NCBI GenBank assembly: GCA_947503765.1
Contig: CANNFA010000004.1
Location: 1-64,000, forward strand
Origin: an uncultured Paracoccaceae bacterium
GTDB lineage: Bacteria; Pseudomonadota; Alphaproteobacteria; Rhodobacterales; Rhodobacteraceae
Length of the DNA: 64,000 nucleotides
Direction of reading: 5' to 3'
This document shows positions 1 through 64,000 of this stretch, one piece after another. Position numbers and translations under genes: made by a program. Position 1 is the first letter of the stretch; each line of letters starts with the position of its first letter. Under the pieces are notes generated by a model. It saw only the letters and a program-made list of their open reading frames with translations. It searched no databases and was not told the DNA's origin.

Positions 1-10
1 ATCCACATCA

Positions 11-72
11 GTGTAAGCGGGTCATTTTTGGACGCCGATCACCCCGTTACGGGGTCAAAATTGCACGCCTGT
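11..72. repeat. Probable IS21-type terminal repeat (fragment)
   Basis: Two imperfect direct repeats of 18 bp lie at 19-36 (GGGTCATTTTTGGACGCC) and 52-69 (GGGTCAAAATTGCACGCC), with 14 of 18 positions identical. A TGT lies just outside them at 12-14. Tandem copies of a GGGTCA..TTG.ACGCC unit starting at a TGT are what I recall of IS21-family termini, so this may be the end of another element abutting the IS4-type transposase. The family assignment is from memory and no istA/istB gene is present in the window. Confidence 0.4.
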
Positions 73-1099
73 TCACAGGGTGATGGATGATCCAGTTCCG
101 CAGGGCGTCGAGGCCGGTTCGGAACCATGACTTTTCGCGTCTTCCATGCCCCTTTCGCCGGATTGCCGTTCTGCCCATGACGCGGGTTGCGCAGCGATAG
201 GCCCATGTGACGGCCAGGGCGACGAGCACGAGCAAGGTCGCGAGCTTTTCGGGGTCGGTGATATGGGTGTCTTCGATGTTGAGTCCCCGGGTCTTTGCGT
301 CAGCGAACACACATTCGATCCCCCACCGCCTGCGATAGAGATTGAGACCGCGCCCGGCGTCATCGAGGCTGGTGGCGACGATGAGCAACTCGGACCCCTT
401 GATCCGTTTTGCTGCGACGCGCAGCCGGTTGGCCGGGGTGGCGTCCATCCCGTTCAACCATCCCTCCCAGGTGCCGCGCCTGCGTTTGCGCAGCTGGCTT
501 CGGAACTGGAGCAGGCGGCCGTCTGCGAGCTGGATCTGCATGTCCTCCTTGAGGCGGATAGCGAAGGGGATGTTGTTTTCAATGAGAAATTCCATCCACC
601 CGGCGCCGATGAACTCGCGATCAGCCAGCAGCGCCTCGATGGAGGCCGCGCCGAACAGGCGCAGATAACGTTCCATCAGCGCAATGCGTTGCGCCGTGGC
701 GGAACTGCCCGCATGATCCAGCAACACCCACATCAGCGGGACCCGAAACCGCCGCGTGACGATGGCCAGAACCAGTACGTTCACATCGCGCGATCCCAGT
801 TTCCAGTTGGTCCGGTCCAGCGCCAGAAGCTTGGGGCGGTCGAGGTTCAGCATCTGCACGATCAGTCGCGCGGCGATGTCGCCGTCCAGCCGCACGAACT
901 GGAAGAAGCGCTGCAGGCGGCGGTAGTTCGATCCATGTTGCGCATCGCCTGGGAACTGGCTCGCCAGATGCGACAGGTTGACCGTCCGCCCGTTCGCCAG
1001 CCCGACCAGAAGCACCGCCAGGGTTTCAAGCCGCGCATTGCTCAAGTCGAAATGCGGGCGTAACGTTTCCAGCAGAGGGGCGAGTAGGCGATCGAACAT
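47..1099 (-). CDS. IS4-family transposase
   Basis: DDE transposase of 350 residues. The catalytic triad reads as D95 (LALDRTNWK), D160 (LLADREF) and E262. The E lies in the spaced signature Y255-x2-R258-x3-E262-x6-K269 (YRRRWGIECVFADAK), which is the YREK motif of the IS4 family. The frame is intact, so the protein could be active. An AAGGA motif stands about 8 bases before the ATG. The last codons run into the repeat at 11-72, with the stop between its two units, so the native C-terminus may have been altered. I could not find matching terminal inverted repeats or a target duplication. It borders the accessory block to its right. Confidence 0.85.
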   Translation of the reverse strand: MFDRLLAPLLETLRPHFDLSNARLETLAVLLVGLANGRTVNLSHLASQFPGDAQHGSNYRRLQRFFQFVRLDGDIAARLIVQMLNLDRPKLLALDRTNWKLGSRDVNVLVLAIVTRRFRVPLMWVLLDHAGSSATAQRIALMERYLRLFGAASIEALLADREFIGAGWMEFLIENNIPFAIRLKEDMQIQLADGRLLQFRSQLRKRRRGTWEGWLNGMDATPANRLRVAAKRIKGSELLIVATSLDDAGRGLNLYRRRWGIECVFADAKTRGLNIEDTHITDPEKLATLLVLVALAVTWAYRCATRVMGRTAIRRKGHGRREKSWFRTGLDALRNWIIHHPVNRRAILTP

Positions 1100-1537
1100 C
1101 GTGAAGATCCTTTTGACGAAGAATCTTCAAATCGAATCCAAACCGCCCCTCAACGCAACTGCGTCGTGTACCGTGGCCTGAGGCACTAAGATTGGCCTAA
1201 GCTATGATAACAGAAAGCGATTTTTTAAGACCAACATCAAAGTAGAATTGCGCCTTCCGGTAATGAGACCAAGGTGCGTGCGTAACTCCATCGAGGCCAC
1301 GGCCCGCGAGCCGACAAACAGGCCGGATACATATGAGCGATTTCCGAAGCCGCGCCGAATTCTCGATTGCGAACAGCAGCCGGCACATACATATGGGCTG
1401 GGTTCATCGCTCGCGTCGAGATTCACGATTGGCAGGAACAGGACCATTCCGCATCGAAAGGGCAGGCCGATCGTGTAAGTCTGAATATGCAGCCCGGATA
1501 CGCCCGCGGGCATAGTTGAGTTCAAAAACCGAAGACC
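1100..1537. other. Non-coding stretch between the IS and the LysR gene
   Basis: About 440 bases without a supportable gene. The first 100 or so are probably the upstream end of the IS4-type element, but no inverted-repeat partner of the left end is recognisable. The rest must hold the promoter of the LysR gene, which I cannot place. Short reading frames on both strands here have no recognisable protein character. Confidence 0.5.
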
Positions 1538-2425
1538 ATGGACAAGCTGTCGGTCATGCACGCTTTCCGCCGCATCGTCGAACGCGGCAGTTTCGCGCGC
1601 GCGGCAGAAGACCTCGGCGTGTCGCCCGCGCTTCTGAGCCGCGAGATCAAGCTGCCTGAGGAGAGTCTTGGCGCGACGCTTCTCACGCGCACGACGCGCT
1701 CGATGTCTCTGACCGACGCCGGGCAGCTTTATCTGGACGAGGCGATCGGGATTCTCGACGCGGTGGCCCAAGTCGAAACGCGGATTCGCGAGGGCGCCGG
1801 CGCGGTGCGCGGGCACCTCAAGGTCAACGCCTCGAGTTCCTTCGGGCAGACCGTGATCGCGCCCATTCTTCCGACGTTCCTCGACGCCCATCCCGACTTG
1901 CGGCTCACGTTATCCATGGACGACCGGGTGGTGGACATGGTCGACGGCGGGTTCGACGTCTCGATCCGTATCCGTGCCGCGATGCCGGACTCCGCGCTCG
2001 TGGCGCGCAAGATCGGCAGCATGCGGCAACGGATCTTCGCGTCGCCCGCCTATCTTGAGGCCGCGGGCATTCCACAGTCGCCCGAGGATATCGCCGGGCA
2101 CAAGATCGTCGGCTTCCTGCTGGCCGATCACCTGACCTCCTGGACCCTGACCGGCCCCTCGGGAGCGGCGACCATCAGCCTCGATCCGTCCGTGCGCGTC
2201 GGAAACAGCCTGGTTCTGCGCGACCTTCTGATCGCGGGCCAGGGTATCGGCACCCTGCCGGATTTCGTCTCGAACCCGGCCGAGACGCGGGGCGACTTGG
2301 TCAGGGTCCTGTCGGACTGGGAACTGCCCGCACCGGAGATCTTCGCCGTCACCGCATCCCGCCTCGGCATGGATGCGAAGGTGACGGCGTTTCTCGACCA
2401 CCTGCGCGCCGCGCTTCGGCCCTGA
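1538..2425 (+). CDS. LysR-family transcriptional regulator
   Basis: 295 residues, the usual length for the family. An N-terminal winged HTH covers about residues 1-60 (RGSFARAAEDLGVSPALLS, then the wing TRSMSLTDAG). It is followed by a LysR substrate-binding domain from about residue 90 (GHLKVNASSSFGQ...). The subtype resembles the group that often controls quinone or electrophile stress genes. The gene lies 107 bases upstream of wrbA in the same direction, and a CATTCTT-N11-AAGAATG dyad of LysR-box type begins immediately after its stop. I infer that it regulates the wrbA group. The effector is unknown. Confidence 0.9.
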   Translation: MDKLSVMHAFRRIVERGSFARAAEDLGVSPALLSREIKLPEESLGATLLTRTTRSMSLTDAGQLYLDEAIGILDAVAQVETRIREGAGAVRGHLKVNASSSFGQTVIAPILPTFLDAHPDLRLTLSMDDRVVDMVDGGFDVSIRIRAAMPDSALVARKIGSMRQRIFASPAYLEAAGIPQSPEDIAGHKIVGFLLADHLTSWTLTGPSGAATISLDPSVRVGNSLVLRDLLIAGQGIGTLPDFVSNPAETRGDLVRVLSDWELPAPEIFAVTASRLGMDAKVTAFLDHLRAALRP

Positions 2426-2450
2426 CATTCTTCAACTGACGTAAAGAATG
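2426..2450. promoter_or_regulatory. Candidate LysR operator (T-N11-A dyad)
   Basis: A perfect 7-bp inverted repeat, CATTCTT (2426-2432) and AAGAATG (2444-2450), is separated by 11 bases and so gives the T-N11-A core typical of LysR boxes. It starts at the base after the LysR stop codon and lies about 80 bases upstream of the wrbA ATG. No clear -35/-10 pair can be assigned next to it. Confidence 0.45.
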
Positions 2451-2532
2451 AAGTGACAGCCGGGCGGTTATTCTGGCCTCGCCGATCCACGATCTTCTTA
2501 GGCAAGGAAACCCTGAACCCTGAGAGGATCCC

Positions 2533-3156
2533 ATGACCCGCGTTCTTGTTCTTTACTATTCCAGCTATGGCCATGTCCGCGCGCTTGCGCTGGCCGAGGC
2601 CGAAGGGGCGCAATCCGTGCCCGGCACCCGGGTCGACCTGCGCCGCGTGCCCGAAACCGTCCCCGAGGATATCCGGCAGAGGGCCGGGTTTGCCGCCGAC
2701 GACACGCCCGTCGCGTCCCCAGCCGATCTGGAAACCTATGACGCCATCATCTTCGGCACGCCGACGCTGTTCGGCATGATGGCCGGGCAGATGAAATCCT
2801 TCCTCGACCAGGCCGGCGGCCTCTGGGCGCGGAACGCGCTCGTCGGCAAGGTCGCCGCCGTATTTTCCTCGACCGGCTCGCAACACGGGGGCCACGAGGC
2901 GACGCTGCTCTCGACCCAGATCCCGCTCCAGCATTTCGGGATGCTGATCGCGGGCATGCCCTATACCTTCGCCGGCCAGACGACCGGCGAGGGCATCGTC
3001 GGCGGCGCGCCCTATGGTGCCGGCACCATCGCGGGCGCCGACGGCTCCCGCCAGCCCACCGAGACCGACTTGGCAGGCGCGCGGTTCCAAGGCGCGCATG
3101 TGGCGCGGATCGCGGCGCGGCTCGCCGGGGCCGACCTGGCCGAGGAGGCCGCGTAA
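2533..3156 (+). CDS. wrbA: NAD(P)H:quinone oxidoreductase, WrbA type
   Basis: 207 residues with a flavodoxin-like fold. The FMN phosphate loop is near residues 8-15 (LYYSSYGHV). It is followed by the WrbA hallmarks [20 protein letters not shown] and the late [19 protein letters not shown]. WrbA proteins are cytosolic FMN enzymes that reduce quinones by two electrons, avoiding semiquinone formation. The stop overlaps the start of the DsbA-like gene (TAATG at 3154-3158), so the two are probably translated together. The LysR-type dyad upstream suggests inducible expression. Confidence 0.93.
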
Positions 3157-3794
3157 TGGCCGCCCTCACGATCGACTTCTTCCACGACGTGGTCTGCTGC
3201 TGGTGTTTCAACATCTCCTCGCGGTTGCGCAGCCTGACCGAGGAATTCGGCCTCGACATCCGGCACCGCAGCTTCGTCCTGCAGGGCAGCCGCGCCGAGA
3301 TGGCCGCGCGCTGGGGCAGCCCCAAGGACGCCCGCGACACGATCCTGGGGCATTGGGCCGTCTGCCGGCAGGTCAGCGACCAGCCGGACCTCGTCGATAT
3401 CGACGCCATGCGAGCCGCGCCCTTCGACTATCCCCACGGAATGACCGCGGCGCTCGGCTGCAAGGCCGCGGAACGGATCGGTGGGCAGTCCGCCCACTGG
3501 GACATGTTCGACCGGCTGCAGCGGGCGCATCTGACCGAGGCGCGGAATGTCGCCGATCCCGCCACGGTGCTGCACGCCGCCCGGGATCTCGGCTTCGAGG
3601 CCGCGGCCTTTGCCGAGATCTTCGACGATTCGGGCACCCGCCGCGCCGTAGAGGCCGACCGGCAGCACGCCCGCGCGCTTCAGGTCCGATCCGTCCCCAC
3701 CCTCATCGTCCGCGAGACCGGGGGCCGCCTCGTCAACGGCCCGCGCGAGGATCTCGCCGCGCAATTGCGCGCGGCCCTTCGCCTCGTCGCCTGA
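3156..3794 (+). CDS. DsbA-family oxidoreductase
   Basis: 212 residues with a DSBA-like thioredoxin domain over most of the length. The active-site motif is C14-C15-W16-C17 (DVVCCWCF) near the N-terminus. The cis-proline region reads VRSVPTLIV near residue 180. There is no signal peptide, so a cytosolic role like that of FrnE-type proteins is more likely than periplasmic disulfide formation. It overlaps wrbA by one base. Reduced-thiol or electrophile chemistry would fit the neighbours, but the substrate is unknown. Confidence 0.85.
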   Translation: MAALTIDFFHDVVCCWCFNISSRLRSLTEEFGLDIRHRSFVLQGSRAEMAARWGSPKDARDTILGHWAVCRQVSDQPDLVDIDAMRAAPFDYPHGMTAALGCKAAERIGGQSAHWDMFDRLQRAHLTEARNVADPATVLHAARDLGFEAAAFAEIFDDSGTRRAVEADRQHARALQVRSVPTLIVRETGGRLVNGPREDLAAQLRAALRLVA

Positions 3795-3805
3795 AAGGAT
3801 ATGCC

Positions 3806-3955
3806 ATGACCCTCGCTTTCCTCCGCACAGATGTTCGGCACCGCAGCCGCATTCCGCGCGGCGTACCGCGCGACCTGCCGCCCCACCTGATGCGCGACAT
3901 CGGCCTCGATCCCTGGCCGGAGCGTCCGCGCCTGCCCTTGCATCCCCTCTGGTGA
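3806..3955 (+). CDS. DUF1127-like small protein
   Basis: 49-residue protein beginning MTLAFLRTDVRHRS and ending RPRLPLHPLW. The segment LPPHLMRDIGLDPW matches the core of DUF1127 (L...LRDIGL), a family of short basic proteins common in Rhodobacteraceae. A GAAAGGA ribosome-binding site lies about 5 bases upstream, and the gene sits 11 bases after the DsbA-like stop and 22 before the EamA gene, inside the apparent operon. DUF1127 proteins have been linked to RNA or phosphate regulation in some alphaproteobacteria. No function can be assigned here. Confidence 0.75.
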   Translation: MTLAFLRTDVRHRSRIPRGVPRDLPPHLMRDIGLDPWPERPRLPLHPLW

Positions 3956-3977
3956 GCCCCCGACAGGAGATTCATCC

Positions 3978-4877
3978 ATGTCCCGCACAACCGATATCTT
4001 TCTCACGGCGCTCGCCCCGGCGGTCTGGGGCAGCACCTATCTCATCACGACCGAGGCGTTGCCCGCGGGCTACCCGATCACCATGGCGGCGCTGCGCGCC
4101 CTGCCGGCGGGGTTGCTGTTGCTGGCGGTGACGCGCTGCCTGCCGCCCCGCGCCTGGCTGGGTCGCGTCTTTCTACTCGGCAGCTTCAATTTCGCACTGT
4201 TCTGGACGCTGCTCTTCGTGGCCGCCTACAGGCTGCCGGGAGGTGTGGCGGCCACGCTCGGATCGGTGCAGGCGATGATCGTGATCTTCATGGCGCGCGG
4301 GTGGCTCGGCACGCCGATCCGGCGGGCCGCGCTCATTGCGGCCGGAACCGGGGTTCTGGGGGTCGCGCTACTGCTGATCGGCCCCGATGCCGGGCTCGAC
4401 CACGTGGGCATCGCAGCAGGTCTTGGCGGCGCCGCCTCCATGGCGGCCGGGACGGTCCTCAGCCGTAAGTGGCAGCCGCCGGTATCCGCATTCAGCTTCA
4501 CCGCCTGGCAGTTGGCCGCGGGCGGCTTGATCCTGCTGCCCATCGCGCTGATCATGGAACCTACGCTTCCGCCCCTGACGACGACGAACCTCGCCGGGCT
4601 GGTGTGGCTCGGCCTTGTCGGCGCGGCTTTGACATATGCGCTGTGGTTTCGCGGCGTCGCCCGGATCGAGCCCGGAGCCGTCTCGATGCTCGGCATGATG
4701 AGCCCCGTGACGGCCGTGCTGCTCGGCTGGGTGGTGCTGGGCCAGTCCCTGACGCTCCTGCAAGGCCTCGGTGCGGTTGTCGTCCTCGGCTCCGTCTGGG
4801 CTGGGCAAAGGGCGAACCGCTCCTCCACCGTGGGCGCCCCGGTGGCTGCGGCCCAGGCGCCGGCAAGACCTGTTTGA
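3978..4877 (+). CDS. EamA/DMT-family transporter
   Basis: 299 residues with about ten hydrophobic segments in two EamA repeats, roughly residues 8-135 and 150-280. The first contains the typical WGSTYLIT and the second LTYALWFRGVARIEP. Members of this superfamily export metabolites or drugs, and the closest style is the YedA/PecM-like group. The C-terminal tail after residue 275 is alanine-rich and hydrophilic. It is in the operon-like run after wrbA, 22 bases from the DUF1127-like gene. The substrate is unknown, and export of a toxic quinone or an amino acid is only a guess. Confidence 0.88.
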   Translation: MSRTTDIFLTALAPAVWGSTYLITTEALPAGYPITMAALRALPAGLLLLAVTRCLPPRAWLGRVFLLGSFNFALFWTLLFVAAYRLPGGVAATLGSVQAMIVIFMARGWLGTPIRRAALIAAGTGVLGVALLLIGPDAGLDHVGIAAGLGGAASMAAGTVLSRKWQPPVSAFSFTAWQLAAGGLILLPIALIMEPTLPPLTTTNLAGLVWLGLVGAALTYALWFRGVARIEPGAVSMLGMMSPVTAVLLGWVVLGQSLTLLQGLGAVVVLGSVWAGQRANRSSTVGAPVAAAQAPARPV

Positions 4878-4904
4878 TTTCGATTTCGGAAAGGAACACA
4901 ACCC

Positions 4905-5624
4905 GTGACCGAGCTTGTACCCACCCAGGACCTCGCATGGAAGGCGCGGCTCGCCGGGCTGTTCTACCTCGTCATCATCGTCACGGGTCTCGGGGCCGAA
5001 CTGGGCCTCCGGGGTCCATTGATCGACTTCAACGATGCGGACGCGACCGCTGCCAAGATCCTCGCGGCCCCCGGCCAATTCCGCCTCGCAATAGCCGCGG
5101 ACCTCGTGATGGCACTCAGCGACGCGGGACTCGCGATCCTGCTCTACCTGATCTTCCGCAAGATGGCGCCGGGCCTTGCGCTTTCGGCAATGGTGTTCCG
5201 CCTGATCCAGACGGTGCTGATCGCGGCGAGCCTCATGGCCCTGCTTGCAGCCTGGCAGGTGCTGAGCCGCACCGACGGGCTGACCGATGCCCCGGTGCTT
5301 GCGCTGGTGTTCCTCGACCTGCATGCGCATGGTTACGACCTCGGGCTTGTCTTCTTCGGTGTGAACAGCCTGATCATGGGCGGGCTTGTCTGGCGTTCGG
5401 GTCTCTTCGCGAAGGCGTTTGGCGCCGGGCTGGTGATCGCCGGGCTGGTTTATCTGGCAGGCAGCGGGATGCGTTTCGTCGCGCCCGAGTTCTTGCCTGT
5501 TTACCTGCCGGCCTATGGCCTGACGCTCCTGGCCGAGACGGCGTTCTGTCTGCGCCTTCTCTTACTGAAGCGACCGGCCAAACATGACGCACACCGAGTA
5601 TCATCCGAATCGCTACAACCCTGA
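4905..5624 (+). CDS. DUF4386-type membrane protein
   Basis: 239 residues with six or so membrane segments, starting ARLAGLFYLVIIVTGLGAE. This pattern and the order of helices match DUF4386, a family of unknown function often encoded beside stress regulators. The start is a GTG with a GGAAAGGA site upstream. It follows the EamA gene by 27 bases. The last 41 bases overlap an upstream start of the VOC frame, but the natural VOC start probably lies 8 bases after this stop. Confidence 0.8.
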   Translation: MTELVPTQDLAWKARLAGLFYLVIIVTGLGAELGLRGPLIDFNDADATAAKILAAPGQFRLAIAADLVMALSDAGLAILLYLIFRKMAPGLALSAMVFRLIQTVLIAASLMALLAAWQVLSRTDGLTDAPVLALVFLDLHAHGYDLGLVFFGVNSLIMGGLVWRSGLFAKAFGAGLVIAGLVYLAGSGMRFVAPEFLPVYLPAYGLTLLAETAFCLRLLLLKRPAKHDAHRVSSESLQP

Positions 5625-6132
5625 GACAACCAATGACCGAAAGAGGCTTCACCGTCCGGGCTCTCGGGAAATCGCCATCCGTTGCGCCGATTATCCCGCC
5701 ATGGTCGCGTTCTACCGCGGCGTGATCGGGCTTGAACCGATGCGCGATCCCGAGAACGCGCCCATTGCCTTCTTCCGCATCGCCGAGGGCTTTGCCGGCC
5801 ACACGGCAGTGCTGGCCCTGTTCCGCCACGAGACCGAGGGCGCGGGCCGAACCCGGGCCGGTGACCGGCCGCCCGCGACGGGTCCGGGATCCTCGCTCCA
5901 CCACATCGCGCTCAGCCTGCCCTGGGAGGAACAGGATGCTGTCATCGCCTGGTATGAGGAGTTCGGTCTGGAATACCACGTCGAGACCTTCGACTGGGTC
6001 GGTTGGCGAGGGGTGTTCACCTTCGATCCCGACGGCAATACCGTCGAACTTGTCGCCAAGGATCCGGGTTGGAGTGATTCTACTGCTTCGTCGTCGAGCG
6101 CCCGCCCGCCTGCAGACAGGAAATCGAAATAA
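5584..6132 (+). CDS. VOC (glyoxalase/bleomycin resistance) family protein, probable frameshift near the start
   Basis: The open frame gives 182 residues. From about residue 28 (SREIAIRCADYPAMVAFYRG) it is a normal vicinal-oxygen-chelate domain with late HHIALSLPWEE and PDGNTVELV. The first 27 residues look non-native. A second ATG at 5633, 8 bases after the DUF4386 stop, reads MTERGFTVRALG in another frame. It would join the VOC domain exactly if one G were added to the GGG at 5667-5669 (giving ALG-EIAIRC). So either one base was lost in the strain or the assembly, or the gene now depends on the poor overlapping start. Such proteins bind a divalent metal, and the substrate is unknown. The C-terminal serine-rich tail is not conserved. 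Confidence 0.75.
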   Translation: MTHTEYHPNRYNPETTNDRKRLHRPGSREIAIRCADYPAMVAFYRGVIGLEPMRDPENAPIAFFRIAEGFAGHTAVLALFRHETEGAGRTRAGDRPPATGPGSSLHHIALSLPWEEQDAVIAWYEEFGLEYHVETFDWVGWRGVFTFDPDGNTVELVAKDPGWSDSTASSSSARPPADRKSK

Positions 6133-6270
6133 GCAGGCCGTCGAGTTCACCAACCCGAGAGCCTGCACGGCCGGCATGTGTGGCGGCTCACCCGTTGCGC
6201 TATATTGGCAACCGTCCGCTTTGTGTCCGGAGACACCCCGAGCTTGGCGGCTCATCACGCGCATCGTAGA

Positions 6271-7284
6271 ATGCCGGTCATGGGCTATGTGACATCGCTC
6301 TTCGCGCGCAAGGTGGTCGTCGCCGCGGGCGGCGGAGTCGATGCTGCGGCGATGCTCGCCAGTGTCGGGATCGCCCCCGATGCGCCTTTGGACCCCGGGC
6401 AGATGGTTCCGGCCGAGCGCTATTACGAAATGCTCGAACGGATCGCCGGGCAGATCGACGCGACCGACCTGCCGCTGCGCACGGGCGCCTCCATGCGGCT
6501 TGACGAATACGGCGCGCTCGGGCTGGCCTTCAAGGCGGCAACGACGCTCGGGGCGTCCTACGCACGGGTGGAACGCTATGCGCGTCTCTGGACCAGTGTC
6601 GTCGAATACGAACTGCGGCCCGCGACCGGTGGCACGCTCTTCATCCTGCATCGGACAGGCGAACGGCGCCTCGGGATGCGGTTGTCGAACGAGGCCACTC
6701 TGGCCAGTGCCGTGTCCATCGCGCGGCAGGTCTGCCCGGTGCCGCTCGCGCCCGTGGAAGTGCTGATCCGGCATTCAGCGCCGCGCTCGATTGCCGCGCA
6801 CGAGGACTGGTTCGGCTGTCCGGTGCGCTTCGACGCGGACCTCGACGCGATCCTCTATGCCGACGAGACGCTGGCCCGGCCCAACATCCTCGGGGACGAG
6901 GGGATCTCGCGATACCTCACCGTGCATCTCGACGCGGAATTGTCCGAACTCACCCGCGCGCCCGCGATTGTCACGCAGGCGCAAGCCGCAATCGCCCAGG
7001 CCCTCAGCGAGGGGACGCCGAAGATGGCCGAGATCGCCCGCGGCCTCGGGCTCAGCGCGCGGTCCTTCCACCGGCGTCTTTCGGAGCACGGAATGAGCTT
7101 CCAGAGCCTCACCGAGGAAACCCGCCGCGACCTCGCCGAGGGGCTCTTGCGGGACGAAAGCCATTCATTGGCCGAAATCGCGTTTCTCACCGGCTTCTCC
7201 GAGCAGAGCGCCTTTACCCGCGCGTTCAAGCGTTGGGTCGGCACGACACCCGCGACCTACCGCAAGGACATGGCCCGCCGCTGA
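6271..7284 (+). CDS. AraC-family transcriptional regulator
   Basis: 337 residues from the chosen ATG (MPVMGYVTSLFARK); an ATG three codons later is equally possible. An N-terminal effector domain of the arabinose-binding-like type spans about residues 10-190. The C-terminal double HTH contains KMAEIARGLGLSARSFHRRL and AEIAFLTGFSEQSAFTRAFK, the second being the conserved AraC signature. It lies directly upstream of the NmrA-DUF4345-DUF1772 set. The gap contains a 21-bp-spaced direct repeat suited to an AraC dimer, so I infer control of those genes. Confidence 0.9.
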   Translation: MPVMGYVTSLFARKVVVAAGGGVDAAAMLASVGIAPDAPLDPGQMVPAERYYEMLERIAGQIDATDLPLRTGASMRLDEYGALGLAFKAATTLGASYARVERYARLWTSVVEYELRPATGGTLFILHRTGERRLGMRLSNEATLASAVSIARQVCPVPLAPVEVLIRHSAPRSIAAHEDWFGCPVRFDADLDAILYADETLARPNILGDEGISRYLTVHLDAELSELTRAPAIVTQAQAAIAQALSEGTPKMAEIARGLGLSARSFHRRLSEHGMSFQSLTEETRRDLAEGLLRDESHSLAEIAFLTGFSEQSAFTRAFKRWVGTTPATYRKDMARR

Positions 7285-7302
7285 CGGACGCGTTGGCGGG
7301 AA

Positions 7303-7330
7303 CGGTCAAAAGGCTGGCAAGGCCGGTCAA
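7303..7330. promoter_or_regulatory. Candidate AraC-type operator (direct repeat)
   Basis: CGGTCAA occurs at 7303-7309 and again at 7324-7330, a start-to-start distance of 21 bases or two helical turns, in the same orientation. This geometry is typical of AraC/XylS-family binding sites. It lies between the end of the AraC gene and the NmrA-like start at 7393. Confidence 0.4.
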
Positions 7331-7392
7331 TACCGCGCGACACTCACGCGTCTATCCCTTGGCTATCGAAACCGAAGCCAGGGAGATACACC

Positions 7393-8220
7393 ATGAAAGA
7401 CCGACCCATCCTCGTCATCGGCGCCACCGGCAAGACCGGAAGCCGCGTCGCCAGCCGTCTCGAAGCCCGCGGCCTGCCCGTGCGCCGCGGCTCGCGCAAT
7501 TCCGCGACGCCGTTCGACTGGGAGGCGCCGGAAACATGGGCGCCGGCCCTGCGCGGGGCCCGTGCGGCCTATGTCACCTATTTCCCCGACCTCGCCTTCC
7601 CCGGGGCCGTGGAAAAGCTCGAGTCGCTCTGTGAGGCAGCCCGCGACGTGGGTGTCGATCACCTTGTCCTCCTGTCCGGCCGGGGCGAGCATCACGCACG
7701 GCTGGGCGAAGAGGTGGTCCGCGCGTCCGGCACCGATTTCACCATCGTCCGGGCCGCATGGTTCGCGCAGAACTTCTCCGAGGGTTACCTTCGCGATCCG
7801 GTCCTGGCCGGCGTCCTGCCGATGCCCGGCGGCGATGTCGCCGAACCCATCATCGACATCGACGATATTGCCGATGTCGCCGTCGCGGCGCTGACCGAAG
7901 AGGGGCACAAGGGTAAACTCTACGAGGTAACCGGCCCGCGGCTGATGTCCTTCGCGGACATGGCGGCCGAGCTTTCGCGGGCCACGGGCCGCGAGATCCG
8001 CCACATCCCCATCAGCTTCGAGGCATTCCACGCGAACATCGCGCAGGCTGGCGGCACCTTCGTCGCCGACGTCTTCACCGCCATCGCGCGCGAAACGCTG
8101 GACGGGCGCAACGCCCATACCACGGATGGCGTGGTGCGCGCGCTCGGCCGCGGTCCTCGCGACTTCACGGATTTTGCCCGGGACGCTGCCCGCAGCGGTG
8201 CATGGGTTAGCGCCGCCTGA
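7393..8220 (+). CDS. NmrA-like NAD(P)-binding protein
   Basis: 275 residues. A Rossmann motif GATGKTGSR lies at about residues 10-18. It is followed by NmrA-type features such as VDHLVLLSGRGE, TIVRAAWFAQNFSEGYL and a central IIDIDDIADVA. The family includes redox-sensing NAD(P)H-binding proteins and atypical quinone reductases of the QorB/YtfG type. It follows the AraC gene and its candidate operator and is 24 bases ahead of the DUF4345 gene. A role in sensing or reducing quinones would fit the block, but the catalytic activity is not proven by sequence. Confidence 0.85.
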   Translation: MKDRPILVIGATGKTGSRVASRLEARGLPVRRGSRNSATPFDWEAPETWAPALRGARAAYVTYFPDLAFPGAVEKLESLCEAARDVGVDHLVLLSGRGEHHARLGEEVVRASGTDFTIVRAAWFAQNFSEGYLRDPVLAGVLPMPGGDVAEPIIDIDDIADVAVAALTEEGHKGKLYEVTGPRLMSFADMAAELSRATGREIRHIPISFEAFHANIAQAGGTFVADVFTAIARETLDGRNAHTTDGVVRALGRGPRDFTDFARDAARSGAWVSAA

Positions 8221-8244
8221 CATAACCCGAGAAAGGACCATGAC

Positions 8245-8673
8245 ATGAGACCCACCACATTCGAGAAGATCGCGCTCGGCCTCTCCGGCCTGACAGCGCT
8301 CACCATCGGCACTTTCATCCTGTTCGCGCCGCACGCCTTCTACGCCAGCTACGGCATCACGCTGGGCGAAGACGTCAACCTGCTGAGCGAACTGCGCGCC
8401 CCCGGCGCCGGTCTCGCGGGGTTCGGCCTTCTGATGCTGCTCGGGATCCGGCGGCAGGCGATCCTGCCCGTCGCCATGGCCGTGGCCCTGACGGTCTTCA
8501 TCGCCTTTCCGGCCGGGCGATTGGTCGGGCTTGCAGTGGACGGGATGCCGTCGGGCAGCGTCATCGGCGCTCTCGTCGTCGAGTTGGGGATCGCCGCGCT
8601 CTGCCTCGCGGCCTTCCGCCGGCGCCTCTGGCACCCGGCGCCCGGCCTCTTCGTGGCAAAGCCGACTCACTGA
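8245..8673 (+). CDS. DUF4345-type membrane protein
   Basis: 142 residues with about four hydrophobic segments. The opening FEKIALGLSGLTALTIGTFI, followed by FYASYGITLGEDVNLLSELRAPG, matches DUF4345, a small membrane family of unknown function. A GAAAGGA site is upstream, and another ATG five bases before is out of frame. It is the second gene of the NmrA-DUF4345-DUF1772 run. Confidence 0.8.
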   Translation: MRPTTFEKIALGLSGLTALTIGTFILFAPHAFYASYGITLGEDVNLLSELRAPGAGLAGFGLLMLLGIRRQAILPVAMAVALTVFIAFPAGRLVGLAVDGMPSGSVIGALVVELGIAALCLAAFRRRLWHPAPGLFVAKPTH

Positions 8674-8733
8674 CCCTGCTGCGGAGGCATGGGCTTCGCC
8701 GTCCTGCCGCCGCTTCGATCCAAGGAGCTCATA

Positions 8734-9237
8734 ATGTCCCCGTTTCTCTTCACTCTCGCCCACTTCGCCGTCCTTGCCTATGCGCTGGTCGGCGGTGTCT
8801 TCCTCGCCTTCTCGGATTTCATCATGCGCGCCCTGTCCGTGACCAGTGGCCACGGTGGCGCGGAAGCGATGCAGGCCATCAACCGGGAAGTGTTCCGCTG
8901 GGTCTTCATGACCCTCTTTCTCGGCCTCGCGGCCGCGTCGCTGGCGCTGATCGTCTATGCCGCCCTGGGCCTGACCGGGCCGGCCGCAACGCTGATCGCG
9001 GCGGCGGGGCTGGTCTATCTTCTCGGATGCTTCGGCGTCACGGTTGCCTTCAACGTGCCCATGAACGAAGCGCTGGCCCGCATGGACCTCTCGCACGACG
9101 CGACCCGTGCCTACTGGACAGGCACGTATCTGCCGCGCTGGACGTTCTGGAACACGGTCCGGACAATCGCCTGCGGCCTTGCGGCGGCGTGGTTGCTATT
9201 CGGGCTGACGTCGCTATCACAAGCGCGGTTCGCCTGA
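8734..9237 (+). CDS. DUF1772-type membrane protein
   Basis: 167 residues from the ATG preceded by AAGGAG. The alternative ATG 45 bases upstream lacks a site. Four membrane segments and the pattern SDFIMRALS...AMQAINREVFRW...NVPMNEALA match DUF1772, the fold that includes anthrone oxygenase-like proteins. It closes the AraC-linked run, and no clear terminator follows. If it acts like anthrone oxygenase it would touch quinone chemistry, but this is inference. Confidence 0.8.
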   Translation: MSPFLFTLAHFAVLAYALVGGVFLAFSDFIMRALSVTSGHGGAEAMQAINREVFRWVFMTLFLGLAAASLALIVYAALGLTGPAATLIAAAGLVYLLGCFGVTVAFNVPMNEALARMDLSHDATRAYWTGTYLPRWTFWNTVRTIACGLAAAWLLFGLTSLSQARFA

Positions 9238-9521
9238 GCGCAGAAAATGTTGTGCGGTTCAGCGAACGTCCTGTGTGGATGGCTCCCGCATAGCAAGGCA
9301 TAAATGAGATTGCGTGCACCTTTTCAGAAGCGGTCTTGTGTCCGGCCTATTTGCGCGGTCATCACCGCTGGCCCTGATGGGATCCGCAGATCAGGTTCCT
9401 ATCTGCTTCGCGGGCAATGGCGCCCGGGACATTCGGCGGAGCGTCCTGATCGTTGCGGCTGATTGGTACACCATCACATCGTTGGTCTTGCTATCTGCTA
9501 TCTCTTTGGCCGTTTGCCGAC

Positions 9522-10000
9522 TTATGCCGCGTGGGGCTTGTAGGGCTCGTCCCTGGTCAACACCGCCCACATGATCCGCGCAGTCTTGTTGGCCATGGCG
9601 ACGGTTGCCAGCCGGGGGGGCTTTCACTGCAGTAGCTTGGTCAGCCAGGGATCGGCCCGCTCGGGGTGGTCGGCGACCTGCCGCACGCGCGATGTCATTC
9701 CCACGACGATGAGTTGCCGCAGGTATCGGTCACCCATTTTCGAAATCTTTCCCAACCGCTCCTTGCCGCCGCTGGAGTGGTTGCGCGGGGTCAGTCCCAG
9801 CCACGTCGCAAATTCCAGACCGTTTCGGAACTGGCGACCTGATCCAATCGTGGCTGCCACGGCCGAGGCTGTGACGGGCCCGACGCCGGGAATGGTCTGC
9901 AGAAGTTGCGCCTGTCGGCTGACGCGCGCCCGGATGCGCAACATGGTCTCATACCAGCCGAGGCGATTGTGTGAAAACATCGTCGGCGAGTATTTAGCTG
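9522..10000 (-). pseudogene. IS110-family transposase remnant
   Basis: The minus strand keeps the C-terminal Transposase_20 part: LLQTIPGVGPVTASAVAATI, then FATWLGLTPRNHSSGGKERL and KMGDRYLRQLIVVGM. A stop after TKLLQ near 9627 interrupts it. The tail LATVAMANKTARIMWAVL resumes in another frame and ends at a TAA at 9522-9524. The N-terminal DEDD catalytic domain is missing upstream of about 10000. It is therefore truncated and frameshifted, and not mobile. It forms the right edge of the accessory block that starts with the IS4-type gene. The bases 9238-9521 hold no gene. Confidence 0.85.
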
Positions 10001-10237
10001 GATCAAAATCTCCCCAAAAAAACTTCTTCGCCCTCAAGAAATCTGGCCAATGTTCCTTGCATCCCGGGGCACAGACCGCGCCGAAACCCTACGAGAGGAA
10101 CCGCACAACCTTCCCGGCGCCGATCTCTTCCCCTCTCTGAAAAGGCGATCGCCTCCGCGATCGGCAACGAACACGGATCTCCGATCCACCCTGACCCCTG
10201 GGACGATACCCGGGACCAAGAAACCAGAGGAGGATCC

Positions 10238-10633
10238 ATGTTTCACACGAAATTCAATCATGGCGAGGAGTTCCGCGTCATTCCGAGCGGAGAACTGTCG
10301 CTGCGAGCCTTCTTCTCGGGGCATGATGAGGCGCTCGGCCATGTAGCCGTTCTGTTGGCAGGTCGGCGCGGTGCGCGGCTGGTCAACGCCATCCGTGACG
10401 GCCTCGACCAGCGCGGGCAGATGACGCGCCGCGTGCAGCGCCTGCTCATCGAACTGCGCCGGATCCTGTTCCTCGATTATGCACATGATGATGACTGGGA
10501 CGACACAAGCAGCATCGCGATGGTGGAACCCGACGATCCCATCGTGCCGGAGATCTGCCTGCTGGCGGATGGTCTCGACGAAGCACTGCACGCGGCCGGG
10601 ATCGTCAGAGCCGCGGACGAGCGCGCTGCCTGA
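10238..10633 (+). CDS. Conserved-type hypothetical protein
   Basis: 131 residues, not recognised. It is predicted soluble, with a central basic helix (QMTRRVQRLLIELRRILFLD) followed by a strongly acidic stretch (YAHDDDWDD) and an amphipathic C-terminal helix. The start ATG has an AGGAGG site 5 to 6 bases upstream, which supports it as a real gene. It lies just right of the decayed IS110 copy and is the first of three small unknown genes in a row. No signal peptide or membrane segment is seen. The region 10001-10237 upstream carries nothing else I can name. Confidence 0.6.
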   Translation: MFHTKFNHGEEFRVIPSGELSLRAFFSGHDEALGHVAVLLAGRRGARLVNAIRDGLDQRGQMTRRVQRLLIELRRILFLDYAHDDDWDDTSSIAMVEPDDPIVPEICLLADGLDEALHAAGIVRAADERAA

Positions 10634-10890
10634 AGCCCGACCCCGCACCGCCGCGAAACGCCTGCGGCGGTGCGAGACAGGACCTGGCAAGAAACCTCTC
10701 GGCCGACACATTTCTCCTTCGTGTTCGAAATGAACGGCCAATTTCCTTTATGCAAGCCCCCGAGACCAGCGTTTGCAAACAATCGAAAGGAGCCTTTCTA
10801 ACCCAACCCGTCTCCCGCGACGCACGGAAAATGACGCCGAAGAATAGGCACACCAGCACCGTTTCCGCACCGCATGAAAGGGAGAACATC

Positions 10891-11241
10891 ATGCTCAACA
10901 CCACCACCCTCGACACCGCCGAGGCCCGTCTCGGCGCCGCCTATGCGGTGGAGAAGCACCTCCGCCGCCACGGCGCGAGCCTCTGCGACCTACTCGACGC
11001 GCTCGATGATCCGGGCGGCTTCGCCGCGCTCTGTGATCTGCACGGAGCCTTCGGGCAGCCGATCCCGGATACAGATGCCGTCGAGGTCGCCCTCCGCGAG
11101 ATCTGTCGCATCCTGGCCGACCAAACACCGTCGTCGCTCGACCGGATCGGCCATGAACGAGGTCTGCCGGCTTCCGACATGACGCTCTGGCATGGCGCGC
11201 GCGTCAGCGAGCTTCTCGCGCGGTTCCGTCATGCCGACTGA
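10891..11241 (+). CDS. Hypothetical protein
   Basis: 116 residues from the ATG after GAAAGGGAGAAC; upstream in-frame starts lack a site. It is mostly helical and soluble, with no recognised domain. The middle (DLLDALDDPGGFAALCDLHG) and the end (WHGARVSELLARFRHAD) are the most structured parts. Its 3' end overlaps the next gene by 11 bases, which suggests co-translation. With its neighbours it may be plasmid- or element-derived, as small unknown genes beside IS remnants often are, but nothing in the protein proves that. Confidence 0.6.
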   Translation: MLNTTTLDTAEARLGAAYAVEKHLRRHGASLCDLLDALDDPGGFAALCDLHGAFGQPIPDTDAVEVALREICRILADQTPSSLDRIGHERGLPASDMTLWHGARVSELLARFRHAD

Positions 11242-11629
11242 GACCGGGGCACGCTGTACCCTTCAGGTGGCGCGCCAGCGCCGCCTGAGCGTCCATCCTG
11301 ACGAGTTCGGGATGGAGCTGGACATCTGCGACGTGACGTTGTGGCTCATCGAGAAAAGCCGGCTTTCTCGTCTCCACGTGTGGGTGGACCAGCACTACAC
11401 CCAAATCGGCCGGCAGATCGCCGGCATCACCATCATGACCTCACCAAGGCACCCTGCACGGCTGACCGAGGCGGCGCGCGAAGCGTTTTTCGCGCTCGGC
11501 TACACGATCGAAAATACGGGCGCAGACACCTACGGCCACCAGTTCTGCGACGGCCATCACTCCAGGCACGAGGCCATCCAGGCTTTTGCGCGCATCGAGG
11601 GTGCGTTGCAGCGCTGGCGATCAGAATAG
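11231..11629 (+). CDS. Hypothetical protein
   Basis: 132 residues from the ATG that overlaps the previous gene. Not recognised. It is soluble, with an alpha/beta-like pattern, a basic N-terminus and a histidine-rich C-terminal part (GADTYGHQFCDGHHSRHEA), which could bind a metal. A strong terminator starts 23 bases after the stop, so the three small genes probably form one transcript. Function unknown. Confidence 0.6.
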   Translation: MPTETGARCTLQVARQRRLSVHPDEFGMELDICDVTLWLIEKSRLSRLHVWVDQHYTQIGRQIAGITIMTSPRHPARLTEAAREAFFALGYTIENTGADTYGHQFCDGHHSRHEAIQAFARIEGALQRWRSE

Positions 11630-11651
11630 TTGAACAATAGATTCTGCAGAG

Positions 11652-11679
11652 AAGGGCGGCGAAAGCCGCCCTTTTTTCT
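11652..11679 (+). terminator. Rho-independent terminator
   Basis: A 9-bp perfect stem AAGGGCGGC / GCCGCCCTT with a GAAA loop is followed by a T run (the stem's terminal TT continues as TTTTCT). It ends the three-gene unit at 10238-11629. Confidence 0.9.
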
Positions 11680-11930
11680 CCTGCCGGATTCGGCACACAG
11701 CGAACTTACGACTTCCGATCAGTTTTCTGGAAACCGTGTTCTGTCTCCATCTGCCTCAGGCGCGAACCGCACTCATGTGGCGCGTCAAAATCACCCAATA
11801 TGCGCCGCCCCGGGTAATAGATGACCCGGAGCTCCGACTAAAGACACTGTGGATCGGAAATGCTGTAGGAAAAAGACTCACGTTGTCACGCGAGCAGCGA
11901 GCCTATGGGCCCATCAAAGTAGAAACTGAC
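11680..11930. other. Non-coding stretch
   Basis: Nothing convincing is seen between the two terminators. Short frames exist but have neither ribosome-binding sites nor recognisable protein. With the 200 bases beyond the next hairpin this makes a lower-GC gap of about 500 bases before the nrdJ stop, perhaps the scar of the IS-bearing region to the left. Confidence 0.5.
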
Positions 11931-11969
11931 AAGGAAAAACGGCCCGCCTCCCGTAAGGGAAGCGGGCCG
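11931..11969 (-). terminator. Probable terminator of the nrdJ transcript
   Basis: A 13-bp stem with one mismatch (arms 11940-11952 and 11957-11969) closes on a GTAA loop. On the minus strand the stem is followed by GTTTTTCCTTG, a good T tract. It lies about 220 bases after the nrdJ stop. On the plus strand only a weak ACTTTT follows. Confidence 0.65.
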
Positions 11970-12189
11970 AACTTTTGCTCACATCGGAGAACTCTGGGGG
12001 GACCTGCCAACAGAACTGTCACCTCGCCTTTTTCCAACCAAAACGGGCTTCAATTCTCATTCTCGAAAAACCCCTTGGTTTCAATGCCTAACAGGCTTTG
12101 GCAAAACTAATCCCCACTCTTGGCAGGCGAATTCACGGGTTTTGGCATAACTACGCCCGTAAAAACAACTTCAACTTACCACGCCGCCG

Positions 12190-14679
12190 TCACCCGCACT
12201 TGGAATAGCCGCAGCTCATGCAGGTCATGCAGCCTTCGACCATGCGCATCTCGAAGGCGCCGCAGGACGTGCAGGACTTGCCGCGTGGCTGGTTCAGGCT
12301 GACCACATCCGCCTGCGGGTCGGCCTTCAGCCCCAGCCCTTCGCCCTCGATGAAGCCGATGGCGACGAGGTGACGTTCGATCACGCCGCCGATCGCGGCC
12401 AGGATCGAGGGGATGTACTTGCCCTGCATCCAGGCGCCGCCGCGCGGGTCGAACACGGCCTTCAACTCCTCGACCACGAAGGACACGTCGCCGCCGCGTC
12501 GGAACACGGCAGAGATCATCCGGGTCAGCGCCACCGTCCAGGCAAAATGCTCCATGTTCTTGGAATTGATGAAAATTTCGAAGGGCCGGCGATGGCCGTT
12601 CAGGATGATATCGTTGATCGTGACATAGATCGCATGTTCGCTGCCGGGCCATTTCAGCTTGTAGGTCTGCCCTTCAAGCTGCTGCGGCCGGTCAAGCGGT
12701 TCGCTGATATAGACCACGTCGCCATGCGGTGTCTGCGGTTCGGCGCCGGTCAGGGAGACGACTTCGGGTGTCTCGCGTTCTATGAGTGCTGAAGTCGCGA
12801 CGCCGAGTGCATCTGCGATCTTCTCAATGGTCGAAACCTTTGGCGAAGCACTCTTACCACTGAGAATATCGTACACGCCGGTCGCATTCAGTCCGGCAAT
12901 TTCGGCCAGCTTCTTTGCGTTCAGGTCATTGGCTTCCATCAACGATTTGAGCTTCTCAGGCAATGAGGCGTCGACTGGAATCTCCGCCGTCACACTCAAA
13001 ACCGACCCCGTCACCTCGTTCGGTCGATACGTCGTGCAGCCCTTGCACCCGGACTCATAGGCTTCGAGATAGACGTTCTTGAACGCGTCGAAGGAGATGT
13101 CCTCGGGGCAGTTGATCGTCTTGGAAATCGACGAATCCACCCATTCCTGCGCCGCCGCCTGCATCTTCACATGCTCCAGCGGGGCAAGCGTCTGCGCATT
13201 CACGAAATACTCGGGCAGTTCCGCATCGCCGAAGCGTTCGCGCCACATCTGCACGGCGTAATCGACCACTTCCTCCTCGGTCCGGCTGCCATCCTTCTGC
13301 AGCACCTTGCGGGTGTAGGAATAGGCAAAGACCGGCTCGATCCCGCTGGACACGTTCCCGGCATAGAGGCTGATCGTTCCCGTCGGCGCGATCGAGGTCA
13401 GCAGGGCGTTGCGGATGCCATGCGCGCGGATCGCGTCCCGTACATCCTCGCCCATATGGGTCAGCGACCCGCTGGCCAGGAACTTCTCGGCATCGAACAG
13501 CGGGAAGGCGCCCTTCTCGGCCGCCAGACGCGCCGACGCCAGATAGGCGGCGCGGGCGATCCGGCGCAGCCATTGGCCGGTCAGACGCGCCGCCTCGTCA
13601 GAGCCGTAGCGCGCCCCGACCATCAGCAGCGCATCGGCCAGCCCGGTCACGCCCAGCCCGATCCGCCGCTTGGCGCGCGCCTCTTCCGCCTGCTGCTCCA
13701 GCGGGAAGCGCGACGCGTCGACCACGTTGTCCATCATCCGCACCGCGGTCGCCACCAGATCGTCCAGCGCCGCCTCGTCCAGCGCCGCGCCCTCCCCGAA
13801 CGGATCCGTCACCAGCCGCGCCAGGTTGACCGACCCCAGAAGACAGGCCCCATAGGGCGGCAGGGGCTGCTCGCCGCAGGGATTGGTGGCCGCGATCGTC
13901 TCGCAATAGGCAAGGTTGTTCATCTGGTTGATCCGGTCGATGAAGATCACCCCCGGCTCGGCGTAATCGTAGGTCGCGCGCATGATCCGGTTCCACAGAT
14001 CGCGCGCCTCGACCGTGCGGTAGACCTTGCCGCCGAATGTCAGCTCCCACGAGGCATCGGCCTTCACCGCCTCCATGAAGGCATCGGTGACCAGGACCGA
14101 GACGTTGAAATTGCGCAGCCGCGCGGCGTCGGCCTTGGCGGTGATGAAATCCTCGATATCCGGGTGATCGCAGCGCATCGTGGCCATCATCGCGCCGCGC
14201 CGCGAGCCGGCCGACATGATGGTGCGGCACATCGCGTCCCAGACATCCATGAAGGACAGCGGCCCCGAGGCATCGGCCGCCACCCCCTTCACATCCGCGC
14301 CCCGCGGCCGGATGGTCGAGAAATCGTACCCGATCCCGCCGCCCTGCTGCATGGTCAGTGCGGCCTCCTTCAGCGCGTCGAAGATGCCACCCATCGTGTC
14401 AGGGACCGTGCCCATGACGAAACAGTTGAACAGCGTGACCGACCGTGCCGTGCCCGCCCCCGCGGTGATCCGCCCGGCGGGCAGGAACCGGAAATCCTCC
14501 AGCGCGGCATAGAACCGGTCCTCCCACAGATCGGGCTCCACCTCGACCGCCGCCACGGCACGCGCGATCCGGCGCCAGGTATCCTCGACCGTCTGGTCGA
14601 CGGGCGTGCCATCCGCCTGTTTCAGGCGATACTTCATGTCCCAGATCTGTTCGGCGATCGGGGCGGCAAATCGGGTCAT
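12190..14679 (-). CDS. nrdJ: Cobalamin-dependent ribonucleotide reductase NrdJ with an inserted HTH domain
   Basis: 829 residues from the ATG opening MTRFAAPIAEQIW. It reduces ribonucleotides to deoxyribonucleotides using adenosylcobalamin. Class II features seen are LFNCFVMG near the N-terminus, NPCGEQPLPPYGACLLGSVN, the loop GNVSSGIEPVFAYSYTRK, and the cysteine-rich C-terminus SCTSCGAF...GCMTCMSCGY. Between the catalytic part (ending near NEVTGSVLSV) and the C-terminal domain (starting near DVVYISEPLD) there is an XRE-type helix-turn-helix at about residues 570-633: LPEKLKSLMEANDLNAKKLA, then GLNATGVYDILSGKS and VSTIEKIADALGVATSALIE. Its DNA is about 52% GC over 12781-12960, while a line of the core (13381-13440) is 73%. 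The frame is unbroken, so it should be made as one fusion protein. Divergent from the DUF1489 gene. Confidence 0.95.
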   Translation of the reverse strand: MTRFAAPIAEQIWDMKYRLKQADGTPVDQTVEDTWRRIARAVAAVEVEPDLWEDRFYAALEDFRFLPAGRITAGAGTARSVTLFNCFVMGTVPDTMGGIFDALKEAALTMQQGGGIGYDFSTIRPRGADVKGVAADASGPLSFMDVWDAMCRTIMSAGSRRGAMMATMRCDHPDIEDFITAKADAARLRNFNVSVLVTDAFMEAVKADASWELTFGGKVYRTVEARDLWNRIMRATYDYAEPGVIFIDRINQMNNLAYCETIAATNPCGEQPLPPYGACLLGSVNLARLVTDPFGEGAALDEAALDDLVATAVRMMDNVVDASRFPLEQQAEEARAKRRIGLGVTGLADALLMVGARYGSDEAARLTGQWLRRIARAAYLASARLAAEKGAFPLFDAEKFLASGSLTHMGEDVRDAIRAHGIRNALLTSIAPTGTISLYAGNVSSGIEPVFAYSYTRKVLQKDGSRTEEEVVDYAVQMWRERFGDAELPEYFVNAQTLAPLEHVKMQAAAQEWVDSSISKTINCPEDISFDAFKNVYLEAYESGCKGCTTYRPNEVTGSVLSVTAEIPVDASLPEKLKSLMEANDLNAKKLAEIAGLNATGVYDILSGKSASPKVSTIEKIADALGVATSALIERETPEVVSLTGAEPQTPHGDVVYISEPLDRPQQLEGQTYKLKWPGSEHAIYVTINDIILNGHRRPFEIFINSKNMEHFAWTVALTRMISAVFRRGGDVSFVVEELKAVFDPRGGAWMQGKYIPSILAAIGGVIERHLVAIGFIEGEGLGLKADPQADVVSLNQPRGKSCTSCGAFEMRMVEGCMTCMSCGYSKCG
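12775..12975 (-). other. XRE-type HTH insert within nrdJ
   Basis: This stretch encodes a complete Cro/CI-like HTH. The second and third helices are KKLAEIAGLNATGVYDILSG, followed by PKVSTIEKIADALGV. It replaces or extends the variable linker between the NrdJ core and its C-terminal domain. The lower GC, 93 of 180 bases over 12781-12960, marks it as compositionally foreign. No direct repeats or inteins are seen at its edges. Confidence 0.85.
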
Positions 14680-14821
14680 CGGCACGTTTCCATTCTCTGC
14701 GGGCAGGCTATGTTTCCTAAAGATGCACCCGCCTGCCGTCAAAGCCAATCCGCCCCGCCCGCACGGATTCGCACGCGCCCGTGGCAGGCCTGTGGCAGAA
14801 TCGGTCGAAGGGGTCTACACT

Positions 14822-14835
14822 ACCACATATAGGGG
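14822..14835. promoter_or_regulatory. Possible NrdR-like box
   Basis: ACCACATATAGGGG in the divergent nrdJ/DUF1489 gap has the AT-rich ATAT core of NrdR sites but matches the flanking arms poorly, and I find only one copy. Promoter function is likely for the 171-bp gap as a whole. The regulator assignment is weak. Confidence 0.25.
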
Positions 14836-14850
14836 GAACGTACAAAGAAC

Positions 14851-15273
14851 ATGCTGCATCTCGTCAAACTCTCCGTGGGAACCGAAAGCGTCGAAAGCCT
14901 GGAACACTGGCAGTCAAGCGCGCGGGCGCAGGGCGCCGACGGTCTGCCGCGCCATGTAACCCGGATGTGGCCGCGCCGCGAGGCCGAGGTGCTGGACGGC
15001 GGCAGCATCTACTGGGTGATCAAGGGCATGATCCTGTGCCGCCAGCGCATCCGGCGCCTCGACGAGGTCACGCGCGAGGATGGCATCCGCCGCTGCGCCA
15101 TCGTGCTCGATCCGGCGCTGGTGCGCGTTGCCGCCACGCCGAAACGGCCGTTCCAGGGCTGGCGCTATCTCGACCCCGCGCAGGCCCCTGCCGATCTCTC
15201 GCAGACCCGCCAGTCCGAGGACGCCCTGCCCCCCGCCCTCAGTGCCGCGCTGGCCGAGATCGGGATCCTCTGA
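14851..15273 (+). CDS. DUF1489 family protein
   Basis: 140 residues starting MLHLVKLSVGTESVESLEHW, with RMWPRREAEVLDGGSIYWVI and IRRCAIVLDPALVRV in the middle. This is the alphaproteobacterial DUF1489 family, which has no known function. Soluble, no signal peptide. It is transcribed away from nrdJ and runs toward hisG, with a copy of the dispersed repeat between the two 3' ends. Confidence 0.9.
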   Translation: MLHLVKLSVGTESVESLEHWQSSARAQGADGLPRHVTRMWPRREAEVLDGGSIYWVIKGMILCRQRIRRLDEVTREDGIRRCAIVLDPALVRVAATPKRPFQGWRYLDPAQAPADLSQTRQSEDALPPALSAALAEIGIL

Positions 15274-15333
15274 TCCTCATCTTGCCGGAAAATACCTCGG
15301 GGGAGTCGCCATCGGCGACGGGGGCAGAGCCCC
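15274..15333. repeat. Dispersed Rhodobacteraceae-type repeat, copy A
   Basis: The core on the minus strand is CCCCGAGGTATTTTCCGGC followed by AAGATGAGGA. It is joined to small stem-loops GTCGCCATCGGCGAC and GGGGGCAGAGCCCCC. It fills the whole gap between the convergent DUF1489 and hisG genes, so it may also serve as their terminator. Related copies are at 28606-28675, 32389-32456 and 55731-55821. Confidence 0.75.
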
Positions 15334-16032
15334 CTACCCGGCCAGCCGCAGCGCGCCCAGCATCCGCTCCAGCACGCCGCGTTCGGCCGTGCCCCAATCC
15401 GCGCCGCGCGACTGGAACAGCGCCGCCTGGCTGCGCAGGATCGGCGCGCCGCCAATGATCTTCAGGTGGTTCGCGCGCAGGGTTTCCCCGCTGGAGGTGA
15501 TGTCGGCGATCGCCTCGGCGGTGCGGTTCGCGACCGTGCCCTCGGTCGCACCCTGGCTGTCGACCAGCAGGTAATCGGCCACCCCCTGCTCGCGCAGGTA
15601 ATCGCGCACCAGCCGGTGATATTTCGTCGCGATCCGCAGACGGTGCCCGTGCCGGCGCCGGAACGCCGCCGCGACCGCGTCCAGATCGTCCAGCGTGTCG
15701 ACATCCACCCAGCCGCGCGGCACGGCAAGGATCAGATCCGCGTGGCCGAAACCCAGCGGGGTCAGTTCCTTCACGCTCTGGTCCCAATGGGCCAGCCGTT
15801 CGCGGACCAGGTCGGTGCCGGTGACGCCCAGATGGATGCGCCCCTGCTCCAGCTCACGCGGGATCTCGGACGCGGGCAGCAGCACCAGCGCGCAGTCCTC
15901 CAGCCCCTCGACCCGGCCGGAATACTCGCGCTCCGATCCGGCCTTGGACAGGCCGATGCCGCGCGCGCCGAACCAGTCGAAGGTCTTTTCCATCAGCCGC
16001 CCCTTGGACGGCACCCCCAGCTTCAGCGTCAT
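15334..16032 (-). CDS. hisG: ATP phosphoribosyltransferase, short form
   Basis: 232 residues, catalysing the first step of histidine synthesis (ATP + PRPP to phosphoribosyl-ATP). It is the short HisG form that lacks the C-terminal regulatory domain and needs HisZ. Motifs include LGVPSKGRLMEKTFDW at the start, HLGVTGTDLVRE, and GATEGTVANRTAEAIADITS, the PRPP-binding region. The ATG overlaps the hisZ stop by four bases (ATGA at 16029-16032), and it is the last gene of hisS-hisZ-hisG. Confidence 0.95.
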   Translation of the reverse strand: MTLKLGVPSKGRLMEKTFDWFGARGIGLSKAGSEREYSGRVEGLEDCALVLLPASEIPRELEQGRIHLGVTGTDLVRERLAHWDQSVKELTPLGFGHADLILAVPRGWVDVDTLDDLDAVAAAFRRRHGHRLRIATKYHRLVRDYLREQGVADYLLVDSQGATEGTVANRTAEAIADITSSGETLRANHLKIIGGAPILRSQAALFQSRGADWGTAERGVLERMLGALRLAG

Positions 16033-17129
16033 TGCCCTGCCTCCCGCGCGGACAGCAGCGCCGCGGGGCGCACCACGCCGCCGACCGCCGCGATCTCGGC
16101 GCCGCAGCCCAGCGCGCGGGTCATCGCATCGTACCGCCCGCCGGTGGCCACGGGCGGCAGGTCGGGCCTTGCGGCGGCGTGAAAGCCGAACACGAAGCCG
16201 TCGTAATATTCCATGGAACTGCGCCCGTATCCGCCCTCGAATTCCAGCGCGGCAATGTCGATCCCGCGCGCCGCCAGCGCCTCCAGCCGTTCCTCCAGCC
16301 GTTCGACGGCGGGCATGATCGCGGGCAGGTCCACGGCAATGTCGGCCAGCCGCTCCAGTGCGCTGGGCGCGGTCTCGCGCAGCGTCACGATCTGGTCGAT
16401 CAGGTCGGTCTCGGCGGCGGGCAGCGGCGGCTCCTGCGCGTCGGCGGCCAGGGCGGCGATGCGCTCGGCCACCTCCTCGCGGGTGCGCAGGCCGACCAGC
16501 GGGCCGGCATCCGCCAGCACGTCCTTGCCCCGCGCCACCCGTTCCAGCAGCGCGGCGCGCGCCGGCGGCACCGGGGCGCGCCCGGAATACCGGTCGAGCA
16601 GGGCGCGGAACCGGCGCGGCCGCCAGATATGGCGGACAAGCGCCGCCTTGCGGTTTTCCGGCGTCGTCAGCCCCTGCACCGCCGCCATCAGCACGCCGAT
16701 ATCGCCGATCGTCACCCGCAGCGGCAGCGGCGCCAACACCTGCGACAGCAGTGTGAACACCTCGGCATCGGCCGGGGCCGGGTCTTCGCCACCGAGGATC
16801 TCGAACCCCACCTGGTCGAATTCGGGCGGGCGGTCGCTGCTGCGGTCCTGGGTGCGGAACACCTTGCCGGCATAGGCGTAGCGGGCAGGATTGGCGCCGC
16901 CTTCCATGTGCATCTGCACCACCGGCACGGTGAAATCGGGCCGCAGCATCAACTCGCCGGCCAGCGGGTCGCGGGTGACATAGGCGCGCGCGCGGATGTC
17001 CTCGCCGTAAAGGTCCAGCAGCGTCTCGGCCGGTTGCAGCACCGGCAGATCCACCAGCGTCGCCCCGGCGCCGCGAAACGCCTCGGCGATCCGCGCGATT
17101 TCCGCGTCGAGCGCGCCCCTGCCGTTCAT
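16029..17129 (-). CDS. hisZ: ATP phosphoribosyltransferase regulatory subunit
   Basis: 366 residues, a paralogue of histidyl-tRNA synthetase that has lost aminoacylation and serves as the regulatory partner of short HisG. Class II synthetase features remain: [27 protein letters not shown], and [12 protein letters not shown]. The late [19 protein letters not shown] and GGRYDAM correspond to the degenerate motif 3 region. The start was taken at the ATG that overlaps the hisS stop (ATGA at 17126-17129), because longer versions read into the hisS frame. Confidence 0.93.
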
Positions 17130-18640
17130 AAGCCGAGCTTCTCTTTCACATATCCAACAAGTTTCGCGCGCGAAACCTCTTCCTGCGCCGGCTGCGCCTT
17201 CCATTCCTCGTTCGAGGCGATGTCCTCGGCCAGCCGCTTGCCCAGTACCAGATCCTTGACCAGCACCACGTCGCGGTCGCGCTCGTCCGTGCCCTGGATC
17301 ACCGCCAGCGGACATTCCCGCCGGTCGGCATATTTGAGCTGATTGCCGAAATTCTTCGGGTTGCCCAGATAGACCTCGGCCCGAATGCCCGCGGCGCGCA
17401 GTTCGGCGGCCATCGCCTGGTAGTCGGCCATCCGGTCGCGGTCCATCACCGTCACCAGCACCGGCCCGCGGGCCGCCTGCCCGGTGCGTCCCTTGGCCCG
17501 CAGCGCGGCAAGCAGCCGGTCGACCCCGATTGAAATGCCGGTCGCCGGCACTTCCTGCCCGGTGAACCGCTTGACCAGATTGTCATAGCGCCCGCCCCCG
17601 GCGACAGAGCCGAATTGCCTTGGCCGACCCTTTTCATCGGGGATCTCGAAGGTCAGTTCGGCCTCGAAAACCGGGCCGGTGTAATAGCCCAGACCGCGCA
17701 CGACGGAGGGGTCGATGATGATGCGGTCGGGGCCGTAGCCTTGTGCGGCGAGGAGGTCGACAATCTTTTTTAGCTCCGAAACGCCAGAAAAACCCACTTC
17801 GGATGAACCCACCGCATCATCAAGATTTGCCATGGTGGTTTCGTTCGTCTCGCCCTTTGAGGTTAAGAAGGCAATAACCGGATCGATTTGCGTTTCGTTG
17901 AGCCCAACGCCCTTGATGAAGGCACCTGATGCGTCCAAGCGGCCCTGGCCTAAAAGCTCCCGTACGCCCTCCTCACCGACTTTATCAAATTTATCGATAG
18001 TTCGAAGAATGCTCGCTCGCCATTCCCCCATGTCGTCGTAGTGAGGAGGGGCATCGTCCGGGACAGGAGTATGCGCTTTCTCCACTTCCTCTAGAACACC
18101 CTCAAGCACCTTCCGGTTGTTCACCCGGATCACGTAATCGCCGCGCTCGATCCCGACCGCTTCCAGCGCCTCGGCGAGCATCCCGCAGATCTCGGCATCC
18201 GCGGCCACCGTGGGCGTGCCCACCGTATCGGCATCGCACTGATAGAATTGCCGAAACCGCCCCGGCCCCGGCTTTTCGTTGCGCCAGACCGGGCCCATCG
18301 CATAGCGGCGATAGGGCGTCGGCAGATCGTTCCGGTGCTGCGCATAGACCCGCGCCAGCGGCGCCGTCAGATCATAGCGCAGCGCCAGCCAGGTCTTGTC
18401 GTCATCCTCCTGCCAGGCAAAGACGCCCTCGTTGGGGCGGTCCACATCGGGCAGGAACTTGCCCAGCGCCTCGACCGTCTCGACGGCGGACGATTCCAGC
18501 GCGTCGAAGCCGTAGCGTTCGTACACCTCGGCAATGCGCGCCAGCATGTCCTGCCGCTCCGCGACCTCATGGCCGAAATAGTCGCGGAACCCCTTGGGCG
18601 TTTCGGCCTTGGGGCGCGGCTGTTTCTTTGGCTTGGCCAT
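17126..18640 (-). CDS. hisS: Histidyl-tRNA synthetase
   Basis: 504 residues from [20 protein letters not shown]. It charges tRNA-His with histidine. Motif 2 reads [20 protein letters not shown] with [11 protein letters not shown] following. The histidine-binding signature is [16 protein letters not shown], motif 3 is near [11 protein letters not shown], and the anticodon-binding domain fills the C-terminus. A central tract (about 17761-18120) is 52% GC (189 of 360 bases) while the gene ends are well above 60%. The protein there still aligns in style with normal HisS, so this looks like an imported allele segment, not an extra domain. First gene of the coupled hisS-hisZ-hisG operon. Confidence 0.95.
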
Positions 18641-18770
18641 GGCGGGGATCCGTTCGGGTAAGGGTTCGCGGCGCGGTCTAGCGGATGGGTGCCACAGGGG
18701 CAAGAACGGCGCGCCGCCCATGTCGCGGCTCTCCCTCGACACGGCCCGCCGCCGCGAGGTATGGGAACGC

Positions 18771-18980
18771 ATGGACCAGACCCGCGCCGACCTGCTGGAA
18801 GAAAAGCTGTCACACCTCGAACGTGTGACCGACGATCTGTCGGACATTGTCGCGCGCCAGTCGGACCAGATCGACCTTCTGGAACGCCGCATCGCCATGC
18901 TGATGCTGCGCGAGGCGGAGCGCGAGGCCGATCAGCCCGGCGCCATCCCGCTGGCCGATCAGAAGCCGCCGCACTGGTAG
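18771..18980 (+). CDS. slyX: SlyX family protein
   Basis: 69 residues, nearly all one coiled coil: [20 protein letters not shown], then [18 protein letters not shown], ending LADQKPPHW. The PPHW end is the SlyX hallmark. The function of SlyX is unknown. An alternative in-frame ATG at 18720 would add 17 residues; I chose the inner one because SlyX proteins are about 70 residues. It is divergent from hisS. Confidence 0.85.
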
Positions 18981-19023
18981 CGGCGCGGCCCCGCCGTGGC
19001 AGGGCGCGCGCCCGTCAGCCGTG

Positions 19024-21045
19024 TCACCCCGGCTGGAAGCAGAACGCCAACGGATAGGCGTTCCAACGATGCGTGGTGCCGAAGCTGTTGTTGCCGGCGT
19101 TGAAGCTGCCCGCGATCGTCCGGTCATGCGCCCGCAGTTCCACGACATAGCCGCATTCGATCGGGGGGGTGCCGCCGGTCGCGTCCTGGTGGGCCTGGGT
19201 CAGGTTGAATTCCGACAGCAGAACCGTCGTGGAATTGCCCGGAACGGTGCCGCCAAGGCTGATCTCGGCACGGTCGGTCGCGTCATTGTCGAACACGGCA
19301 TCCACGCTCGGGGTGATCGACCTCCAGCCGACCGCGTCGCCGCCGCTCCAGCGTAGCGAGTAGTACCAGAAATGCTGATCCCGCGCCCGCCCCAGCAGGT
19401 TCAGGATCACGTCGGCGCTTCCGGCGGTGATGTCGCAATCCGTGACCGACGCATCCGACCCCGATGCCACGCCGAATGTCATCGACATGTCGCCGGTCAG
19501 CGGCGTGTCCTTGGTCGCCGGGAGCGCGTAGTTGTTGTTGTCCAGCCGCACGCGGACCGGGGCCGAGACCGAGTAGTAGCCTGGCGCACCCACCTCGCGC
19601 ATGACCAGCCGGAAGCGCACCGTCACCGGCGGATCGCCCGCCTCGACATTGGTCGCCCGGCCCGAGGAGTTCCAGACCGCCACGCTTTCATCCTCGCCGC
19701 ATTCGTCGAACCGGCGATAGTCGGCAAGATTGAACCAGCCCATCGCGTCGGGCTGATAGGGCGTCCTGGGGTTGGCGATCGAGGTCACGCAATCGGTGAT
19801 CGATGGCGACGGGTTGCCGTCCAGCTGCCGCAGCCAGCCGGCGGGTATCGTCAGCGTGTTCGGATCGCCGATGCCGGGAAACCCGCCGCCCTCGTCCAGC
19901 TCGACCCGAAACTCGAAATTCGCCAGTTGCGGGCACTCGACGGCCAGCGGCATGGCGCCCTGAACCCGGATCACCCCGCCGAACGGTCGGTCGGTCGTGG
20001 CCCCCGTGGTGGCCAGGCCCTGCCCGTCGATCTCGGAAACGTAGACATTGCTGATCCGGGTGATCGAGGGCGGCGCGCAGGTGAATTCGGCCGCGTCCAT
20101 GTGCAGCGCATCGAGACCCAGATCGAAGGTCGCCGGGGTCAGCGATTTCAGAAGCTCGAAATTCTTGGCCACGACCACCGGCCCGACACCCAGCGCGTCA
20201 CCGTCGGTGAACGGGCCTTCCGCCTCGCCCACGATCTCGGTCGAGAACAGCTCCATCGCGCCGCGCGACTGGAGGCCTTCGCCGAAGGTATAGGCGTCCA
20301 GCCCCCAATCGACGCCGCGTGACGGGATGCCCGCCGGCAATGCCGGCAGCAGCGCCGAGTTGGCGCGGAAGATCGTTCCGCTCACCGCCGACAGAAGGTC
20401 GCCGTCGATGAAACGCGGCTGTTCCACGGACGGGGCCGTGCCCTCGGTCGAGAACAGGATGTCCATCTTCGCCTCTTCGAGAAAGCCCAGCACCTCGCGC
20501 CGCTGGCGCAGCATCTCCTCGCGGGACATTCCCCCGAACTTCTCCATGAACTGGCGCCATTCCCTCTCGCCGCCCAGAAGGCTGACGGCGTCCAGGCCGA
20601 TATCATGGGCGAGATCGAACCTTTGCGTCAGCACCTGGTTCGGGATTACCAGACCGGTGGTGAAGATCAGATCGCCCGCGGTGAACCGCCTCTTGGGGTC
20701 GTCCAGCTCGGTCGAGAAGACGAGGATCTCGCGCTGCCGGTCGACCGCGGCCACCGCGTCCAGCCCGAAATCTATGCGCGGGATGTCGAAGGCCGCCAGA
20801 AGCTCGCGGTTGCGCCGGCAGATCGTGGTGCCGCCGGAGCCGGCATCGAAGGCCAGCAGGTCGCCGTCCGAAACCACGCGGTTGCCGTCCTGGTCTTCGG
20901 TATCCTGCATGAAGAAATCCTCGGACGTGGACAGCAGCAGCCCGCGGCATCCCGGCCCCTGGGCCAGCGCGGAACCGGCGCCGGCCACCACCGCCAGGCC
21001 GGAAAGCAAAACGACTCGCAGATATGAATGATTGTTCGAGAACAT
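19024..21045 (-). CDS. Exported protein with four FSTE-DGDLL-GLDA repeats
   Basis: 673 residues. The ATG follows GGGAGG by seven bases. A signal peptide covers residues 1-28 (ends AGAGSALA). Residues 36-316 hold four degenerate copies of one unit: an I/L-L-F-S-T-E strand, a variable stretch, F-x-D-G-D-L-L, an N-x-x-LL helix, and D-x-GLDA. Copies begin near 36, 107, 195 and 265, and the third is preceded by a helical insert (MSREEMLRQRREVLGFLEEA). From 325 on a different, cysteine-containing beta-rich part follows, ending YPLAFCFQPG. I do not recognise a family with a known function. The repeats suggest a beta-propeller-like or adhesive exported domain. It is monocistronic and convergent with slyX. 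Confidence 0.8.
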   Translation of the reverse strand: MFSNNHSYLRVVLLSGLAVVAGAGSALAQGPGCRGLLLSTSEDFFMQDTEDQDGNRVVSDGDLLAFDAGSGGTTICRRNRELLAAFDIPRIDFGLDAVAAVDRQREILVFSTELDDPKRRFTAGDLIFTTGLVIPNQVLTQRFDLAHDIGLDAVSLLGGEREWRQFMEKFGGMSREEMLRQRREVLGFLEEAKMDILFSTEGTAPSVEQPRFIDGDLLSAVSGTIFRANSALLPALPAGIPSRGVDWGLDAYTFGEGLQSRGAMELFSTEIVGEAEGPFTDGDALGVGPVVVAKNFELLKSLTPATFDLGLDALHMDAAEFTCAPPSITRISNVYVSEIDGQGLATTGATTDRPFGGVIRVQGAMPLAVECPQLANFEFRVELDEGGGFPGIGDPNTLTIPAGWLRQLDGNPSPSITDCVTSIANPRTPYQPDAMGWFNLADYRRFDECGEDESVAVWNSSGRATNVEAGDPPVTVRFRLVMREVGAPGYYSVSAPVRVRLDNNNYALPATKDTPLTGDMSMTFGVASGSDASVTDCDITAGSADVILNLLGRARDQHFWYYSLRWSGGDAVGWRSITPSVDAVFDNDATDRAEISLGGTVPGNSTTVLLSEFNLTQAHQDATGGTPPIECGYVVELRAHDRTIAGSFNAGNNSFGTTHRWNAYPLAFCFQPG

Positions 21046-21219
21046 GGATAATCCTCCCTTCAAGCGATAATTCGCCTGAAAAGGGTACCTCTAAAGGCGA
21101 TTCGCACGGAGAGGGACGGCTCAAGCGGTTTCCCGCTAGGCTAGGAGTGGCCTATTGGGTTACAATCCAAGCGGGAATTCGCCACCTCAGGCCGCGAACG
21201 GCACCGCCATTGCGGCGGC

Positions 21220-22110
21220 TCACCCGCCCAGGGTCGAGACCGCGGTCAACTCGCCCTTGTGCAGCAGCAGTTCCATCCAGCTGTCGCTGTCGCCGAAATC
21301 GCGGTAGACCGACAGGAACACCACGTCCCGATCCAGCCGCGCGGCGCGCCGCTCGGGGCAGAATTCGCCGCGCCCGACCCGGCAAATCCGGGTCTTCACG
21401 GTCTCGTAGGCGTCATCCGTGGGCGAATAGGGGTTCGTGTTCAGCGGATTGTAGCGCGTCGTCTCGTGGATCTGCGCGCTGCCGAACATCGCCAGCGACG
21501 CTGTGATCTGCCGCGCGCAGCCATCCCTGAAGCCGGTGATGAACTGCATCCTGGGCGTGGTGCTGGCAGGATCGGTGTCATGGAGCCGATAGCCGCGCCG
21601 CCCCGGCGAGCGCGCCACCTCGGTGCCCATCGCAGCGGCGGGCAGACCGCAGACGCGCACCACGTCGCCGAACGGCAGATCCGCCACCGGCAGGCCGGCC
21701 GTCGGGGTCGCCGCCGCCTCGGGCGCCGCGCCGGTGCCGAAGAGCCCGGACAGCCAGCCGCGGCGCGGCGCATCGCCCGCCGCGTCGCGGTTCATCGCCG
21801 CCGCCGTCACTTCGGGCGCGGTCTCGGGCGCGGGGTCCGCTGCATCCTCGGCGGCGGGCGGCATGGCCGCGTCGCCCGGCGTGCGCTTGAACAGAAAGCC
21901 CAGCAGACGCGGCCGGGTCGAGCGGGGCATGTCGGCGGCATCGGGCGGCGGCGTCACGAAAGTGTCGCTTTGCACGTATTCGGCCGGCGGTGCCGGGTCG
22001 GGCGCCGTGCCGGGCAGCACCGCCGCACCGCGCGGGCCGCAGGCGGACAGGCCCAGCGCAATGGCCAGCATCGCCGCGCCAAGCCGCGCCGGGGAAAGAA
22101 AATCGCTCAT
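21220..22110 (-). CDS. Putative lipoprotein
   Basis: 296 residues. The N-terminus has a lipoprotein signal with lipobox LSAC at about residues 21-24 (ALGLSACGPRG). A proline/alanine-rich low-complexity stretch runs to about residue 145. It is followed by a conserved-looking C-terminal domain beginning LPFGDVVRVCGLP and containing GYRLHDTDPASTTPRMQFIT, three cysteines, and VFLSVYRDFGDSDSWMELLL. This matches a Rhodobacteraceae family of unknown function as far as I can judge. Probably an envelope protein. It follows dnaE on the same strand with an 81-base gap. Confidence 0.75.
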   Translation of the reverse strand: MSDFLSPARLGAAMLAIALGLSACGPRGAAVLPGTAPDPAPPAEYVQSDTFVTPPPDAADMPRSTRPRLLGFLFKRTPGDAAMPPAAEDAADPAPETAPEVTAAAMNRDAAGDAPRRGWLSGLFGTGAAPEAAATPTAGLPVADLPFGDVVRVCGLPAAAMGTEVARSPGRRGYRLHDTDPASTTPRMQFITGFRDGCARQITASLAMFGSAQIHETTRYNPLNTNPYSPTDDAYETVKTRICRVGRGEFCPERRAARLDRDVVFLSVYRDFGDSDSWMELLLHKGELTAVSTLGG

Positions 22111-22191
22111 ACCCGGACCCTAGCGCCCGCCTGCGCCGCAGCGCAACCGGGTGCCGCACCGCCGCGCGCCGAAGGGGCCGGGGCGTGGCCG

Positions 22192-25100
22192 CTATGCATC
22201 CTCGACCGTCAGCACGCCGCCCAGCGATTTCAGCGCGCCCTTGATCTGCGGCGTGACATGGAACGCGTCGCCCAGCGCGATCTCCACCTCGCCGGGCAGG
22301 TCGGGCGCCATCAGGCACAGCTGCACCGGCCCGCGCGCGCGGCTTTTCGCCTCTGCCGTGGCGCGTTCCAGCAGCGCGGCCACGGCCTGCACCGCCTGCG
22401 CCTCGTCGACGAACACGCGCAGGCCCATGCCGCCGGCATCGGCGGCCACCGCATCCACCGGCTGCACCGCCCGCGCCAGCAGCTTGAGCTGGTCCGAGTC
22501 CATGTTCGCCTCGACCGTCAGCACCACGTTCTGCCCCGGCTCCAGGTACTCGCGCGCGGCCTCCAGCGTGTCCGAGAACACCGTGACCTCGTAAAGCCCG
22601 GTCGGATCGGACAGCGCGACAAAGGCAAACCGGTTGCCGCGCGCCGATTTGCGTTCCTGCCGGGCCGACACCGCGCCGGCCATCTTGGCCACAAGCGGCG
22701 CACGTTCGGCCTTTGCCGTCACCTCGGCCAGCGTCAGGACGCCCTTGCGTTTCAGCGGGCCAAGGTAGTCGTCCAGCGGGTGCCCCGACAGGTAGAAGCC
22801 GATCGCCTTGTGCTCCTCGGCCAGCCGTTCGTTCGGCAGCCAGTCATCGACCGGCGACAGGCGCGGCTCGGGCAGATCCTCGCCCGCCTCGCCGAACAGC
22901 GACACCTGGCTGGATGCCTTCTGTTCGTGCACCGCCGCCGAATAGGCCACCAGCGCATCGAGCGAGTCGAACATCCGGCGCCGGTTCGGATCCAGCTGGT
23001 CGAACGCCCCGGCCCGCGCCAGCATCTCCATCGGGCGCTTGCCGATGCGTTTCAGATCCACCCGGCGCGCGAAGTCATAGACATTGACGAACGGCCGGTC
23101 CTGCCTGCCCCGGGCTTGACCCGGGGCCTCCGTGCCTGTGTCGACGCCCGTGTCCGCGACGTCCCGGGTCGAGCCCGGGACGGGTGTCTCGCCGCGGCGG
23201 CCCTGCACGATCAGCTTCATCGCCTCGACGCCGACATTCTTCAGCGCGCCCAGCCCGTAAACCAGTTCTCCGTCCTTCACGCCGAACGTCGCACCCGAGC
23301 GGTTCACGCAGGGCGGCACCACCCCGATCTTCATGTTGCGGCGGATTTCCTCGGCATAGACGGCCAGCTTGTCGGTCAGGTGGATGTCGCAATTCATCAC
23401 CCCGGCCATGAATTCCACCGGGTGGTTCGCCTTCAGCCACGCGGTCTGGTAGCTGACCACCGCATAGGCTGCCGCATGCGACTTGTTGAAGCCGTAATTG
23501 GCGAACTTGTCGAGAAGGTTCCAGACCTCCAGCGCCTTGTCGTCATCCACTCCGTTCGTCTTGGCGCCGGCGATGAACTTGGGCCGCTCGGCGTCCATCG
23601 CCTCCTGGATCTTCTTGCCCATTGCGCGGCGCAGCAGGTCGGCGCCGCCCAAGGAATAGCCGGCCATCTCCTGCGCGATCTGCATCACCTGTTCCTGGTA
23701 GACGATGATGCCCTGCGTCTCGTCCAGGATATGGTCGATGGTCGGGTGCAGGCGGTCGCGCGCGCTCAGCCCGTTCTTGACCTCGCAATATTTCGGAATG
23801 TTCTCCATCGGGCCGGGCCGGTAGAGCGCGACCAGCGCCACGATATCCTCGATGCGGGTCGGCTTCATCCGGCGCAGCGCGTCCATCATGCCCGAGCTTT
23901 CCACCTGGAACACCGCCACGGTGCGCGCATTGGCATAAAGCTCGTAGGTCTTCGGATCGTCCAGCGGAATGGCGTTGATCTGGTTCTCCGCCCCCGGCGC
24001 CGGCGCATATAGCCGAACCCCGTCCGGTGCGACATGCAGATCGCGGCCCTGCCCGTGGATCTGCTCGATCGCGTTCTGAATCACGGTCAGCGTCTTCAGC
24101 CCGAGGAAATCGAACTTCACCAGCCCCGCCGGTTCCACCCATTTCATGTTGAACTGCGTCGCCGGCATGTCCGAGCGCGGATCCTGGTACAGCGGCACCA
24201 GCTGGTCCAGCGGCCGGTCGCCGATCACCACACCTGCCGCGTGGGTGGAGGCATTGCGCAGCAGCCCCTCCACCTGACCGGCATAGTCGAACAGCCGCCG
24301 CGCCGGGTTCACCTTGCCCTCGCGCCGGTCCTGCTCGGTCTCGCGGATCTCCTCTTGCAGGCGCGGCTCGTCGGCCAGCGCCTTGTCGATGGAGACCGGC
24401 TTGACCCCCTCGACCGGGATCATCTTGGACAGCCGGTCGACCTGGCCGTAGGGCATCTGCAGCACCCGCCCCACATCGCGCACCGCCGCCTTGGACAGCA
24501 GCGCGCCGAAGGTGATGATCTGCCCGACCTTGTCGCGGCCGTATTTCTCCTGGACGTAGTGGATCACCTCCTCGCGGCGATCCATGCAGAAGTCGATGTC
24601 GAAATCCGGCATCGACACCCGTTCGGGGTTCAGGAACCGCTCGAACAGCAGGCTGTAGCGCAGGGGATCGAGGTCGGTGATGGTCAGCGCATAGGCCACG
24701 AGGCTGCCCGCCCCCGACCCGCGCCCCGGCCCGACCGGGATATCGTGATCCTTGGCCCATTTGATGAAATCGGCCACGATCAGGAAATAGCCGGGAAAGC
24801 CCATGCCCTCGATGATGCCCAGCTCGAAATCCAGCCGCGCCTGGTATTCTTCGGGCGTGGCGGCGTGCGGGATCACCGCCAGCCGCTGCGCCAGCCCCTC
24901 ATTCGCCTGGCGGCGCAGTTCCTCGATCTCGTCATCGGCGAAACGCGGCAAGATCGGGTCGCGCTTTTCCGCCTTGAAGGCGCAGCGCCTTGCGATCTCG
25001 ACGGTGTTCTCGATCGCCTCGGGCAGGTCCGCGAACAGCGCGGCCATTTCCTCCTGCGACTTGAAATAATGCTGCGCCGTCAGGCGGCGGCGCGGCTCCT

Positions 25101-25815
25101 GCTGGTCGACATAGGCGCCCTCGGCGATGCACATCAGCGCGTCATGCGCCTCGTACATCTTCGCCTTGGGGAAATGCACGTCGTTGGTCGCCACCAGCGG
25201 CAGGCCCATCGCATAGGCCAGCTCGACATGGCCGCGCTCGGCGATGCGCTCGGCCTCGGCCGGTTCTCCGCCCTCGCCGGGATGGCGCTGCAACTCGACA
25301 TAGAGCCGCCCCGGATAGGCTGCCGCCATGCGGCCAAGCAGCGCCTCGGCCTTCGGCATCTGCCCGGCCCGGATCAGCCGGCCCAGCGGCCCGTCCGGCC
25401 CGCCGGTCAGGCAGATCACGCCGTCCGAATGCCCGCACAGCTCGTCCACCGAGATCACCGGCAGCGCGCCGTTCGCATCCAGATAGGCGCAGGAATTGAG
25501 CTTCATCAGGTTCGCGTAACCGGCCTCGTCCTGCGCCAGCAGAACCACCGCCGCCGGCGCGCGCGGCCGCTCGCCGGGCTGCACCGGGTCGAAGTCGACA
25601 TCCATCTGGCAGCCGACGATGGGCTGCACCCCGGCGCCGCTGGCCAGAACGGAAAATTCCAGCGCGCAGAACATGTTGTTGGTGTCGGTCACGGCGACGG
25701 CGGGCATTCGCGCGTCGGCGCACATGGCGGCCAGCTTCTTGACCGGCACCGCGCCCTGAAGCAGCGAATACTCGGTATGAACGCGCAGATGAATGAATCG
25801 GGGGGCCTGTGTCAT
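22192..25815 (-). CDS. dnaE: DNA polymerase III alpha subunit with a palindromic insert
   Basis: 1207 residues from MTQAPRFIHLRVHTEYSLL. It is the catalytic subunit of the replicative polymerase. The PHP domain comes first, then the polymerase core with catalytic aspartates in PDFDIDFCMDRREEVI and GPGRGSGAGSL, a helix-hairpin-helix region, and a C-terminal OB fold (LVAKMAGAVSARQERKS). Between LIVQGRR and RPFVNVYDFARRVDLKRIGK about 33 extra residues (ETPVPGSTRDVADTGV...) are encoded by a DNA palindrome at 23100-23190. Longer reading upstream is not supported. The protein is otherwise complete. Confidence 0.96.
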   Translation of the reverse strand: MTQAPRFIHLRVHTEYSLLQGAVPVKKLAAMCADARMPAVAVTDTNNMFCALEFSVLASGAGVQPIVGCQMDVDFDPVQPGERPRAPAAVVLLAQDEAGYANLMKLNSCAYLDANGALPVISVDELCGHSDGVICLTGGPDGPLGRLIRAGQMPKAEALLGRMAAAYPGRLYVELQRHPGEGGEPAEAERIAERGHVELAYAMGLPLVATNDVHFPKAKMYEAHDALMCIAEGAYVDQQEPRRRLTAQHYFKSQEEMAALFADLPEAIENTVEIARRCAFKAEKRDPILPRFADDEIEELRRQANEGLAQRLAVIPHAATPEEYQARLDFELGIIEGMGFPGYFLIVADFIKWAKDHDIPVGPGRGSGAGSLVAYALTITDLDPLRYSLLFERFLNPERVSMPDFDIDFCMDRREEVIHYVQEKYGRDKVGQIITFGALLSKAAVRDVGRVLQMPYGQVDRLSKMIPVEGVKPVSIDKALADEPRLQEEIRETEQDRREGKVNPARRLFDYAGQVEGLLRNASTHAAGVVIGDRPLDQLVPLYQDPRSDMPATQFNMKWVEPAGLVKFDFLGLKTLTVIQNAIEQIHGQGRDLHVAPDGVRLYAPAPGAENQINAIPLDDPKTYELYANARTVAVFQVESSGMMDALRRMKPTRIEDIVALVALYRPGPMENIPKYCEVKNGLSARDRLHPTIDHILDETQGIIVYQEQVMQIAQEMAGYSLGGADLLRRAMGKKIQEAMDAERPKFIAGAKTNGVDDDKALEVWNLLDKFANYGFNKSHAAAYAVVSYQTAWLKANHPVEFMAGVMNCDIHLTDKLAVYAEEIRRNMKIGVVPPCVNRSGATFGVKDGELVYGLGALKNVGVEAMKLIVQGRRGETPVPGSTRDVADTGVDTGTEAPGQARGRQDRPFVNVYDFARRVDLKRIGKRPMEMLARAGAFDQLDPNRRRMFDSLDALVAYSAAVHEQKASSQVSLFGEAGEDLPEPRLSPVDDWLPNERLAEEHKAIGFYLSGHPLDDYLGPLKRKGVLTLAEVTAKAERAPLVAKMAGAVSARQERKSARGNRFAFVALSDPTGLYEVTVFSDTLEAAREYLEPGQNVVLTVEANMDSDQLKLLARAVQPVDAVAADAGGMGLRVFVDEAQAVQAVAALLERATAEAKSRARGPVQLCLMAPDLPGEVEIALGDAFHVTPQIKGALKSLGGVLTVEDA
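23100..23185. repeat. Palindromic element inserted in dnaE
   Basis: CCCCGGGCTTGACCCGGGG (23108-23126) and CCCGGGTCGAGCCCGGG (23163-23179) are each near-palindromes and are also approximate inverted copies of each other, giving one long hairpin of about 75 bases. CCCGGGTCAAGCCCGGGG-like units are, as I recall them, widespread intergenic palindromes in alphaproteobacteria. Here the unit keeps the frame and is translated. Confidence 0.8.
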
Positions 25816-26059
25816 GGACGCATGATTACCCCAGCCGCCGCCGAAGGGGAATCCGCCTTGCCGCCTTCCGGCCGGAAAAATCCCGGGACGCGCGGGGGTG
25901 TCGCGCCGCTGGCGCACCGGTTTTTTTAAGGAAAGGTGCTTGCCATTTGCACGAACATCTTCTTTGGTGGTCGAAATCAGGGAGGCGCCCGGCTTTACGC
26001 CGCATCGGGTCGGACGCGCGCGGCAAGGCCGCAAAACAGAAAGCGGCACCGGATACCAT

Positions 26060-27457
26060 ATGGACCAGATCGCGTTGCTCCTGAACGGAGAGCCGGTGAC
26101 GATCCGCGACGCATCCCCCACCACCACTCTTCTCGACTGGCTGCGCGAGGCGCGCGGGCTGACCGGCACCAAGGAAGGCTGCAACGAGGGCGATTGCGGC
26201 GCCTGCACCGTCATGGTGACCGACGATTCCGGCGCGCGGGCGCTGAATGCCTGCATCCTGTTCCTGCCGCAGCTTGACGGCAAGGCGGTGCGCACCGTCG
26301 AGGGGATCGCGGGGCCGGACGGGGCGCTGCACCCGGTGCAACAGGCGATGATCGACCATCACGGAAGCCAGTGCGGGTTCTGCACGCCGGGCTTCGTCGT
26401 CTCGATGGCCTGTGCCCATCTGAACGGGCGCAGCGATTTCGACGACGCGCTGGCCGGCAATCTGTGCCGCTGCACCGGCTATGCGCCGATCGTGCGCGCC
26501 GCCGAGGCGGCAGCAAGGCAGCCGGTGCCGGACTGGATTGCCGAGGATCCGCGCGCGCTTGCCAATCTGCATGACGCCGCGCCGCGGGCACGGACCGATG
26601 CGCCCTGTGTCCGGCCGGGGTCGGCGGACGAGCTGGCCGCGTGGTACACCGAACACCCGGATGCGGTGCTGGTCGGCGGCGCGACCGATGTCGGCCTGTG
26701 GGTGACCAAGGCGCTGCGCGAGTTGCCCGAGCTTGCCTTTCTGAACGGCGTGGACGACCTGCGATTCATCGACATCGGCACGGACGAGGTGCGGATCGGC
26801 GCGGTGACCTCGCTTACGGATCTGCACGGCGCCATGCAGGGGCTGCACCCGTCCTTTGCCGAGATGATCCGCCGCTACGGCTCGGACCAGGTGCGCAACG
26901 CGGCCACCATCGGCGGCAACATCGCCAACGGCTCGCCGATCGGCGACGGGCCGCCCGCGCTGATCGCGCTGGGCGCCACGCTGCATCTGCGCAAGGGCGA
27001 TGCGCACCGGTCGCTGCCGCTTGAGGATTTCTTCATCGATTACGGCAAGCAGGACCGCGCGCCCGGCGAATTCGTCGAGGCGGTGTCCTTCCCGCGCCAG
27101 CCCGACCGGCTGCGCTGCTACAAGCTGTCGAAACGGTTCGATCAGGACATTTCCGCGGTCTGCGGCTGTTTCAACATCACCGTCACGGACGGCACGGTAA
27201 CGGCGGCGCGCATCGCCTTCGGCGGCATGGCCGGCACGCCCAAACGCGCCGCGCATGTCGAGGCGGCGATCATCGGCAAGCCGTGGACCGAGGCTACCGT
27301 CGCGGCGGCGTCAGATGCCTGGGCGGCGGATTTCCAGCCGCTATCGGACATGCGCGCCTCGGCCGCGTACCGGCTGGACGCGGCCCGCAACATGCTGGTG
27401 CGCTACCTGCACGAGGATCAGGGCACCCGGACCAACGTCCTGGAGGTGCGGCCATGA
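26060..27457 (+). CDS. xdhA: Xanthine dehydrogenase small subunit
   Basis: 465 residues from [18 protein letters not shown] plant-type [2Fe-2S] domain has C41, C46, C49 ([14 protein letters not shown]). The second cluster domain has [14 protein letters not shown] and [16 protein letters not shown]. The FAD domain follows from about residue 170 with [15 protein letters not shown] and [20 protein letters not shown]. It passes electrons from the molybdenum subunit to NAD+. It is co-translated with xdhB (ATGA at 27454-27457). The ATG was preferred to upstream starts because the ferredoxin fold begins there. Confidence 0.95.
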
Positions 27458-29904
27458 GCGTCGCCAGACCCCTGCCCCACGACGCGGCGCGCCTGCACGT
27501 CACCGGCACCGCGCGCTATGTCGACGACATCCCGGTGCCCGCCGGCACGCTGTCGCTGGTCTTCGGGCTGAGCACGATCGCGCGCGGGCGGATCACCGCG
27601 ATGGATCTGTCGGCGGTGCGCGGCGCGCCCGGCGTCATCGCCGTGATCACCGCCGCCGACCTGCCCGGCGACAACGACGTGTCGCCGTCGATCCATGACG
27701 AGCCGCTGCTGGCCGACGGCGAGGTGTTCTATCTTGGTCAGCCGCTGTTCATCGTCGCCGCCACCAGCCATCTTGCCGCGCGCCGCGCCGCCCGGCTGGC
27801 GGGCGTTACCTATGAAGAGCTGCCCGCGATCCTGACCATTGACGACGCGCTTGCCGCGAACAGCCGGTTCGAGGGCGGCCCGGTCATCTGGTCGAAGGGC
27901 GATGCGGGCGCCGCGCTGGACGCCGCGCCGCACATGGTCGAAGGCCGGATCGAGATGGGCGGGCAGGAGCACTTCTACCTCGAAGGCCAGGCCGCGCTGG
28001 CACTGCCGCAGGAAGGCGGCGACATGGTCGTGCACTGCTCCTCGCAGCACCCGACCGAGATCCAGCACAAGGTGGCCGAGGCGCTGTGCCTGCCGATGAA
28101 CGCGGTGCGGGTCGAGGTTCGGCGCATGGGCGGGGGTTTCGGCGGCAAGGAAAGCCAGGGCAACGCGTTGGCCTGCGCGACTGCCGTCGCGGCGCGCGCC
28201 ACGGGCCGGCCCTGCAAGATGCGCTACGACCGCGACGACGACATGACGATCACCGGCAAGCGGCACGATTTCCGCATCGCCTATCGCGCCGGGTACGACG
28301 ATGAGGGGCGGATCCTGGGCGTCGATTTCGTGCAATACGCGCGCTGCGGCTGGGCGCAGGACCTGTCGCTACCGGTGGCCGACCGCGCGATGCTGCATGC
28401 CGACAACGCCTATTTCCTGCCCGCCGCGCGGATCGAATCGCACCGGCTGAAGACGCATACGCAGTCGGCGACTGCCTTTCGCGGATTCGGCGGGCCGCAG
28501 GGCGTGCTGGGGATCGAGCGGGTGATCGACCATATCGCCCATGCGCTGGGCCGCGATCCGGCCTGGGTGCGCCAGATCAACTATTACCGCGAGATGGCCG
28601 GCGGCGGAGGGGGGCCGTCTGCCCCCCGCTCGCCGGAGGCGAGCCCCCCCGAGGATATTTCCGAACCGAAGAAGACCGGTGGCGCGGCGCACCGCGATCT
28701 GGCTTCGCGCGGGTCGGTCGGCGCGGTGGACGAGGCGCCGGGCGGTGTGCCGGAGGCGCCGGAGGGGGTGCAGACGACACCCTACCACATGCCGGTCGAG
28801 GATTTCGCGCTGCATGCCATGACGGCGGAGCTGCTGGAGAGCTCGGATTATCACGCGCGGCGCGCCGCTGTTCGCGACTGGAACGCGGCCAACCCGGTGC
28901 TCAGGCGCGGCATCGCGCTGTCGCCGGTGAAATTCGGGATCTCGTTCACGCTGACCCATCTGAACCAGGCGGGCGCGCTGGTGCATGTCTACCAGGACGG
29001 GTCGATCCACATGAACCATGGCGGCACCGAGATGGGACAGGGCCTGTTCCAGAAGGTGGCGCAGGTGGCGGCGGCGCGGTTCGGCGTGCCGCTGGAGGCG
29101 GTGAAGATCACCGCGACCGATACCGGCAAGGTGCCCAACACATCGGCCACCGCGGCATCGTCGGGGTCCGACCTGAACGGCATGGCCGTCAAGGCGGCCT
29201 GCGACGAGATCCGCGCCCGCATGGCCGAGCACCTGGCCGGCGAGCACCAGGCACGCCCGTCGGAGGTGGTGTTCGCCGAGGGCGAAGTGCGCGTCGGCGG
29301 CGCGTCCTATTCCTTCGCCGAGGCGGCCCAGCGCTGCTATCTCGGCCGCGTAAGCCTGTCGGCGACCGGGTTCTACCGCACGCCGAAGGTGACATGGGAC
29401 CGGCAGCACGGGCGCGGCCGGCCGTTCCTGTATTTCGCCCACGGGGTCGCGGTGACCGAGGTGATCGTCGACACCCTGACCGGCGAGAACCGGATCCTGC
29501 GCTGCGACATCCTGCACGATGTGGGCGCCTCGCTGAACCCGGCGATCGACATCGGGCAGATCGAGGGCGGCTATGTGCAGGGCGCGGGCTGGCTGACCAC
29601 GGAAGAACTGGTCTGGGACGGCAAGGGACGGCTGACGACACATGCCCCCTCGACCTACAAGATCCCGGCCTGTTCGGATCGGCCGGACGTGTTCAACGTC
29701 GCGCTGTGGGATGGCGGCGGCAACCGCGAGGAGACGATCTATCGGTCGAAGGCGGTGGGCGAGCCGCCGCTGATGCTGGGCATCTCGGCGTTCCTCGCGC
29801 TGTCGGACGCGGTGGCCTCGTGCGGTGACGCCTATCCGGCGCTGGATGCGCCGGCCACGGCAGAACGGGTGCTGGCGGCGGTGGAGAAGGTGCGCGGCTC
29901 ATGA
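27454..29904 (+). CDS. xdhB: Xanthine dehydrogenase large (molybdenum) subunit with a repeat-derived insert
   Basis: 816 residues. It carries the molybdopterin cofactor that hydroxylates hypoxanthine and xanthine. Motifs seen are [41 protein letters not shown], and [11 protein letters not shown], which holds the catalytic glutamate. Between INYYREMAG and [11 protein letters not shown] there is a linker of about 60 residues, Gly/Ala/Pro-rich. Its DNA contains a copy of the dispersed repeat (28606-28675), so part of the protein ([20 protein letters not shown]) comes from a non-coding element. The frame is kept. It is coupled by 4-base overlaps to xdhA and xdhC. Confidence 0.95.
28606..28675. 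repeat. Dispersed repeat, copy B, inside xdhB
   Basis: Two stem-loops (GGGGGGCCGTCTGCCCCCC and GCTCGCCGGAGGCGAGC) are followed by CCCCGAGGATATTTCCGAAC. The layout matches copy C at 32389-32456 and the reverse of copies A and D. It is the only copy that lies within a gene. Confidence 0.75.
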
Positions 29905-30848
29905 GTTTCGATGTGGACGCCTTGCGCGATGCGGTGGCGCGGCACGGCCGGGTGGCGCGCGTCGTGGTCGCGCGGATCGACGGGTCCGCCCCGCGCGAGC
30001 CGGGCGCGGCGATGCTGGTCTGGGAGGGCGGGCAATCGGGCACGATCGGCGGCGGCGCGCTGGAATGGGAAGCGGCGGCCGAGGCGCGCGCGGCGCTGGC
30101 GGGCGGCGCGGACAAGGTGACGCGCAAGCCGCTTGGCCCGGCGCTGGGCCAGTGCTGCGGCGGCGCGGTGGTGCTGGCTTGCGAGGTCCATGATGCGGCG
30201 CGGGTCGCCGCGCTGGAAGGACCGGCCGTGCTGCGCCGGATCGAGGGCGCGGCGGAGCGGCCGCTGGAGCTTGCGCGCGCGGCGGCACAGGCGCGGGGGG
30301 CGGGGCGCGCACCTGCGACCGAGTTCAGGGACGGCTGGCTGCTGGAGCCGGTGGCGCGCCCGGCGCGGGAGCTGTGGCTGTTCGGCGCGGGTCATGTCGG
30401 GCGCGCCCTGGCGGGGGTGCTGGCGCCGCTGCCGGATATCGCGCTGACATGGATCGACACCGCCGAGGCGCGGTTTCCCGACGCGATCCCTGAGGGCGCG
30501 ACGCGGCTTGTCGCGGCGAACCCGGCCGACGTGGTGCGCTATGCCCCGGCGGAGGCCGAACACCTGGTGCTGACCTATTCGCATGCGCTGGACCTGGAAC
30601 TCTGCCACCGGCTGCTCGGGCACGGATTCCGCTCTGCCGGGCTGATCGGGTCGGCGACGAAATGGGCGCGGTTCCGGTCGCGGCTGCGCGCGCTGGGCCA
30701 TACGGACGCACAGATCGGCCGTATCCGCTGCCCGATCGGCGATCCGTCGCTGGGCAAGCATCCGCAGGCGATCGCCGTGGGGGTCGCGGCGCAGCTTCTG
30801 TCGGAGGGCCGTGCGGGATGCACCGCCGGGCGCGAGGCGCGCGCGTGA
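29901..30848 (+). CDS. xdhC: Xanthine dehydrogenase accessory protein XdhC
   Basis: 315 residues. XdhC binds molybdenum cofactor, has it sulfurated and inserts it into XdhB. Features seen are the N-terminal RIDGSAPREPGAAMLV and SGTIGGGALEWEA, the QCCGGAV motif, and a C-terminal Rossmann-like part with LWLFGAGHVGRALAGVLAP. The later GSATKWARFRSRL and RIRCPIGDPSLGKHPQAIAV are standard. The ATG overlaps the xdhB stop (ATGA at 29901-29904), and its TGA overlaps the GTG of the ABC gene. Confidence 0.94.
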   Translation: MSFDVDALRDAVARHGRVARVVVARIDGSAPREPGAAMLVWEGGQSGTIGGGALEWEAAAEARAALAGGADKVTRKPLGPALGQCCGGAVVLACEVHDAARVAALEGPAVLRRIEGAAERPLELARAAAQARGAGRAPATEFRDGWLLEPVARPARELWLFGAGHVGRALAGVLAPLPDIALTWIDTAEARFPDAIPEGATRLVAANPADVVRYAPAEAEHLVLTYSHALDLELCHRLLGHGFRSAGLIGSATKWARFRSRLRALGHTDAQIGRIRCPIGDPSLGKHPQAIAVGVAAQLLSEGRAGCTAGREARA

Positions 30849-32368
30849 GCGCGCCGCTGCTGAAGGTCGAGGGGCTGCGCAAGGCCTATCCCGGCGTTGT
30901 CGCCAATGACGACGTGTCGTTCCAGATCATGCCCGGCGAGGTGCATGCGCTGCTGGGCGAGAACGGCGCGGGCAAGTCCACGCTGGTCAAGATGATCTAC
31001 GGCCTGGTGCGCCCCGATGCGGGACGGATGACGCTGAACGGGGCGTCCTATCGGCCGGCCACGCCCCATGCCGCGCGCGCCTCCGGGGTCGCCATGGTGT
31101 TCCAGCATTTCTCACTGTTCGAGGCGCTGGACGTGGCCGAGAACGTGGCGTTGGGCATGGAAAACCCGCCGCCGCAGCGCCGGCTTGCGCGCCGCATCCG
31201 CGAGGTCAGCGAGACTTACGGTCTGCCGCTGGATCCCACCCGGCTGGTGGGGGAATTGTCGGCGGGCGAGCGGCAGCGGGTCGAGATCGTGCGCTGCCTG
31301 CTGCAGGATCCGAAGCTGCTGATCATGGACGAGCCGACCTCGGTCCTGACCCCGCAGGAAGTGGAGATCCTGTTCGAGACCCTGCGCAGGCTGCAGGCCG
31401 AGGGCACGTCGATCCTGTATATCAGCCACAAGCTGGAAGAGATCCGCGCGCTGTGCGACGAGGCGACGATCCTGCGGCTGGGCCAGGTGGTGGGTGTGTG
31501 CGATCCGAAATCGACCTCGGCCCGCGAGATGGCCGAACTGATGGTGGGCAGCGCGCTGCATACCCCGTCGCGCGCGGCCCGGCCGCCGGGCGAGGCGGTG
31601 CTGGAGATCGGCGGGCTGTCGATGAAATCGTCCAACCCGTTCGGCACCGCGCTGCGGGACGTGTCGCTGGAGGTGCGCGCCGGCGAGGTGGTCGGCATCG
31701 GCGGTGTGGCCGGGAACGGGCAGGACGAATTGCTGGCCGCCCTGTCGGGCGAGGCGCGGTCGGGGGCGCAAACGGTGCGGCTGAACGGCCAGCCGGTCGG
31801 CAACCTTGGCCCGAATGTGCGGCGGCGGCTGGGCCTGCTGGCCGCGCCCGAGGAACGGCTGGGCCATGCGGCGGCGCCGGACATGACGCTGACCGAGAAC
31901 GCGCTGCTGACCGGGGCGGTGCGCGAGGGGCTGGTGGCCAGAGGGTTTCTGAAATGGGCGGCCGCGCGCGGCTTTGCCGAGCGGATCATCGCGGATTTCG
32001 ACGTGCGCACGCCGGGGCCGGGCAACGCGGCGCGGGCGCTGTCGGGCGGCAACTTGCAGAAATTCGTGATCGGGCGCGAGATTTTGCAGCGGCCGATCTG
32101 CCTTGTGGTGAACCAGCCGACCTGGGGCGTCGACGCGTCGGCCGCGGCGGCGATCCGGCAGGCGCTGCTGGACCTTGCCGAGGGCGGCGCGGCGGTGCTG
32201 GTGATCAGCCAGGATCTTGACGAGCTGATGGAGATTTCCGACCGGTTCGCGGCGCTGAACGAGGGGCGGTTGTCCGATCCGCGCCCGGCGCAGGGGCTGA
32301 GCGTGGAGGAGATCGGCCTGATGATGGGCGGCGCGCATGACATGGAGGTGGCGCATGTGCAGGGATGA
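30845..32368 (+). CDS. ABC transporter ATP-binding protein, nucleoside/purine type
   Basis: 507 residues with two ABC modules. The first is intact: Walker A GENGAGKST, signature LSAGERQRVEI, Walker B LLIMDEPTS. The second has a changed Walker A (GGVAGNGQDEL) and Walker B (LVVNQPTWGVD), as is usual in this RbsA-like subfamily. The start is a GTG overlapping the xdhC stop (GTGA at 30845-30848). Coupling to xdhABC and the permease and BMP-type binding protein that follow imply uptake of a purine base or nucleoside. Confidence 0.93.
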   Translation: MSAPLLKVEGLRKAYPGVVANDDVSFQIMPGEVHALLGENGAGKSTLVKMIYGLVRPDAGRMTLNGASYRPATPHAARASGVAMVFQHFSLFEALDVAENVALGMENPPPQRRLARRIREVSETYGLPLDPTRLVGELSAGERQRVEIVRCLLQDPKLLIMDEPTSVLTPQEVEILFETLRRLQAEGTSILYISHKLEEIRALCDEATILRLGQVVGVCDPKSTSAREMAELMVGSALHTPSRAARPPGEAVLEIGGLSMKSSNPFGTALRDVSLEVRAGEVVGIGGVAGNGQDELLAALSGEARSGAQTVRLNGQPVGNLGPNVRRRLGLLAAPEERLGHAAAPDMTLTENALLTGAVREGLVARGFLKWAAARGFAERIIADFDVRTPGPGNAARALSGGNLQKFVIGREILQRPICLVVNQPTWGVDASAAAAIRQALLDLAEGGAAVLVISQDLDELMEISDRFAALNEGRLSDPRPAQGLSVEEIGLMMGGAHDMEVAHVQG

Positions 32369-32388
32369 CGTGTCGCCGCGCTGCGCGC

Positions 32389-32456
32389 GCCGACCCGCTG
32401 GGGGTTCCACCCCCAGACCCCCGAGGTATTTCGGGCAAGATGAGGAAGGGGAGCGG
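32389..32456. repeat. Dispersed repeat, copy C
   Basis: A GCTGGGGGTTCCACCCCCAG stem-loop is followed by CCCCGAGGTATTTCGGGC and AAGATGAGGA. It sits between the ATP-binding gene and the first permease gene, and its last bases (GAGGAAGGGGA) may supply the ribosome-binding site for the TTG start at 32462. Confidence 0.75.
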
Positions 32457-32461
32457 CGCTT

Positions 32462-33547
32462 TTGATCCGGCTTGAGAAACGCCCGCAGCCGTCGCGCGGC
32501 TGGAGCTATGTGACGCCGGTCCTCGCCGTGCTGGTGACGATGGTCGCGGGCGGGGCGCTGTTCGCGGTTCTGGGCAAGGATCCGGTCCTGGCGATCCGCA
32601 CGATATTCTACGATCCGCTCTTCGGCGAATTCGCGTGGTATTTCCGGGGCCAGCTTCTGGTGAAGGCGGGGCCGCTGATCCTGATCGCGATCGGGCTGTC
32701 CCTGGGGTTTCGCGCCGGCATCTGGAACATCGGCGCCGAGGGGCAGTACATCATCGGCGCGATCTGCGGCGCGGCGGTCGGGCTGGCGCTGTATCCGATG
32801 GAGGCGCGCTGGCTGGTCTTTCCATTGATGATCCTGGCCGGTGTGCTGGGCGGGCTCGGCTGGGCGATGATTCCGGCGATCCTGAAGACGCGGTTCAACA
32901 CCAACGAGATCCTGGTGTCGCTGCTGCTGGTCTACGTGGCCGAGCAGATCCTGGCCTCGATGGCGCTGGGGCTGCTGCGGAACCCCGAAGGCTCGGGCTT
33001 TCCCGGCAGCCGCAACCTGTCGCAATACGAGGCCGCCGCGAACCACGAACTGATTGCAGGGACCGGGATGCATTGGGGCGTGGTGGCGGCGTTCATCGCG
33101 GTCATCTTCGCCTATGTGCTGCTGAACCGGCACATGCTGGGCTTTCAGATCCGCCTGACCGGCCAGAGCCCGCGCGCCGCGCGCTTTGCCGGGGTGCGGC
33201 CGAACCGGCTGGTGCTGTTCTGCCTTGGAACGGCGGGCGCGCTGGCGGGGCTGGCCGGCATGTTCGAGGTGTCCGGCCCGTCCGGGCAGATCACCATCGA
33301 CTTCAATTCCGGCTACGGGTTCACCGCGATCATCGTCGCGTTCCTCGGGCGGCTGCACCCGGTCGGGATCCTGCTGGCCGGGCTGCTTCTGGCGCTGACC
33401 TATATCGGCGGCGAGGCGGCGCAGTCCAATCTCGGCCTGCCGGCGGCGGCGATCCAGGCGTTCCAGGGGATGCTGCTGTTCTTCCTGCTGGCGGTGGACA
33501 TGCTGACGAATTACCGCATCCGCATCGGCAAGAGCGAGGTTGCCTGA
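32462..33547 (+). CDS. ABC transporter permease (nucleoside/purine type)
   Basis: 361 residues with about nine membrane segments, in the BPD_transp_2 family. Characteristic pieces are GLSLGFRAGIWNIGAEGQYI, RFNTNEILVSLLLVYVAEQI, and SGPSGQITIDFNSGYGFTAI. The start is a TTG with a purine-rich site upstream; later ATG codons would cut into the first helix. It ends one base before the next permease start. Together with 33548-34480 it forms the membrane channel of the importer. Confidence 0.9.
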   Translation: MIRLEKRPQPSRGWSYVTPVLAVLVTMVAGGALFAVLGKDPVLAIRTIFYDPLFGEFAWYFRGQLLVKAGPLILIAIGLSLGFRAGIWNIGAEGQYIIGAICGAAVGLALYPMEARWLVFPLMILAGVLGGLGWAMIPAILKTRFNTNEILVSLLLVYVAEQILASMALGLLRNPEGSGFPGSRNLSQYEAAANHELIAGTGMHWGVVAAFIAVIFAYVLLNRHMLGFQIRLTGQSPRAARFAGVRPNRLVLFCLGTAGALAGLAGMFEVSGPSGQITIDFNSGYGFTAIIVAFLGRLHPVGILLAGLLLALTYIGGEAAQSNLGLPAAAIQAFQGMLLFFLLAVDMLTNYRIRIGKSEVA

Positions 33548-34480
33548 ATGGACCTGTCCACCATCGACCCCGCGATCCTGCTGGCCTCGCTCATGGTCGC
33601 GTCGACGCCGATCCTGCTGGCGGCCATCGGCGAGCTTGTGGTCGAGAAGTCGGGCGTCCTGAACCTCGGGGTCGAGGGTATGATGATCACCGGCGCGATC
33701 TGCGGCTTCGCGGTGGCGGTGGAAACCGGCTCGCCGCTGCTGGGTTTCGTAGCGGCGGCGGCGGGCGGTGCGGTGCTGTCGATGACCTTCGGCGTGCTGA
33801 CGCAGTTCTTCCTGTCGAACCAGGTGGCGACCGGGCTGGCGCTGACGCTGTTCGGGCTGGGGCTGTCGGCGCTGATGGGGCAGGGCTATGTCGGAATCAA
33901 ACCGCCGGGGCTGGGGGATGTGAACCTCGGTCCGCTGGCGGACATCCCGTTCCTCGGCACGGTGCTGTTCCGGCACGACTTCATGATCTACGTGTCGCTG
34001 GCGCTGGTCGCGGGAGTCTGGGCCTTTCTGAAATACAGCCGCGCGGGGCTGATCCTGCGGGCGGTGGGCGAAAGCCACGACGCGGCCCATGCGCTGGGCT
34101 ACAAGGTGGTGCTGGTGCGGCTGGCCGCGATCGCCTTCGGCGGCGCCTGCGCCGGGCTGGGCGGCGCCTATCTGAGCCTGATCCGGGTGCCGCAATGGAC
34201 CGAGGGCATGACCGCCGGCGCGGGCTGGATCGCGCTGGCCATCGTCGTGTTCGCAAGCTGGCGGGCCTGGGGCGTGCTGATCGGCGCCTACCTGTTCGGC
34301 GGGGTCGCGGTGCTGCAGCTCAATCTGCAGGCGGCGGGCGCGCATATCCCGGTCGAGTACTTGTCGATGTCGCCGTATCTGGTAACCATTCTGGTGCTGG
34401 TCATCATGTCCTCGGGACGCGGCCGCGCCGCATTGAACGCGCCGGCGTCGCTTGGGCGCTCTTTCCACGCCTCCAGCTAG
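33548..34480 (+). CDS. ABC transporter permease (nucleoside/purine type)
   Basis: 310 residues, second BPD_transp_2 permease with about eight membrane segments. It has the family's IGELVVEKSGVLNLGVEGMM, NQVATGLALTLFGLGLSAL and GMTAGAGWIALAIVVFASWR. It begins directly after the stop of the first permease with no spacer, so expression is linked. Confidence 0.92.
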   Translation: MDLSTIDPAILLASLMVASTPILLAAIGELVVEKSGVLNLGVEGMMITGAICGFAVAVETGSPLLGFVAAAAGGAVLSMTFGVLTQFFLSNQVATGLALTLFGLGLSALMGQGYVGIKPPGLGDVNLGPLADIPFLGTVLFRHDFMIYVSLALVAGVWAFLKYSRAGLILRAVGESHDAAHALGYKVVLVRLAAIAFGGACAGLGGAYLSLIRVPQWTEGMTAGAGWIALAIVVFASWRAWGVLIGAYLFGGVAVLQLNLQAAGAHIPVEYLSMSPYLVTILVLVIMSSGRGRAALNAPASLGRSFHASS

Positions 34481-34534
34481 CGGGGGCGACCACAGGCGGG
34501 CGGAAGACCCCGCCAGCAGACAGGGAGAACTGCT

Positions 34535-35617
34535 ATGAAGAGAAGAACACTGCTTTCCGGCGGCGGCGCCGCGGCGGCCACCATGGCGCTGAGCCGGCCC
34601 GGCCTGGCGCAGCAGGACAAGGTGAAGGTCGGCTTCATCTATGTCGGGCCGATCGGCGACGGCGGCTATACCTACGAACACAACCAGGGCCGGCTGGCCG
34701 TGATCGAGCATTTCGGCGACAAGGTCGAAACGGTCTACCAGGAAAGCGTGCCCGAAGGCGCCGATGCCGAACGCGCGATCACGCAGATGGCGCTGGGCGG
34801 GGCGGACATCATCTTTACCACCTCGTTCGGGTTCATGGACCCGACGATCAACGTGGCCAAGAAATTCCCGAACGTGAAGTTCGAGCATTGCACCGGCTAC
34901 AAGCGCGCCGACAACGTGGCCACCTATGCCGCGCGGTTCTACGAGGGGCGCGCGCCCTGCGGCCATATCGCCGGCAAGATGACCAAGAGCAACAAGATCG
35001 GCTATATCGGCGCCTTCCCGATCCCCGAGGTGATCCGCGGCATCAACAGCGCCTTCGTCCATGCGCAGCGCGCCAACCCCGATGTCGAGTTCAACATCAT
35101 CTGGGCCTATACCTGGTTCGACCCGGCGAAAGAGGCCGACGCCGCCCAGGCGCTTATCGAGCAGGGCTGCGACGTGATCTTCCAGCACACCGATTCGACC
35201 GCACCGCACGCGGCTGCCGCCAAGGCCGGCGACGTGATCGCCTTCGGACAGGCCAGCGACATGGCGGAATACAAGCCGTCGCCGCGCGTGACCTCGATCA
35301 TCGACGTCTGGTCGCCCTATTACATCGAGCGGGTGCAGGCGGTGATGGACGGCACATGGACCTCGACCGACACCTGGGGCGGCTACGGCGCCGGCATGGT
35401 CGAGCTGGGCGAGATCACCGGTCCGGTGCCGGACGACGTCAAGGCAGAGGCGCTGGCGATCCGCGACCGGATCGCGGAGGGCGAGCATGCCTTCGTCGGC
35501 CCGATCAACAAGCAGGACGGCAGCCCGTGGCTGGCCGAGGGCGAAACGCCCGAGGATGGCGACCTGCTGACGATGGATTTCTACGTCGAGGGGATCAAGG
35601 GCGACATCCCGAGCTAG
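34535..35617 (+). CDS. BMP-family substrate-binding protein of the ABC importer
   Basis: 360 residues. The N-terminus MKRRTLLSGG...ALSRPGLAQ is a twin-arginine-like signal peptide, so the mature protein is periplasmic. The rest is a Bmp/PnrA-like nucleoside-type binding domain: VGFIYVGPIGDGGYTYEHN, GADIIFTTSFGFMDPTINVA, and GYIGAFPIPEVIRGINSAF. In this family the ligand is a nucleoside or purine, and the xdhABC context points to the same. The unit ends at a strong hairpin 20 bases after the stop. Confidence 0.92.
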   Translation: MKRRTLLSGGGAAAATMALSRPGLAQQDKVKVGFIYVGPIGDGGYTYEHNQGRLAVIEHFGDKVETVYQESVPEGADAERAITQMALGGADIIFTTSFGFMDPTINVAKKFPNVKFEHCTGYKRADNVATYAARFYEGRAPCGHIAGKMTKSNKIGYIGAFPIPEVIRGINSAFVHAQRANPDVEFNIIWAYTWFDPAKEADAAQALIEQGCDVIFQHTDSTAPHAAAAKAGDVIAFGQASDMAEYKPSPRVTSIIDVWSPYYIERVQAVMDGTWTSTDTWGGYGAGMVELGEITGPVPDDVKAEALAIRDRIAEGEHAFVGPINKQDGSPWLAEGETPEDGDLLTMDFYVEGIKGDIPS

Positions 35618-35637
35618 GCACGGGGCATCCGGCGAAC

Positions 35638-35666
35638 GGGGTCCGCCGTCGCGCGGGCCCCTTTTC
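35638..35666 (+). terminator. Rho-independent terminator
   Basis: A 9-bp stem GGGGTCCGC / GCGGGCCCC (one G-U pair) with a short loop is followed by TTTT. It closes the xdhABC-importer transcript. Confidence 0.8.
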
Positions 35667-35699
35667 ACGACCGGAACCGAGCAGGAGGACCATAAAAAC

Positions 35700-36776
35700 A
35701 TGACCGATTTCCTGATCATCGGCGGCGGCATTGCCGGCGCATCCGTCGCCGCGCGGCTGTCGCATCTGGGCACGATCTGCCTGCTCGAAGCCGAGGACGC
35801 GCTTGGCTATCATGCCTCCGGCCGCTCCGCCGCGCTGTTCGAGCCGTATTACGGCGCGCCCTCCACCGTGGCGCTGAACGGGGCCAGCTTTGCCTACCTG
35901 CGGGACGCCAATGGCGGCGTGCTCAGCGACCGGGGCCTGATGCTGGTGGGCACCCGCGCCGAGGAAGAGGCCGCGCGCGCCGACATGACCACGCTGAAAT
36001 TCGAGCCGATCAGCGTGGACGAGGCACGCGCCATCGTGCCGATCCTGAACCCCGAGACGGTGCATGTCACCGGCTACCGCAAGGATGCCTGGGATATCGA
36101 CACCGACCGCCTGCTGCACGATTTCGCCCGCGAGGCGCGCGCAAACGGCACGATCCACACCAAGGCGCGGGTCAGCGCGATCCGCCGCACCGATACCGGC
36201 TGGCTGGCGGAAAGCACCGCCGGCGATTTCGAGGGACGGATCCTGGTGAACGCCGCCGGCCCCTGGGTGGATGGCATCGCGGCGATGGCCGGGGTGCGCC
36301 CGGTCGGCGCACAGCCCTACCGCCGCTCCATCGCGCAGATCCCCGCGCCCGGCGGCCATGACGTCAGCGGCTGGCCGATGATGAACGGACCGGCCGAGGC
36401 CTGGTACGCCAAGCCCGATGCCGGCAAGCTCATCGTGTCGCCCGCCGAGGAGGACCCGCAGGAGCCGCACGACGCCTGGGCCGACGACATGGTGCTGGCC
36501 GAGGGGCTGGCGCGCTACGAGGCGGCGGTGACCGAACCCGTCACCCGGCTGGACGCGAACTGGGCCGGACTGCGCACCTTCGCGCCCGACCGGCAGCTTG
36601 TGATCGGCTTCGCACCCGATACGCCGGATTTCTTCTGGCATGCCTGCCAGGGCGGCTACGGGTTCCAGACCTCTCCGGCCGCGTCGCAGCTTGCCGCCGA
36701 TCTGGTGGCGGGGCGCACGTCCGAACTGGCGCCCGACATCGTGGCGGCCCTGTCACCGTCGCGGTTCACCCGCTGA
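35700..36776 (+). CDS. FAD-dependent oxidoreductase, DAO family
   Basis: 358 residues. The FAD-binding motif is FLIIGGGIAGASVAARL at residues 4-20, followed by GYHASGRSAALFEPYYG. The later LVNAAGPWVDGIAAMAG and the C-terminal FFWHACQGGYGFQTSPAASQ are typical of the D-amino-acid/glycine oxidase group. The substrate is an amine or amino acid, which one cannot be told. A ribosome-binding site (AGCAGGAGG) lies about ten bases upstream. It is separated from the importer by a terminator, so probably has its own promoter. Confidence 0.88.
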   Translation: MTDFLIIGGGIAGASVAARLSHLGTICLLEAEDALGYHASGRSAALFEPYYGAPSTVALNGASFAYLRDANGGVLSDRGLMLVGTRAEEEAARADMTTLKFEPISVDEARAIVPILNPETVHVTGYRKDAWDIDTDRLLHDFAREARANGTIHTKARVSAIRRTDTGWLAESTAGDFEGRILVNAAGPWVDGIAAMAGVRPVGAQPYRRSIAQIPAPGGHDVSGWPMMNGPAEAWYAKPDAGKLIVSPAEEDPQEPHDAWADDMVLAEGLARYEAAVTEPVTRLDANWAGLRTFAPDRQLVIGFAPDTPDFFWHACQGGYGFQTSPAASQLAADLVAGRTSELAPDIVAALSPSRFTR

Positions 36777-36877
36777 TCCGGGGCGCATCTCGTCTTGCCG
36801 CGCGGGGCCGATTGTTGCAATCCTCGCGCGGATCGACACGAGGCGGGCCGAGGCGCCCGTCCAGCCCGGAGATTTCA

Positions 36878-37882
36878 ATGCGCGCGCTCTTTGCCCTCGT
36901 TCTTGCCCTTTCGGTTCCACTCGGCACGATGACCGCGCAGGCGGGCGACGGCGCGTCGACCGCGAACCTCAACGTGCGGTCCGGCCCCGGCGCCGGAAAT
37001 CCGCGGGTCGGCGGGCTGGAACCCGGCGACGTGGTGCAGATCCTGCGCTGCAACGCCGATGCCTGGTGCCAGATCGCCGGGGCCGGGCAGGAGGGCTGGG
37101 TCGCCTCGCGCTACCTGACGGCGGGGCCGTCCTATCCGCCGCTCGATCCGCGCTGCCGGTGGGAACTGGACGTGACGCTGGCCGACCCGCAATTCCGCGC
37201 GATCTGCCCCGCCGGGGTGGAACCGCCGCCCCCGCCGCCGCCGCCCGGCGATCTTGCCTGTTTCTATGCCGAGCCGAATTTCGGCGGCGCGCGCACCTGC
37301 CTTGAGGTGGGCGACTATCCCGCCCTGACCGGCGGGCTTGCCGGCACGATCAGCTCGCTCCAGATTTCCGGCGAGGCGCGGGTGCGGCTGTGCACCGAGC
37401 GCGATCTGGGCGGTATCTGCATGGACTGGCTGGAAAGCGCGCTGACGCTCGATCCGCGCCTCGACGATGCCGCGCAATCGGCCAAGGTCTATCTTGGCTA
37501 CCTGCCGCCGCCGCCGCCGCCGCCGCCGGTGGTGCATGCCGAGGGAACGGTGGAGGTCCCGGTGAACGGGCGCGCGAATCTCGACCGCGGCGTGGCCGGC
37601 CCGGCAGGCGCCGACCTGTGGTGGCGGCCGATGCCCGATGGCGGCGACGTGCTGGCCCCGGTCAACGGCGCGCAGGTTTCCTTGGCAGACGGGTCGGACC
37701 GCGACCTGTACGACTGCCGAACCGAGAGCTTTTCGGAGACGCCGGTTGCCATGGCCAGCCTCGAAGACGGTGCCGTTCTGTGCCTCAAGACCAATCTCGG
37801 CCGCATGGGCCGCGCCCGCATCGACGCACGGACGGGCACGGCGTTGACGCTGGACTATGTGACCTGGGCGCGCGGCCAGTAG
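36878..37882 (+). CDS. Exported SH3b / crystallin-like protein
   Basis: 334 residues. The signal peptide ends near residue 22 (LGTMTAQAG). An SH3b domain follows (ANLNVRSGPGAGNPRVGG...QEGWVASRYL). A proline run near residue 112 then precedes a beta/gamma-crystallin or I36-inhibitor-like domain (LACFYAEPNFGGARTC ... LGGICMDWLES). A second proline run precedes a C-terminal domain with little similarity known to me. Bacterial SH3b domains bind peptidoglycan, so a cell-envelope role is likely. The start was set at the ATG before the signal peptide. Confidence 0.8.
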   Translation: MRALFALVLALSVPLGTMTAQAGDGASTANLNVRSGPGAGNPRVGGLEPGDVVQILRCNADAWCQIAGAGQEGWVASRYLTAGPSYPPLDPRCRWELDVTLADPQFRAICPAGVEPPPPPPPPGDLACFYAEPNFGGARTCLEVGDYPALTGGLAGTISSLQISGEARVRLCTERDLGGICMDWLESALTLDPRLDDAAQSAKVYLGYLPPPPPPPPVVHAEGTVEVPVNGRANLDRGVAGPAGADLWWRPMPDGGDVLAPVNGAQVSLADGSDRDLYDCRTESFSETPVAMASLEDGAVLCLKTNLGRMGRARIDARTGTALTLDYVTWARGQ

Positions 37883-38023
37883 CCGCGCCTATAAGCATGT
37901 CGACCGCCGCCCGGACACCGCGAAAGACCGTGCCGCCGCCGGGTTTCCCGCCGCATCTTGCGACGGAAACCCGCCGCGCCCACGTATCATGAATATCCGT
38001 TTATGAATGTGAAAGGTCTTGCG

Positions 38024-38479
38024 ATGAAAACCCCGCCCCTCACGGCCCTGCTGCTGTCGGCAGCCCTGCCGCTGGTTCCGATGTCGGCCTTTGCCCAACA
38101 GGGCATTCCCGGTGCCCATTTCATCGTGAACTGGGATCTGGACGAAGACGGCCAGGTGACGCTGGCCGAAGCCGAACAGAAGCGCGACGATCTGTTCTAC
38201 ATGTTCGATCAGAACGACGACGGCTTTCTGGACCGGGCCGAATACGATCTGTTCGATGAAACGCGGGCGACGGACATCGCGGCGAACGAGCGCGCGCTGG
38301 GACGCGGCCCGATGAAGAACGCAATCGTCGGCCTGACCATGGAGTTCAACGATACCGACGGCGATGGGCGGGTTTCCAACGCGGAATTCATCGCAAGGAC
38401 CGCGGATTGGTTCAAGATGATGGATCTTGACGGCGACGGTGTGCTGACAACGGACGACTTCAAGCCGGGCAACCGCTGA
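38024..38479 (+). CDS. Exported EF-hand protein
   Basis: 151 residues. The signal peptide ends around MSAFAQQG. Four EF-hand loops are visible: DLDEDGQVTLAE, DQNDDGFLDRAE, DTDGDGRVSNAE and DLDGDGVLTTDD. The acidic positions 1, 3, 5 and 12 fit calcium binding (the last has D at 12). Similar periplasmic EF-hand proteins are common in Rhodobacteraceae, and the role is not known. GAAAGG precedes the start by seven or so bases; an upstream ATG at 38003 is less likely. Confidence 0.83.
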   Translation: MKTPPLTALLLSAALPLVPMSAFAQQGIPGAHFIVNWDLDEDGQVTLAEAEQKRDDLFYMFDQNDDGFLDRAEYDLFDETRATDIAANERALGRGPMKNAIVGLTMEFNDTDGDGRVSNAEFIARTADWFKMMDLDGDGVLTTDDFKPGNR

Positions 38480-38542
38480 CGCGGGACGTTTCCGGCGCTT
38501 TTGCGATGTGATCGGGTGCGGCCGTCTGTCCGCACGGCACGG

Positions 38543-38983
38543 TCACATATGCGCGCTGCTTTCGCGCCGGGCCCGGTCGGCCAGGTAGTCGCGCAGCCGG
38601 GCGCGCAGATGCGGGATGGCGCGGTCCATCTTCAGGAATTCGGCGATGCCGAACCAGCGCAGCGCCTGCCCCTCATCGCCAAGCCTTGCGCCGCGCGCCT
38701 CGGAAGGCGGCAGCTCGGCCACGAGGAACCAGCGTTTCGGCCCATCGGATGCGCGCGGGTCGGGATAAAGCCGCTGCCAGACGATGCGGCGCGGATCGAC
38801 GATCAGGCCGGTTTCCTCGCGCGCCTCGCGCAGGACGCAGTCCACCGCGCTTTCACCGCCTTCGCGGCCGCCGCCGGGCAGATCCCACAGGCCGGGATAG
38901 GGGAGGCCCGCACGCTCGTCGCGCAGCAGCGACAGGATGCGCCCGCCGCTCAGCACCGCCAGTTTCGCTCCGTTCCAGTCCAT
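38543..38983 (-). CDS. NUDIX hydrolase
   Basis: 146 residues. The Nudix box is GGREGGESAVDCVLREAREE followed by TGL, with the required G-x5-E-x7-RE-x2-EE pattern. The N-terminus LAVLSGGRILSLLRDERAG is the usual beta-strand start of MutT-like enzymes. It hydrolyses a nucleoside diphosphate linked to some other moiety. The exact substrate is unknown. It stands alone between the convergent EF-hand gene and a divergent small heme-like gene. Confidence 0.9.
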   Translation of the reverse strand: MDWNGAKLAVLSGGRILSLLRDERAGLPYPGLWDLPGGGREGGESAVDCVLREAREETGLIVDPRRIVWQRLYPDPRASDGPKRWFLVAELPPSEARGARLGDEGQALRWFGIAEFLKMDRAIPHLRARLRDYLADRARRESSAHM

Positions 38984-39045
38984 GTCCGCCCCTGCCTGCG
39001 TGATCCCCTGTCCGTCCCCTCTGCCTGTCCCACGCTCAAAAAAGT

Positions 39046-39075
39046 TTGGACAGAATGTCGCACCTGACGTAGGGT
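39046..39075 (+). promoter_or_regulatory. Candidate sigma-70-type promoter
   Basis: TTGGAC (39046-39051) and TAGGGT (39070-39075) are 18 bases apart, upstream of the small CxxCH protein gene at 39126. The -10 match is weak. Confidence 0.3.
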
Positions 39076-39125
39076 AATCCTCCTTAGTACCCGAAGCGAT
39101 TATTCACTCAAGCGGAGTTTCATCC

Positions 39126-39407
39126 ATGCTCAAGCCAATGACGCTCGCCGGCGTTTTCGCCTGCGTATTCACACTTGTCTTCACCCTCGCACCCGAGCGC
39201 GCGGCCGCCTGGCCGCAATTCGCGAACGAGACGGGGGCGGAATGTTCATTCTGCCATAACGGGCCGCCGGCCAACAAGATGTTCACCCAGCAGGGCAAGG
39301 AGTTCCAGCAATACCTGATCAACCAGGGGCGGCTGCCCGGTTGCAAGAAGGTGCCGGTCTACGACGCTGCCGGCAATTACATGGGCGAGATGGAGCAGTG
39401 CAGCTGA
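39126..39407 (+). CDS. Small exported CxxCH protein
   Basis: 93 residues. A signal peptide with a long hydrophobic core ends near residue 28 (APERAAAWP). The mature part holds C40-S-F-C43-H44, the heme-c attachment pattern, followed by GPPANKMFTQQGKEFQQYLI. Two further cysteines lie downstream (residues 72 and 92). A covalently bound single heme in the periplasm is likely, but the protein lacks a recognisable distal methionine region beyond a possible M in ANKMF. No neighbour shows a respiratory link. Confidence 0.7.
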   Translation: MLKPMTLAGVFACVFTLVFTLAPERAAAWPQFANETGAECSFCHNGPPANKMFTQQGKEFQQYLINQGRLPGCKKVPVYDAAGNYMGEMEQCS

Positions 39408-39557
39408 TCGCCTGATCACGCATCGCAGGGAGGGCCTGGTGCCCGTCCCGCAAGCCCTGCGAGCGCGCGCCTTTCGCTTTCCATGACTGGCATTCCGGCC
39501 TATCCTGCGCCTGCGGGCCGCGCGCCTGCGCTGCCCCTTTCGCCCCCGCCCGGACCA

Positions 39558-40811
39558 ATGCCCGCCCTCTGCCGCGATTGCCTGATGCGTTTCGAGACCG
39601 GCCGCCGCTGCCCGGCCTGCCGGTCGCCGCGCGTCGTCGCCCATCCCGAGCTGTTCGCGCTGTCCATCGCGCATATGGATTGCGACGCCTTCTATGCCTC
39701 GGTCGAGAAACGCGACAATCCGGATCTTGCGGGCAAGCCGCTGATCATCGGCGGCGGGCGGCGCGGCGTGGTGTCCACCGCCTGCTACATCGCGCGGATC
39801 AAGGGCGTGCGGTCTGCCATGCCGATGTTCCAGGCGCTGAAGCTGTGCCCCGAGGCGGTGGTGCTGAAGGGCCGGATGGAGGTCTACGCCGCCGTGTCGC
39901 GCGAGGTGCGCGCCCTGATGGAGGAGTTGACCCCCGCCGTCGAGCCGCTGTCGCTGGACGAGGCGTTCCTTGACCTGACCGGCACCGAGCGGCTGCACGG
40001 CGCACCGCCCGCGGTGATGCTGGCGCGGCTGACCCGGCGGATGAAGTCGGAAATCGGCATCACCGGATCCATCGGGCTGTCGCACAACAAGTTCCTGGCC
40101 AAGGTCGCGTCGGATCTCGACAAGCCGCATGGCTTTGCGGTGATCGGCGCAGCCGAGACCGAGGCGTTCCTGAAGCAGAAGCCGGTGCGCATGATCTGGG
40201 GCATCGGCCCCGCCGCGCAGGCCAGTCTGGACAGCGCGGGCATTCGCAGTTTCGCCGACCTGCGCCGCTGGGAGCGTGATGCGCTGGTCGCGCGGTTCGG
40301 GTCGATGGGCGAGCGGCTGTGGCACCTTGCGCGCGGGCGCGATGCGCGCCGGGTGATCCGCAACGCACCGGTCAAGTCGATCTCGAACGAGACGACCTTT
40401 GCCGAGGACACCGCCGATGCGGACATCCTTGACGGTCATATCTGGCGGCTGGCGGAAAAGGTCGCGGACCGCGCCAAGGCCAAGGGGCAGGCGGGACGGG
40501 TCGTCACGCTCAAGCTGAAACGTGCAAACCACCGGATCCTGACGCGGCAATCGCAATTGCCCGACGCCACGCAGATCGCCGACCGGATCTATCGCACGGC
40601 GCGCGATCTGTTCGACATCGTCGGGGATCAGGGGCCCTACCGCCTGCTGGGCGTCGGGCTGAGCCATCTGACCGGGGCGGAGACCGCCGACCGCGCGGGC
40701 GACCTGCTGGACCCGAACGCGCAGCGCCGGGCCGATGCCGAGCGTGCGACCGATGCGATCCGGGGCCGGTACGGGCCGGGGGCGATCCTCAAGGGGCGGT
40801 CGCTGCGGTAG
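39558..40811 (+). CDS. dinB: DNA polymerase IV with N-terminal cysteine motif
   Basis: 417 residues from MPALCRDCL. It is an error-prone Y-family polymerase for damaged DNA. Motifs seen are IAHMDCDAFYASVEKRD with the first catalytic aspartate, SLDEAFLDLTG with the second, and GSIGLSHNKFLAKVASDLDK. The N-terminus has CRDC and CPAC (residues 5-8 and 19-22), a zinc-ribbon-like extension seen in alphaproteobacterial Pol IV. An in-frame ATG 75 bases upstream is possible but gives a proline-rich leader. No LexA-type site (GTTC-N7-GTTC or GAAC-N7-GAAC) is seen upstream. Confidence 0.94.
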   Translation: MPALCRDCLMRFETGRRCPACRSPRVVAHPELFALSIAHMDCDAFYASVEKRDNPDLAGKPLIIGGGRRGVVSTACYIARIKGVRSAMPMFQALKLCPEAVVLKGRMEVYAAVSREVRALMEELTPAVEPLSLDEAFLDLTGTERLHGAPPAVMLARLTRRMKSEIGITGSIGLSHNKFLAKVASDLDKPHGFAVIGAAETEAFLKQKPVRMIWGIGPAAQASLDSAGIRSFADLRRWERDALVARFGSMGERLWHLARGRDARRVIRNAPVKSISNETTFAEDTADADILDGHIWRLAEKVADRAKAKGQAGRVVTLKLKRANHRILTRQSQLPDATQIADRIYRTARDLFDIVGDQGPYRLLGVGLSHLTGAETADRAGDLLDPNAQRRADAERATDAIRGRYGPGAILKGRSLR

Positions 40812-40814
40812 CGA

Positions 40815-41675
40815 TCACTCCGCCGCCAGCGGCAGATCCGCGATGCCGATCCGCGCGATCTCGGCGATGACGCCGCGCAGCAGGGTCTGGAAGGCCCGGA
40901 ACTTGCCGCTGGGCCGGACCAGCCGCTCGTTCATGTAGAGCGAGCGGTCGATTTCCACCTGCACCACATGCTGCCCGCGCGACGGGCGGCCGTAATGCTG
41001 CGCGGTATAGGCCCCGGCGAAGGGCGCGTTGCGCACCACCCGCAGCCCGGCGCCGGCAAAGGCCGCCTCGATCCGGTCGACGATGGCGGGGTCGGCGGCG
41101 GCGCCGAACCGGTCGCCCAGCACGATCTGCGGATGCGGGGTGCCGGCGGTGCCGACGCTGTCGATCGCCTCGTGCGGCATGGAATGGCAGTCGATCAGGA
41201 TCGCCTCGCCATGCAGGGCGGCGGTCTCGTCCATCAGGCCCTGAAGCCGTTCGTGATAGGGCACCCAGTGGTCGCGGATCCGCGCCCGCGCGTCGTCCAT
41301 CGTCAGCTTGCCGCGATAGATCGCACGGCCATTGGCGACGACACGCGGAATCACCCCCAGCCCCGAGGTGACACGCGGGTTGTGGGTGCCGCGCCGCACC
41401 CCATCGATCAGGGCGGGGTCAAGCTCGTCCGCGCTGCGGTTCAGGTCGATGAAGGCGCGTGGCGCACTGGCGGCCAGCAGGGGCGCTCCGACATCGGTCG
41501 CGCTGGCGAAAAGCAGGTCGACGAACGCATCCTCGGACGAGCGAATCGCCCGTTCGTCCAGAACGCTCCGGCTCAGGAAACCGCGCGGATAGTCGCGGCC
41601 GCTATGCGGCGACGCGAAGATCACCGACGTGGACCTGATTTCCGGCAGACTTAGCGTATATGGAACGCGGGTCAT
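40815..41675 (-). CDS. N-formylglutamate amidohydrolase family protein
   Basis: 286 residues from MTRVPYTLSLPEIRSTSV; an AGAGGAGAGC site precedes it. Features are FASPHSGRDYP, PRAFIDLNRSADELD and ILIDCHSMPHEA, the last holding a probable zinc ligand. It removes formate from N-formylglutamate, or acts on a related N-acyl amino acid. It lies convergent with dinB, three bases from its stop, and has no obvious histidine-degradation neighbours. Confidence 0.87.
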   Translation of the reverse strand: MTRVPYTLSLPEIRSTSVIFASPHSGRDYPRGFLSRSVLDERAIRSSEDAFVDLLFASATDVGAPLLAASAPRAFIDLNRSADELDPALIDGVRRGTHNPRVTSGLGVIPRVVANGRAIYRGKLTMDDARARIRDHWVPYHERLQGLMDETAALHGEAILIDCHSMPHEAIDSVGTAGTPHPQIVLGDRFGAAADPAIVDRIEAAFAGAGLRVVRNAPFAGAYTAQHYGRPSRGQHVVQVEIDRSLYMNERLVRPSGKFRAFQTLLRGVIAEIARIGIADLPLAAE

Positions 41676-41825
41676 GTGCTCTCCTCTTGGCGGGCAATAT
41701 AGCCGGAAAGAATGCCGCGCCAAAAGCCCTTGAACCGGAGGCGAACACCTTTTATACGCTTGCCGACCGGCGCGGGGCGACCCGCGTCTTGTTCGTTGAA
41801 CGGGACGCGGCACTTTGCGCAGCAC

Positions 41826-41900
<75 letters not shown>

Positions 41901-41961
41901 CGTCCCGCAAGGGGCACGTTTGAAACCACTGGCGCCCGGCGCCGGCAACAGGAGATGACTG

Positions 41962-42087
41962 ATGAAAGTCAGGAATTCGCTCCGCTCGCTGAAGAACCGG
42001 CACCGCGATTGCCGGGTCGTGCGCCGCAAGGGCCGCGTCTATGTGATCAACAAGACTCAGCGGCGGTTCAAGGCCCGCCAGGGCTGA
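41962..42087 (+). CDS. rpmJ: Ribosomal protein L36
   Basis: 41 residues: [20 protein letters not shown] and on to [13 protein letters not shown]. This is the longer L36 form with an added C-terminal tail. Only one cysteine (C17) remains of the zinc ribbon, so it is the zinc-free type. A ribosome-binding site (CAGGAGATG) lies about 10 bases upstream, and a terminator follows after 43 bases. It sits beside tRNA-Val. Confidence 0.93.
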
Positions 42088-42129
42088 CGCGCCAGCGGCG
42101 ACCGTGCGCGAAACGGGGCCGTGCGAAAC

Positions 42130-42156
42130 GGGCCGCCCTTCGGGGGCGGCCCTTTC
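42130..42156 (+). terminator. Rho-independent terminator
   Basis: GGGCCGCCC and GGGCGGCCC pair around a TTCGG loop and are followed by TTTCTGTTT. It ends the rpmJ transcript. The minus-strand gene at 42188 ends 32 bases beyond. Confidence 0.8.
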
Positions 42157-42187
42157 TGTTTGCGAGGCCTGCCCCCGGCATGGCGGC

Positions 42188-43828
42188 CTATTCGATGGCC
42201 GACACCAGCAGCCGCACGATGGTGTTGCGGGTGACATAGCCGGTCACCGGCATCTCGTTGGCACGCTGGAACCGGCGCAGGGCGCGGCGGGTATCGTCGT
42301 CGAACCGGCCGTCCACGACCCCCGGCCCGAGACCGAGCTTTTCAAGCTGCGCCTCCACCAGCCGTTTGCGGAATGGATCGAGGTTCAGCCCGCGCTCCTC
42401 GCGGCGCGCGGCCTCGACCACCTCGGGGGCGGTTTCGGGCGCTGACAGGTTGCGGATACGCGCGCGCGCCTCGGCGGCGAAGTTGCCGTCCGGGTACGCC
42501 TCCAGGTAGGCGCGGTAGCTTTCCAGCGTGCCCGCGCGCACCGCCTCGTCCCACGCCTCGCGCTCGCGCTGCTGCGCCTGCTCGCGGATGTCGGCCTCGA
42601 TGCGGCTGAGTTCGCGTTCGGCGCGCGCCGCGAACAGCCCGTCGGGATAGCGTTCGAGATAGGTGCGCAGTCCGTCCGCCGTTCCCGAGGCGCCGGTTTC
42701 GGCCCAATACGACCGGTCGAGGCGTTCGCGCTCGCGCCGGCGCTGTTCTGCCTCGCGGCGCAGCGCCTCGGCCCGCGCGGCGCCGTCGATCTCCAGCCGC
42801 GCGACCTGGTTCGCGGTCAGATAGCCGTTCGCGGCGGTGCCCGAATCGCGCTGCCAGGCGCGGATCGCGCTGCGGGTGTTGGGGCCGAACACCCCGTCGA
42901 TCCCGCGCGTGTCATAACCCAGCACGGTCAGGTATTCCTGCAACGCGCTGCGCTGCTGCCTGCTGAGTTCCAGCGCCTCTTCGGCGGCGCGGGCGCGGTC
43001 CTCGGGCGACAGGCTCAGCTCGTGGATGCGGGCGCGCGCCTCGCGGCGGTAACGGCCATCGGGATATTGCTCCAGATACGCCTCATAGGCGGCCACGGTG
43101 TCGGTGCGGCGGGTGCGGACCCACAGGCTCTGCTCGGTCGTCTCGGGCCGGTCGGGCGATGCGGCGGCGGGCAGGAACGCCCGGCTTGCCGGCTTGAAGC
43201 CCAGCACGCGCACGCCGTCCGGCGCGTTCGCCGCGGCCACGTCCACCGCGCGCCCCGGCACCAGCATGTCGCGCGTCAGGAAGCCGGCCAGCGGCAGCGC
43301 CCGCCCCGTGACCAGCGTGACGCCCTGCGCGATGCCGCCGTGGCGGAACCCGGCGGACAGGCGCCAGCCCATCTCGGGCGCCTCGTCGGGCAGGGCGACC
43401 GCGATCAGCGCATCGCCCGGCTTCGACGCGGCGATGTTCATCAGCGCCCCCATCCACAGCCCCTGCCGCCCGATATCGAAGCCGTGCGGCGCGTCGGCAT
43501 CGGCGGTCAGCAGCCAGCTTTGCGAGCCCATGGCGGCGTAATAGCCGGCGGTGACCACCACGAAACGGTCGGCCTCGAGCAATTGCCGCGCGATCCCCGG
43601 CATCCGGCGCGACAGCGCATCGGCGTCCAGATCGCGCACCACGATGGTGCGGAACCCGGCATCCCGAAGCCGCGGCGCAAGGTCCAGCACTGCGCCGGCA
43701 TCTGGATCGGCGGGATAGTTGCGGTATTCCGTATTGGCGACGATCAGGGCGACATTCTCGGCCCAGGCGGCCGGCGCGGCCAGCAGCGCGGCGGCAAGCG
43801 CCAGGGTTCGCAGGAACAGGAGTCTCAT
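42188..43828 (-). CDS. Exported pseudo-caspase with peptidoglycan-binding domains
   Basis: 546 residues from MRLLFLRTLALAAALL. The signal peptide ends ...PAAWAENVA. A caspase-fold (peptidase C14) domain occupies about residues 23-220, with ALIVANTEYRNYPADPDAGA. The catalytic histidine (expected in a SGHG-like motif) and cysteine (expected in DACR) are missing: the places read AGYYAAMGSQSW and VALPDEAP. Two PG_binding_1 modules follow (LTVLGYDTRGIDGVFGPNTR and LGLGPGVVDGRFDDDTRRAL). Three short repeats of the type YEAYLEQYPDGRYRREARAR lie around them. It is probably a non-proteolytic envelope protein. Confidence 0.8.
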   Translation of the reverse strand: MRLLFLRTLALAAALLAAPAAWAENVALIVANTEYRNYPADPDAGAVLDLAPRLRDAGFRTIVVRDLDADALSRRMPGIARQLLEADRFVVVTAGYYAAMGSQSWLLTADADAPHGFDIGRQGLWMGALMNIAASKPGDALIAVALPDEAPEMGWRLSAGFRHGGIAQGVTLVTGRALPLAGFLTRDMLVPGRAVDVAAANAPDGVRVLGFKPASRAFLPAAASPDRPETTEQSLWVRTRRTDTVAAYEAYLEQYPDGRYRREARARIHELSLSPEDRARAAEEALELSRQQRSALQEYLTVLGYDTRGIDGVFGPNTRSAIRAWQRDSGTAANGYLTANQVARLEIDGAARAEALRREAEQRRRERERLDRSYWAETGASGTADGLRTYLERYPDGLFAARAERELSRIEADIREQAQQREREAWDEAVRAGTLESYRAYLEAYPDGNFAAEARARIRNLSAPETAPEVVEAARREERGLNLDPFRKRLVEAQLEKLGLGPGVVDGRFDDDTRRALRRFQRANEMPVTGYVTRNTIVRLLVSAIE

Positions 43829-44077
43829 CGGCAAAGCCCTTTCAAAGCAATTCTCTTTTCGCACCGGCACCAAAACCGGCCCCGGCGCGGGTCATGGCCG
43901 CATACATTCGGCACAAGCGCCGCGGGGGCAACCCGCCGCCGCAGCGCCGGGGACCGGATCGGCGCCCCTCCGCCAAGACATGGCTGCCATGCGCCCGTTT
44001 TCCAGCATTGAATGCCGCGCGCGGTCGGCCTACCTCCATGCTGCGCTGCGGCACGGACAGGCGAAAGGGGCCTCGAG

Positions 44078-44284
44078 ATGAACGCCCAGGTTGGAGTCGA
44101 CCAGATGCAGGCCCCGGACCCCCACGCGGTGCGGGGGCCGTCCGGCAACGCGATGGATGCGCGGATAAGGTTCCAGGGCGCCTTGCAGATGCTGGAGCTG
44201 GATTTCGCGGGCCTCCGGCTGAACAGCGCCGCCGAGGTGGTTGCCTTATATGACCGCGTGGCCGAGCGGATCGCCGCCCGCTAG
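44078..44284 (+). CDS. Small hypothetical protein
   Basis: 68 residues from [15 protein letters not shown]. Not recognised. The C-terminal half ([20 protein letters not shown]) is a likely amphipathic helix pair. It sits divergent from the pseudo-caspase and runs 4 bases into the 3' end of the amidohydrolase gene on the other strand. The start has only a weak GCGAAAGGGG site upstream. Moderately sure that it is a gene. Confidence 0.5.
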
Positions 44285-45498
44285 GCCGCGCCGTCCTGCG
44301 CCATCATTCGCGGCACGGCATTGGCCAGCACCCTGAGCCCGGTCGCAAGGTCGTCTTCGGCGGTATCCTCGGCGAAGTCGTGGCTGATCCCGCCGATCGA
44401 CGGGGCGAACAGCATCGCCACCGGCATCAGGTGCGACACGTTGCTGGCATCGTGCAGCGCGCCCGACGGCATGTGCCGCCAGCGGCCGGGGCAGACCTCT
44501 TCGGCCGCCGCCGCCAGAGCCGCCTGCATGCCCGCATCCATCTGCACCGGGTCGAGCCCCAGCATCGGCCCGAACTCCAGCCCCAGCCCGCGGGCTTCGG
44601 CCACTTCGGCGGCGGTATCGCGCACGATCCGCTCCATCTCGTCCAGCCGTGCGAGGCTGCCGTCGCGCCACTGCATCGAGAACACCGCGCGGCCCGGCAC
44701 GATCGACGACGCGCCGGGCGACAGCGCGACATGGCCGATGGTCCAGACCGTCGTCTCGGACACGACCCCGGCGAATCGTTCGGCAAGCAGCGCGTTGAAC
44801 GCGGCCAGCCCCTGGAACGCGTCGCGGCGCAGGTGCATCGGCGTGGTTCCGGCATGGTTCTGCTGCCCGGTCAGGGTGATGCGCATGTCGCGGATGCCGA
44901 CGATCCCGGTCACGACGCCGGCCGCCTCGCCGGCCTGGTCCAGCCACGGCCCCTGTTCGATATGCATCTCGACAAAGCCGGAAAACCGCGCCGGATCGAC
45001 CCGGTCGCCGGCCAGGTCGGCCATCGCGGCCCGCGCTTCGGCCAGGGTCATGCCGGCATCGTCGGTCAGGCGGTCGGCCTCGTCCAGCGGCAGCGTGCCG
45101 CGCCATATCGCGCTGCCGGTGGTCACGCCCCAGCGTCCTTCCTCGTCCTGGAACGACACGACGGAGACCGGCTGCGCCCCCGCCTCGCGCGCGGCGCGGG
45201 CCAGCTCCAGCCCGGCCACCACGCCCAGCGCCCCGTCAAGCCAGCCGCCTTCGGGCTGGCTGTCGGAATGCGAGCCGATCAGCAGGCTCCGGCCCTCGGC
45301 CAGTCCGAACAGGTTGCCGGCCGCGTCGAAACGCGGCTCAAGCCCCGCCTCCTGCATCCGGCCCGCCAGCCATTTGCGCGCGGCGATGTCGGCATCGGAA
45401 TAGGCCGGGCGCACGACCCCCTTGCCGGTGCCGGCGGCACCGAACCCGCGCAGCGCATGCAGGTCGGCAAGGAAACGGTCGGGCTGAACGGGAAGCAT
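44281..45498 (-). CDS. M20-family amidohydrolase (allantoate/N-carbamoyl amino acid type)
   Basis: 405 residues from [17 protein letters not shown]. Metal-site features of the family are [29 protein letters not shown] and [13 protein letters not shown]. The later [13 protein letters not shown] is the dimerisation or substrate loop, and [20 protein letters not shown] contains the last metal ligand. These enzymes release ammonia and CO2 from allantoate, ureidoglycine or N-carbamoyl amino acids. The nearby xdhABC genes favour allantoate, but they are 14 kb away and the specificity is not readable. Confidence 0.85.
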
Positions 45499-45648
45499 GG
45501 CGGGGCCTGTCTTTCTGGGGGTATTCGCGGCGCGATCTATCACGCCAGCGGCGATGTGGCGAGCCTCGGGCATGGCGTTTCGCGCGTGACCTCGCCGGGC
45601 AGGCAGGCTAAGCCTGCGCCGCGCCCCGCCGTGAAGGAGACAGCCGCC

Positions 45649-46698
45649 ATGCCCCATCTGTGGGTCCGTGCCGAACACCGCGACCACGAACAGCGCGTCG
45701 GCCTGACGCCGGACGGCGCGGCCGCCCTGCGCGCCGCCGGTTTCGACGTCACCGTCGAGGACAGCAGCAGCCGCGCGATCCCGACCCAGGGCTACCGCGA
45801 TGCGGGCTGCGCCATCGCCCCCGAACATGGCTGGCCCGATGCACCGGCGGACGCGATCGTCTTCGGCCTCAAGGAACTGCCCGAGGACGGCTCGCCACTG
45901 CGGCACCGTCACATCATGTTCGGCCACGCCTACAAGGGCCAGGCGGCCGGCCGCGTTCTGCTGGACCGGTTCGTCGCGGGCGGCGGCACGCTGTACGATC
46001 TGGAATATCTGACCGATGCAGACGGCCGCCGGGTCGCCGCCTTCGGCTACTGGGCCGGGTTCGCGGGCGCCGCCGTCGCGCTGAAATGCTGGGCGGCGCA
46101 GCAGCGCGGCACGATCTGCGGGCCGATCCGGGTGATGCCCGATGCCGCCGCGCTGCGGTCCGACCTTTCGGCCGAGCTGGACGGCACCGACAAGCCGCGC
46201 GCCCGCGCCATCATCATCGGCGCGCTGGGGCGGGTCGGCAGCGGCGCGGCGGATCTGTGCGCCGCAATGGACGTGCCGGTCACCGGGTGGGACATGGCCG
46301 AAACCGCCCATGGCGGCCCGTTTCCAGAGATCCTGGAGCATGACATCTTTCTGAATTGCATCCTCGCCGCGCCCGGCAGCCCGGTCTTCGTCCCGGCGGA
46401 AGCGGCAGTCGCCCCGCGCCGCCTGACCGTGATCGGCGACATCGCCTGCGATCCGGGCAGCGATTTCTCGCCCGTCAAGGTCTATGACCGCGTCACCACC
46501 TGGGACGCCCCGGCGCTGCGCGTGGCGGAAAGCCCGCCGCTCGATGTCACCGCGATCGACAACCTGCCCTCGATGCTGCCGGTCGAAAGCTCCGAGGATT
46601 TCGCGGCGCAGCTTCTGCCCTCGCTTCTTGCGCTGGAGACCATCGACAGCGGGGTTTGGGCGCGCGCCCGCGCGGAATTCGACAAACATGCGGCCTGA
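45649..46698 (+). CDS. Saccharopine dehydrogenase (NAD+, L-lysine-forming) type
   Basis: 349 residues from [20 protein letters not shown] after GTGAAGGAGA. An alanine-dehydrogenase/PNT-like N-terminal domain precedes a Rossmann domain with [20 protein letters not shown]. Further pieces are [20 protein letters not shown] and [20 protein letters not shown]. It cleaves or forms saccharopine between lysine and 2-oxoglutarate. The companion gene 82 bases downstream belongs to the second saccharopine dehydrogenase family, so the pair could run lysine degradation to the semialdehyde. Confidence 0.85.
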
Positions 46699-46779
46699 TC
46701 CTCGTCTGGCCGGAATTATACCTGCCGATTACGCGCGTCACTCAAGCGTTCGGCGGCATCACGAAAGGAACGAACGAAC

Positions 46780-47922
46780 ATGACCATCCACTGGTGCGGC
46801 ACCGGCCTGTCGGCCATTCCGGGCCTTCGCAGGCTGATCGCGGACGGCCGCGATGTCACCGTCTGGAACCGCGACACCGGCAAGGCGCGCGCGGCGCTTG
46901 GCGATCTGACCGACCGGATCAGGGCGTTCGACATGAACGCTCTGGCCGCGCAGGTGGACAAGGGCGATGTCGTCGTCTCGATGCTGCCGGCCGACTGGCA
47001 TGTCGCGCTGGCGGAACTGGCGATCGGCCGGCGGGCGCATTTCGTGTCGTCCTCCTACATCGCGCCGGAAATGCGCGCGCTGAACGACGCGGCCAAGCTG
47101 GCGGGCGTGGCGCTGGTGAACGAGGTCGGGCTCGATCCTGGCATCGACCATGTCATGGCGCATTGGCTGATGGCCGATTACCGCGCCAGCCCGGCCTTCG
47201 ACGCGAAGAACACGCTGTCCTTCCTGTCCTATTGCGGCGGCATCCCGAAGAATACCAACGCGTTCCGCTACAAGTTCAGCTGGTCGCCCGCCGGCGTGCT
47301 CAAGGCGCTGCGCTCGCCGTCGCGGTCGATCCGCGACTTTTCAGAACTGCGCGTGGACCGGCCCTGGGACGCGATCCGCAGCTACACCGCGCCGCTGCCG
47401 CAGCCCGAAACCTTCGAGGTCTATCCGAACCGCGATTCGCTGCCGTTCATGGCCGAATACGGGATCGAGCCGGGCTGGCCGGTGCGCGAATTCGTCCGCG
47501 GCACGCTGCGCCTGAACGGCTGGACCGATGCCTGGAGCGACATTTTCGAGGAGATCGAGACCCTGGAAGGCCCCGAAGGCGACGCGCGGATAGAGGAAAT
47601 GTCCGCCGAGCTCTGGGCGCAGAACGCCTATGGCGAGGACGACCCCGACCGCGTCGTGATGTGCGTGTCGCTGAAGGCGGAACGGGAAGGGCGCGCGGTC
47701 TATCACAAAACCTATGTCATGGATGCCTGGGGCGACGCGCGCGGCACCGCCATGTCCCGGCTGGTGTCGGAGCCGGTGGCGCTTGCGGTCGAGGCGGTGC
47801 TGGCACAGGAAATCGCGGCCGGGGTCAGCGCCGCGCCAAGCGATGCGCACCTCGTGGCGCGCTGGATGCAGACGGTCGACCGGCTGGCGCAGCATCTGCA
47901 GGTCGTCGATCACCTGGGCTGA
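46780..47922 (+). CDS. Saccharopine dehydrogenase family protein (L-glutamate-forming type)
   Basis: 380 residues. The Rossmann N-terminus is MTIHWCGTGLSAIPGLRRLI, followed by DVTVWNRDTGK. VNEVGLDPGIDHVMAHWLM is the family's signature, and LSYCGGIPKNTNAFRYKFS follows. In the saccharopine route this enzyme oxidises saccharopine to aminoadipate semialdehyde and glutamate. An AAAGGAACG site lies upstream. It follows the lysine-forming partner in the same direction, and a fragmentary copy of the dispersed repeat may lie between them (46700-46725). Confidence 0.87.
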   Translation: MTIHWCGTGLSAIPGLRRLIADGRDVTVWNRDTGKARAALGDLTDRIRAFDMNALAAQVDKGDVVVSMLPADWHVALAELAIGRRAHFVSSSYIAPEMRALNDAAKLAGVALVNEVGLDPGIDHVMAHWLMADYRASPAFDAKNTLSFLSYCGGIPKNTNAFRYKFSWSPAGVLKALRSPSRSIRDFSELRVDRPWDAIRSYTAPLPQPETFEVYPNRDSLPFMAEYGIEPGWPVREFVRGTLRLNGWTDAWSDIFEEIETLEGPEGDARIEEMSAELWAQNAYGEDDPDRVVMCVSLKAEREGRAVYHKTYVMDAWGDARGTAMSRLVSEPVALAVEAVLAQEIAAGVSAAPSDAHLVARWMQTVDRLAQHLQVVDHLG

Positions 47923-48017
47923 AGCGGGTCGCGGTCTTTCGGATCCCGGCATTCACCTGCCGGGCCGAGACATGCCCCGACGCGCGCGCGGTGCACCCTC
48001 CGGGGGGGACGGGGCGA

Positions 48018-48416
48018 TCAGAGAAAGTCTTCCTCGATCTCGCTCACGTCGACATCAAGCCGTTCCAGCCCGGATTCGAGGTAATCCGACAACATCGGAA
48101 TCCCCAGCAGGTAATCCGCGGTCGGCGTGGTCTTTTCGCTGACGGCGGTGTCCACCGCCTCGTCCCATTCTTCGGGCTCGAACGTCTCGCGCCCGATCCA
48201 CATGACGGCCACAAGCTCGGCCTGCTGATCCTCGGGCAGACCGCCGATGAATTCGCGCAGCTCCGTCTCGGTGGCATCGCCGCGCCGGCTTGAGAGAATC
48301 GAATCGGAATCGATGCTGTCGCCGGGGCTGTCCCAGCGCCCGACCTTTGCTTCCATTTCGCGCGCGCGAAAGATCACGTGCACCACCCGGCGCGCGGAAA
48401 TCTGCATTTCGGCCAT
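48018..48416 (-). CDS. DUF3775 family protein
   Basis: 132 residues, acidic. It begins MAEMQISARRVVHVIFRARE and contains LPEDQQAELVAVMWIGRETF and TADYLLGIPMLSDYLESGLE, the DUF3775 pattern. Function unknown, probably cytosolic. Convergent with the saccharopine genes. Confidence 0.85.
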   Translation of the reverse strand: MAEMQISARRVVHVIFRAREMEAKVGRWDSPGDSIDSDSILSSRRGDATETELREFIGGLPEDQQAELVAVMWIGRETFEPEEWDEAVDTAVSEKTTPTADYLLGIPMLSDYLESGLERLDVDVSEIEEDFL

Positions 48417-48504
48417 GTCGCAGGCTCCTTCCTTTCACCCCGTATAGGCGCAGAGCGGTGGACGAAACAATGACCTGGCGCAACAATCGGCGGCGGCGGA
48501 CCGC

Positions 48505-49464
48505 TCAGGCCTTCGGGGACAGCATCGCGCAAAGCATCTCGAACATGATCGACACGCCGAGATAGGCCGTCGCCCCGCCGGCATCGAAAGGCGGCGACAC
48601 CTCGACCAGATCGGCGCCGACGATGTTCACCCCCGTCAGCCCGCGCGCGGCCATCAGCGCCTGGTGCGAGGACGGCCCGCCCACTTCCGGCGTGCCGGTG
48701 CCGGGCGCGAAGGCGGGATCGACAAAGTCGATGTCGTAGCTGACATAGGTCGGCCCGGCGCCGGCGACCGCCCGCGCCTCTGCCATGACATCGGCCACGC
48801 CACGATCGAAGAACTCCTCGATCCCGACGATGCGCACGCCGTGCGAGCGGGCGTAATCCTTGTCCTCGCTGTCATAGGCAGTGCCGCGAATGCCGATCTG
48901 GATCACGCGGGCCGGGTCGATCAGCCCTTCCTCCAGCGCGCGGCGGAAGGGCGTGCCGTGGGTATAGGGCGTGCCGCCGAAATAGCCGTCGAAGAAATCG
49001 GTATGGGCGTCGAAATGGATCATGCCAAGCGGCGCATCCGCAGCCAGCGCCCGCAGGATCGGCAGGCTGGTCAGGTGATCGCCGCCGGCGGTCAGCGGGC
49101 GGATCCCGGCCGCCCGGACGGTTTCGTAGAACCGCGTGACCCTGTCCAGAGAGTCGAGGATGTCGGCCGGGTTCGGGCCGACATCGCCCAGATCGGCGCA
49201 ATTGGCCGCCTCGAACGGGCGAAAGCCGGTCGTGCCATGCGCCGCGCGGATCATGGTCGAGGCGTCGCGCATCTGCCGCGGGGCATGGCGCGGGCCGGGC
49301 CGGTTGGTGGTGCCGCTGTCCCAGGGCACCCCGATCAGCCCGACCTGCACCTCGGACAGGCGCGGATGGTCCAGCGGCACATGCGGCAGGCGCATGAAGG
49401 TGGGAATGCCCGCATAGCGCGGCAGATCGAAACCGGAGACGGGGGTGAAGAAGGGGTCGGACAT
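48505..49464 (-). CDS. Ureohydrolase, agmatinase type
   Basis: 319 residues from MSDPFFTPVSGFDLPRYAG (an ATG two codons earlier is also possible). The two-manganese site is visible: GGDHLTSLP, MIHFDAHTDFFDG, and SYDIDFVDPAFAPGTGTPEV. It hydrolyses a guanidino compound (agmatine, guanidinobutyrate or guanidinopropionate) to urea and an amine. Which one is not readable, so no symbol is given. With the saccharopine genes it suggests amine and amino acid catabolism. Confidence 0.88.
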   Translation of the reverse strand: MSDPFFTPVSGFDLPRYAGIPTFMRLPHVPLDHPRLSEVQVGLIGVPWDSGTTNRPGPRHAPRQMRDASTMIRAAHGTTGFRPFEAANCADLGDVGPNPADILDSLDRVTRFYETVRAAGIRPLTAGGDHLTSLPILRALAADAPLGMIHFDAHTDFFDGYFGGTPYTHGTPFRRALEEGLIDPARVIQIGIRGTAYDSEDKDYARSHGVRIVGIEEFFDRGVADVMAEARAVAGAGPTYVSYDIDFVDPAFAPGTGTPEVGGPSSHQALMAARGLTGVNIVGADLVEVSPPFDAGGATAYLGVSIMFEMLCAMLSPKA

Positions 49465-49482
49465 GGGCATTCTGGCCGTGTG

Positions 49483-50907
49483 CTAGGAGGGCGTCTCTTC
49501 CGCCAGTTGGTCCGTGAACTCGGACGCGGCTAGCCTGCGCGGTTCGTGATCGACGCTAGCCGGGCTTTCGATCTGCGCATTGGCCGGCACGACGCCCATG
49601 GATTCGAACTTGCGCGCCGAGGGAAGGACGCGTCCCTCAAGCGACCCCACGGCCTTGTTGTAGTTATCCACCGATTGGCCGAGCGTCTTTCCGACCTTGC
49701 CAAGATGCGATGCAAAGGTGCCAAGCCGGTCGTACAATTCCTTGGCCAGACGCTGCACGTCGGCGGCATTCTCGGCCATCTTTTCCTGTTGCCAGCCATA
49801 GGCGATAGCCTTGACCAACGCCATCAATGTCGTTGGTGTCGCGATCAGAACCTTGTTTTCAAATGCGTATTCAATCAAGTGGGGATCGACCTCGGCCGCA
49901 GCGGAAACGAAGGTCTCCCCCGGAATGAACATGACGACGAAATCGGGAGTCGTCGGGATTGCTTCCTGATAGGCCTTGGATGCAAGCATCTTTACATGCT
50001 GGCGTACCTGCTGTGCGTGCCGAACGATCTGCTCCTGCTGCTTCTCGGGGCTGTCGCATTCGAGGGCATCAAGATAGGCTTCAAGCGGGGTCTTCGCGTC
50101 CACAACGATGCTTTTTCCACCCGGAATGCTGACAATTGCATCCGGTCTGCGCGCACCTTCGTCCGTCGCAACTGTGCTTTCCAGCAGGTAGTCGACATGC
50201 TGGGCCATCCCGGCCATTTCGAACACCTGGCGCAGTTGCATTTCACCCCACCGCCCGCGGGTCTTGGGCGCGCGCAGGGCCTGAACCAGGCGGCGCGTTT
50301 CCTGTCCGAGTTCGCGGTGCCGGTCGCTGAGTTCCCTGACCTGCGTGCGGATCGCCCCGTAGGCGTCGTTCCGCGCCTTCTCGATTTCCTCGATGCGCTT
50401 GTCAAAGACACCCAGCTTTTCCGTCAAGGGCTTCACAAGCCCCTCGATGGCGGCCTTTCGGGTTTCCAAGTCGCCGGTCGCTTCGACCGAATGCTTCTTG
50501 AAACGCTCCGTCACCAGACCAAGAAACGCTTCGGAATTGCCCTTGAGCGCGTTGCCGGCAAGGTTTGCGAATCGTTCCTCCAGCTCGCGCTTCATCGCCG
50601 CGATCTCCTCGAGGCGGGCGGCATGGTTTTCGCGCAGGCCCTTGAGTTCCTCCTCACGCGCGACGCGGTCGCGCACCTCCTGCTCGTGGCGGATTCTCAG
50701 ATCCGCCAGTTCGCTTTCCACGACCGGCAGCCTCTCGGCGCGGGCATCGAGGCGCGCCAGACGCTCACGAAGTTCTGCCTGCTCGCCGAGTTGCTCCGTC
50801 GCGGACCTGAGCCGCGACTTCTGCGAAAGGATCACGCCGACGCAGACCACCAGCACCAGCACCGCGCCGGCCGTCACGAGTTGCAGTGTCTGAAGATCGC
50901 CCAGCAT
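49483..50907 (-). CDS. rmuC: DNA recombination protein RmuC
   Basis: 474 residues. One membrane anchor lies at about residues 10-28 (VTAGAVLVLVVCVGVIL). A long coiled coil runs to about residue 190. The RmuC nuclease-like domain follows with GRWGEMQLRQVFEMAGMA, KSIVVDAKTPLEAYLDALEC and TTPDFVVMFIPGETFVSAAA. RmuC limits DNA inversions at short repeats in E. coli. Base composition is lower than its neighbours (97 of 180 bases GC in 49801-49980, 54%), suggesting recent acquisition or allele replacement. It ends 19 bases before the ureohydrolase start. Confidence 0.93.
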   Translation of the reverse strand: MLGDLQTLQLVTAGAVLVLVVCVGVILSQKSRLRSATEQLGEQAELRERLARLDARAERLPVVESELADLRIRHEQEVRDRVAREEELKGLRENHAARLEEIAAMKRELEERFANLAGNALKGNSEAFLGLVTERFKKHSVEATGDLETRKAAIEGLVKPLTEKLGVFDKRIEEIEKARNDAYGAIRTQVRELSDRHRELGQETRRLVQALRAPKTRGRWGEMQLRQVFEMAGMAQHVDYLLESTVATDEGARRPDAIVSIPGGKSIVVDAKTPLEAYLDALECDSPEKQQEQIVRHAQQVRQHVKMLASKAYQEAIPTTPDFVVMFIPGETFVSAAAEVDPHLIEYAFENKVLIATPTTLMALVKAIAYGWQQEKMAENAADVQRLAKELYDRLGTFASHLGKVGKTLGQSVDNYNKAVGSLEGRVLPSARKFESMGVVPANAQIESPASVDHEPRRLAASEFTDQLAEETPS

Positions 50908-50987
50908 GCGTCATCCCCTTTGTCGTTGCATCATCAGACTATGCGGCGCGGCCTGATTGCAACCCTGCCCCAAGGCCCTTCCGGCCG

Positions 50988-52838
50988 TCATCGTCGCCCG
51001 AAAAGCCTTTCGATATCGTGAAGTTTCAACTCCACGTAGGTCGGCCGGCCGTGGTTGCACTGCCCGGAATGAGGCGTCGCCTCCATCTCGCGCAGAAGCG
51101 CGTTCATCTCGTCGCCGGTCATGCGCCGGCCTGACCTGACCGATCCGTGGCAGGCCACGCGCGACAGGATCGCGTCGATCCGGGTGGCGAGCGTGCGGCT
51201 GTCGCCGGTATCGTCCAGCTCGTCGAGGATGTCGCGCAGCATCGCGGCGGCATCGACATTGCCCAGGATCGCCGGGGTTTCGCGCACCGCGACGGCGCCG
51301 GGGCCGAATGGCTCGACCGTCAGGCCAAGGCGCGCAAGCTCTCCGGCCAGGTCCAGCAGGCGTGCGGCGTCCGTCTCGGACAGCTCGACCACTTCGGGGA
51401 TCAGCAGCGCCTGCGCAGCGATGCCGGCGCCCGCCATCTGGCGTTTGAGCCGCTCGTAGACCAGCCGTTCATGGGCGGCGTGCTGATCGACGATCACCAT
51501 GCCGTCGGCGGTCTGGGCAATGATGTAGTTTTCATGCACCTGCCCGCGCGCCGCTCCCAGCGGCAGGCCAGTGGGGGGCTCGCCGGTCTCGGGCGCGCCC
51601 GTCTCGACCCGCGCGGCCGGGGCGGCGGTCTCGGCGAAACCGGCCTGCGCTTGCGGCGCGGGCGCCTGCCAGGCCTGCGCGCGGGTCAATGCCCCGTGCG
51701 AGGGCCGATCCATCTGGTAGATGCGCGCGCCCGAAGGTTCGGGCCGCATCGCGCCCAGCGCCCCGGCGGCGGTGGTGGTGGCGGCGCGGTGACCGGCCTC
51801 CGCCAGTGCATGACGCAGGCCCGACACGATCAGCCCGCGCGCCACGCCCGGCTCGCGGAACCGTACCTCGGCCTTGGCGGGGTGCACGTTGACGTCCACA
51901 AGGGGCGGATCGCACTCGATGAACAGCGCGGCGGCCGGGTGCCTGTCGCGGGGCAGGAAATCGGCATAGGCGGCGCGCAACGCGCCCAGCAGCATCCGGT
52001 CGCGCACCGGGCGGCCGTTCACGAACAGATATTGATGCGTGGACGAGCCGCGCGAATAGGTCGGCAGCGCGGCATAGCCGGTCAGCGCCAGCCCGCCACG
52101 TTCGGCATCGATGCGCAGGGCGTTTTCCGCGAAATCCGCGCCCAGCACCCGCGCCAGCCGGCCGCGCAGCGCGTCCCACAGATCGCCGGTGCCGGCATCG
52201 GCGCGAAAGGTCACCCGCCCCTCGCCGCCGCCCGAGGCGTCACGCAGGGTGAAGCCGACGAACGGCTCCGCCATCGCCAGCCGCCGCAGCACATCGCCGA
52301 TCGCCTGGGTCTCGGCCCGGTCCGAGCGCAGGAATTTCAGCCGCGCGGGCGTCGCGTGGAAAATGTCGCGCAGCTCCACCACCGTTCCGGCGTTCAGCGC
52401 GGCGGGGCGCACCGGGTCCATCCGGCCGCCCGCCACGGCGATGCGCGCCGCCTCGGCGCCGCCGCTGCGCGACGCGATGGAAAGCCGCCCGACCGCGCCG
52501 AGCGAGGCCAGCGCCTCGCCCCGGAAGCCGAAGGAATGGATGTTCAGAAGGTCCGATCCGTCGATCTTGGACGTGGCATGCCGCGACAGCGCCAGCGGCA
52601 AGTCGGCGGCGGGGATGCCGTGGCCGTCATCGGTCACGCGGATCAGGGTCTTGCCGCCATCGGCAATCGCAACCTCGATCCGGCTTGCGCCGGCGTCGAG
52701 CGCGTTCTCGACCAGTTCCTTGACCGCAGAGGCGGGCCGTTCCACCACCTCGCCGGCGGCAATGCGGTTGATCGCGCCCTCGTCAAGCTGGCGGATCGCG
52801 GCGGGGCCTTGGCCTATGTTGGTGCTGAACGCGGTCAT
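50988..52838 (-). CDS. mutL: DNA mismatch repair protein MutL
   Basis: 616 residues. The GHKL ATPase motifs are [29 protein letters not shown] and [15 protein letters not shown]. The C-terminal domain has [15 protein letters not shown], which fits the DQHA-x2-E-x4-E endonuclease motif, so this is the MutL type that nicks DNA itself in species without Mut[17 protein letters not shown] and [14 protein letters not shown] are near the end. It lies directly upstream of rmuC on the same strand. Confidence 0.96.
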
Positions 52839-52894
52839 GCCACAAGGGATAGCATGGCCGCCCCCGTTTCGCCATCCCGATCAGGCGGCGCGTG

Positions 52895-54208
52895 TCACTC
52901 CGCCGGGTCCAGGCCGACCGGCTGTCCGACCACCACGAAATACAGGTTTTCGGGCTTCATCAGACGTTTGGCCACGCGCTGCACGTCTTCCACCGTCACC
53001 GCCTCGACCCTGGCGTTGCGCGTGTCGATATAGCTGCGCGGCATCCCGTCGAGCTGCATCGCCACAAGGATGCGGGCGATTCGCGCGTTGCCGTCGAAGC
53101 GCAGCGGATAGGCCCCGGTCAGGAAGGTGATCGCGTCGCGCAATTCGTCTTCGGTCACGCCCTCGCGCGCGATGCGGTCCCACTCGGCGCGCACCACGGC
53201 GATGGCCTCGGCGATCTTGTCGTTGGCCGACTTCACCTGCCCCGAGACCAGCTGCGCGTGATCCCAGATCGCCAGATAGGTCGAGATGCCGTAGGTCAGC
53301 CCGCGCGCCTCGCGCACCTCGTAGAACAGCCGGGAGGTCATGCCGCTGCCGCCCAGGATCTGGTTCATCACGAACGCCGCAAAGAAATCGGGATCGTCGC
53401 GCGCGATGCCGTCATGCCCGAACAGCGCGACCGATTGCGGCGTGTCGTAGGGGATCACGTCGATCCCGCCGGTAAAGCTGACCTCGGCATCCGGCGGATA
53501 GGGGGCGCCGGTTTCCGGCAGATCGCCCAGCAGCCGGTCGAGCAGAACGCCCAGTTCCTCGGGCGTGATGTTGCCCACCGCCGCGACGTACAGGTGATCG
53601 CGCGTCATCACGCGGTCATGCGCCTCGGCAAGGTCGGCGCGGGTCAGGGCCGCCACGCTGTCCAGCGTGCCGCGGGTCGGGCGCGCATAGGGGTGGCCGG
53701 CGAACACCTTGGCATCGAACGCGCGATAGGCGATCTCTTCGGGGTCTTCGAGGTCGGCGCGGATGCCATAGAGCACCTGCTCGCGCACCCGCTCGACGGC
53801 ATCCGGTGCAAAGGCGGGCGCGGTGATCGCCGCCTTCAGAAGATCGACCGAGGCGTCGCGCTTCTCGGTCAGGAACCGCGCCGAAATCGACAGCGCGTCG
53901 GCCCCCAGTTCGAAATTGAACCCGGCGGCGAGCGCCTCCTGCGCGGCGGCGAAATCCTGCGCGTCCATGTCGCCGGTGCCTTCCTCCAGAAGGCCGGTCA
54001 TCAGGTTGATCGCGCCCGCCTTGCCCGGCGCCTCAAGCGACGCGCCGCCCTTGAACCGGATTTCCAGCGCGGTGAACGGGATCGAGTGTTCCTCGACCAG
54101 CCAGGCGGTGATGCCGCCCGGAGAGGTGACTTCCTCGATGTCAACGGCAGCGCGGGCGGGCAGCGCGGCGCACAGCGCGGCGGCCAGTATCAGGGCGAGG
54201 CGGATCAT
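52895..54208 (-). CDS. M16 peptidase, non-catalytic partner
   Basis: 437 residues. The signal peptide ends near LPARAAVD. The overall M16 fold is clear (GGASLEAPGKAGAINLMTGL; GHDGIARDDPDFFAAFVMNQ; ILGGSGMTSRLFYEVREARG). The zinc motif HxxEH is absent: the equivalent place reads NLMTG. Such proteins pair with a catalytic M16 subunit, here the gene just upstream, whose stop overlaps this start (ATGA at 54205-54208). Periplasmic. Confidence 0.92.
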   Translation of the reverse strand: MIRLALILAAALCAALPARAAVDIEEVTSPGGITAWLVEEHSIPFTALEIRFKGGASLEAPGKAGAINLMTGLLEEGTGDMDAQDFAAAQEALAAGFNFELGADALSISARFLTEKRDASVDLLKAAITAPAFAPDAVERVREQVLYGIRADLEDPEEIAYRAFDAKVFAGHPYARPTRGTLDSVAALTRADLAEAHDRVMTRDHLYVAAVGNITPEELGVLLDRLLGDLPETGAPYPPDAEVSFTGGIDVIPYDTPQSVALFGHDGIARDDPDFFAAFVMNQILGGSGMTSRLFYEVREARGLTYGISTYLAIWDHAQLVSGQVKSANDKIAEAIAVVRAEWDRIAREGVTEDELRDAITFLTGAYPLRFDGNARIARILVAMQLDGMPRSYIDTRNARVEAVTVEDVQRVAKRLMKPENLYFVVVGQPVGLDPAE

Positions 54209-55593
54209 TGGTCTGCCTCCCCGCCGGCGGCGCCCGCGGCGGCCTGTTCGGCCTCAGGCTCGGGCGCAGGCTCGGGCCGGGGCGGCCGGGCATAGCCCGT
54301 CGCCGACCGGCGCGTGTCAAGCAGCAGCGCGGCGGCCTGCATCACGTCCTCGGGGGTGACGGCCTGCAACATGTCGGGCCAGGCCGCGATATCGTCCAGC
54401 GTCAGCCCGGCGGTCAGCGCCTCGCCATAACGGCGGGCCAGCGACTGCGTCGAATCCTCGGCATAGACCAGCGCGGCACGCAGCTGGAACTTGACCCGCT
54501 CGAACTGCTCGGGGTCGATCCCCTCTTCAATGAACCCGGCGATGGTGCGGTCAAGCGCGGCCTCGGCCTCTTCGAGCGTGACGCCCTCCGCCGGCATGAT
54601 CCCGACGCCGAACGTCGTCTCCTCAAGCGCGACCGGGTCGTAATTGCTCCAGGCATAAAGCGCGACGCGATCCTCGAAGACCAGCCGCGACGGCAGGACC
54701 GAGGTGAAATCGTTGCCGCCCAGCAGCTCGTTCAGCACCACCAACGCGGCCGCCTGCCGCTGTGCGCCGGGCTGCCGCGACGGGACCACGTAATCGCGCA
54801 CCATGTAGGGGTCGGGGATGCGCGCATCCTCGTAGATCACCCGGCGCGCGGCCAGTTGCGGCGGCTCGGTCGGGCGGCTGCGCGGGCCCAGCCCCTCTGT
54901 CGGGGCAAGCGGGCCGTAATGCGCCTGCGCCAGCGCCAGCACCTCGTCCGGCTTCACATCGCCCGCGACGATCAGCACCGCGTTGTTCGGCGCGTAATAG
55001 CGGCGGTAGAAGGCCAGCGCATCCTCCAGCCCCAGCGCCGCGACCTCGTGGCGCCAGCCGATCACCGGGCGGCCGTAGGGGCTGTTGAGATAAAGCGCGG
55101 CATCGCGCTGTTCTCGGAAAAGGGCGTTGGGGTTGCTTTCGGTGCGCGACGCCCGCTCTTCGAGAACGACCTCGCGCTCGGCGGCGATGTCGACACCGGT
55201 CAGCGCCAGATCGCGCATCCGGTCCGCCTCCATCGTCATCATCAGGTCCAGATGCTCGGCCGCCACCCGCTGGTAATAGCCGGTATAGTCGAAATAGGTG
55301 AAGGCGTTGTCCGACCCGCCCAGCCGCGCCACGGTCTCGGACACCTCGTTGTTCTCCATGTCGTCGGTGCCCTTGAACATCAGGTGTTCAAGATAGTGGG
55401 CGATGCCCGACTTGCCCGGCACCTCGTCGGCCGAGCCGACCTTGTACCAGACCATGTGCACGACCACCGGCGCGCGGTGATCCTCCAGCACCACCACCTG
55501 CATGCCGTTGTCCAGCATGTAAGAGGTGACATCGGCCGCCCAGGCGGGCAGTGCGGCGAAAATTGCGATCAGCGATGCAAGCAGGCGGCGCAT
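54205..55593 (-). CDS. M16 zinc peptidase, catalytic subunit
   Basis: 462 residues from MRRLLASLIAIFAALPAWAA, a signal peptide. The HxxEH zinc motif is H-Y-L-E-H in KSGIAHYLEHLMFKGT. Later family features are SNYDPVALEETTFGVGIMPA and LLGGNDFTSVLPSRLVFEDR. The C-terminus is rich in Pro, Glu and Ala. Secreted to the periplasm, with the next gene as partner. The substrate is unknown, presumably short peptides. Confidence 0.93.
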   Translation of the reverse strand: MRRLLASLIAIFAALPAWAADVTSYMLDNGMQVVVLEDHRAPVVVHMVWYKVGSADEVPGKSGIAHYLEHLMFKGTDDMENNEVSETVARLGGSDNAFTYFDYTGYYQRVAAEHLDLMMTMEADRMRDLALTGVDIAAEREVVLEERASRTESNPNALFREQRDAALYLNSPYGRPVIGWRHEVAALGLEDALAFYRRYYAPNNAVLIVAGDVKPDEVLALAQAHYGPLAPTEGLGPRSRPTEPPQLAARRVIYEDARIPDPYMVRDYVVPSRQPGAQRQAAALVVLNELLGGNDFTSVLPSRLVFEDRVALYAWSNYDPVALEETTFGVGIMPAEGVTLEEAEAALDRTIAGFIEEGIDPEQFERVKFQLRAALVYAEDSTQSLARRYGEALTAGLTLDDIAAWPDMLQAVTPEDVMQAAALLLDTRRSATGYARPPRPEPAPEPEAEQAAAGAAGGEADQ

Positions 55594-55730
55594 CGGCCCC
55601 TCCGTCAGGATTTCGGCTATGGCGTTGCGCGAACCTACAGGCAAAGCCCGGCCGCGCAAACAGAGGCAACGGCATTGTGACCGGCGGTCATGCAACAGCA
55701 ACCCGCAGCGCCCCGATTGCCGCGCGCGTC

Positions 55731-55821
55731 TTCATCCTCATCTTGCCCGAAATACCTTGGGGAGCGCGAGGGGCAACGCCCCTCGCCCCGATCGGATCGC
55801 CAAAGGCGATCCGACATCCCC
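55731..55821. repeat. Dispersed repeat, copy D
   Basis: On the minus strand the core is CCCCAAGGTATTTCGGGC followed by AAGATGAGGA, matching copy C with one change in the first 18 bases. It is joined to stem-loops GCGAGGGGCAACGCCCCTCG and CGGATCGCCAAAGGCGATCC. It lies between the DUF3035 and M16 genes. Confidence 0.75.
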
Positions 55822-56346
55822 CTATCTCTGCTTCGGTGGCGCAGCGGGGGTACGCACGCCCAGACGGCGGAACCGCTCCAGCTCCGCATATTTGTCAAGC
55901 GCCATCCGGCTGTAGGCCCGGAAATAGACGTTCACGCTGAACAGGCGTTCCAGCAGGCGGCCGTCATTGCGGCGGCGGAACTCCAGGTCTTCCTTCGCCA
56001 GCGTCGCGCGAATGCTCTTGTCCACGCCGTAGCGCGTAGCGGCATTGACGATGCCCGCATCGCTGCCCGGAATCGCGACGGCCGCACCCGGACGGCCGCC
56101 CAGCGCCGCGATCGCATCCGCCTGCGGAGTCACGTCGGTCCGATTCGCCCCGCCCGGTGTCGGCGGCGGCAGCGCGTTGAAGCTTTCGGGCGCTTCGAGC
56201 GGCTTGTTCGGCACGATGGCGAATTCGTCGGGTCCGTTGGTGCTGGACGACAGGTTCAGCAGTTTGGGCGCGCCATCGCCGCTACAGGCCGCCAGCCCGA
56301 AAGCCGCGGCCGCGCCGATCACGAATTTGCCGAACGTGCCCCGCAT
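55822..56346 (-). CDS. DUF3035 lipoprotein
   Basis: 174 residues. A lipoprotein signal has its lipobox at LAAC (residues 18-21). The body contains GPDEFAIVPNKPLEAPESFN and LPPPTPGGANRTD, then a helical C-terminal part. This matches DUF3035, a lipoprotein family of alphaproteobacteria with no settled function. It directly follows lspA, the enzyme that would process it. Confidence 0.88.
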   Translation of the reverse strand: MRGTFGKFVIGAAAAFGLAACSGDGAPKLLNLSSSTNGPDEFAIVPNKPLEAPESFNALPPPTPGGANRTDVTPQADAIAALGGRPGAAVAIPGSDAGIVNAATRYGVDKSIRATLAKEDLEFRRRNDGRLLERLFSVNVYFRAYSRMALDKYAELERFRRLGVRTPAAPPKQR

Positions 56347-56400
56347 AGACTGCTCCTCACCCGGGCGTTTTCGCCTGTTTAACCGATCGTGGCGCCAAGG

Positions 56401-56871
56401 TCACGGGGTCTTCTTGCGCTCGCCGGTGAACAGGATCAGCCCTGCCGCGCCGGCGAAGATCGCGATGTCCGCGACGTTGAAACTGAAGGGGTTTTCGAGC
56501 CCGCAACACGACATGTTGAGGAAATCGGCGACCGCGCCGTAGGTCAGCCGATCCACGACATTGCCAATCGCCCCGCCGATCAGGATCCCGCCCGAAATGC
56601 GGCCCAGCGGGCGCGGCTCTCGGTGCATCCACCACAGCACCCAGCCCGACAGCACCAGGGCGACGGCGATCAGGGCCCAGCGGGTCAGCGGGCTGCTGTC
56701 CGACAGCAGCCCGAAATTCACCCCGTAATTCCAGGCCATGCGCAGGTTCAGATAGGGCGGCAGCACGTCGATCGCCATGCGTTCGTGCAGGCGCAGCCCC
56801 TGCACGATCCACAGTTTCGTTGCCTGGTCGAGCAGGAACACGGCCGCCGCCGCGATGTAGACGCGCCTCAT
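56401..56871 (-). CDS. lspA: Lipoprotein signal peptidase
   Basis: 156 residues with four membrane segments. Catalytic aspartates are in GGAIGNVVDRLTYGAVADFL and SFNVADIAIF, and LRMAWNYGVNFGLLSD is the usual conserved loop. It cleaves signal peptides of prolipoproteins at the inner membrane. It lies 9 bases downstream of purH and upstream of the DUF3035 lipoprotein. Confidence 0.96.
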   Translation of the reverse strand: MRRVYIAAAAVFLLDQATKLWIVQGLRLHERMAIDVLPPYLNLRMAWNYGVNFGLLSDSSPLTRWALIAVALVLSGWVLWWMHREPRPLGRISGGILIGGAIGNVVDRLTYGAVADFLNMSCCGLENPFSFNVADIAIFAGAAGLILFTGERKKTP

Positions 56872-56880
56872 GCCGGTCTC

Positions 56881-58470
56881 CTAATGACGGAAATGCCGCA
56901 TTCCGGTGAACACCATGGCCAAGCCGGCCTCGTCGGCGGCCGCGATCACCTTGTCGTCGCGCATCGAGCCGCCCGGCTGAATCACCGCCGTGGCGCCGGC
57001 GCCCGCCGCCTCCAGCAGACCGTCGGCGAAGGGAAAGAACGCGTCCGAGGCCACGACCGATCCGTGTGTCGGCGGCACGTCGAGACCCAGCGTTTCGGCC
57101 ATGCGTTCCGCCTTCTTCGCGGCGATCAGCGCGCTGTCAACGCGGCTCATCTGGCCCGCGCCCACGCCCACCGTGGCGCCGTCCTGCGCATAGACAATGG
57201 CGTTCGACTTGACGTGCTTGGCGACCGTCCAGGCAAAGCGCATGTCGGCAAGCTGCGCCGCGCTCGGCGCCTTCCGGGTCACCACCCGAAGCGCGTCCGG
57301 CACGATCTGCCCGTGGTCGCGGTCCTGCACCAGGAACCCGCCGGCCACCTGCCGCATGGTCAGAAGCGGCGCGCGCGGATCGGCCAGGCCGCCGGTGGTC
57401 AGCAGGCGCAGGTTCTTCTTCGCGGCAAAGACCGCGATCGCGTCCTCGTCCGCCTCCGGCGCGATCACGACCTCGGTGAAGATTTTGGCGATCTCTTCGG
57501 CGGTCTCGCGGTCCAGCCGCTGGTTCAGCGCGACGATCCCGCCAAAGGCCGAGGTCCGGTCGCAGTCGAAGGCACGCCGGTAGGCATCCGCCAGCGTGCC
57601 GCCCAGCGCCACGCCGCAGGGATTGGCGTGCTTGATGATCGCGCAGGCCGGCCCCGCCTCGGGCGCGAATTCGCTGACCAGTTCGAACGCCGCATCGGTG
57701 TCGTTGATGTTGTTGTAGGACAGCGCCTTGCCCTGATGCTGCGTCGCGGTGGCGACACCCGGCCGGCCGGTCCCGTCGACATAGAACGCCGCCTGCTGGT
57801 GCGGGTTCTCGCCATAGCGCAGGGTCTGCGCCAGCGTTCCGGCAAAGGCACGGCGGCGCGGCGCCGGGTCGCCGGTCGCCGCCGCCATCCAGCTCGACAC
57901 TGCGGCGTCATAGGCCGCCGTGCGCGCAAAGGCGCGTTGCGCCAGCTTGCGGCGGAATTTCGGGCAGGTCGCGCCGCCATGCTGGTCCATGTCGCCCAGC
58001 AGCTTGCCGTAATCCTGAACATCGGTGACCACGGCGACAAAGGCATGATTCTTGGCCGCCGCGCGGATCATCGCCGGCCCGCCGATGTCGATATTCTCGA
58101 TGCAGGTGTCGAAATCGGCGCCCTTGGCCACCGTCTCCTCGAACGGATAGAGGTTGACCACAAGCAGGTCGATGGGCGGGATCGCATGCGCTTCCATCGC
58201 CTCGACATGGGCCGGATCGTTGCGCAGCGCCAGCAGCCCGCCATGCACTGCCGGATGCAGCGTCTTGACGCGCCCGTCCATCATCTCGGGATAACCGGTG
58301 ACATCGGCCACGTCCCGCACCTCCAGCCCGGCCGCGCGCAGCGCCGCCGCAGAGCCGCCGGTGGACAGCAGCTCGACCCCGCGCGCGTCCAGCGCCTGCC
58401 CAAGCTCGGCCAGACCGGTCTTGTCGGATACGGAAATCAGCGCGCGGCGCACGGGTGCAAGTTCGGTCAT
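56881..58470 (-). CDS. purH: Bifunctional AICAR formyltransferase/IMP cyclohydrolase
   Basis: 529 residues from [20 protein letters not shown]; a GTG three codons earlier is an alternative start. The IMP cyclohydrolase domain is N-terminal ([18 protein letters not shown]). The transformylase domain holds [14 protein letters not shown], and the C-terminus ends [10 protein letters not shown] as normal. It catalyses the last two steps of de novo IMP synthesis. Confidence 0.96.
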
Positions 58471-58484
58471 GTTCGGCACGGCCC

Positions 58485-60254
58485 TCAGATTTGTTCCATC
58501 ATCTCGTTCTCGCCCGCCGCGTAGTCGCGCAGATGCGTCGGCGTGTCCTGCGCCTTGGCAAGGCTCCAGCGGATGCGCGTCGCATAGCGTATCGCCCGCG
58601 CAGAGAGAACGACCTGTTTTGTCGCGCGCGGCTTGATCCGCGATTTTTCCAGGTAGACGCTGGGTTCCAGCGTCATCCGCGCCACCGCGTCGTGCCGGAA
58701 CACCCAGACCTCGCCGCTCTTCAGCACCATCGACACCGCCGCGCCGCCCATGTCCACCTCTGCATCCACGTCGGGATGCAGATGGAACCGGATCTGGAAC
58801 GGAATGCCCTGAAGCCGCACCCGGTCCATCGCCCGGTCGAACTGCCGCTGGTTGTCGTCCTCGATCGCGGCGAGCATATCCTCGCCGGCCACCGCGCGCC
58901 CGTCCTCCGTCAGCTCGACCTGCCGGACATGGGTCAGCCCGTGGGTGGCGACATAGCCGTCATGCCCGGCAACGATGGCGATGTCGCTGGCGGGCGTGCC
59001 GAACTGCATCTTCACATAGCTCGGCCGGTCATAGAGGTATTCGCGCCGAAGCCCGCGGTGCCGTTCCGGCCGGCCGAACCGGGACGACGAATACCCCTCG
59101 AGCGATAGGTCGGAATGCGAGGCCGTCGCGCGCCCGGCGCGCGCCCAGTCGGGGCCGAACTGCCGCCCGTCGCCGCAATTGACGATCAGCGGGCGCCGCC
59201 CCGATGTCAGCTCGAACGCCAGCGTCGAGGCATGGGCATGGCCCGACGCGCTGCCCCCCGGCGGCACCGCCGCATCGAGGATCAGCGAGGTGCGCGCCGC
59301 CTGAAGCCGCACGAAGCCCATCGCCAGACCCTGCCGCGCGCCGGTCTTCACGCCCGATCCGGCCAGCGCCGCGTCCAGCCGCCCCTCCAGCCCGCGGCCC
59401 CCGCCATGGAACCGCGTCAGCCCGCCATCGGAATGGCGCAGCGCCCGCAGCGTGGGCGCGATCCGCTCGATCGCGGCCAGGTGATCGGGCAACGGCCGCC
59501 GCCCCGCCTCGCCCAGCGCATGCGCCGCCCAGTTCAGCAGCGTGAACACCTCCAGCAGTTCCTCGGGGTTGCGGGTGCGAATCCCGCCTTCAAGGTCGAT
59601 ATGGTTGCGACACTCGCGCGACAGCGCCTTCATCGCCGGATCGACATGGCGTTCCATCCCGATCAGCGACAGCCCGGCATAGATCAGCCCGGTCAGCGCC
59701 TCGAACCGGGGCACGCCGTGCGACGCGGCCTTCCAGCGGCGCGCAAGAAAGATCGTCTGCCGCCCGAGCGCGCGGTAATACGCCTCGGACATCGTCCCGC
59801 CCTCGCCCTGAAGCAGCAGCAGCGCGTGGTTGATCCAGCGGATGATGCGCCGTCCCGTGGTGTCGGCAACCCAGCCCGGCCCCGCGCCCTTGCCGTAACG
59901 GTTCAGCCACTCGCGCGTCCAGCCCTGCGCCAGCTCGCGCGCCCTGCGGTCGCCCAGCGCCGCAAGGTCGTCAAGCCAGGTGAAACCGTGGATCTCGTCG
60001 TCGAAATCGGGTCCGTGCCGGCCGAGATCCCAGATCGAGCCACCCGGCGCCTCGACCACCCGGCCGGCCACCAGGAAATTGCCCGCGCAAAGCTGCTTGC
60101 CCCGCGCCAGCCGGCCGATGCTGCGCGGCTCGGGCTGCGACACGAACCCGGCCGCGGGCCGCGCGAAACCGGCCCGGCGCGCATGGTACCGGTTCATCCA
60201 ATGCGCCCCGCGCTCGGACAGCTTGTGCTTCAGGGACACGCCCGGCCTCGTCAT
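58485..60254 (-). CDS. Heparinase II/III-like protein
   Basis: 589 residues from [19 protein letters not shown]. It has an alpha-helical N-terminal region ([40 protein letters not shown]) and a C-terminal beta domain of Heparinase II/III type with [20 protein letters not shown] and VNCGDG. No signal peptide is obvious. The family includes polysaccharide lyases, and its alphaproteobacterial members between rsmB and purH are uncharacterised as far as I know. It lies 14 bases from purH, probably co-transcribed with it and rsmB. Confidence 0.87.
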
Positions 60255-60343
60255 GTTCTGCGGTAAAACGTTGCGCCCGTTTTGCGCGAGCATAACCGCC
60301 GGGGCGCCGCGAGTCATCGCACGAATGCCGGCGGCGGCCGTTT

Positions 60344-61609
60344 TCAGGCGGCTTTCCGCAGCACCGAGACAAAGAACCCGTCCATGCCGCCGCGCTCTGC
60401 CCAGTAATCGGGCCGCAGCCGTAGGCCGGTCTCGTCGATCCAGCCCGGCTCGATCCCCGGGCCATGCAGCGCCGCACCCTGCACCTCCAGGCCGGAATGC
60501 CGCGCGAGCACCTCCTCGATCTGCACTTCGCCCTCGTCGGGCAGCAGCGAACAGGTGCAATAGACCAGCCGCCCGCCCGGTTTCAGCAGCGCAAGCGCCC
60601 GGTCCAGCAATGCCGCCTGCAAATCGAACAGCGCGGCGAACTCGCTGCCATCCTTGGCATGCGGCAGGTCGGGATGCCGCCGGATCGTGCCGGTCGCCGA
60701 GCAGGGCGCGTCCAGCAGCACCGCATCGAACGGCGCCGCCGTCCAGTCCAGCGCATCGGCCACCACCACGTCGGCCCGCAGCCCGGTGCGCGCCAGGTTC
60801 TCGCGCAGCCGCGCCATCCGCGCCTCGGACGCATCCAGCGCCGTGACATCGGCGCCGGCCGCCGCCAGCTGCATCGTCTTGCCGCCCGGCGCGGCGCACA
60901 TGTCCAGCACGCGCTCGCCCGGCCGCGCGTCCAGCAGCCGCGCCGGAGCCGCCGCCGCCGCGTCCTGCACCCACCACGCGCCCTCGGCATAGCCGGGCAG
61001 CGCCGTCACCTGCACCCGGCCCGCCACCCGCACGCTGCCGGTCGGCAGCACCGCGCCGCCGACCTGGGCCGCCAGCGCAGCCGCATCACCCCCGCGCGGC
61101 GTCAGGTCCAGCGGCGCGCCGGCCGCATGCGCGGCCTCGATCGCCGCAACCACCGGCTTGCCGTAGGCAGCGATCAACGGCGCACGCAGCCATTTCGGCA
61201 GGCGCGGCAGGGGCAGCGCGTCCCACGCCGCCACATCCACCCGCCGCAGCACCGCGTTGACCATCCCGGCCGCCGGGGCCGTGCGCCGCCCCGCCCGGAC
61301 CAGCCCCACCGCCGCATCCACGACGCCATGCGCCGCCGCACCGCCTTGCGCCATCTCGACCACCGCCATGCGCAGCGCGTTCAGCACATCGGGCGCCGGC
61401 CGCCGCTTCAGATGCGGACCCAGCAGCCGATCGGCCCGGTCCATCCAGCGCAAGGTCTCAAGCGCCAGCCGCTGCGCCCGCGCGCGGTCGTCCGGCGGCA
61501 GCCGGTCCACCGCGCCGGGCAAAACCTCGGACAGCAACCGGCCCTCGGCGGTCACCTGCCCGAGCATCCGGTGCGCAGCCCGCCGCGCGGCAAAACCCGG
61601 CTTGTCCAT
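60344..61609 (-). CDS. rsmB: RsmB-family RNA m5C methyltransferase
   Basis: 421 residues from MDKPGFAARRAAHRMLGQVT. An N-terminal NusB-like helical domain is followed by a SAM-dependent methyltransferase: LDMCAAPGGKTMQLA, LLDAPCSATGTIRRHPD and LVYCTCSLLPDEGE, the two cysteines (APC and TCS) being the catalytic pair. It methylates a cytosine of 16S rRNA. Divergent from the SdhAF4-like gene. Confidence 0.93.
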   Translation of the reverse strand: MDKPGFAARRAAHRMLGQVTAEGRLLSEVLPGAVDRLPPDDRARAQRLALETLRWMDRADRLLGPHLKRRPAPDVLNALRMAVVEMAQGGAAAHGVVDAAVGLVRAGRRTAPAAGMVNAVLRRVDVAAWDALPLPRLPKWLRAPLIAAYGKPVVAAIEAAHAAGAPLDLTPRGGDAAALAAQVGGAVLPTGSVRVAGRVQVTALPGYAEGAWWVQDAAAAAPARLLDARPGERVLDMCAAPGGKTMQLAAAGADVTALDASEARMARLRENLARTGLRADVVVADALDWTAAPFDAVLLDAPCSATGTIRRHPDLPHAKDGSEFAALFDLQAALLDRALALLKPGGRLVYCTCSLLPDEGEVQIEEVLARHSGLEVQGAALHGPGIEPGWIDETGLRLRPDYWAERGGMDGFFVSVLRKAA

Positions 61610-61680
61610 CGCCGTCCCCGTTTGCAAAAATCCTCCGGCGCCGTATATCAGACCTGTCCCTCCGGCAAGGAGCCACATCG

Positions 61681-61860
61681 ATGACCGACACGCCCGAAGA
61701 CCCGCTTCCCGCCGCCGCCCGCCGCGCCCTGGCCGAGGCCGAAGAGCGCCGCCGCAAATCGCCGCCCGCCGATCTTCCCCCCGAACTCGGCGGCCGCGAC
61801 GGACCCGAACCGGTCCGTTACGGCGACTGGGAACGCAAGGGCATCGCCGTCGATTTCTAG
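61681..61860 (+). CDS. DUF1674 protein, SdhAF4-like
   Basis: 59 residues: MTDTPEDPLPAAARRALAEA, a basic middle, then GPEPVRYGDWERKGIAVDF. The end matches the RYGDWE-x-KG...DF signature of DUF1674, the family of succinate dehydrogenase assembly factor 4, which protects flavinylated SdhA. Divergent from rsmB. Confidence 0.88.
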   Translation: MTDTPEDPLPAAARRALAEAEERRRKSPPADLPPELGGRDGPEPVRYGDWERKGIAVDF

Positions 61861-61946
61861 GCGGGCGCCCGACGCATGAGAGCTTCTCTGCGTTTCTTCT
61901 CGTCGCAAATACGCAAATCCTGCCGCCTGCCGCCCCCGCGCCGCGC

Positions 61947-62759
61947 TCAGGTCAGGCCCAGCACGTCCTGCATGTCGTACTCGCCCGGCTTGCGTCCCTG
62001 GCCCCACAGCACGGCGCGAAGGGCGCCGCGAGCGAACAGCGCCCTGTCGGTGGCGACATGGCGCAGCACGATCCGCTCGCCCTCGCCGACGAACATCACG
62101 TCATGCTCGCCGACGATATCGCCGCCGCGCAGCGCGGCGAATCCGATCGCGCCGCGCTCCCGCGCGCCGGTCAGCCCGTCACGGCCCGAATCGCGCGCCT
62201 TGTCCAGCAAGGTGCCGCGCCCCTCCGCCGCCGCCTCGCCCAGCATCAGCGCGGTGCCCGACGGCGCGTCGACCTTGCGGTTGTGATGCGCCTCGACGAT
62301 CTCGATGTCGAATTCCTCGTCCAGCGCCGCCGCCACCATGCGCGTCAGCTTCACCAGCAGGTTGACCCCCAGCGACATGTTCCCGGCGCGCACGATCACC
62401 GCATGCCGGGCCGCCGCCGCGATCTTCTCCAGGTGCTCCGGCTCGAACCCGGTGGTACCGATCACATGCACCGCCCGCGCCTGTGCGGCGATGCCGGCAA
62501 AGCGCACGCTGGCCTCGGGCGCGGTGAAATCCAGCACGCCCTGCGCCTTGGCGAACGCCTCCAGCGGATCGTCGGTCACCGTGATCCCGCAGGGCGCACC
62601 GCCCATCGCCTCGCCCAGGTCGCGCCCGATCCAGTCGTGACCCTCGCGCTCCAGCGCGCCGACCAGCCGCGCGGCATCCGAGTCCATCACCGTTCGCGCC
62701 AGCATCTGCCCCATCCGGCCCGATGCGCCCGTCACCACGATCCCAGGCACCTGCGTCAT
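61947..62759 (-). CDS. dapB: 4-hydroxy-tetrahydrodipicolinate reductase
   Basis: 270 residues from [20 protein letters not shown]. It makes tetrahydrodipicolinate for lysine and peptidoglycan. The NAD(P) motif GASGRMGQM, the GTTGF motif ([12 protein letters not shown]), and [18 protein letters not shown] with the catalytic histidines and lysine are visible. The start follows GGAGGAACGG. The lead-in ATG four codons up is less likely. Confidence 0.95.
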
Positions 62760-62885
62760 CCGTTCCTCCATCCGTTTCTCTTCGCATACCGCGCCCGCGC
62801 CGCCTTGGCAAAGCCGGCATTGCGCATCGGGACCGCTGCATCGGGGCAGTTGCGCGGACGGTCATTCAGCCCTAGATGAACGCTC

Positions 62886-63296
62886 ATGGCCAGACATTCC
62901 CCAGACCGCGCCACGGGCCGCGCCGCCGGCCCCTCGCAGCGCCAGCTTCGCGTCGGCGAGCTGATCCGGCGCACCTTGTCGGACGTGCTGAACCGGGCCG
63001 ACATCCATGATCCCGATCTGAACCGGCTGTCGATCACCGTCGGCGAGGTGCGCACGTCCCCCGATCTCAAGGTCGCCACCGCCTATGTCCTGCCGCTCGG
63101 CGGCGAGGCCCGCGAAGAGGCGCTGGCCGCCCTGCGCCGCAACCGGCACGAATTGCGCCGCGCCATCAGCCGCGAAGTCACGCTGAAATACTCCCCCGAA
63201 CTGCGCTTCGTCATCGACGAAAGCTTCGACCGGATGGACGAAACCCGCCGCCTGCTGAACCGGGGCGACGTGCGCCGCGACCTCGACGAAGAGTGA
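62886..63296 (+). CDS. rbfA: Ribosome-binding factor A
   Basis: 136 residues. It has the KH-like RbfA pattern: [58 protein letters not shown], and [19 protein letters not shown]. It helps mature the 30S subunit. The start is ATG 62886, and the next gene begins five bases after its stop. Confidence 0.95.
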
Positions 63297-63301
63297 CGCG
63301 G

Positions 63302-64000
63302 ATGCGCGCGCTTGCCGTCCTCCTTCTGCTTCTGTGGGCGGCGCGCGCTGCCGCCGCCGCCGAATGCCGCAGCGACACGTTCGACGGGGCGCGGTTTTCG
63401 TGGTGCCGCGTCGACATGGCCGCCGAGACCCTGCGCCTTTGGCTGAACGACGGCTCCGGCGCGCCCCATGGCACCTTTCAGCGCGTCGACGAGGCACTGG
63501 CGGAGACCGGCCAGCGGCTCGGGATCGCGATGAACGGCGGCATGTACCACCAGGACCGCGCGCCGGTCGGCCTCTATATCGAGGACGGCGTGGAATACGC
63601 GCCGATCGTCACCTCCGAAGGTCCGGGCAATTTCGGCCTGCTGCCGAACGGTGTGCTGTGCATCGGCGAGGGGCGCGCGCATGTCCTCGAAAGCCGCGCC
63701 TTCGCCGCGAACCCGCCCGCCTGCCGCCATGCGACGCAATCGGGCCCGATGCTGGTGATCGGCGGTGCGCTGCATCCGAAACTCCTGCCCGACAGCGACA
63801 GCCGCTTCGTCCGCAACGGCGTCGGCACCAGCGCGGACGGGGGCACGGCCGTTCTGGCGATCTCGGACCAGCCGGTCAGCTTCCACCACTTCGCCCGGTT
63901 CTTCAGGGACGTGGCGGGCACGCCCGATGCGCTTTATCTCGACGGCAACGTCTCGCGGCTTTACGCGCCGCCGCTGGACCGGCGCGATACCGGCGCGCCG
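63302..64000 (+). CDS. Exported DUF2233/phosphodiester-glycosidase family protein (cut by window end)
   Basis: 233 codons are open up to the window end, with no stop. The signal peptide is MRALAVLLLLLWAARAAAAA. The domain shows GTFQRVDEALAETGQRLGI, AMNGGMYHQDRAPVGLYIED, TSEGPGNFGLLPNGVLCIG, CRHATQSGPMLVIGGAL and RFVRNGVGTSADG. These are the DUF2233/NAGPA-type hallmarks, including the glycine-rich NGGMY and the QSGPML motif. Members hydrolyse phosphodiester-linked sugars or are uncharacterised envelope proteins. Its start lies five bases after rbfA. Confidence 0.85.
   Translation, partial: MRALAVLLLLLWAARAAAAAECRSDTFDGARFSWCRVDMAAETLRLWLNDGSGAPHGTFQRVDEALAETGQRLGIAMNGGMYHQDRAPVGLYIEDGVEYAPIVTSEGPGNFGLLPNGVLCIGEGRAHVLESRAFAANPPACRHATQSGPMLVIGGALHPKLLPDSDSRFVRNGVGTSADGGTAVLAISDQPVSFHHFARFFRDVAGTPDALYLDGNVSRLYAPPLDRRDTGAP

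Follow-up and report, generated by a model that had tools for sequence, protein, structure and literature searches.

The stretch analysed here, referred to as the window, comprises 64,000 nucleotides of an uncultured Paracoccaceae bacterium and carries a predicted nrdJ gene with a helix-turn-helix (HTH) domain between its catalytic barrel and its C-terminal domains (Table 1). The frame is unbroken from the ATG at 14679 to the stop at 12190, and the product scores 594.5 bits against the NCBIfam model NrdJ_Z (TIGR02504; cut-off 399.95), which places it in class II. The active-site motif NPCGE (N266, C268, E270), together with C86 and C279, is invariant among 52 NrdJ, as are C803, C806, C817, C820, C823, and C828 at the C-terminus. 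We take the roles of N266, C268, E270, C86, and C279 over from E. coli NrdA. A Pfam scan of the whole protein finds no intein/Hint domain and no ATP-cone. The sequence-only reading held that both halves of NrdJ look functional; profile and retained residues agree, and on these grounds the protein appears to be an otherwise normal class II reductase. The barrel, active-site residues, and C-terminal TSCPD and cysteine-rich domains are shared with dimeric class II enzymes such as Thermotoga maritima NrdJ (PDB 1xje), and the enzyme carrying the HTH is probably dimeric as well; what sets the family's enzyme apart is the XRE domain in the linker. The TSCPD domain is perhaps the IscU-like domain of a survey of ribonucleotide reductase (RNR) insertions (PMC9669993), the main text of which has no match for helix-turn-helix, DNA-binding, or HTH.

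Table 1. Features of the nrdJ locus in the window; residue numbers refer to NrdJ.
Feature	Coordinates	Strand	Basis
nrdJ, adenosylcobalamin-dependent (class II) ribonucleoside-diphosphate reductase, predicted	12190..14679	(-)	829 aa; open frame; TIGR02504 above cut-off
RNR all-alpha N-terminal domain, residues 8-79	14443..14658	(-)	PF00317 3.5e-13
RNR catalytic barrel, residues 85-551	13027..14427	(-)	PF02867 6.4e-128
Linker before HTH, residues 547-569, predicted disordered	12973..13041	(-)	pLDDT <50
XRE (Cro/CI-type) helix-turn-helix, residues 570-636	12772..12972	(-)	HTH_26, HTH_3; helices in predicted model
Linker after HTH, residues 637-655, predicted disordered	12715..12771	(-)	pLDDT <50 over 634-655
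TSCPD domain, residues 679-771	12367..12645	(-)	PF12637 3.5e-11
Cysteine-rich (zinc-finger-type) C-terminus, residues 800-829	12193..12282	(-)	invariant cysteines
nrdJ upstream region	14680..14900	(-)	motif scan

The complete, in-frame Cro/CI-like HTH proposed from the letters alone is borne out by Pfam, its coordinates having been accurate to a few bases. Scanned as a whole, NrdJ matches HTH_26 (576-636) and HTH_3 (577-629) between barrel and TSCPD; an 83-residue segment scanned alone matches them at 1.9e-9 and 1.3e-8, both above the gathering cut-off. The intact frame and the recurrence of this architecture in dozens of further, independent assemblies make a chimeric or frameshifted contig very unlikely, to the point that we regard an artefact as practically negligible. 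Helices are predicted at 573-583, 588-595, 601-606, and 615-625, with ten-residue means of pLDDT of 76-94 over residues 571-630; by analogy with the 434 repressor, we take NATGVYDILSGKS to be the recognition helix. This model suggests an independently folding domain on disordered tethers. The whole-protein model is mediocre (mean pLDDT 65, barrel partly below 50) and therefore gives no information on the placement of the HTH relative to the enzyme. Foldseek with the single-sequence HTH model gives no match at E <= 0.001; among the top matches listed, which begin at 0.011, are C.BclI, CapH, SinR, and HipB. By sequence, the nearest solved HTH is the N-terminal domain of CapH (PDB 7t5u; E 4.8e-7). 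Pfam detects neither an S24 (LexA-like) nor any other repressor dimerisation domain in full-length NrdJ.

The base composition of the HTH is foreign-looking: 52.7% GC and 59.7% GC3, where nrdJ as a whole has 64.3% and 84.1%. The contrast first drawn, 52% versus 73%, was right in direction and overstated in size, the 73% line being a GC-rich spot of nrdJ. The four 90-nt windows directly before the HTH have 56-62% GC in this gene and 57-70% in an HTH-free congener (G003), and 2.5% of in-frame 201-nt windows of nrdJ are as low in GC as the HTH, its own windows counted in. Across the family, embedded HTHs have a GC3 of 0.615 versus 0.839 in the remainder of the gene, and their GC is lower in 35 of 41 genes; one partial gene (L132, genome G322) was dropped from the GC, promoter, and core-distance counts, leaving 41 instead of 42.

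Alignment of homologues shows that the domain recurs at this same linker. Among 394 genomes searched from one bacterial family, Rhodobacteraceae to judge by the record names, 357 bear NrdJ, and 42 of these align through the HTH in one piece; all 42 linkers were read. Three further genomes (G349, G233, and G122) carry an HTH at the linker, one of them, G122, in the form of two HTHs in tandem. The domain is thus present in at least 45 of the 357, a lower bound because the linkers read number 100 (42, these 3, and 55 that are HTH-free) and 257 are unread. Altogether 55 HTH-bearing genomes were read, including the one with tandem HTHs; every long insert read at this position in the family (55 genomes) holds an HTH, which Pfam confirms in most cases. 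With a threshold of E <= 0.01, HTH_3 matches 39 of the 42 embedded HTHs and the PHROG family phrog_8 (phage transcriptional regulators) 38 of them; HTH_3 also matches 12 of 14 HTHs from 13 additional genomes. The embedded HTHs sort into 8 BLAST clusters, and those of one type remain recognisable across genera, mostly at 40-67% identity to their nearest kin.

Outside the family, an HTH-sized insert was seen in none of 56 checkable NrdJ; two loci from the set of genome contigs (L257 and L271) were not extracted, and their match lengths leave no space for an HTH. Among 80 viral NrdJ loci, 77 linkers are readable (L305 and L377 were not extracted and L317 is in the wrong frame); none shows an XRE HTH by eye, and within this scope, which for the phage-record search is a table of 40 of 167 records, we reject a phage origin of the HTH-bearing nrdJ. 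Some viral NrdJ hold other extra sequence at the same linker, and six of the longest such inserts have no Pfam match. The linker is also the point of change in the split class II enzyme NrdJa/NrdJb, a form known from Pseudomonas (PMC4520616); in an Aeromonas locus (L506) the chain is broken there into two, with no HTH seen.

Exchange of the domain is visible between close relatives. Of five members of the genus of the window's bacterium, one has an HTH of type A (the type found in the window's NrdJ), one has type B, and three have no HTH; G001, G003, and G004 came from a genus search outside the 394. In HTH-free congeners the same position is occupied by 7-8 residues. We reject transfer of a longer tract in this gene: the 90-nt windows on either side of the HTH match those of the congeners at 0.73-0.94, which limits the difference to the domain itself and its margins. 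In the genus of Sulfitobacter sp. HI0040, 2 of 60 genomes carry an HTH, and the two are of different kinds: their HTH DNA is 36-50% identical and the module after it, missing from the HTH-free relatives read, 78-88% identical. We found little special likeness in the 5' flank among HTH-bearing genes (last 30-nt window: 0.753 among HTH-bearing, 0.742 among HTH-free, 0.726 between).

Across the family, HTH type is unrelated to NrdJ-core distance, which is 0.172 for same-type and 0.168 for different-type pairs. The permutation test (p 0.84) covers the 30 genomes with a typed HTH and leaves aside 11 untyped HTHs; a Mantel test gives rho 0.10 (p 0.07; 41 genomes). Presence and absence require 27 changes on the NrdJ core tree, a weakly resolved one with 47 of 97 branches open, where the starred branches force at least 10; presence is slightly clustered on the tree, with equally low values in 18 of 500 shuffles. 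nrdJ may itself have recombined, which could make the shuffling look greater than it was. From these comparisons, HTHs at the linker appear almost certainly to have been exchanged independently of enzyme phylogeny, so that close relatives may have the domain, lack it, or carry one of an unrelated kind. On the alignments, the junction of barrel and C-terminal domains is a hot spot for present, absent, or unrelated XRE domains, with a conserved enzyme on both sides.

The embedded domains share their HTH family with phage CI/Cro-type (XRE) repressors (phrog_8, phrog_4; HTH_3, HTH_26), and for some type-A and type-B members the recognition helices are similar; they differ in sitting inside an enzyme, without S24 or another repressor C-terminal domain. 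Viral matches are 31-52% identical, with no near-copy of any sampled phage repressor. Phage and plasmid matches to the window's HTH comprise three phage records and one plasmid record, at 39-41% identity, and 24 of the 42 embedded HTHs used as queries gave six phage records (39-45% identical). For type B, GTGCC-N4-GGCAC sites number 3-6 at each of six type-B-like repressor loci, of which five are viral (L383-L387) and one lies in a family genome (L415). Four of these repressors were read; their recognition helices are SRD(V/I)INKL, and those of NrdJ in G051 and G035 are SRDVLNKL. Of 15 standalone type-B-like loci scanned, 6 have the site more than once when up to one mismatch is allowed, and the other nine have 0 or 1. 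No DNA relatives of viral locus L385 were found among named phages. Among the 42, seven HTHs are of type B, and five of these depart from the phage helix at two positions or more, so shared operators are plausible for some only. Conservation of the type-B recognition helix is 0.431 versus 0.465 for the rest of the domain when embedded, and 0.608 versus 0.498 in standalone repressors. For type A, TTAGGAAnnTTCCTAA-like sites lie upstream of a type-A-like viral repressor, L381, whose recognition helix is similar; this motif is based on that single locus, with a looser likeness in L042 and no support from the closer family repressors L036-L038. Candidate phage-type sites are GTGCCAATTGGCAC for type B (G051 and G035) and TTAGGAAGTTTCCTAA for type A (the window's NrdJ).

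A dimeric HTH protein could bind its own promoter, and autoregulation was among the functions first suggested for this gene. The promoters weaken that idea. The window's upstream region contains no type-A operator-like site, no exact TTATCCACA, and no exact ATATnGTAG. Elsewhere in the family exact copies of these two elements occur with and without the HTH: TTATCCACA in 18 of 41 promoters with it and 19 of 58 without, ATATnGTAG in 17 of 41 and 23 of 58. Autoregulation through a shared promoter palindrome is rejected for HTH types A-F (groups C and E drawn wider than in the core-distance test), since no exact 5-bp-half palindrome is common to half of any group, a test that imperfect palindromes escape. 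The operator inferred from L381 is absent from all eight type-A nrdJ promoters, and TTAGGAAnnTTCCTAA-like sites with up to one mismatch occur in none of the eight type-A genomes. GTGCC-N4-GGCAC with up to one mismatch, inferred from few standalone loci, is in none of the seven type-B promoters; when two mismatches are allowed, 20 of 99 promoters hold type-B-like sites, with no enrichment in type B (1 of 7). Missing a rare 14-base motif in GC-rich genomes says little by itself; the absence of both inferred operators from the matching promoters nevertheless weakens the case, and we consider it quite improbable that NrdJ binds its own promoter.

That the variety is concentrated in the module that reads DNA suggests that its targets change, as would be the case with phages. 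We tentatively prefer a reading in which the exchangeable repressor-type domain is aimed at operators of phages or mobile elements. Bound through its HTH, NrdJ would repress operators like those found in temperate phages or other mobile elements, the domain being a host-encoded, immunity-like repressor carried on a metabolic enzyme; the diversity of HTHs would follow because changing phage operators would favor domain swapping by recombination. The fuller version, with RNR as a scaffold for interchangeable phage-repressor domains that provide superinfection immunity, its dimer binding phage or mobile-element operators, and are swapped, lost, or stacked under an arms race, is possible and somewhat more doubtful.

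Alternatively, the linker may simply accept domains: XRE modules would arrive often with phage DNA, do little, and be spread as alleles by homologous recombination. Tolerated insertion had been named at the outset, and we rate it as rather unlikely. The unrelated viral inserts, the coincidence with the chain split in Aeromonas, the absence of special conservation in type-B recognition helices, and the scattered distribution, with 2 of 60 genomes in one genus, all speak for it; the tandem HTHs of G122 and the recognisability of one-type HTHs between genera speak against it. Chance tolerance also does not readily explain why all 55 long inserts read in the family contain an HTH when other sequence fits there in phages. 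A further alternative is a bifunctional regulator: a reductase that senses dNTP state and represses host promoters other than nrdJ. RNR binds nucleotide effectors, and PutA, BirA, and NadR are enzymes that also act as DNA-binding regulators. Nevertheless, unrelated replacement HTHs in close relatives would rewire the targets every time, and the many relatives with HTH-free linkers would do without the regulator; we consider this unlikely. Tethering of dNTP synthesis to DNA or a replicon, also raised by the sequence-only reading, has nothing for it except the domain's presence: an HTH of sequence-specific type, frequently replaced and missing from many relatives, makes a poor general tether, and unrelated HTHs in close relatives stay unexplained. 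It is very improbable.

A recurrent, exchangeable domain across one bacterial family is the main fact that a single sequence could not reveal. For RNR specialists it is unexpected that one point of a conserved nucleotide-synthesis enzyme should recurrently hold, lack, exchange, or even stack a DNA-binding domain. Even if the HTH were inert, NrdJ would have a permissive site that takes essentially one domain family in this lineage. For type B, some standalone phage relatives supply a concrete candidate operator, GTGCC-N4-GGCAC. Known systems resemble parts of this arrangement. CapH is a separate repressor of a CBASS system. In trigger enzymes such as PutA, BirA, and NadR, enzyme and DNA-binding domain share one chain as in NrdJ, and the domain is fixed, whereas that of NrdJ varies between close relatives. 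In type I restriction, HsdS swaps target-recognition domains, so that an interchangeable DNA-recognition module lies within conserved flanks; the likeness to NrdJ is in the module, the host protein here being a metabolic enzyme and not a defence protein.

By its Pfam and NCBIfam matches, NrdJ of the Paracoccaceae bacterium is a normal class II reductase to which a single domain has been added. This domain, an XRE-type helix-turn-helix (HTH), lies in frame in the linker between the catalytic barrel and the C-terminal domain; its open frame and Pfam match bear out what the sequence-only reading had noticed, and the observation is larger than sequence alone could reveal. Across 52 aligned NrdJ, invariance extends to N266, C268, and E270 (which we take to be the active-site residues), C86 and C279 (presumably the redox cysteines), and the C-terminal cysteines. 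The HTH DNA has 52.7% GC and 59.7% GC3, compared with 64.3% and 84.1% for the gene. An AlphaFold2 model built on an alignment of 52 NrdJ is mediocre overall (mean pLDDT 65), though it predicts the HTH confidently: ten-residue pLDDT means are 76-94 over residues 571-630, with helices at 573-583, 588-595, 601-606, and 615-625, and the linkers on either side fall under 50. Among solved structures, the HTH sequence comes closest to the CapH N-terminal domain (7t5u) and to a protein of prophage Lp1 (3b7h).

Features of nrdJ and its product, and the own-genome copy of a dispersed repeat
Feature	Location	Strand	Remark
nrdJ	12190-14679	minus	829 codons from ATG, frame open over full length
Barrel	residues 85-551	minus	Pfam
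XRE HTH	residues about 570-636	minus	Pfam
TSCPD	residues 679-771	minus	Pfam
Cysteine-rich tail	C-terminal of TSCPD	minus	
Dispersed palindromic repeat	G000:C3:168459-168525		own-genome copy

The domain recurs across the bacterial family. We searched 394 family genomes, about one per genus, and found this NrdJ in 357. The query matches across the linker as one piece, or nearly so, in 42 genomes; all 42 linkers were read, and each holds an HTH-like domain at the same position, with HTH_3 matches in 39 and matches to phrog_8 (phage transcriptional regulators) in 38, both at E <= 0.01. HTH searches added three genomes outside the one-piece criterion (G349, G233, and G122). In the G122 linker (L416), a type-B-like HTH and a different, type-F-like one stand in tandem, in that order; at E <= 0.01 the first has only weak Pfam matches and the second none. 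Since 100 of the 357 linkers were read, including 55 that are HTH-free, the resulting count is a lower bound: at least 45 of the 357 genomes carry an HTH in this linker. In the genome collection, 13 of 80 returned loci have the HTH; named bearers include Rhodosalinus halophilus E84, Sulfitobacter sp. HI0040, Sedimentitalea xiamensis, Mameliella sp. MMSF_3455, and Primorskyibacter flagellatus. We read 55 HTH-bearing genomes in total: the 45 of the sample, 2 of one further genus (G634 and G638), and 8 loci (L221, L224, L225, L227, and L229-L232). Their HTH-bearing linkers are all distinct, duplicates excepted; 13 of these genomes are not among the 42, and 12 of their 14 HTHs match HTH_3 (E <= 0.01).

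Outside the family, a class-level search covered 240 genomes, 95 with an NrdJ match. Both halves of NrdJ were seen in at least 56 genomes among the matches listed, in pieces at most about 125 nt apart; therefore, none of these 56 has an HTH-sized insert. Inspection by eye found no XRE HTH in the 77 readable linkers among 80 NrdJ loci on viral contigs. Some viral linkers hold other extra sequence (e.g., L302 and L338), and six of the longest inserts (L302, L306, L313, L328, L333, and L338) have no Pfam match.

The linker HTHs show a strong pattern of exchange. Single-linkage clustering of the 42 HTHs by BLAST (E < 1e-8) yields 8 groups, three with 22, 8, and 7 members plus five singletons; types A-F are a finer division made by eye, in which our protein is type A. 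On a core tree built without the linker, HTH presence and absence require 27 changes, at least 10 of them forced by starred branches; this tree is poorly resolved, with 47 of 97 branches open, and shows slight clustering of the presence label (18 of 500 shuffles as low). Core distance is 0.172 for same-type pairs versus 0.168 for different-type pairs (permutation p 0.84), and a Mantel comparison gives rho 0.10 (p 0.07); by these measures, HTH type is unrelated to core distance.

In each of two genera, HTHs of unrelated kinds occupy one and the same context. Of the 5 species in our own genus, 2 have an HTH. Between our protein and the type-B congener G002, DNA identity is 46-52% in two windows inside the HTH, 62% in the 3'-edge window, and 76-94% in flanking windows. 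The 3 HTH-free congeners, G001, G003, and G004, have 7-8 residues at the site versus 74-76 in the HTH-bearing pair, and their barrel and C-terminal matches lie at most 12 nt apart. A further RNR match (27% identity) is present in these 3 and in neither HTH bearer (n=5). For the genus to which Sulfitobacter sp. HI0040 belongs, 62 genomes were searched and, judged from the match table, 2 of 60 NrdJ-bearing genomes have an HTH; 20 loci were read, 2 with and 18 without. The two HTHs are of different types (DNA 36-50% identical), and the roughly 100 bases after them are 78-88% identical and absent from the HTH-free relatives read. This module belongs to a dispersed repeat, a palindrome of about 67 bp whose inverted arms measure 17 bp, which is present in 7 of 8 genomes searched, ours among them; G638, G634, and G233 carry a copy in frame in the linker, behind the HTH (L478, L479, and L437). 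Mean GC3 is 0.615 in HTHs versus 0.839 in the rest of nrdJ, and HTH GC is the lower in 35 of 41.

Searched family-wide, our HTH has embedded HTHs as its top three matches (59, 54, and 47%), followed at 44% or less by standalone proteins and embedded HTHs intermixed. A type-B query finds three embedded neighbors (63, 60, and 59%), then standalone (G054, 49%) and embedded matches in alternation; for type C, the nearest eight are all embedded (67-44%). Standalone relatives on viral contigs reach 31-52% identity. Given this mixture and the viral relatives, the embedded HTHs look like captures from phage-type repressors, some at least old, that then spread and were exchanged within nrdJ.

We favor, tentatively, an enzyme-mounted, exchangeable repressor domain aimed at phage or mobile-element operators. 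Candidate operators occur beside some standalone repressors. L381, a type-A-like viral repressor (recognition helix NPTAVYDILKGKS; NATGVYDILSGKS in our NrdJ), has ATTAGGAAGTTTCCTAAT, AGGATTCTTCCTAT, and TAGGATATTCCCTAG upstream. GTGCC-N4-GGCAC, at one mismatch or fewer, occurs 3-6 times in the 2.2-4.2 kb of each viral type-B-like repressor locus (L383-L387) and of a family repressor locus (L415, genome G092); these arrays around small XRE repressors are likely immunity regions with a clear candidate operator. Nine other standalone type-B-like loci have 0 or 1 site, and density in nrdJ loci is about 0.04-0.24 per kb.

Autoregulation, which the sequence-only reading had raised, is improbable: the candidate type-A motif is missing from 8 of 8 type-A nrdJ promoters at up to three mismatches, and GTGCC-N4-GGCAC from 7 of 7 type-B promoters, and from all 99 overall, at up to one (allowing two gives sites in 1 of the 7 and in 20 of the 99). 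A rewired host regulator is unlikely. At up to one mismatch, TTAGGAAnnTTCCTAA is absent from all 16 genomes scanned, including 8 of type A, which tells against a strong host site; because the motif is so rare, we do not read this as avoidance. The HTH may also be a tolerated insertion, a possibility we hold with little confidence. Recognition-helix conservation is 0.607 versus 0.437 for the rest in type A, a window only 9th of 49, and 0.431 versus 0.465 in type B (29th of 50); these figures speak against a strictly conserved target. Exact copies of TTATCCACA lie in 18 of 41 nrdJ promoters of genes with the HTH and in 19 of 58 of genes lacking it (L092-L191), and ATATnGTAG elements recur across the family in both groups; we take these to be DnaA and NrdR-like sites. 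Our own promoter has neither as an exact match.

Among the literature matches listed, no title or abstract start mentions an HTH in NrdJ, subscription journals lying mostly outside the searched set. The terms helix-turn-helix, DNA-binding, and HTH are all absent from the main text of an RNR insertion survey (PMC9669993); section 2.4 of that survey deals with C-terminal domains of the IscU-like and zinc-finger kinds and places long C-termini on dimeric enzymes, two minor subclades excepted.

Three NrdJ frames (L137 in G350, L138 in G224, and L251 in Pseudaestuariivita rosea) are about 370 aa longer and lack a linker HTH; our guess is that nrdJ there has an intein-like insert at some other point. 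Aeromonas caviae NrdJ (L506) consists of two chains, with the break at the same linker.
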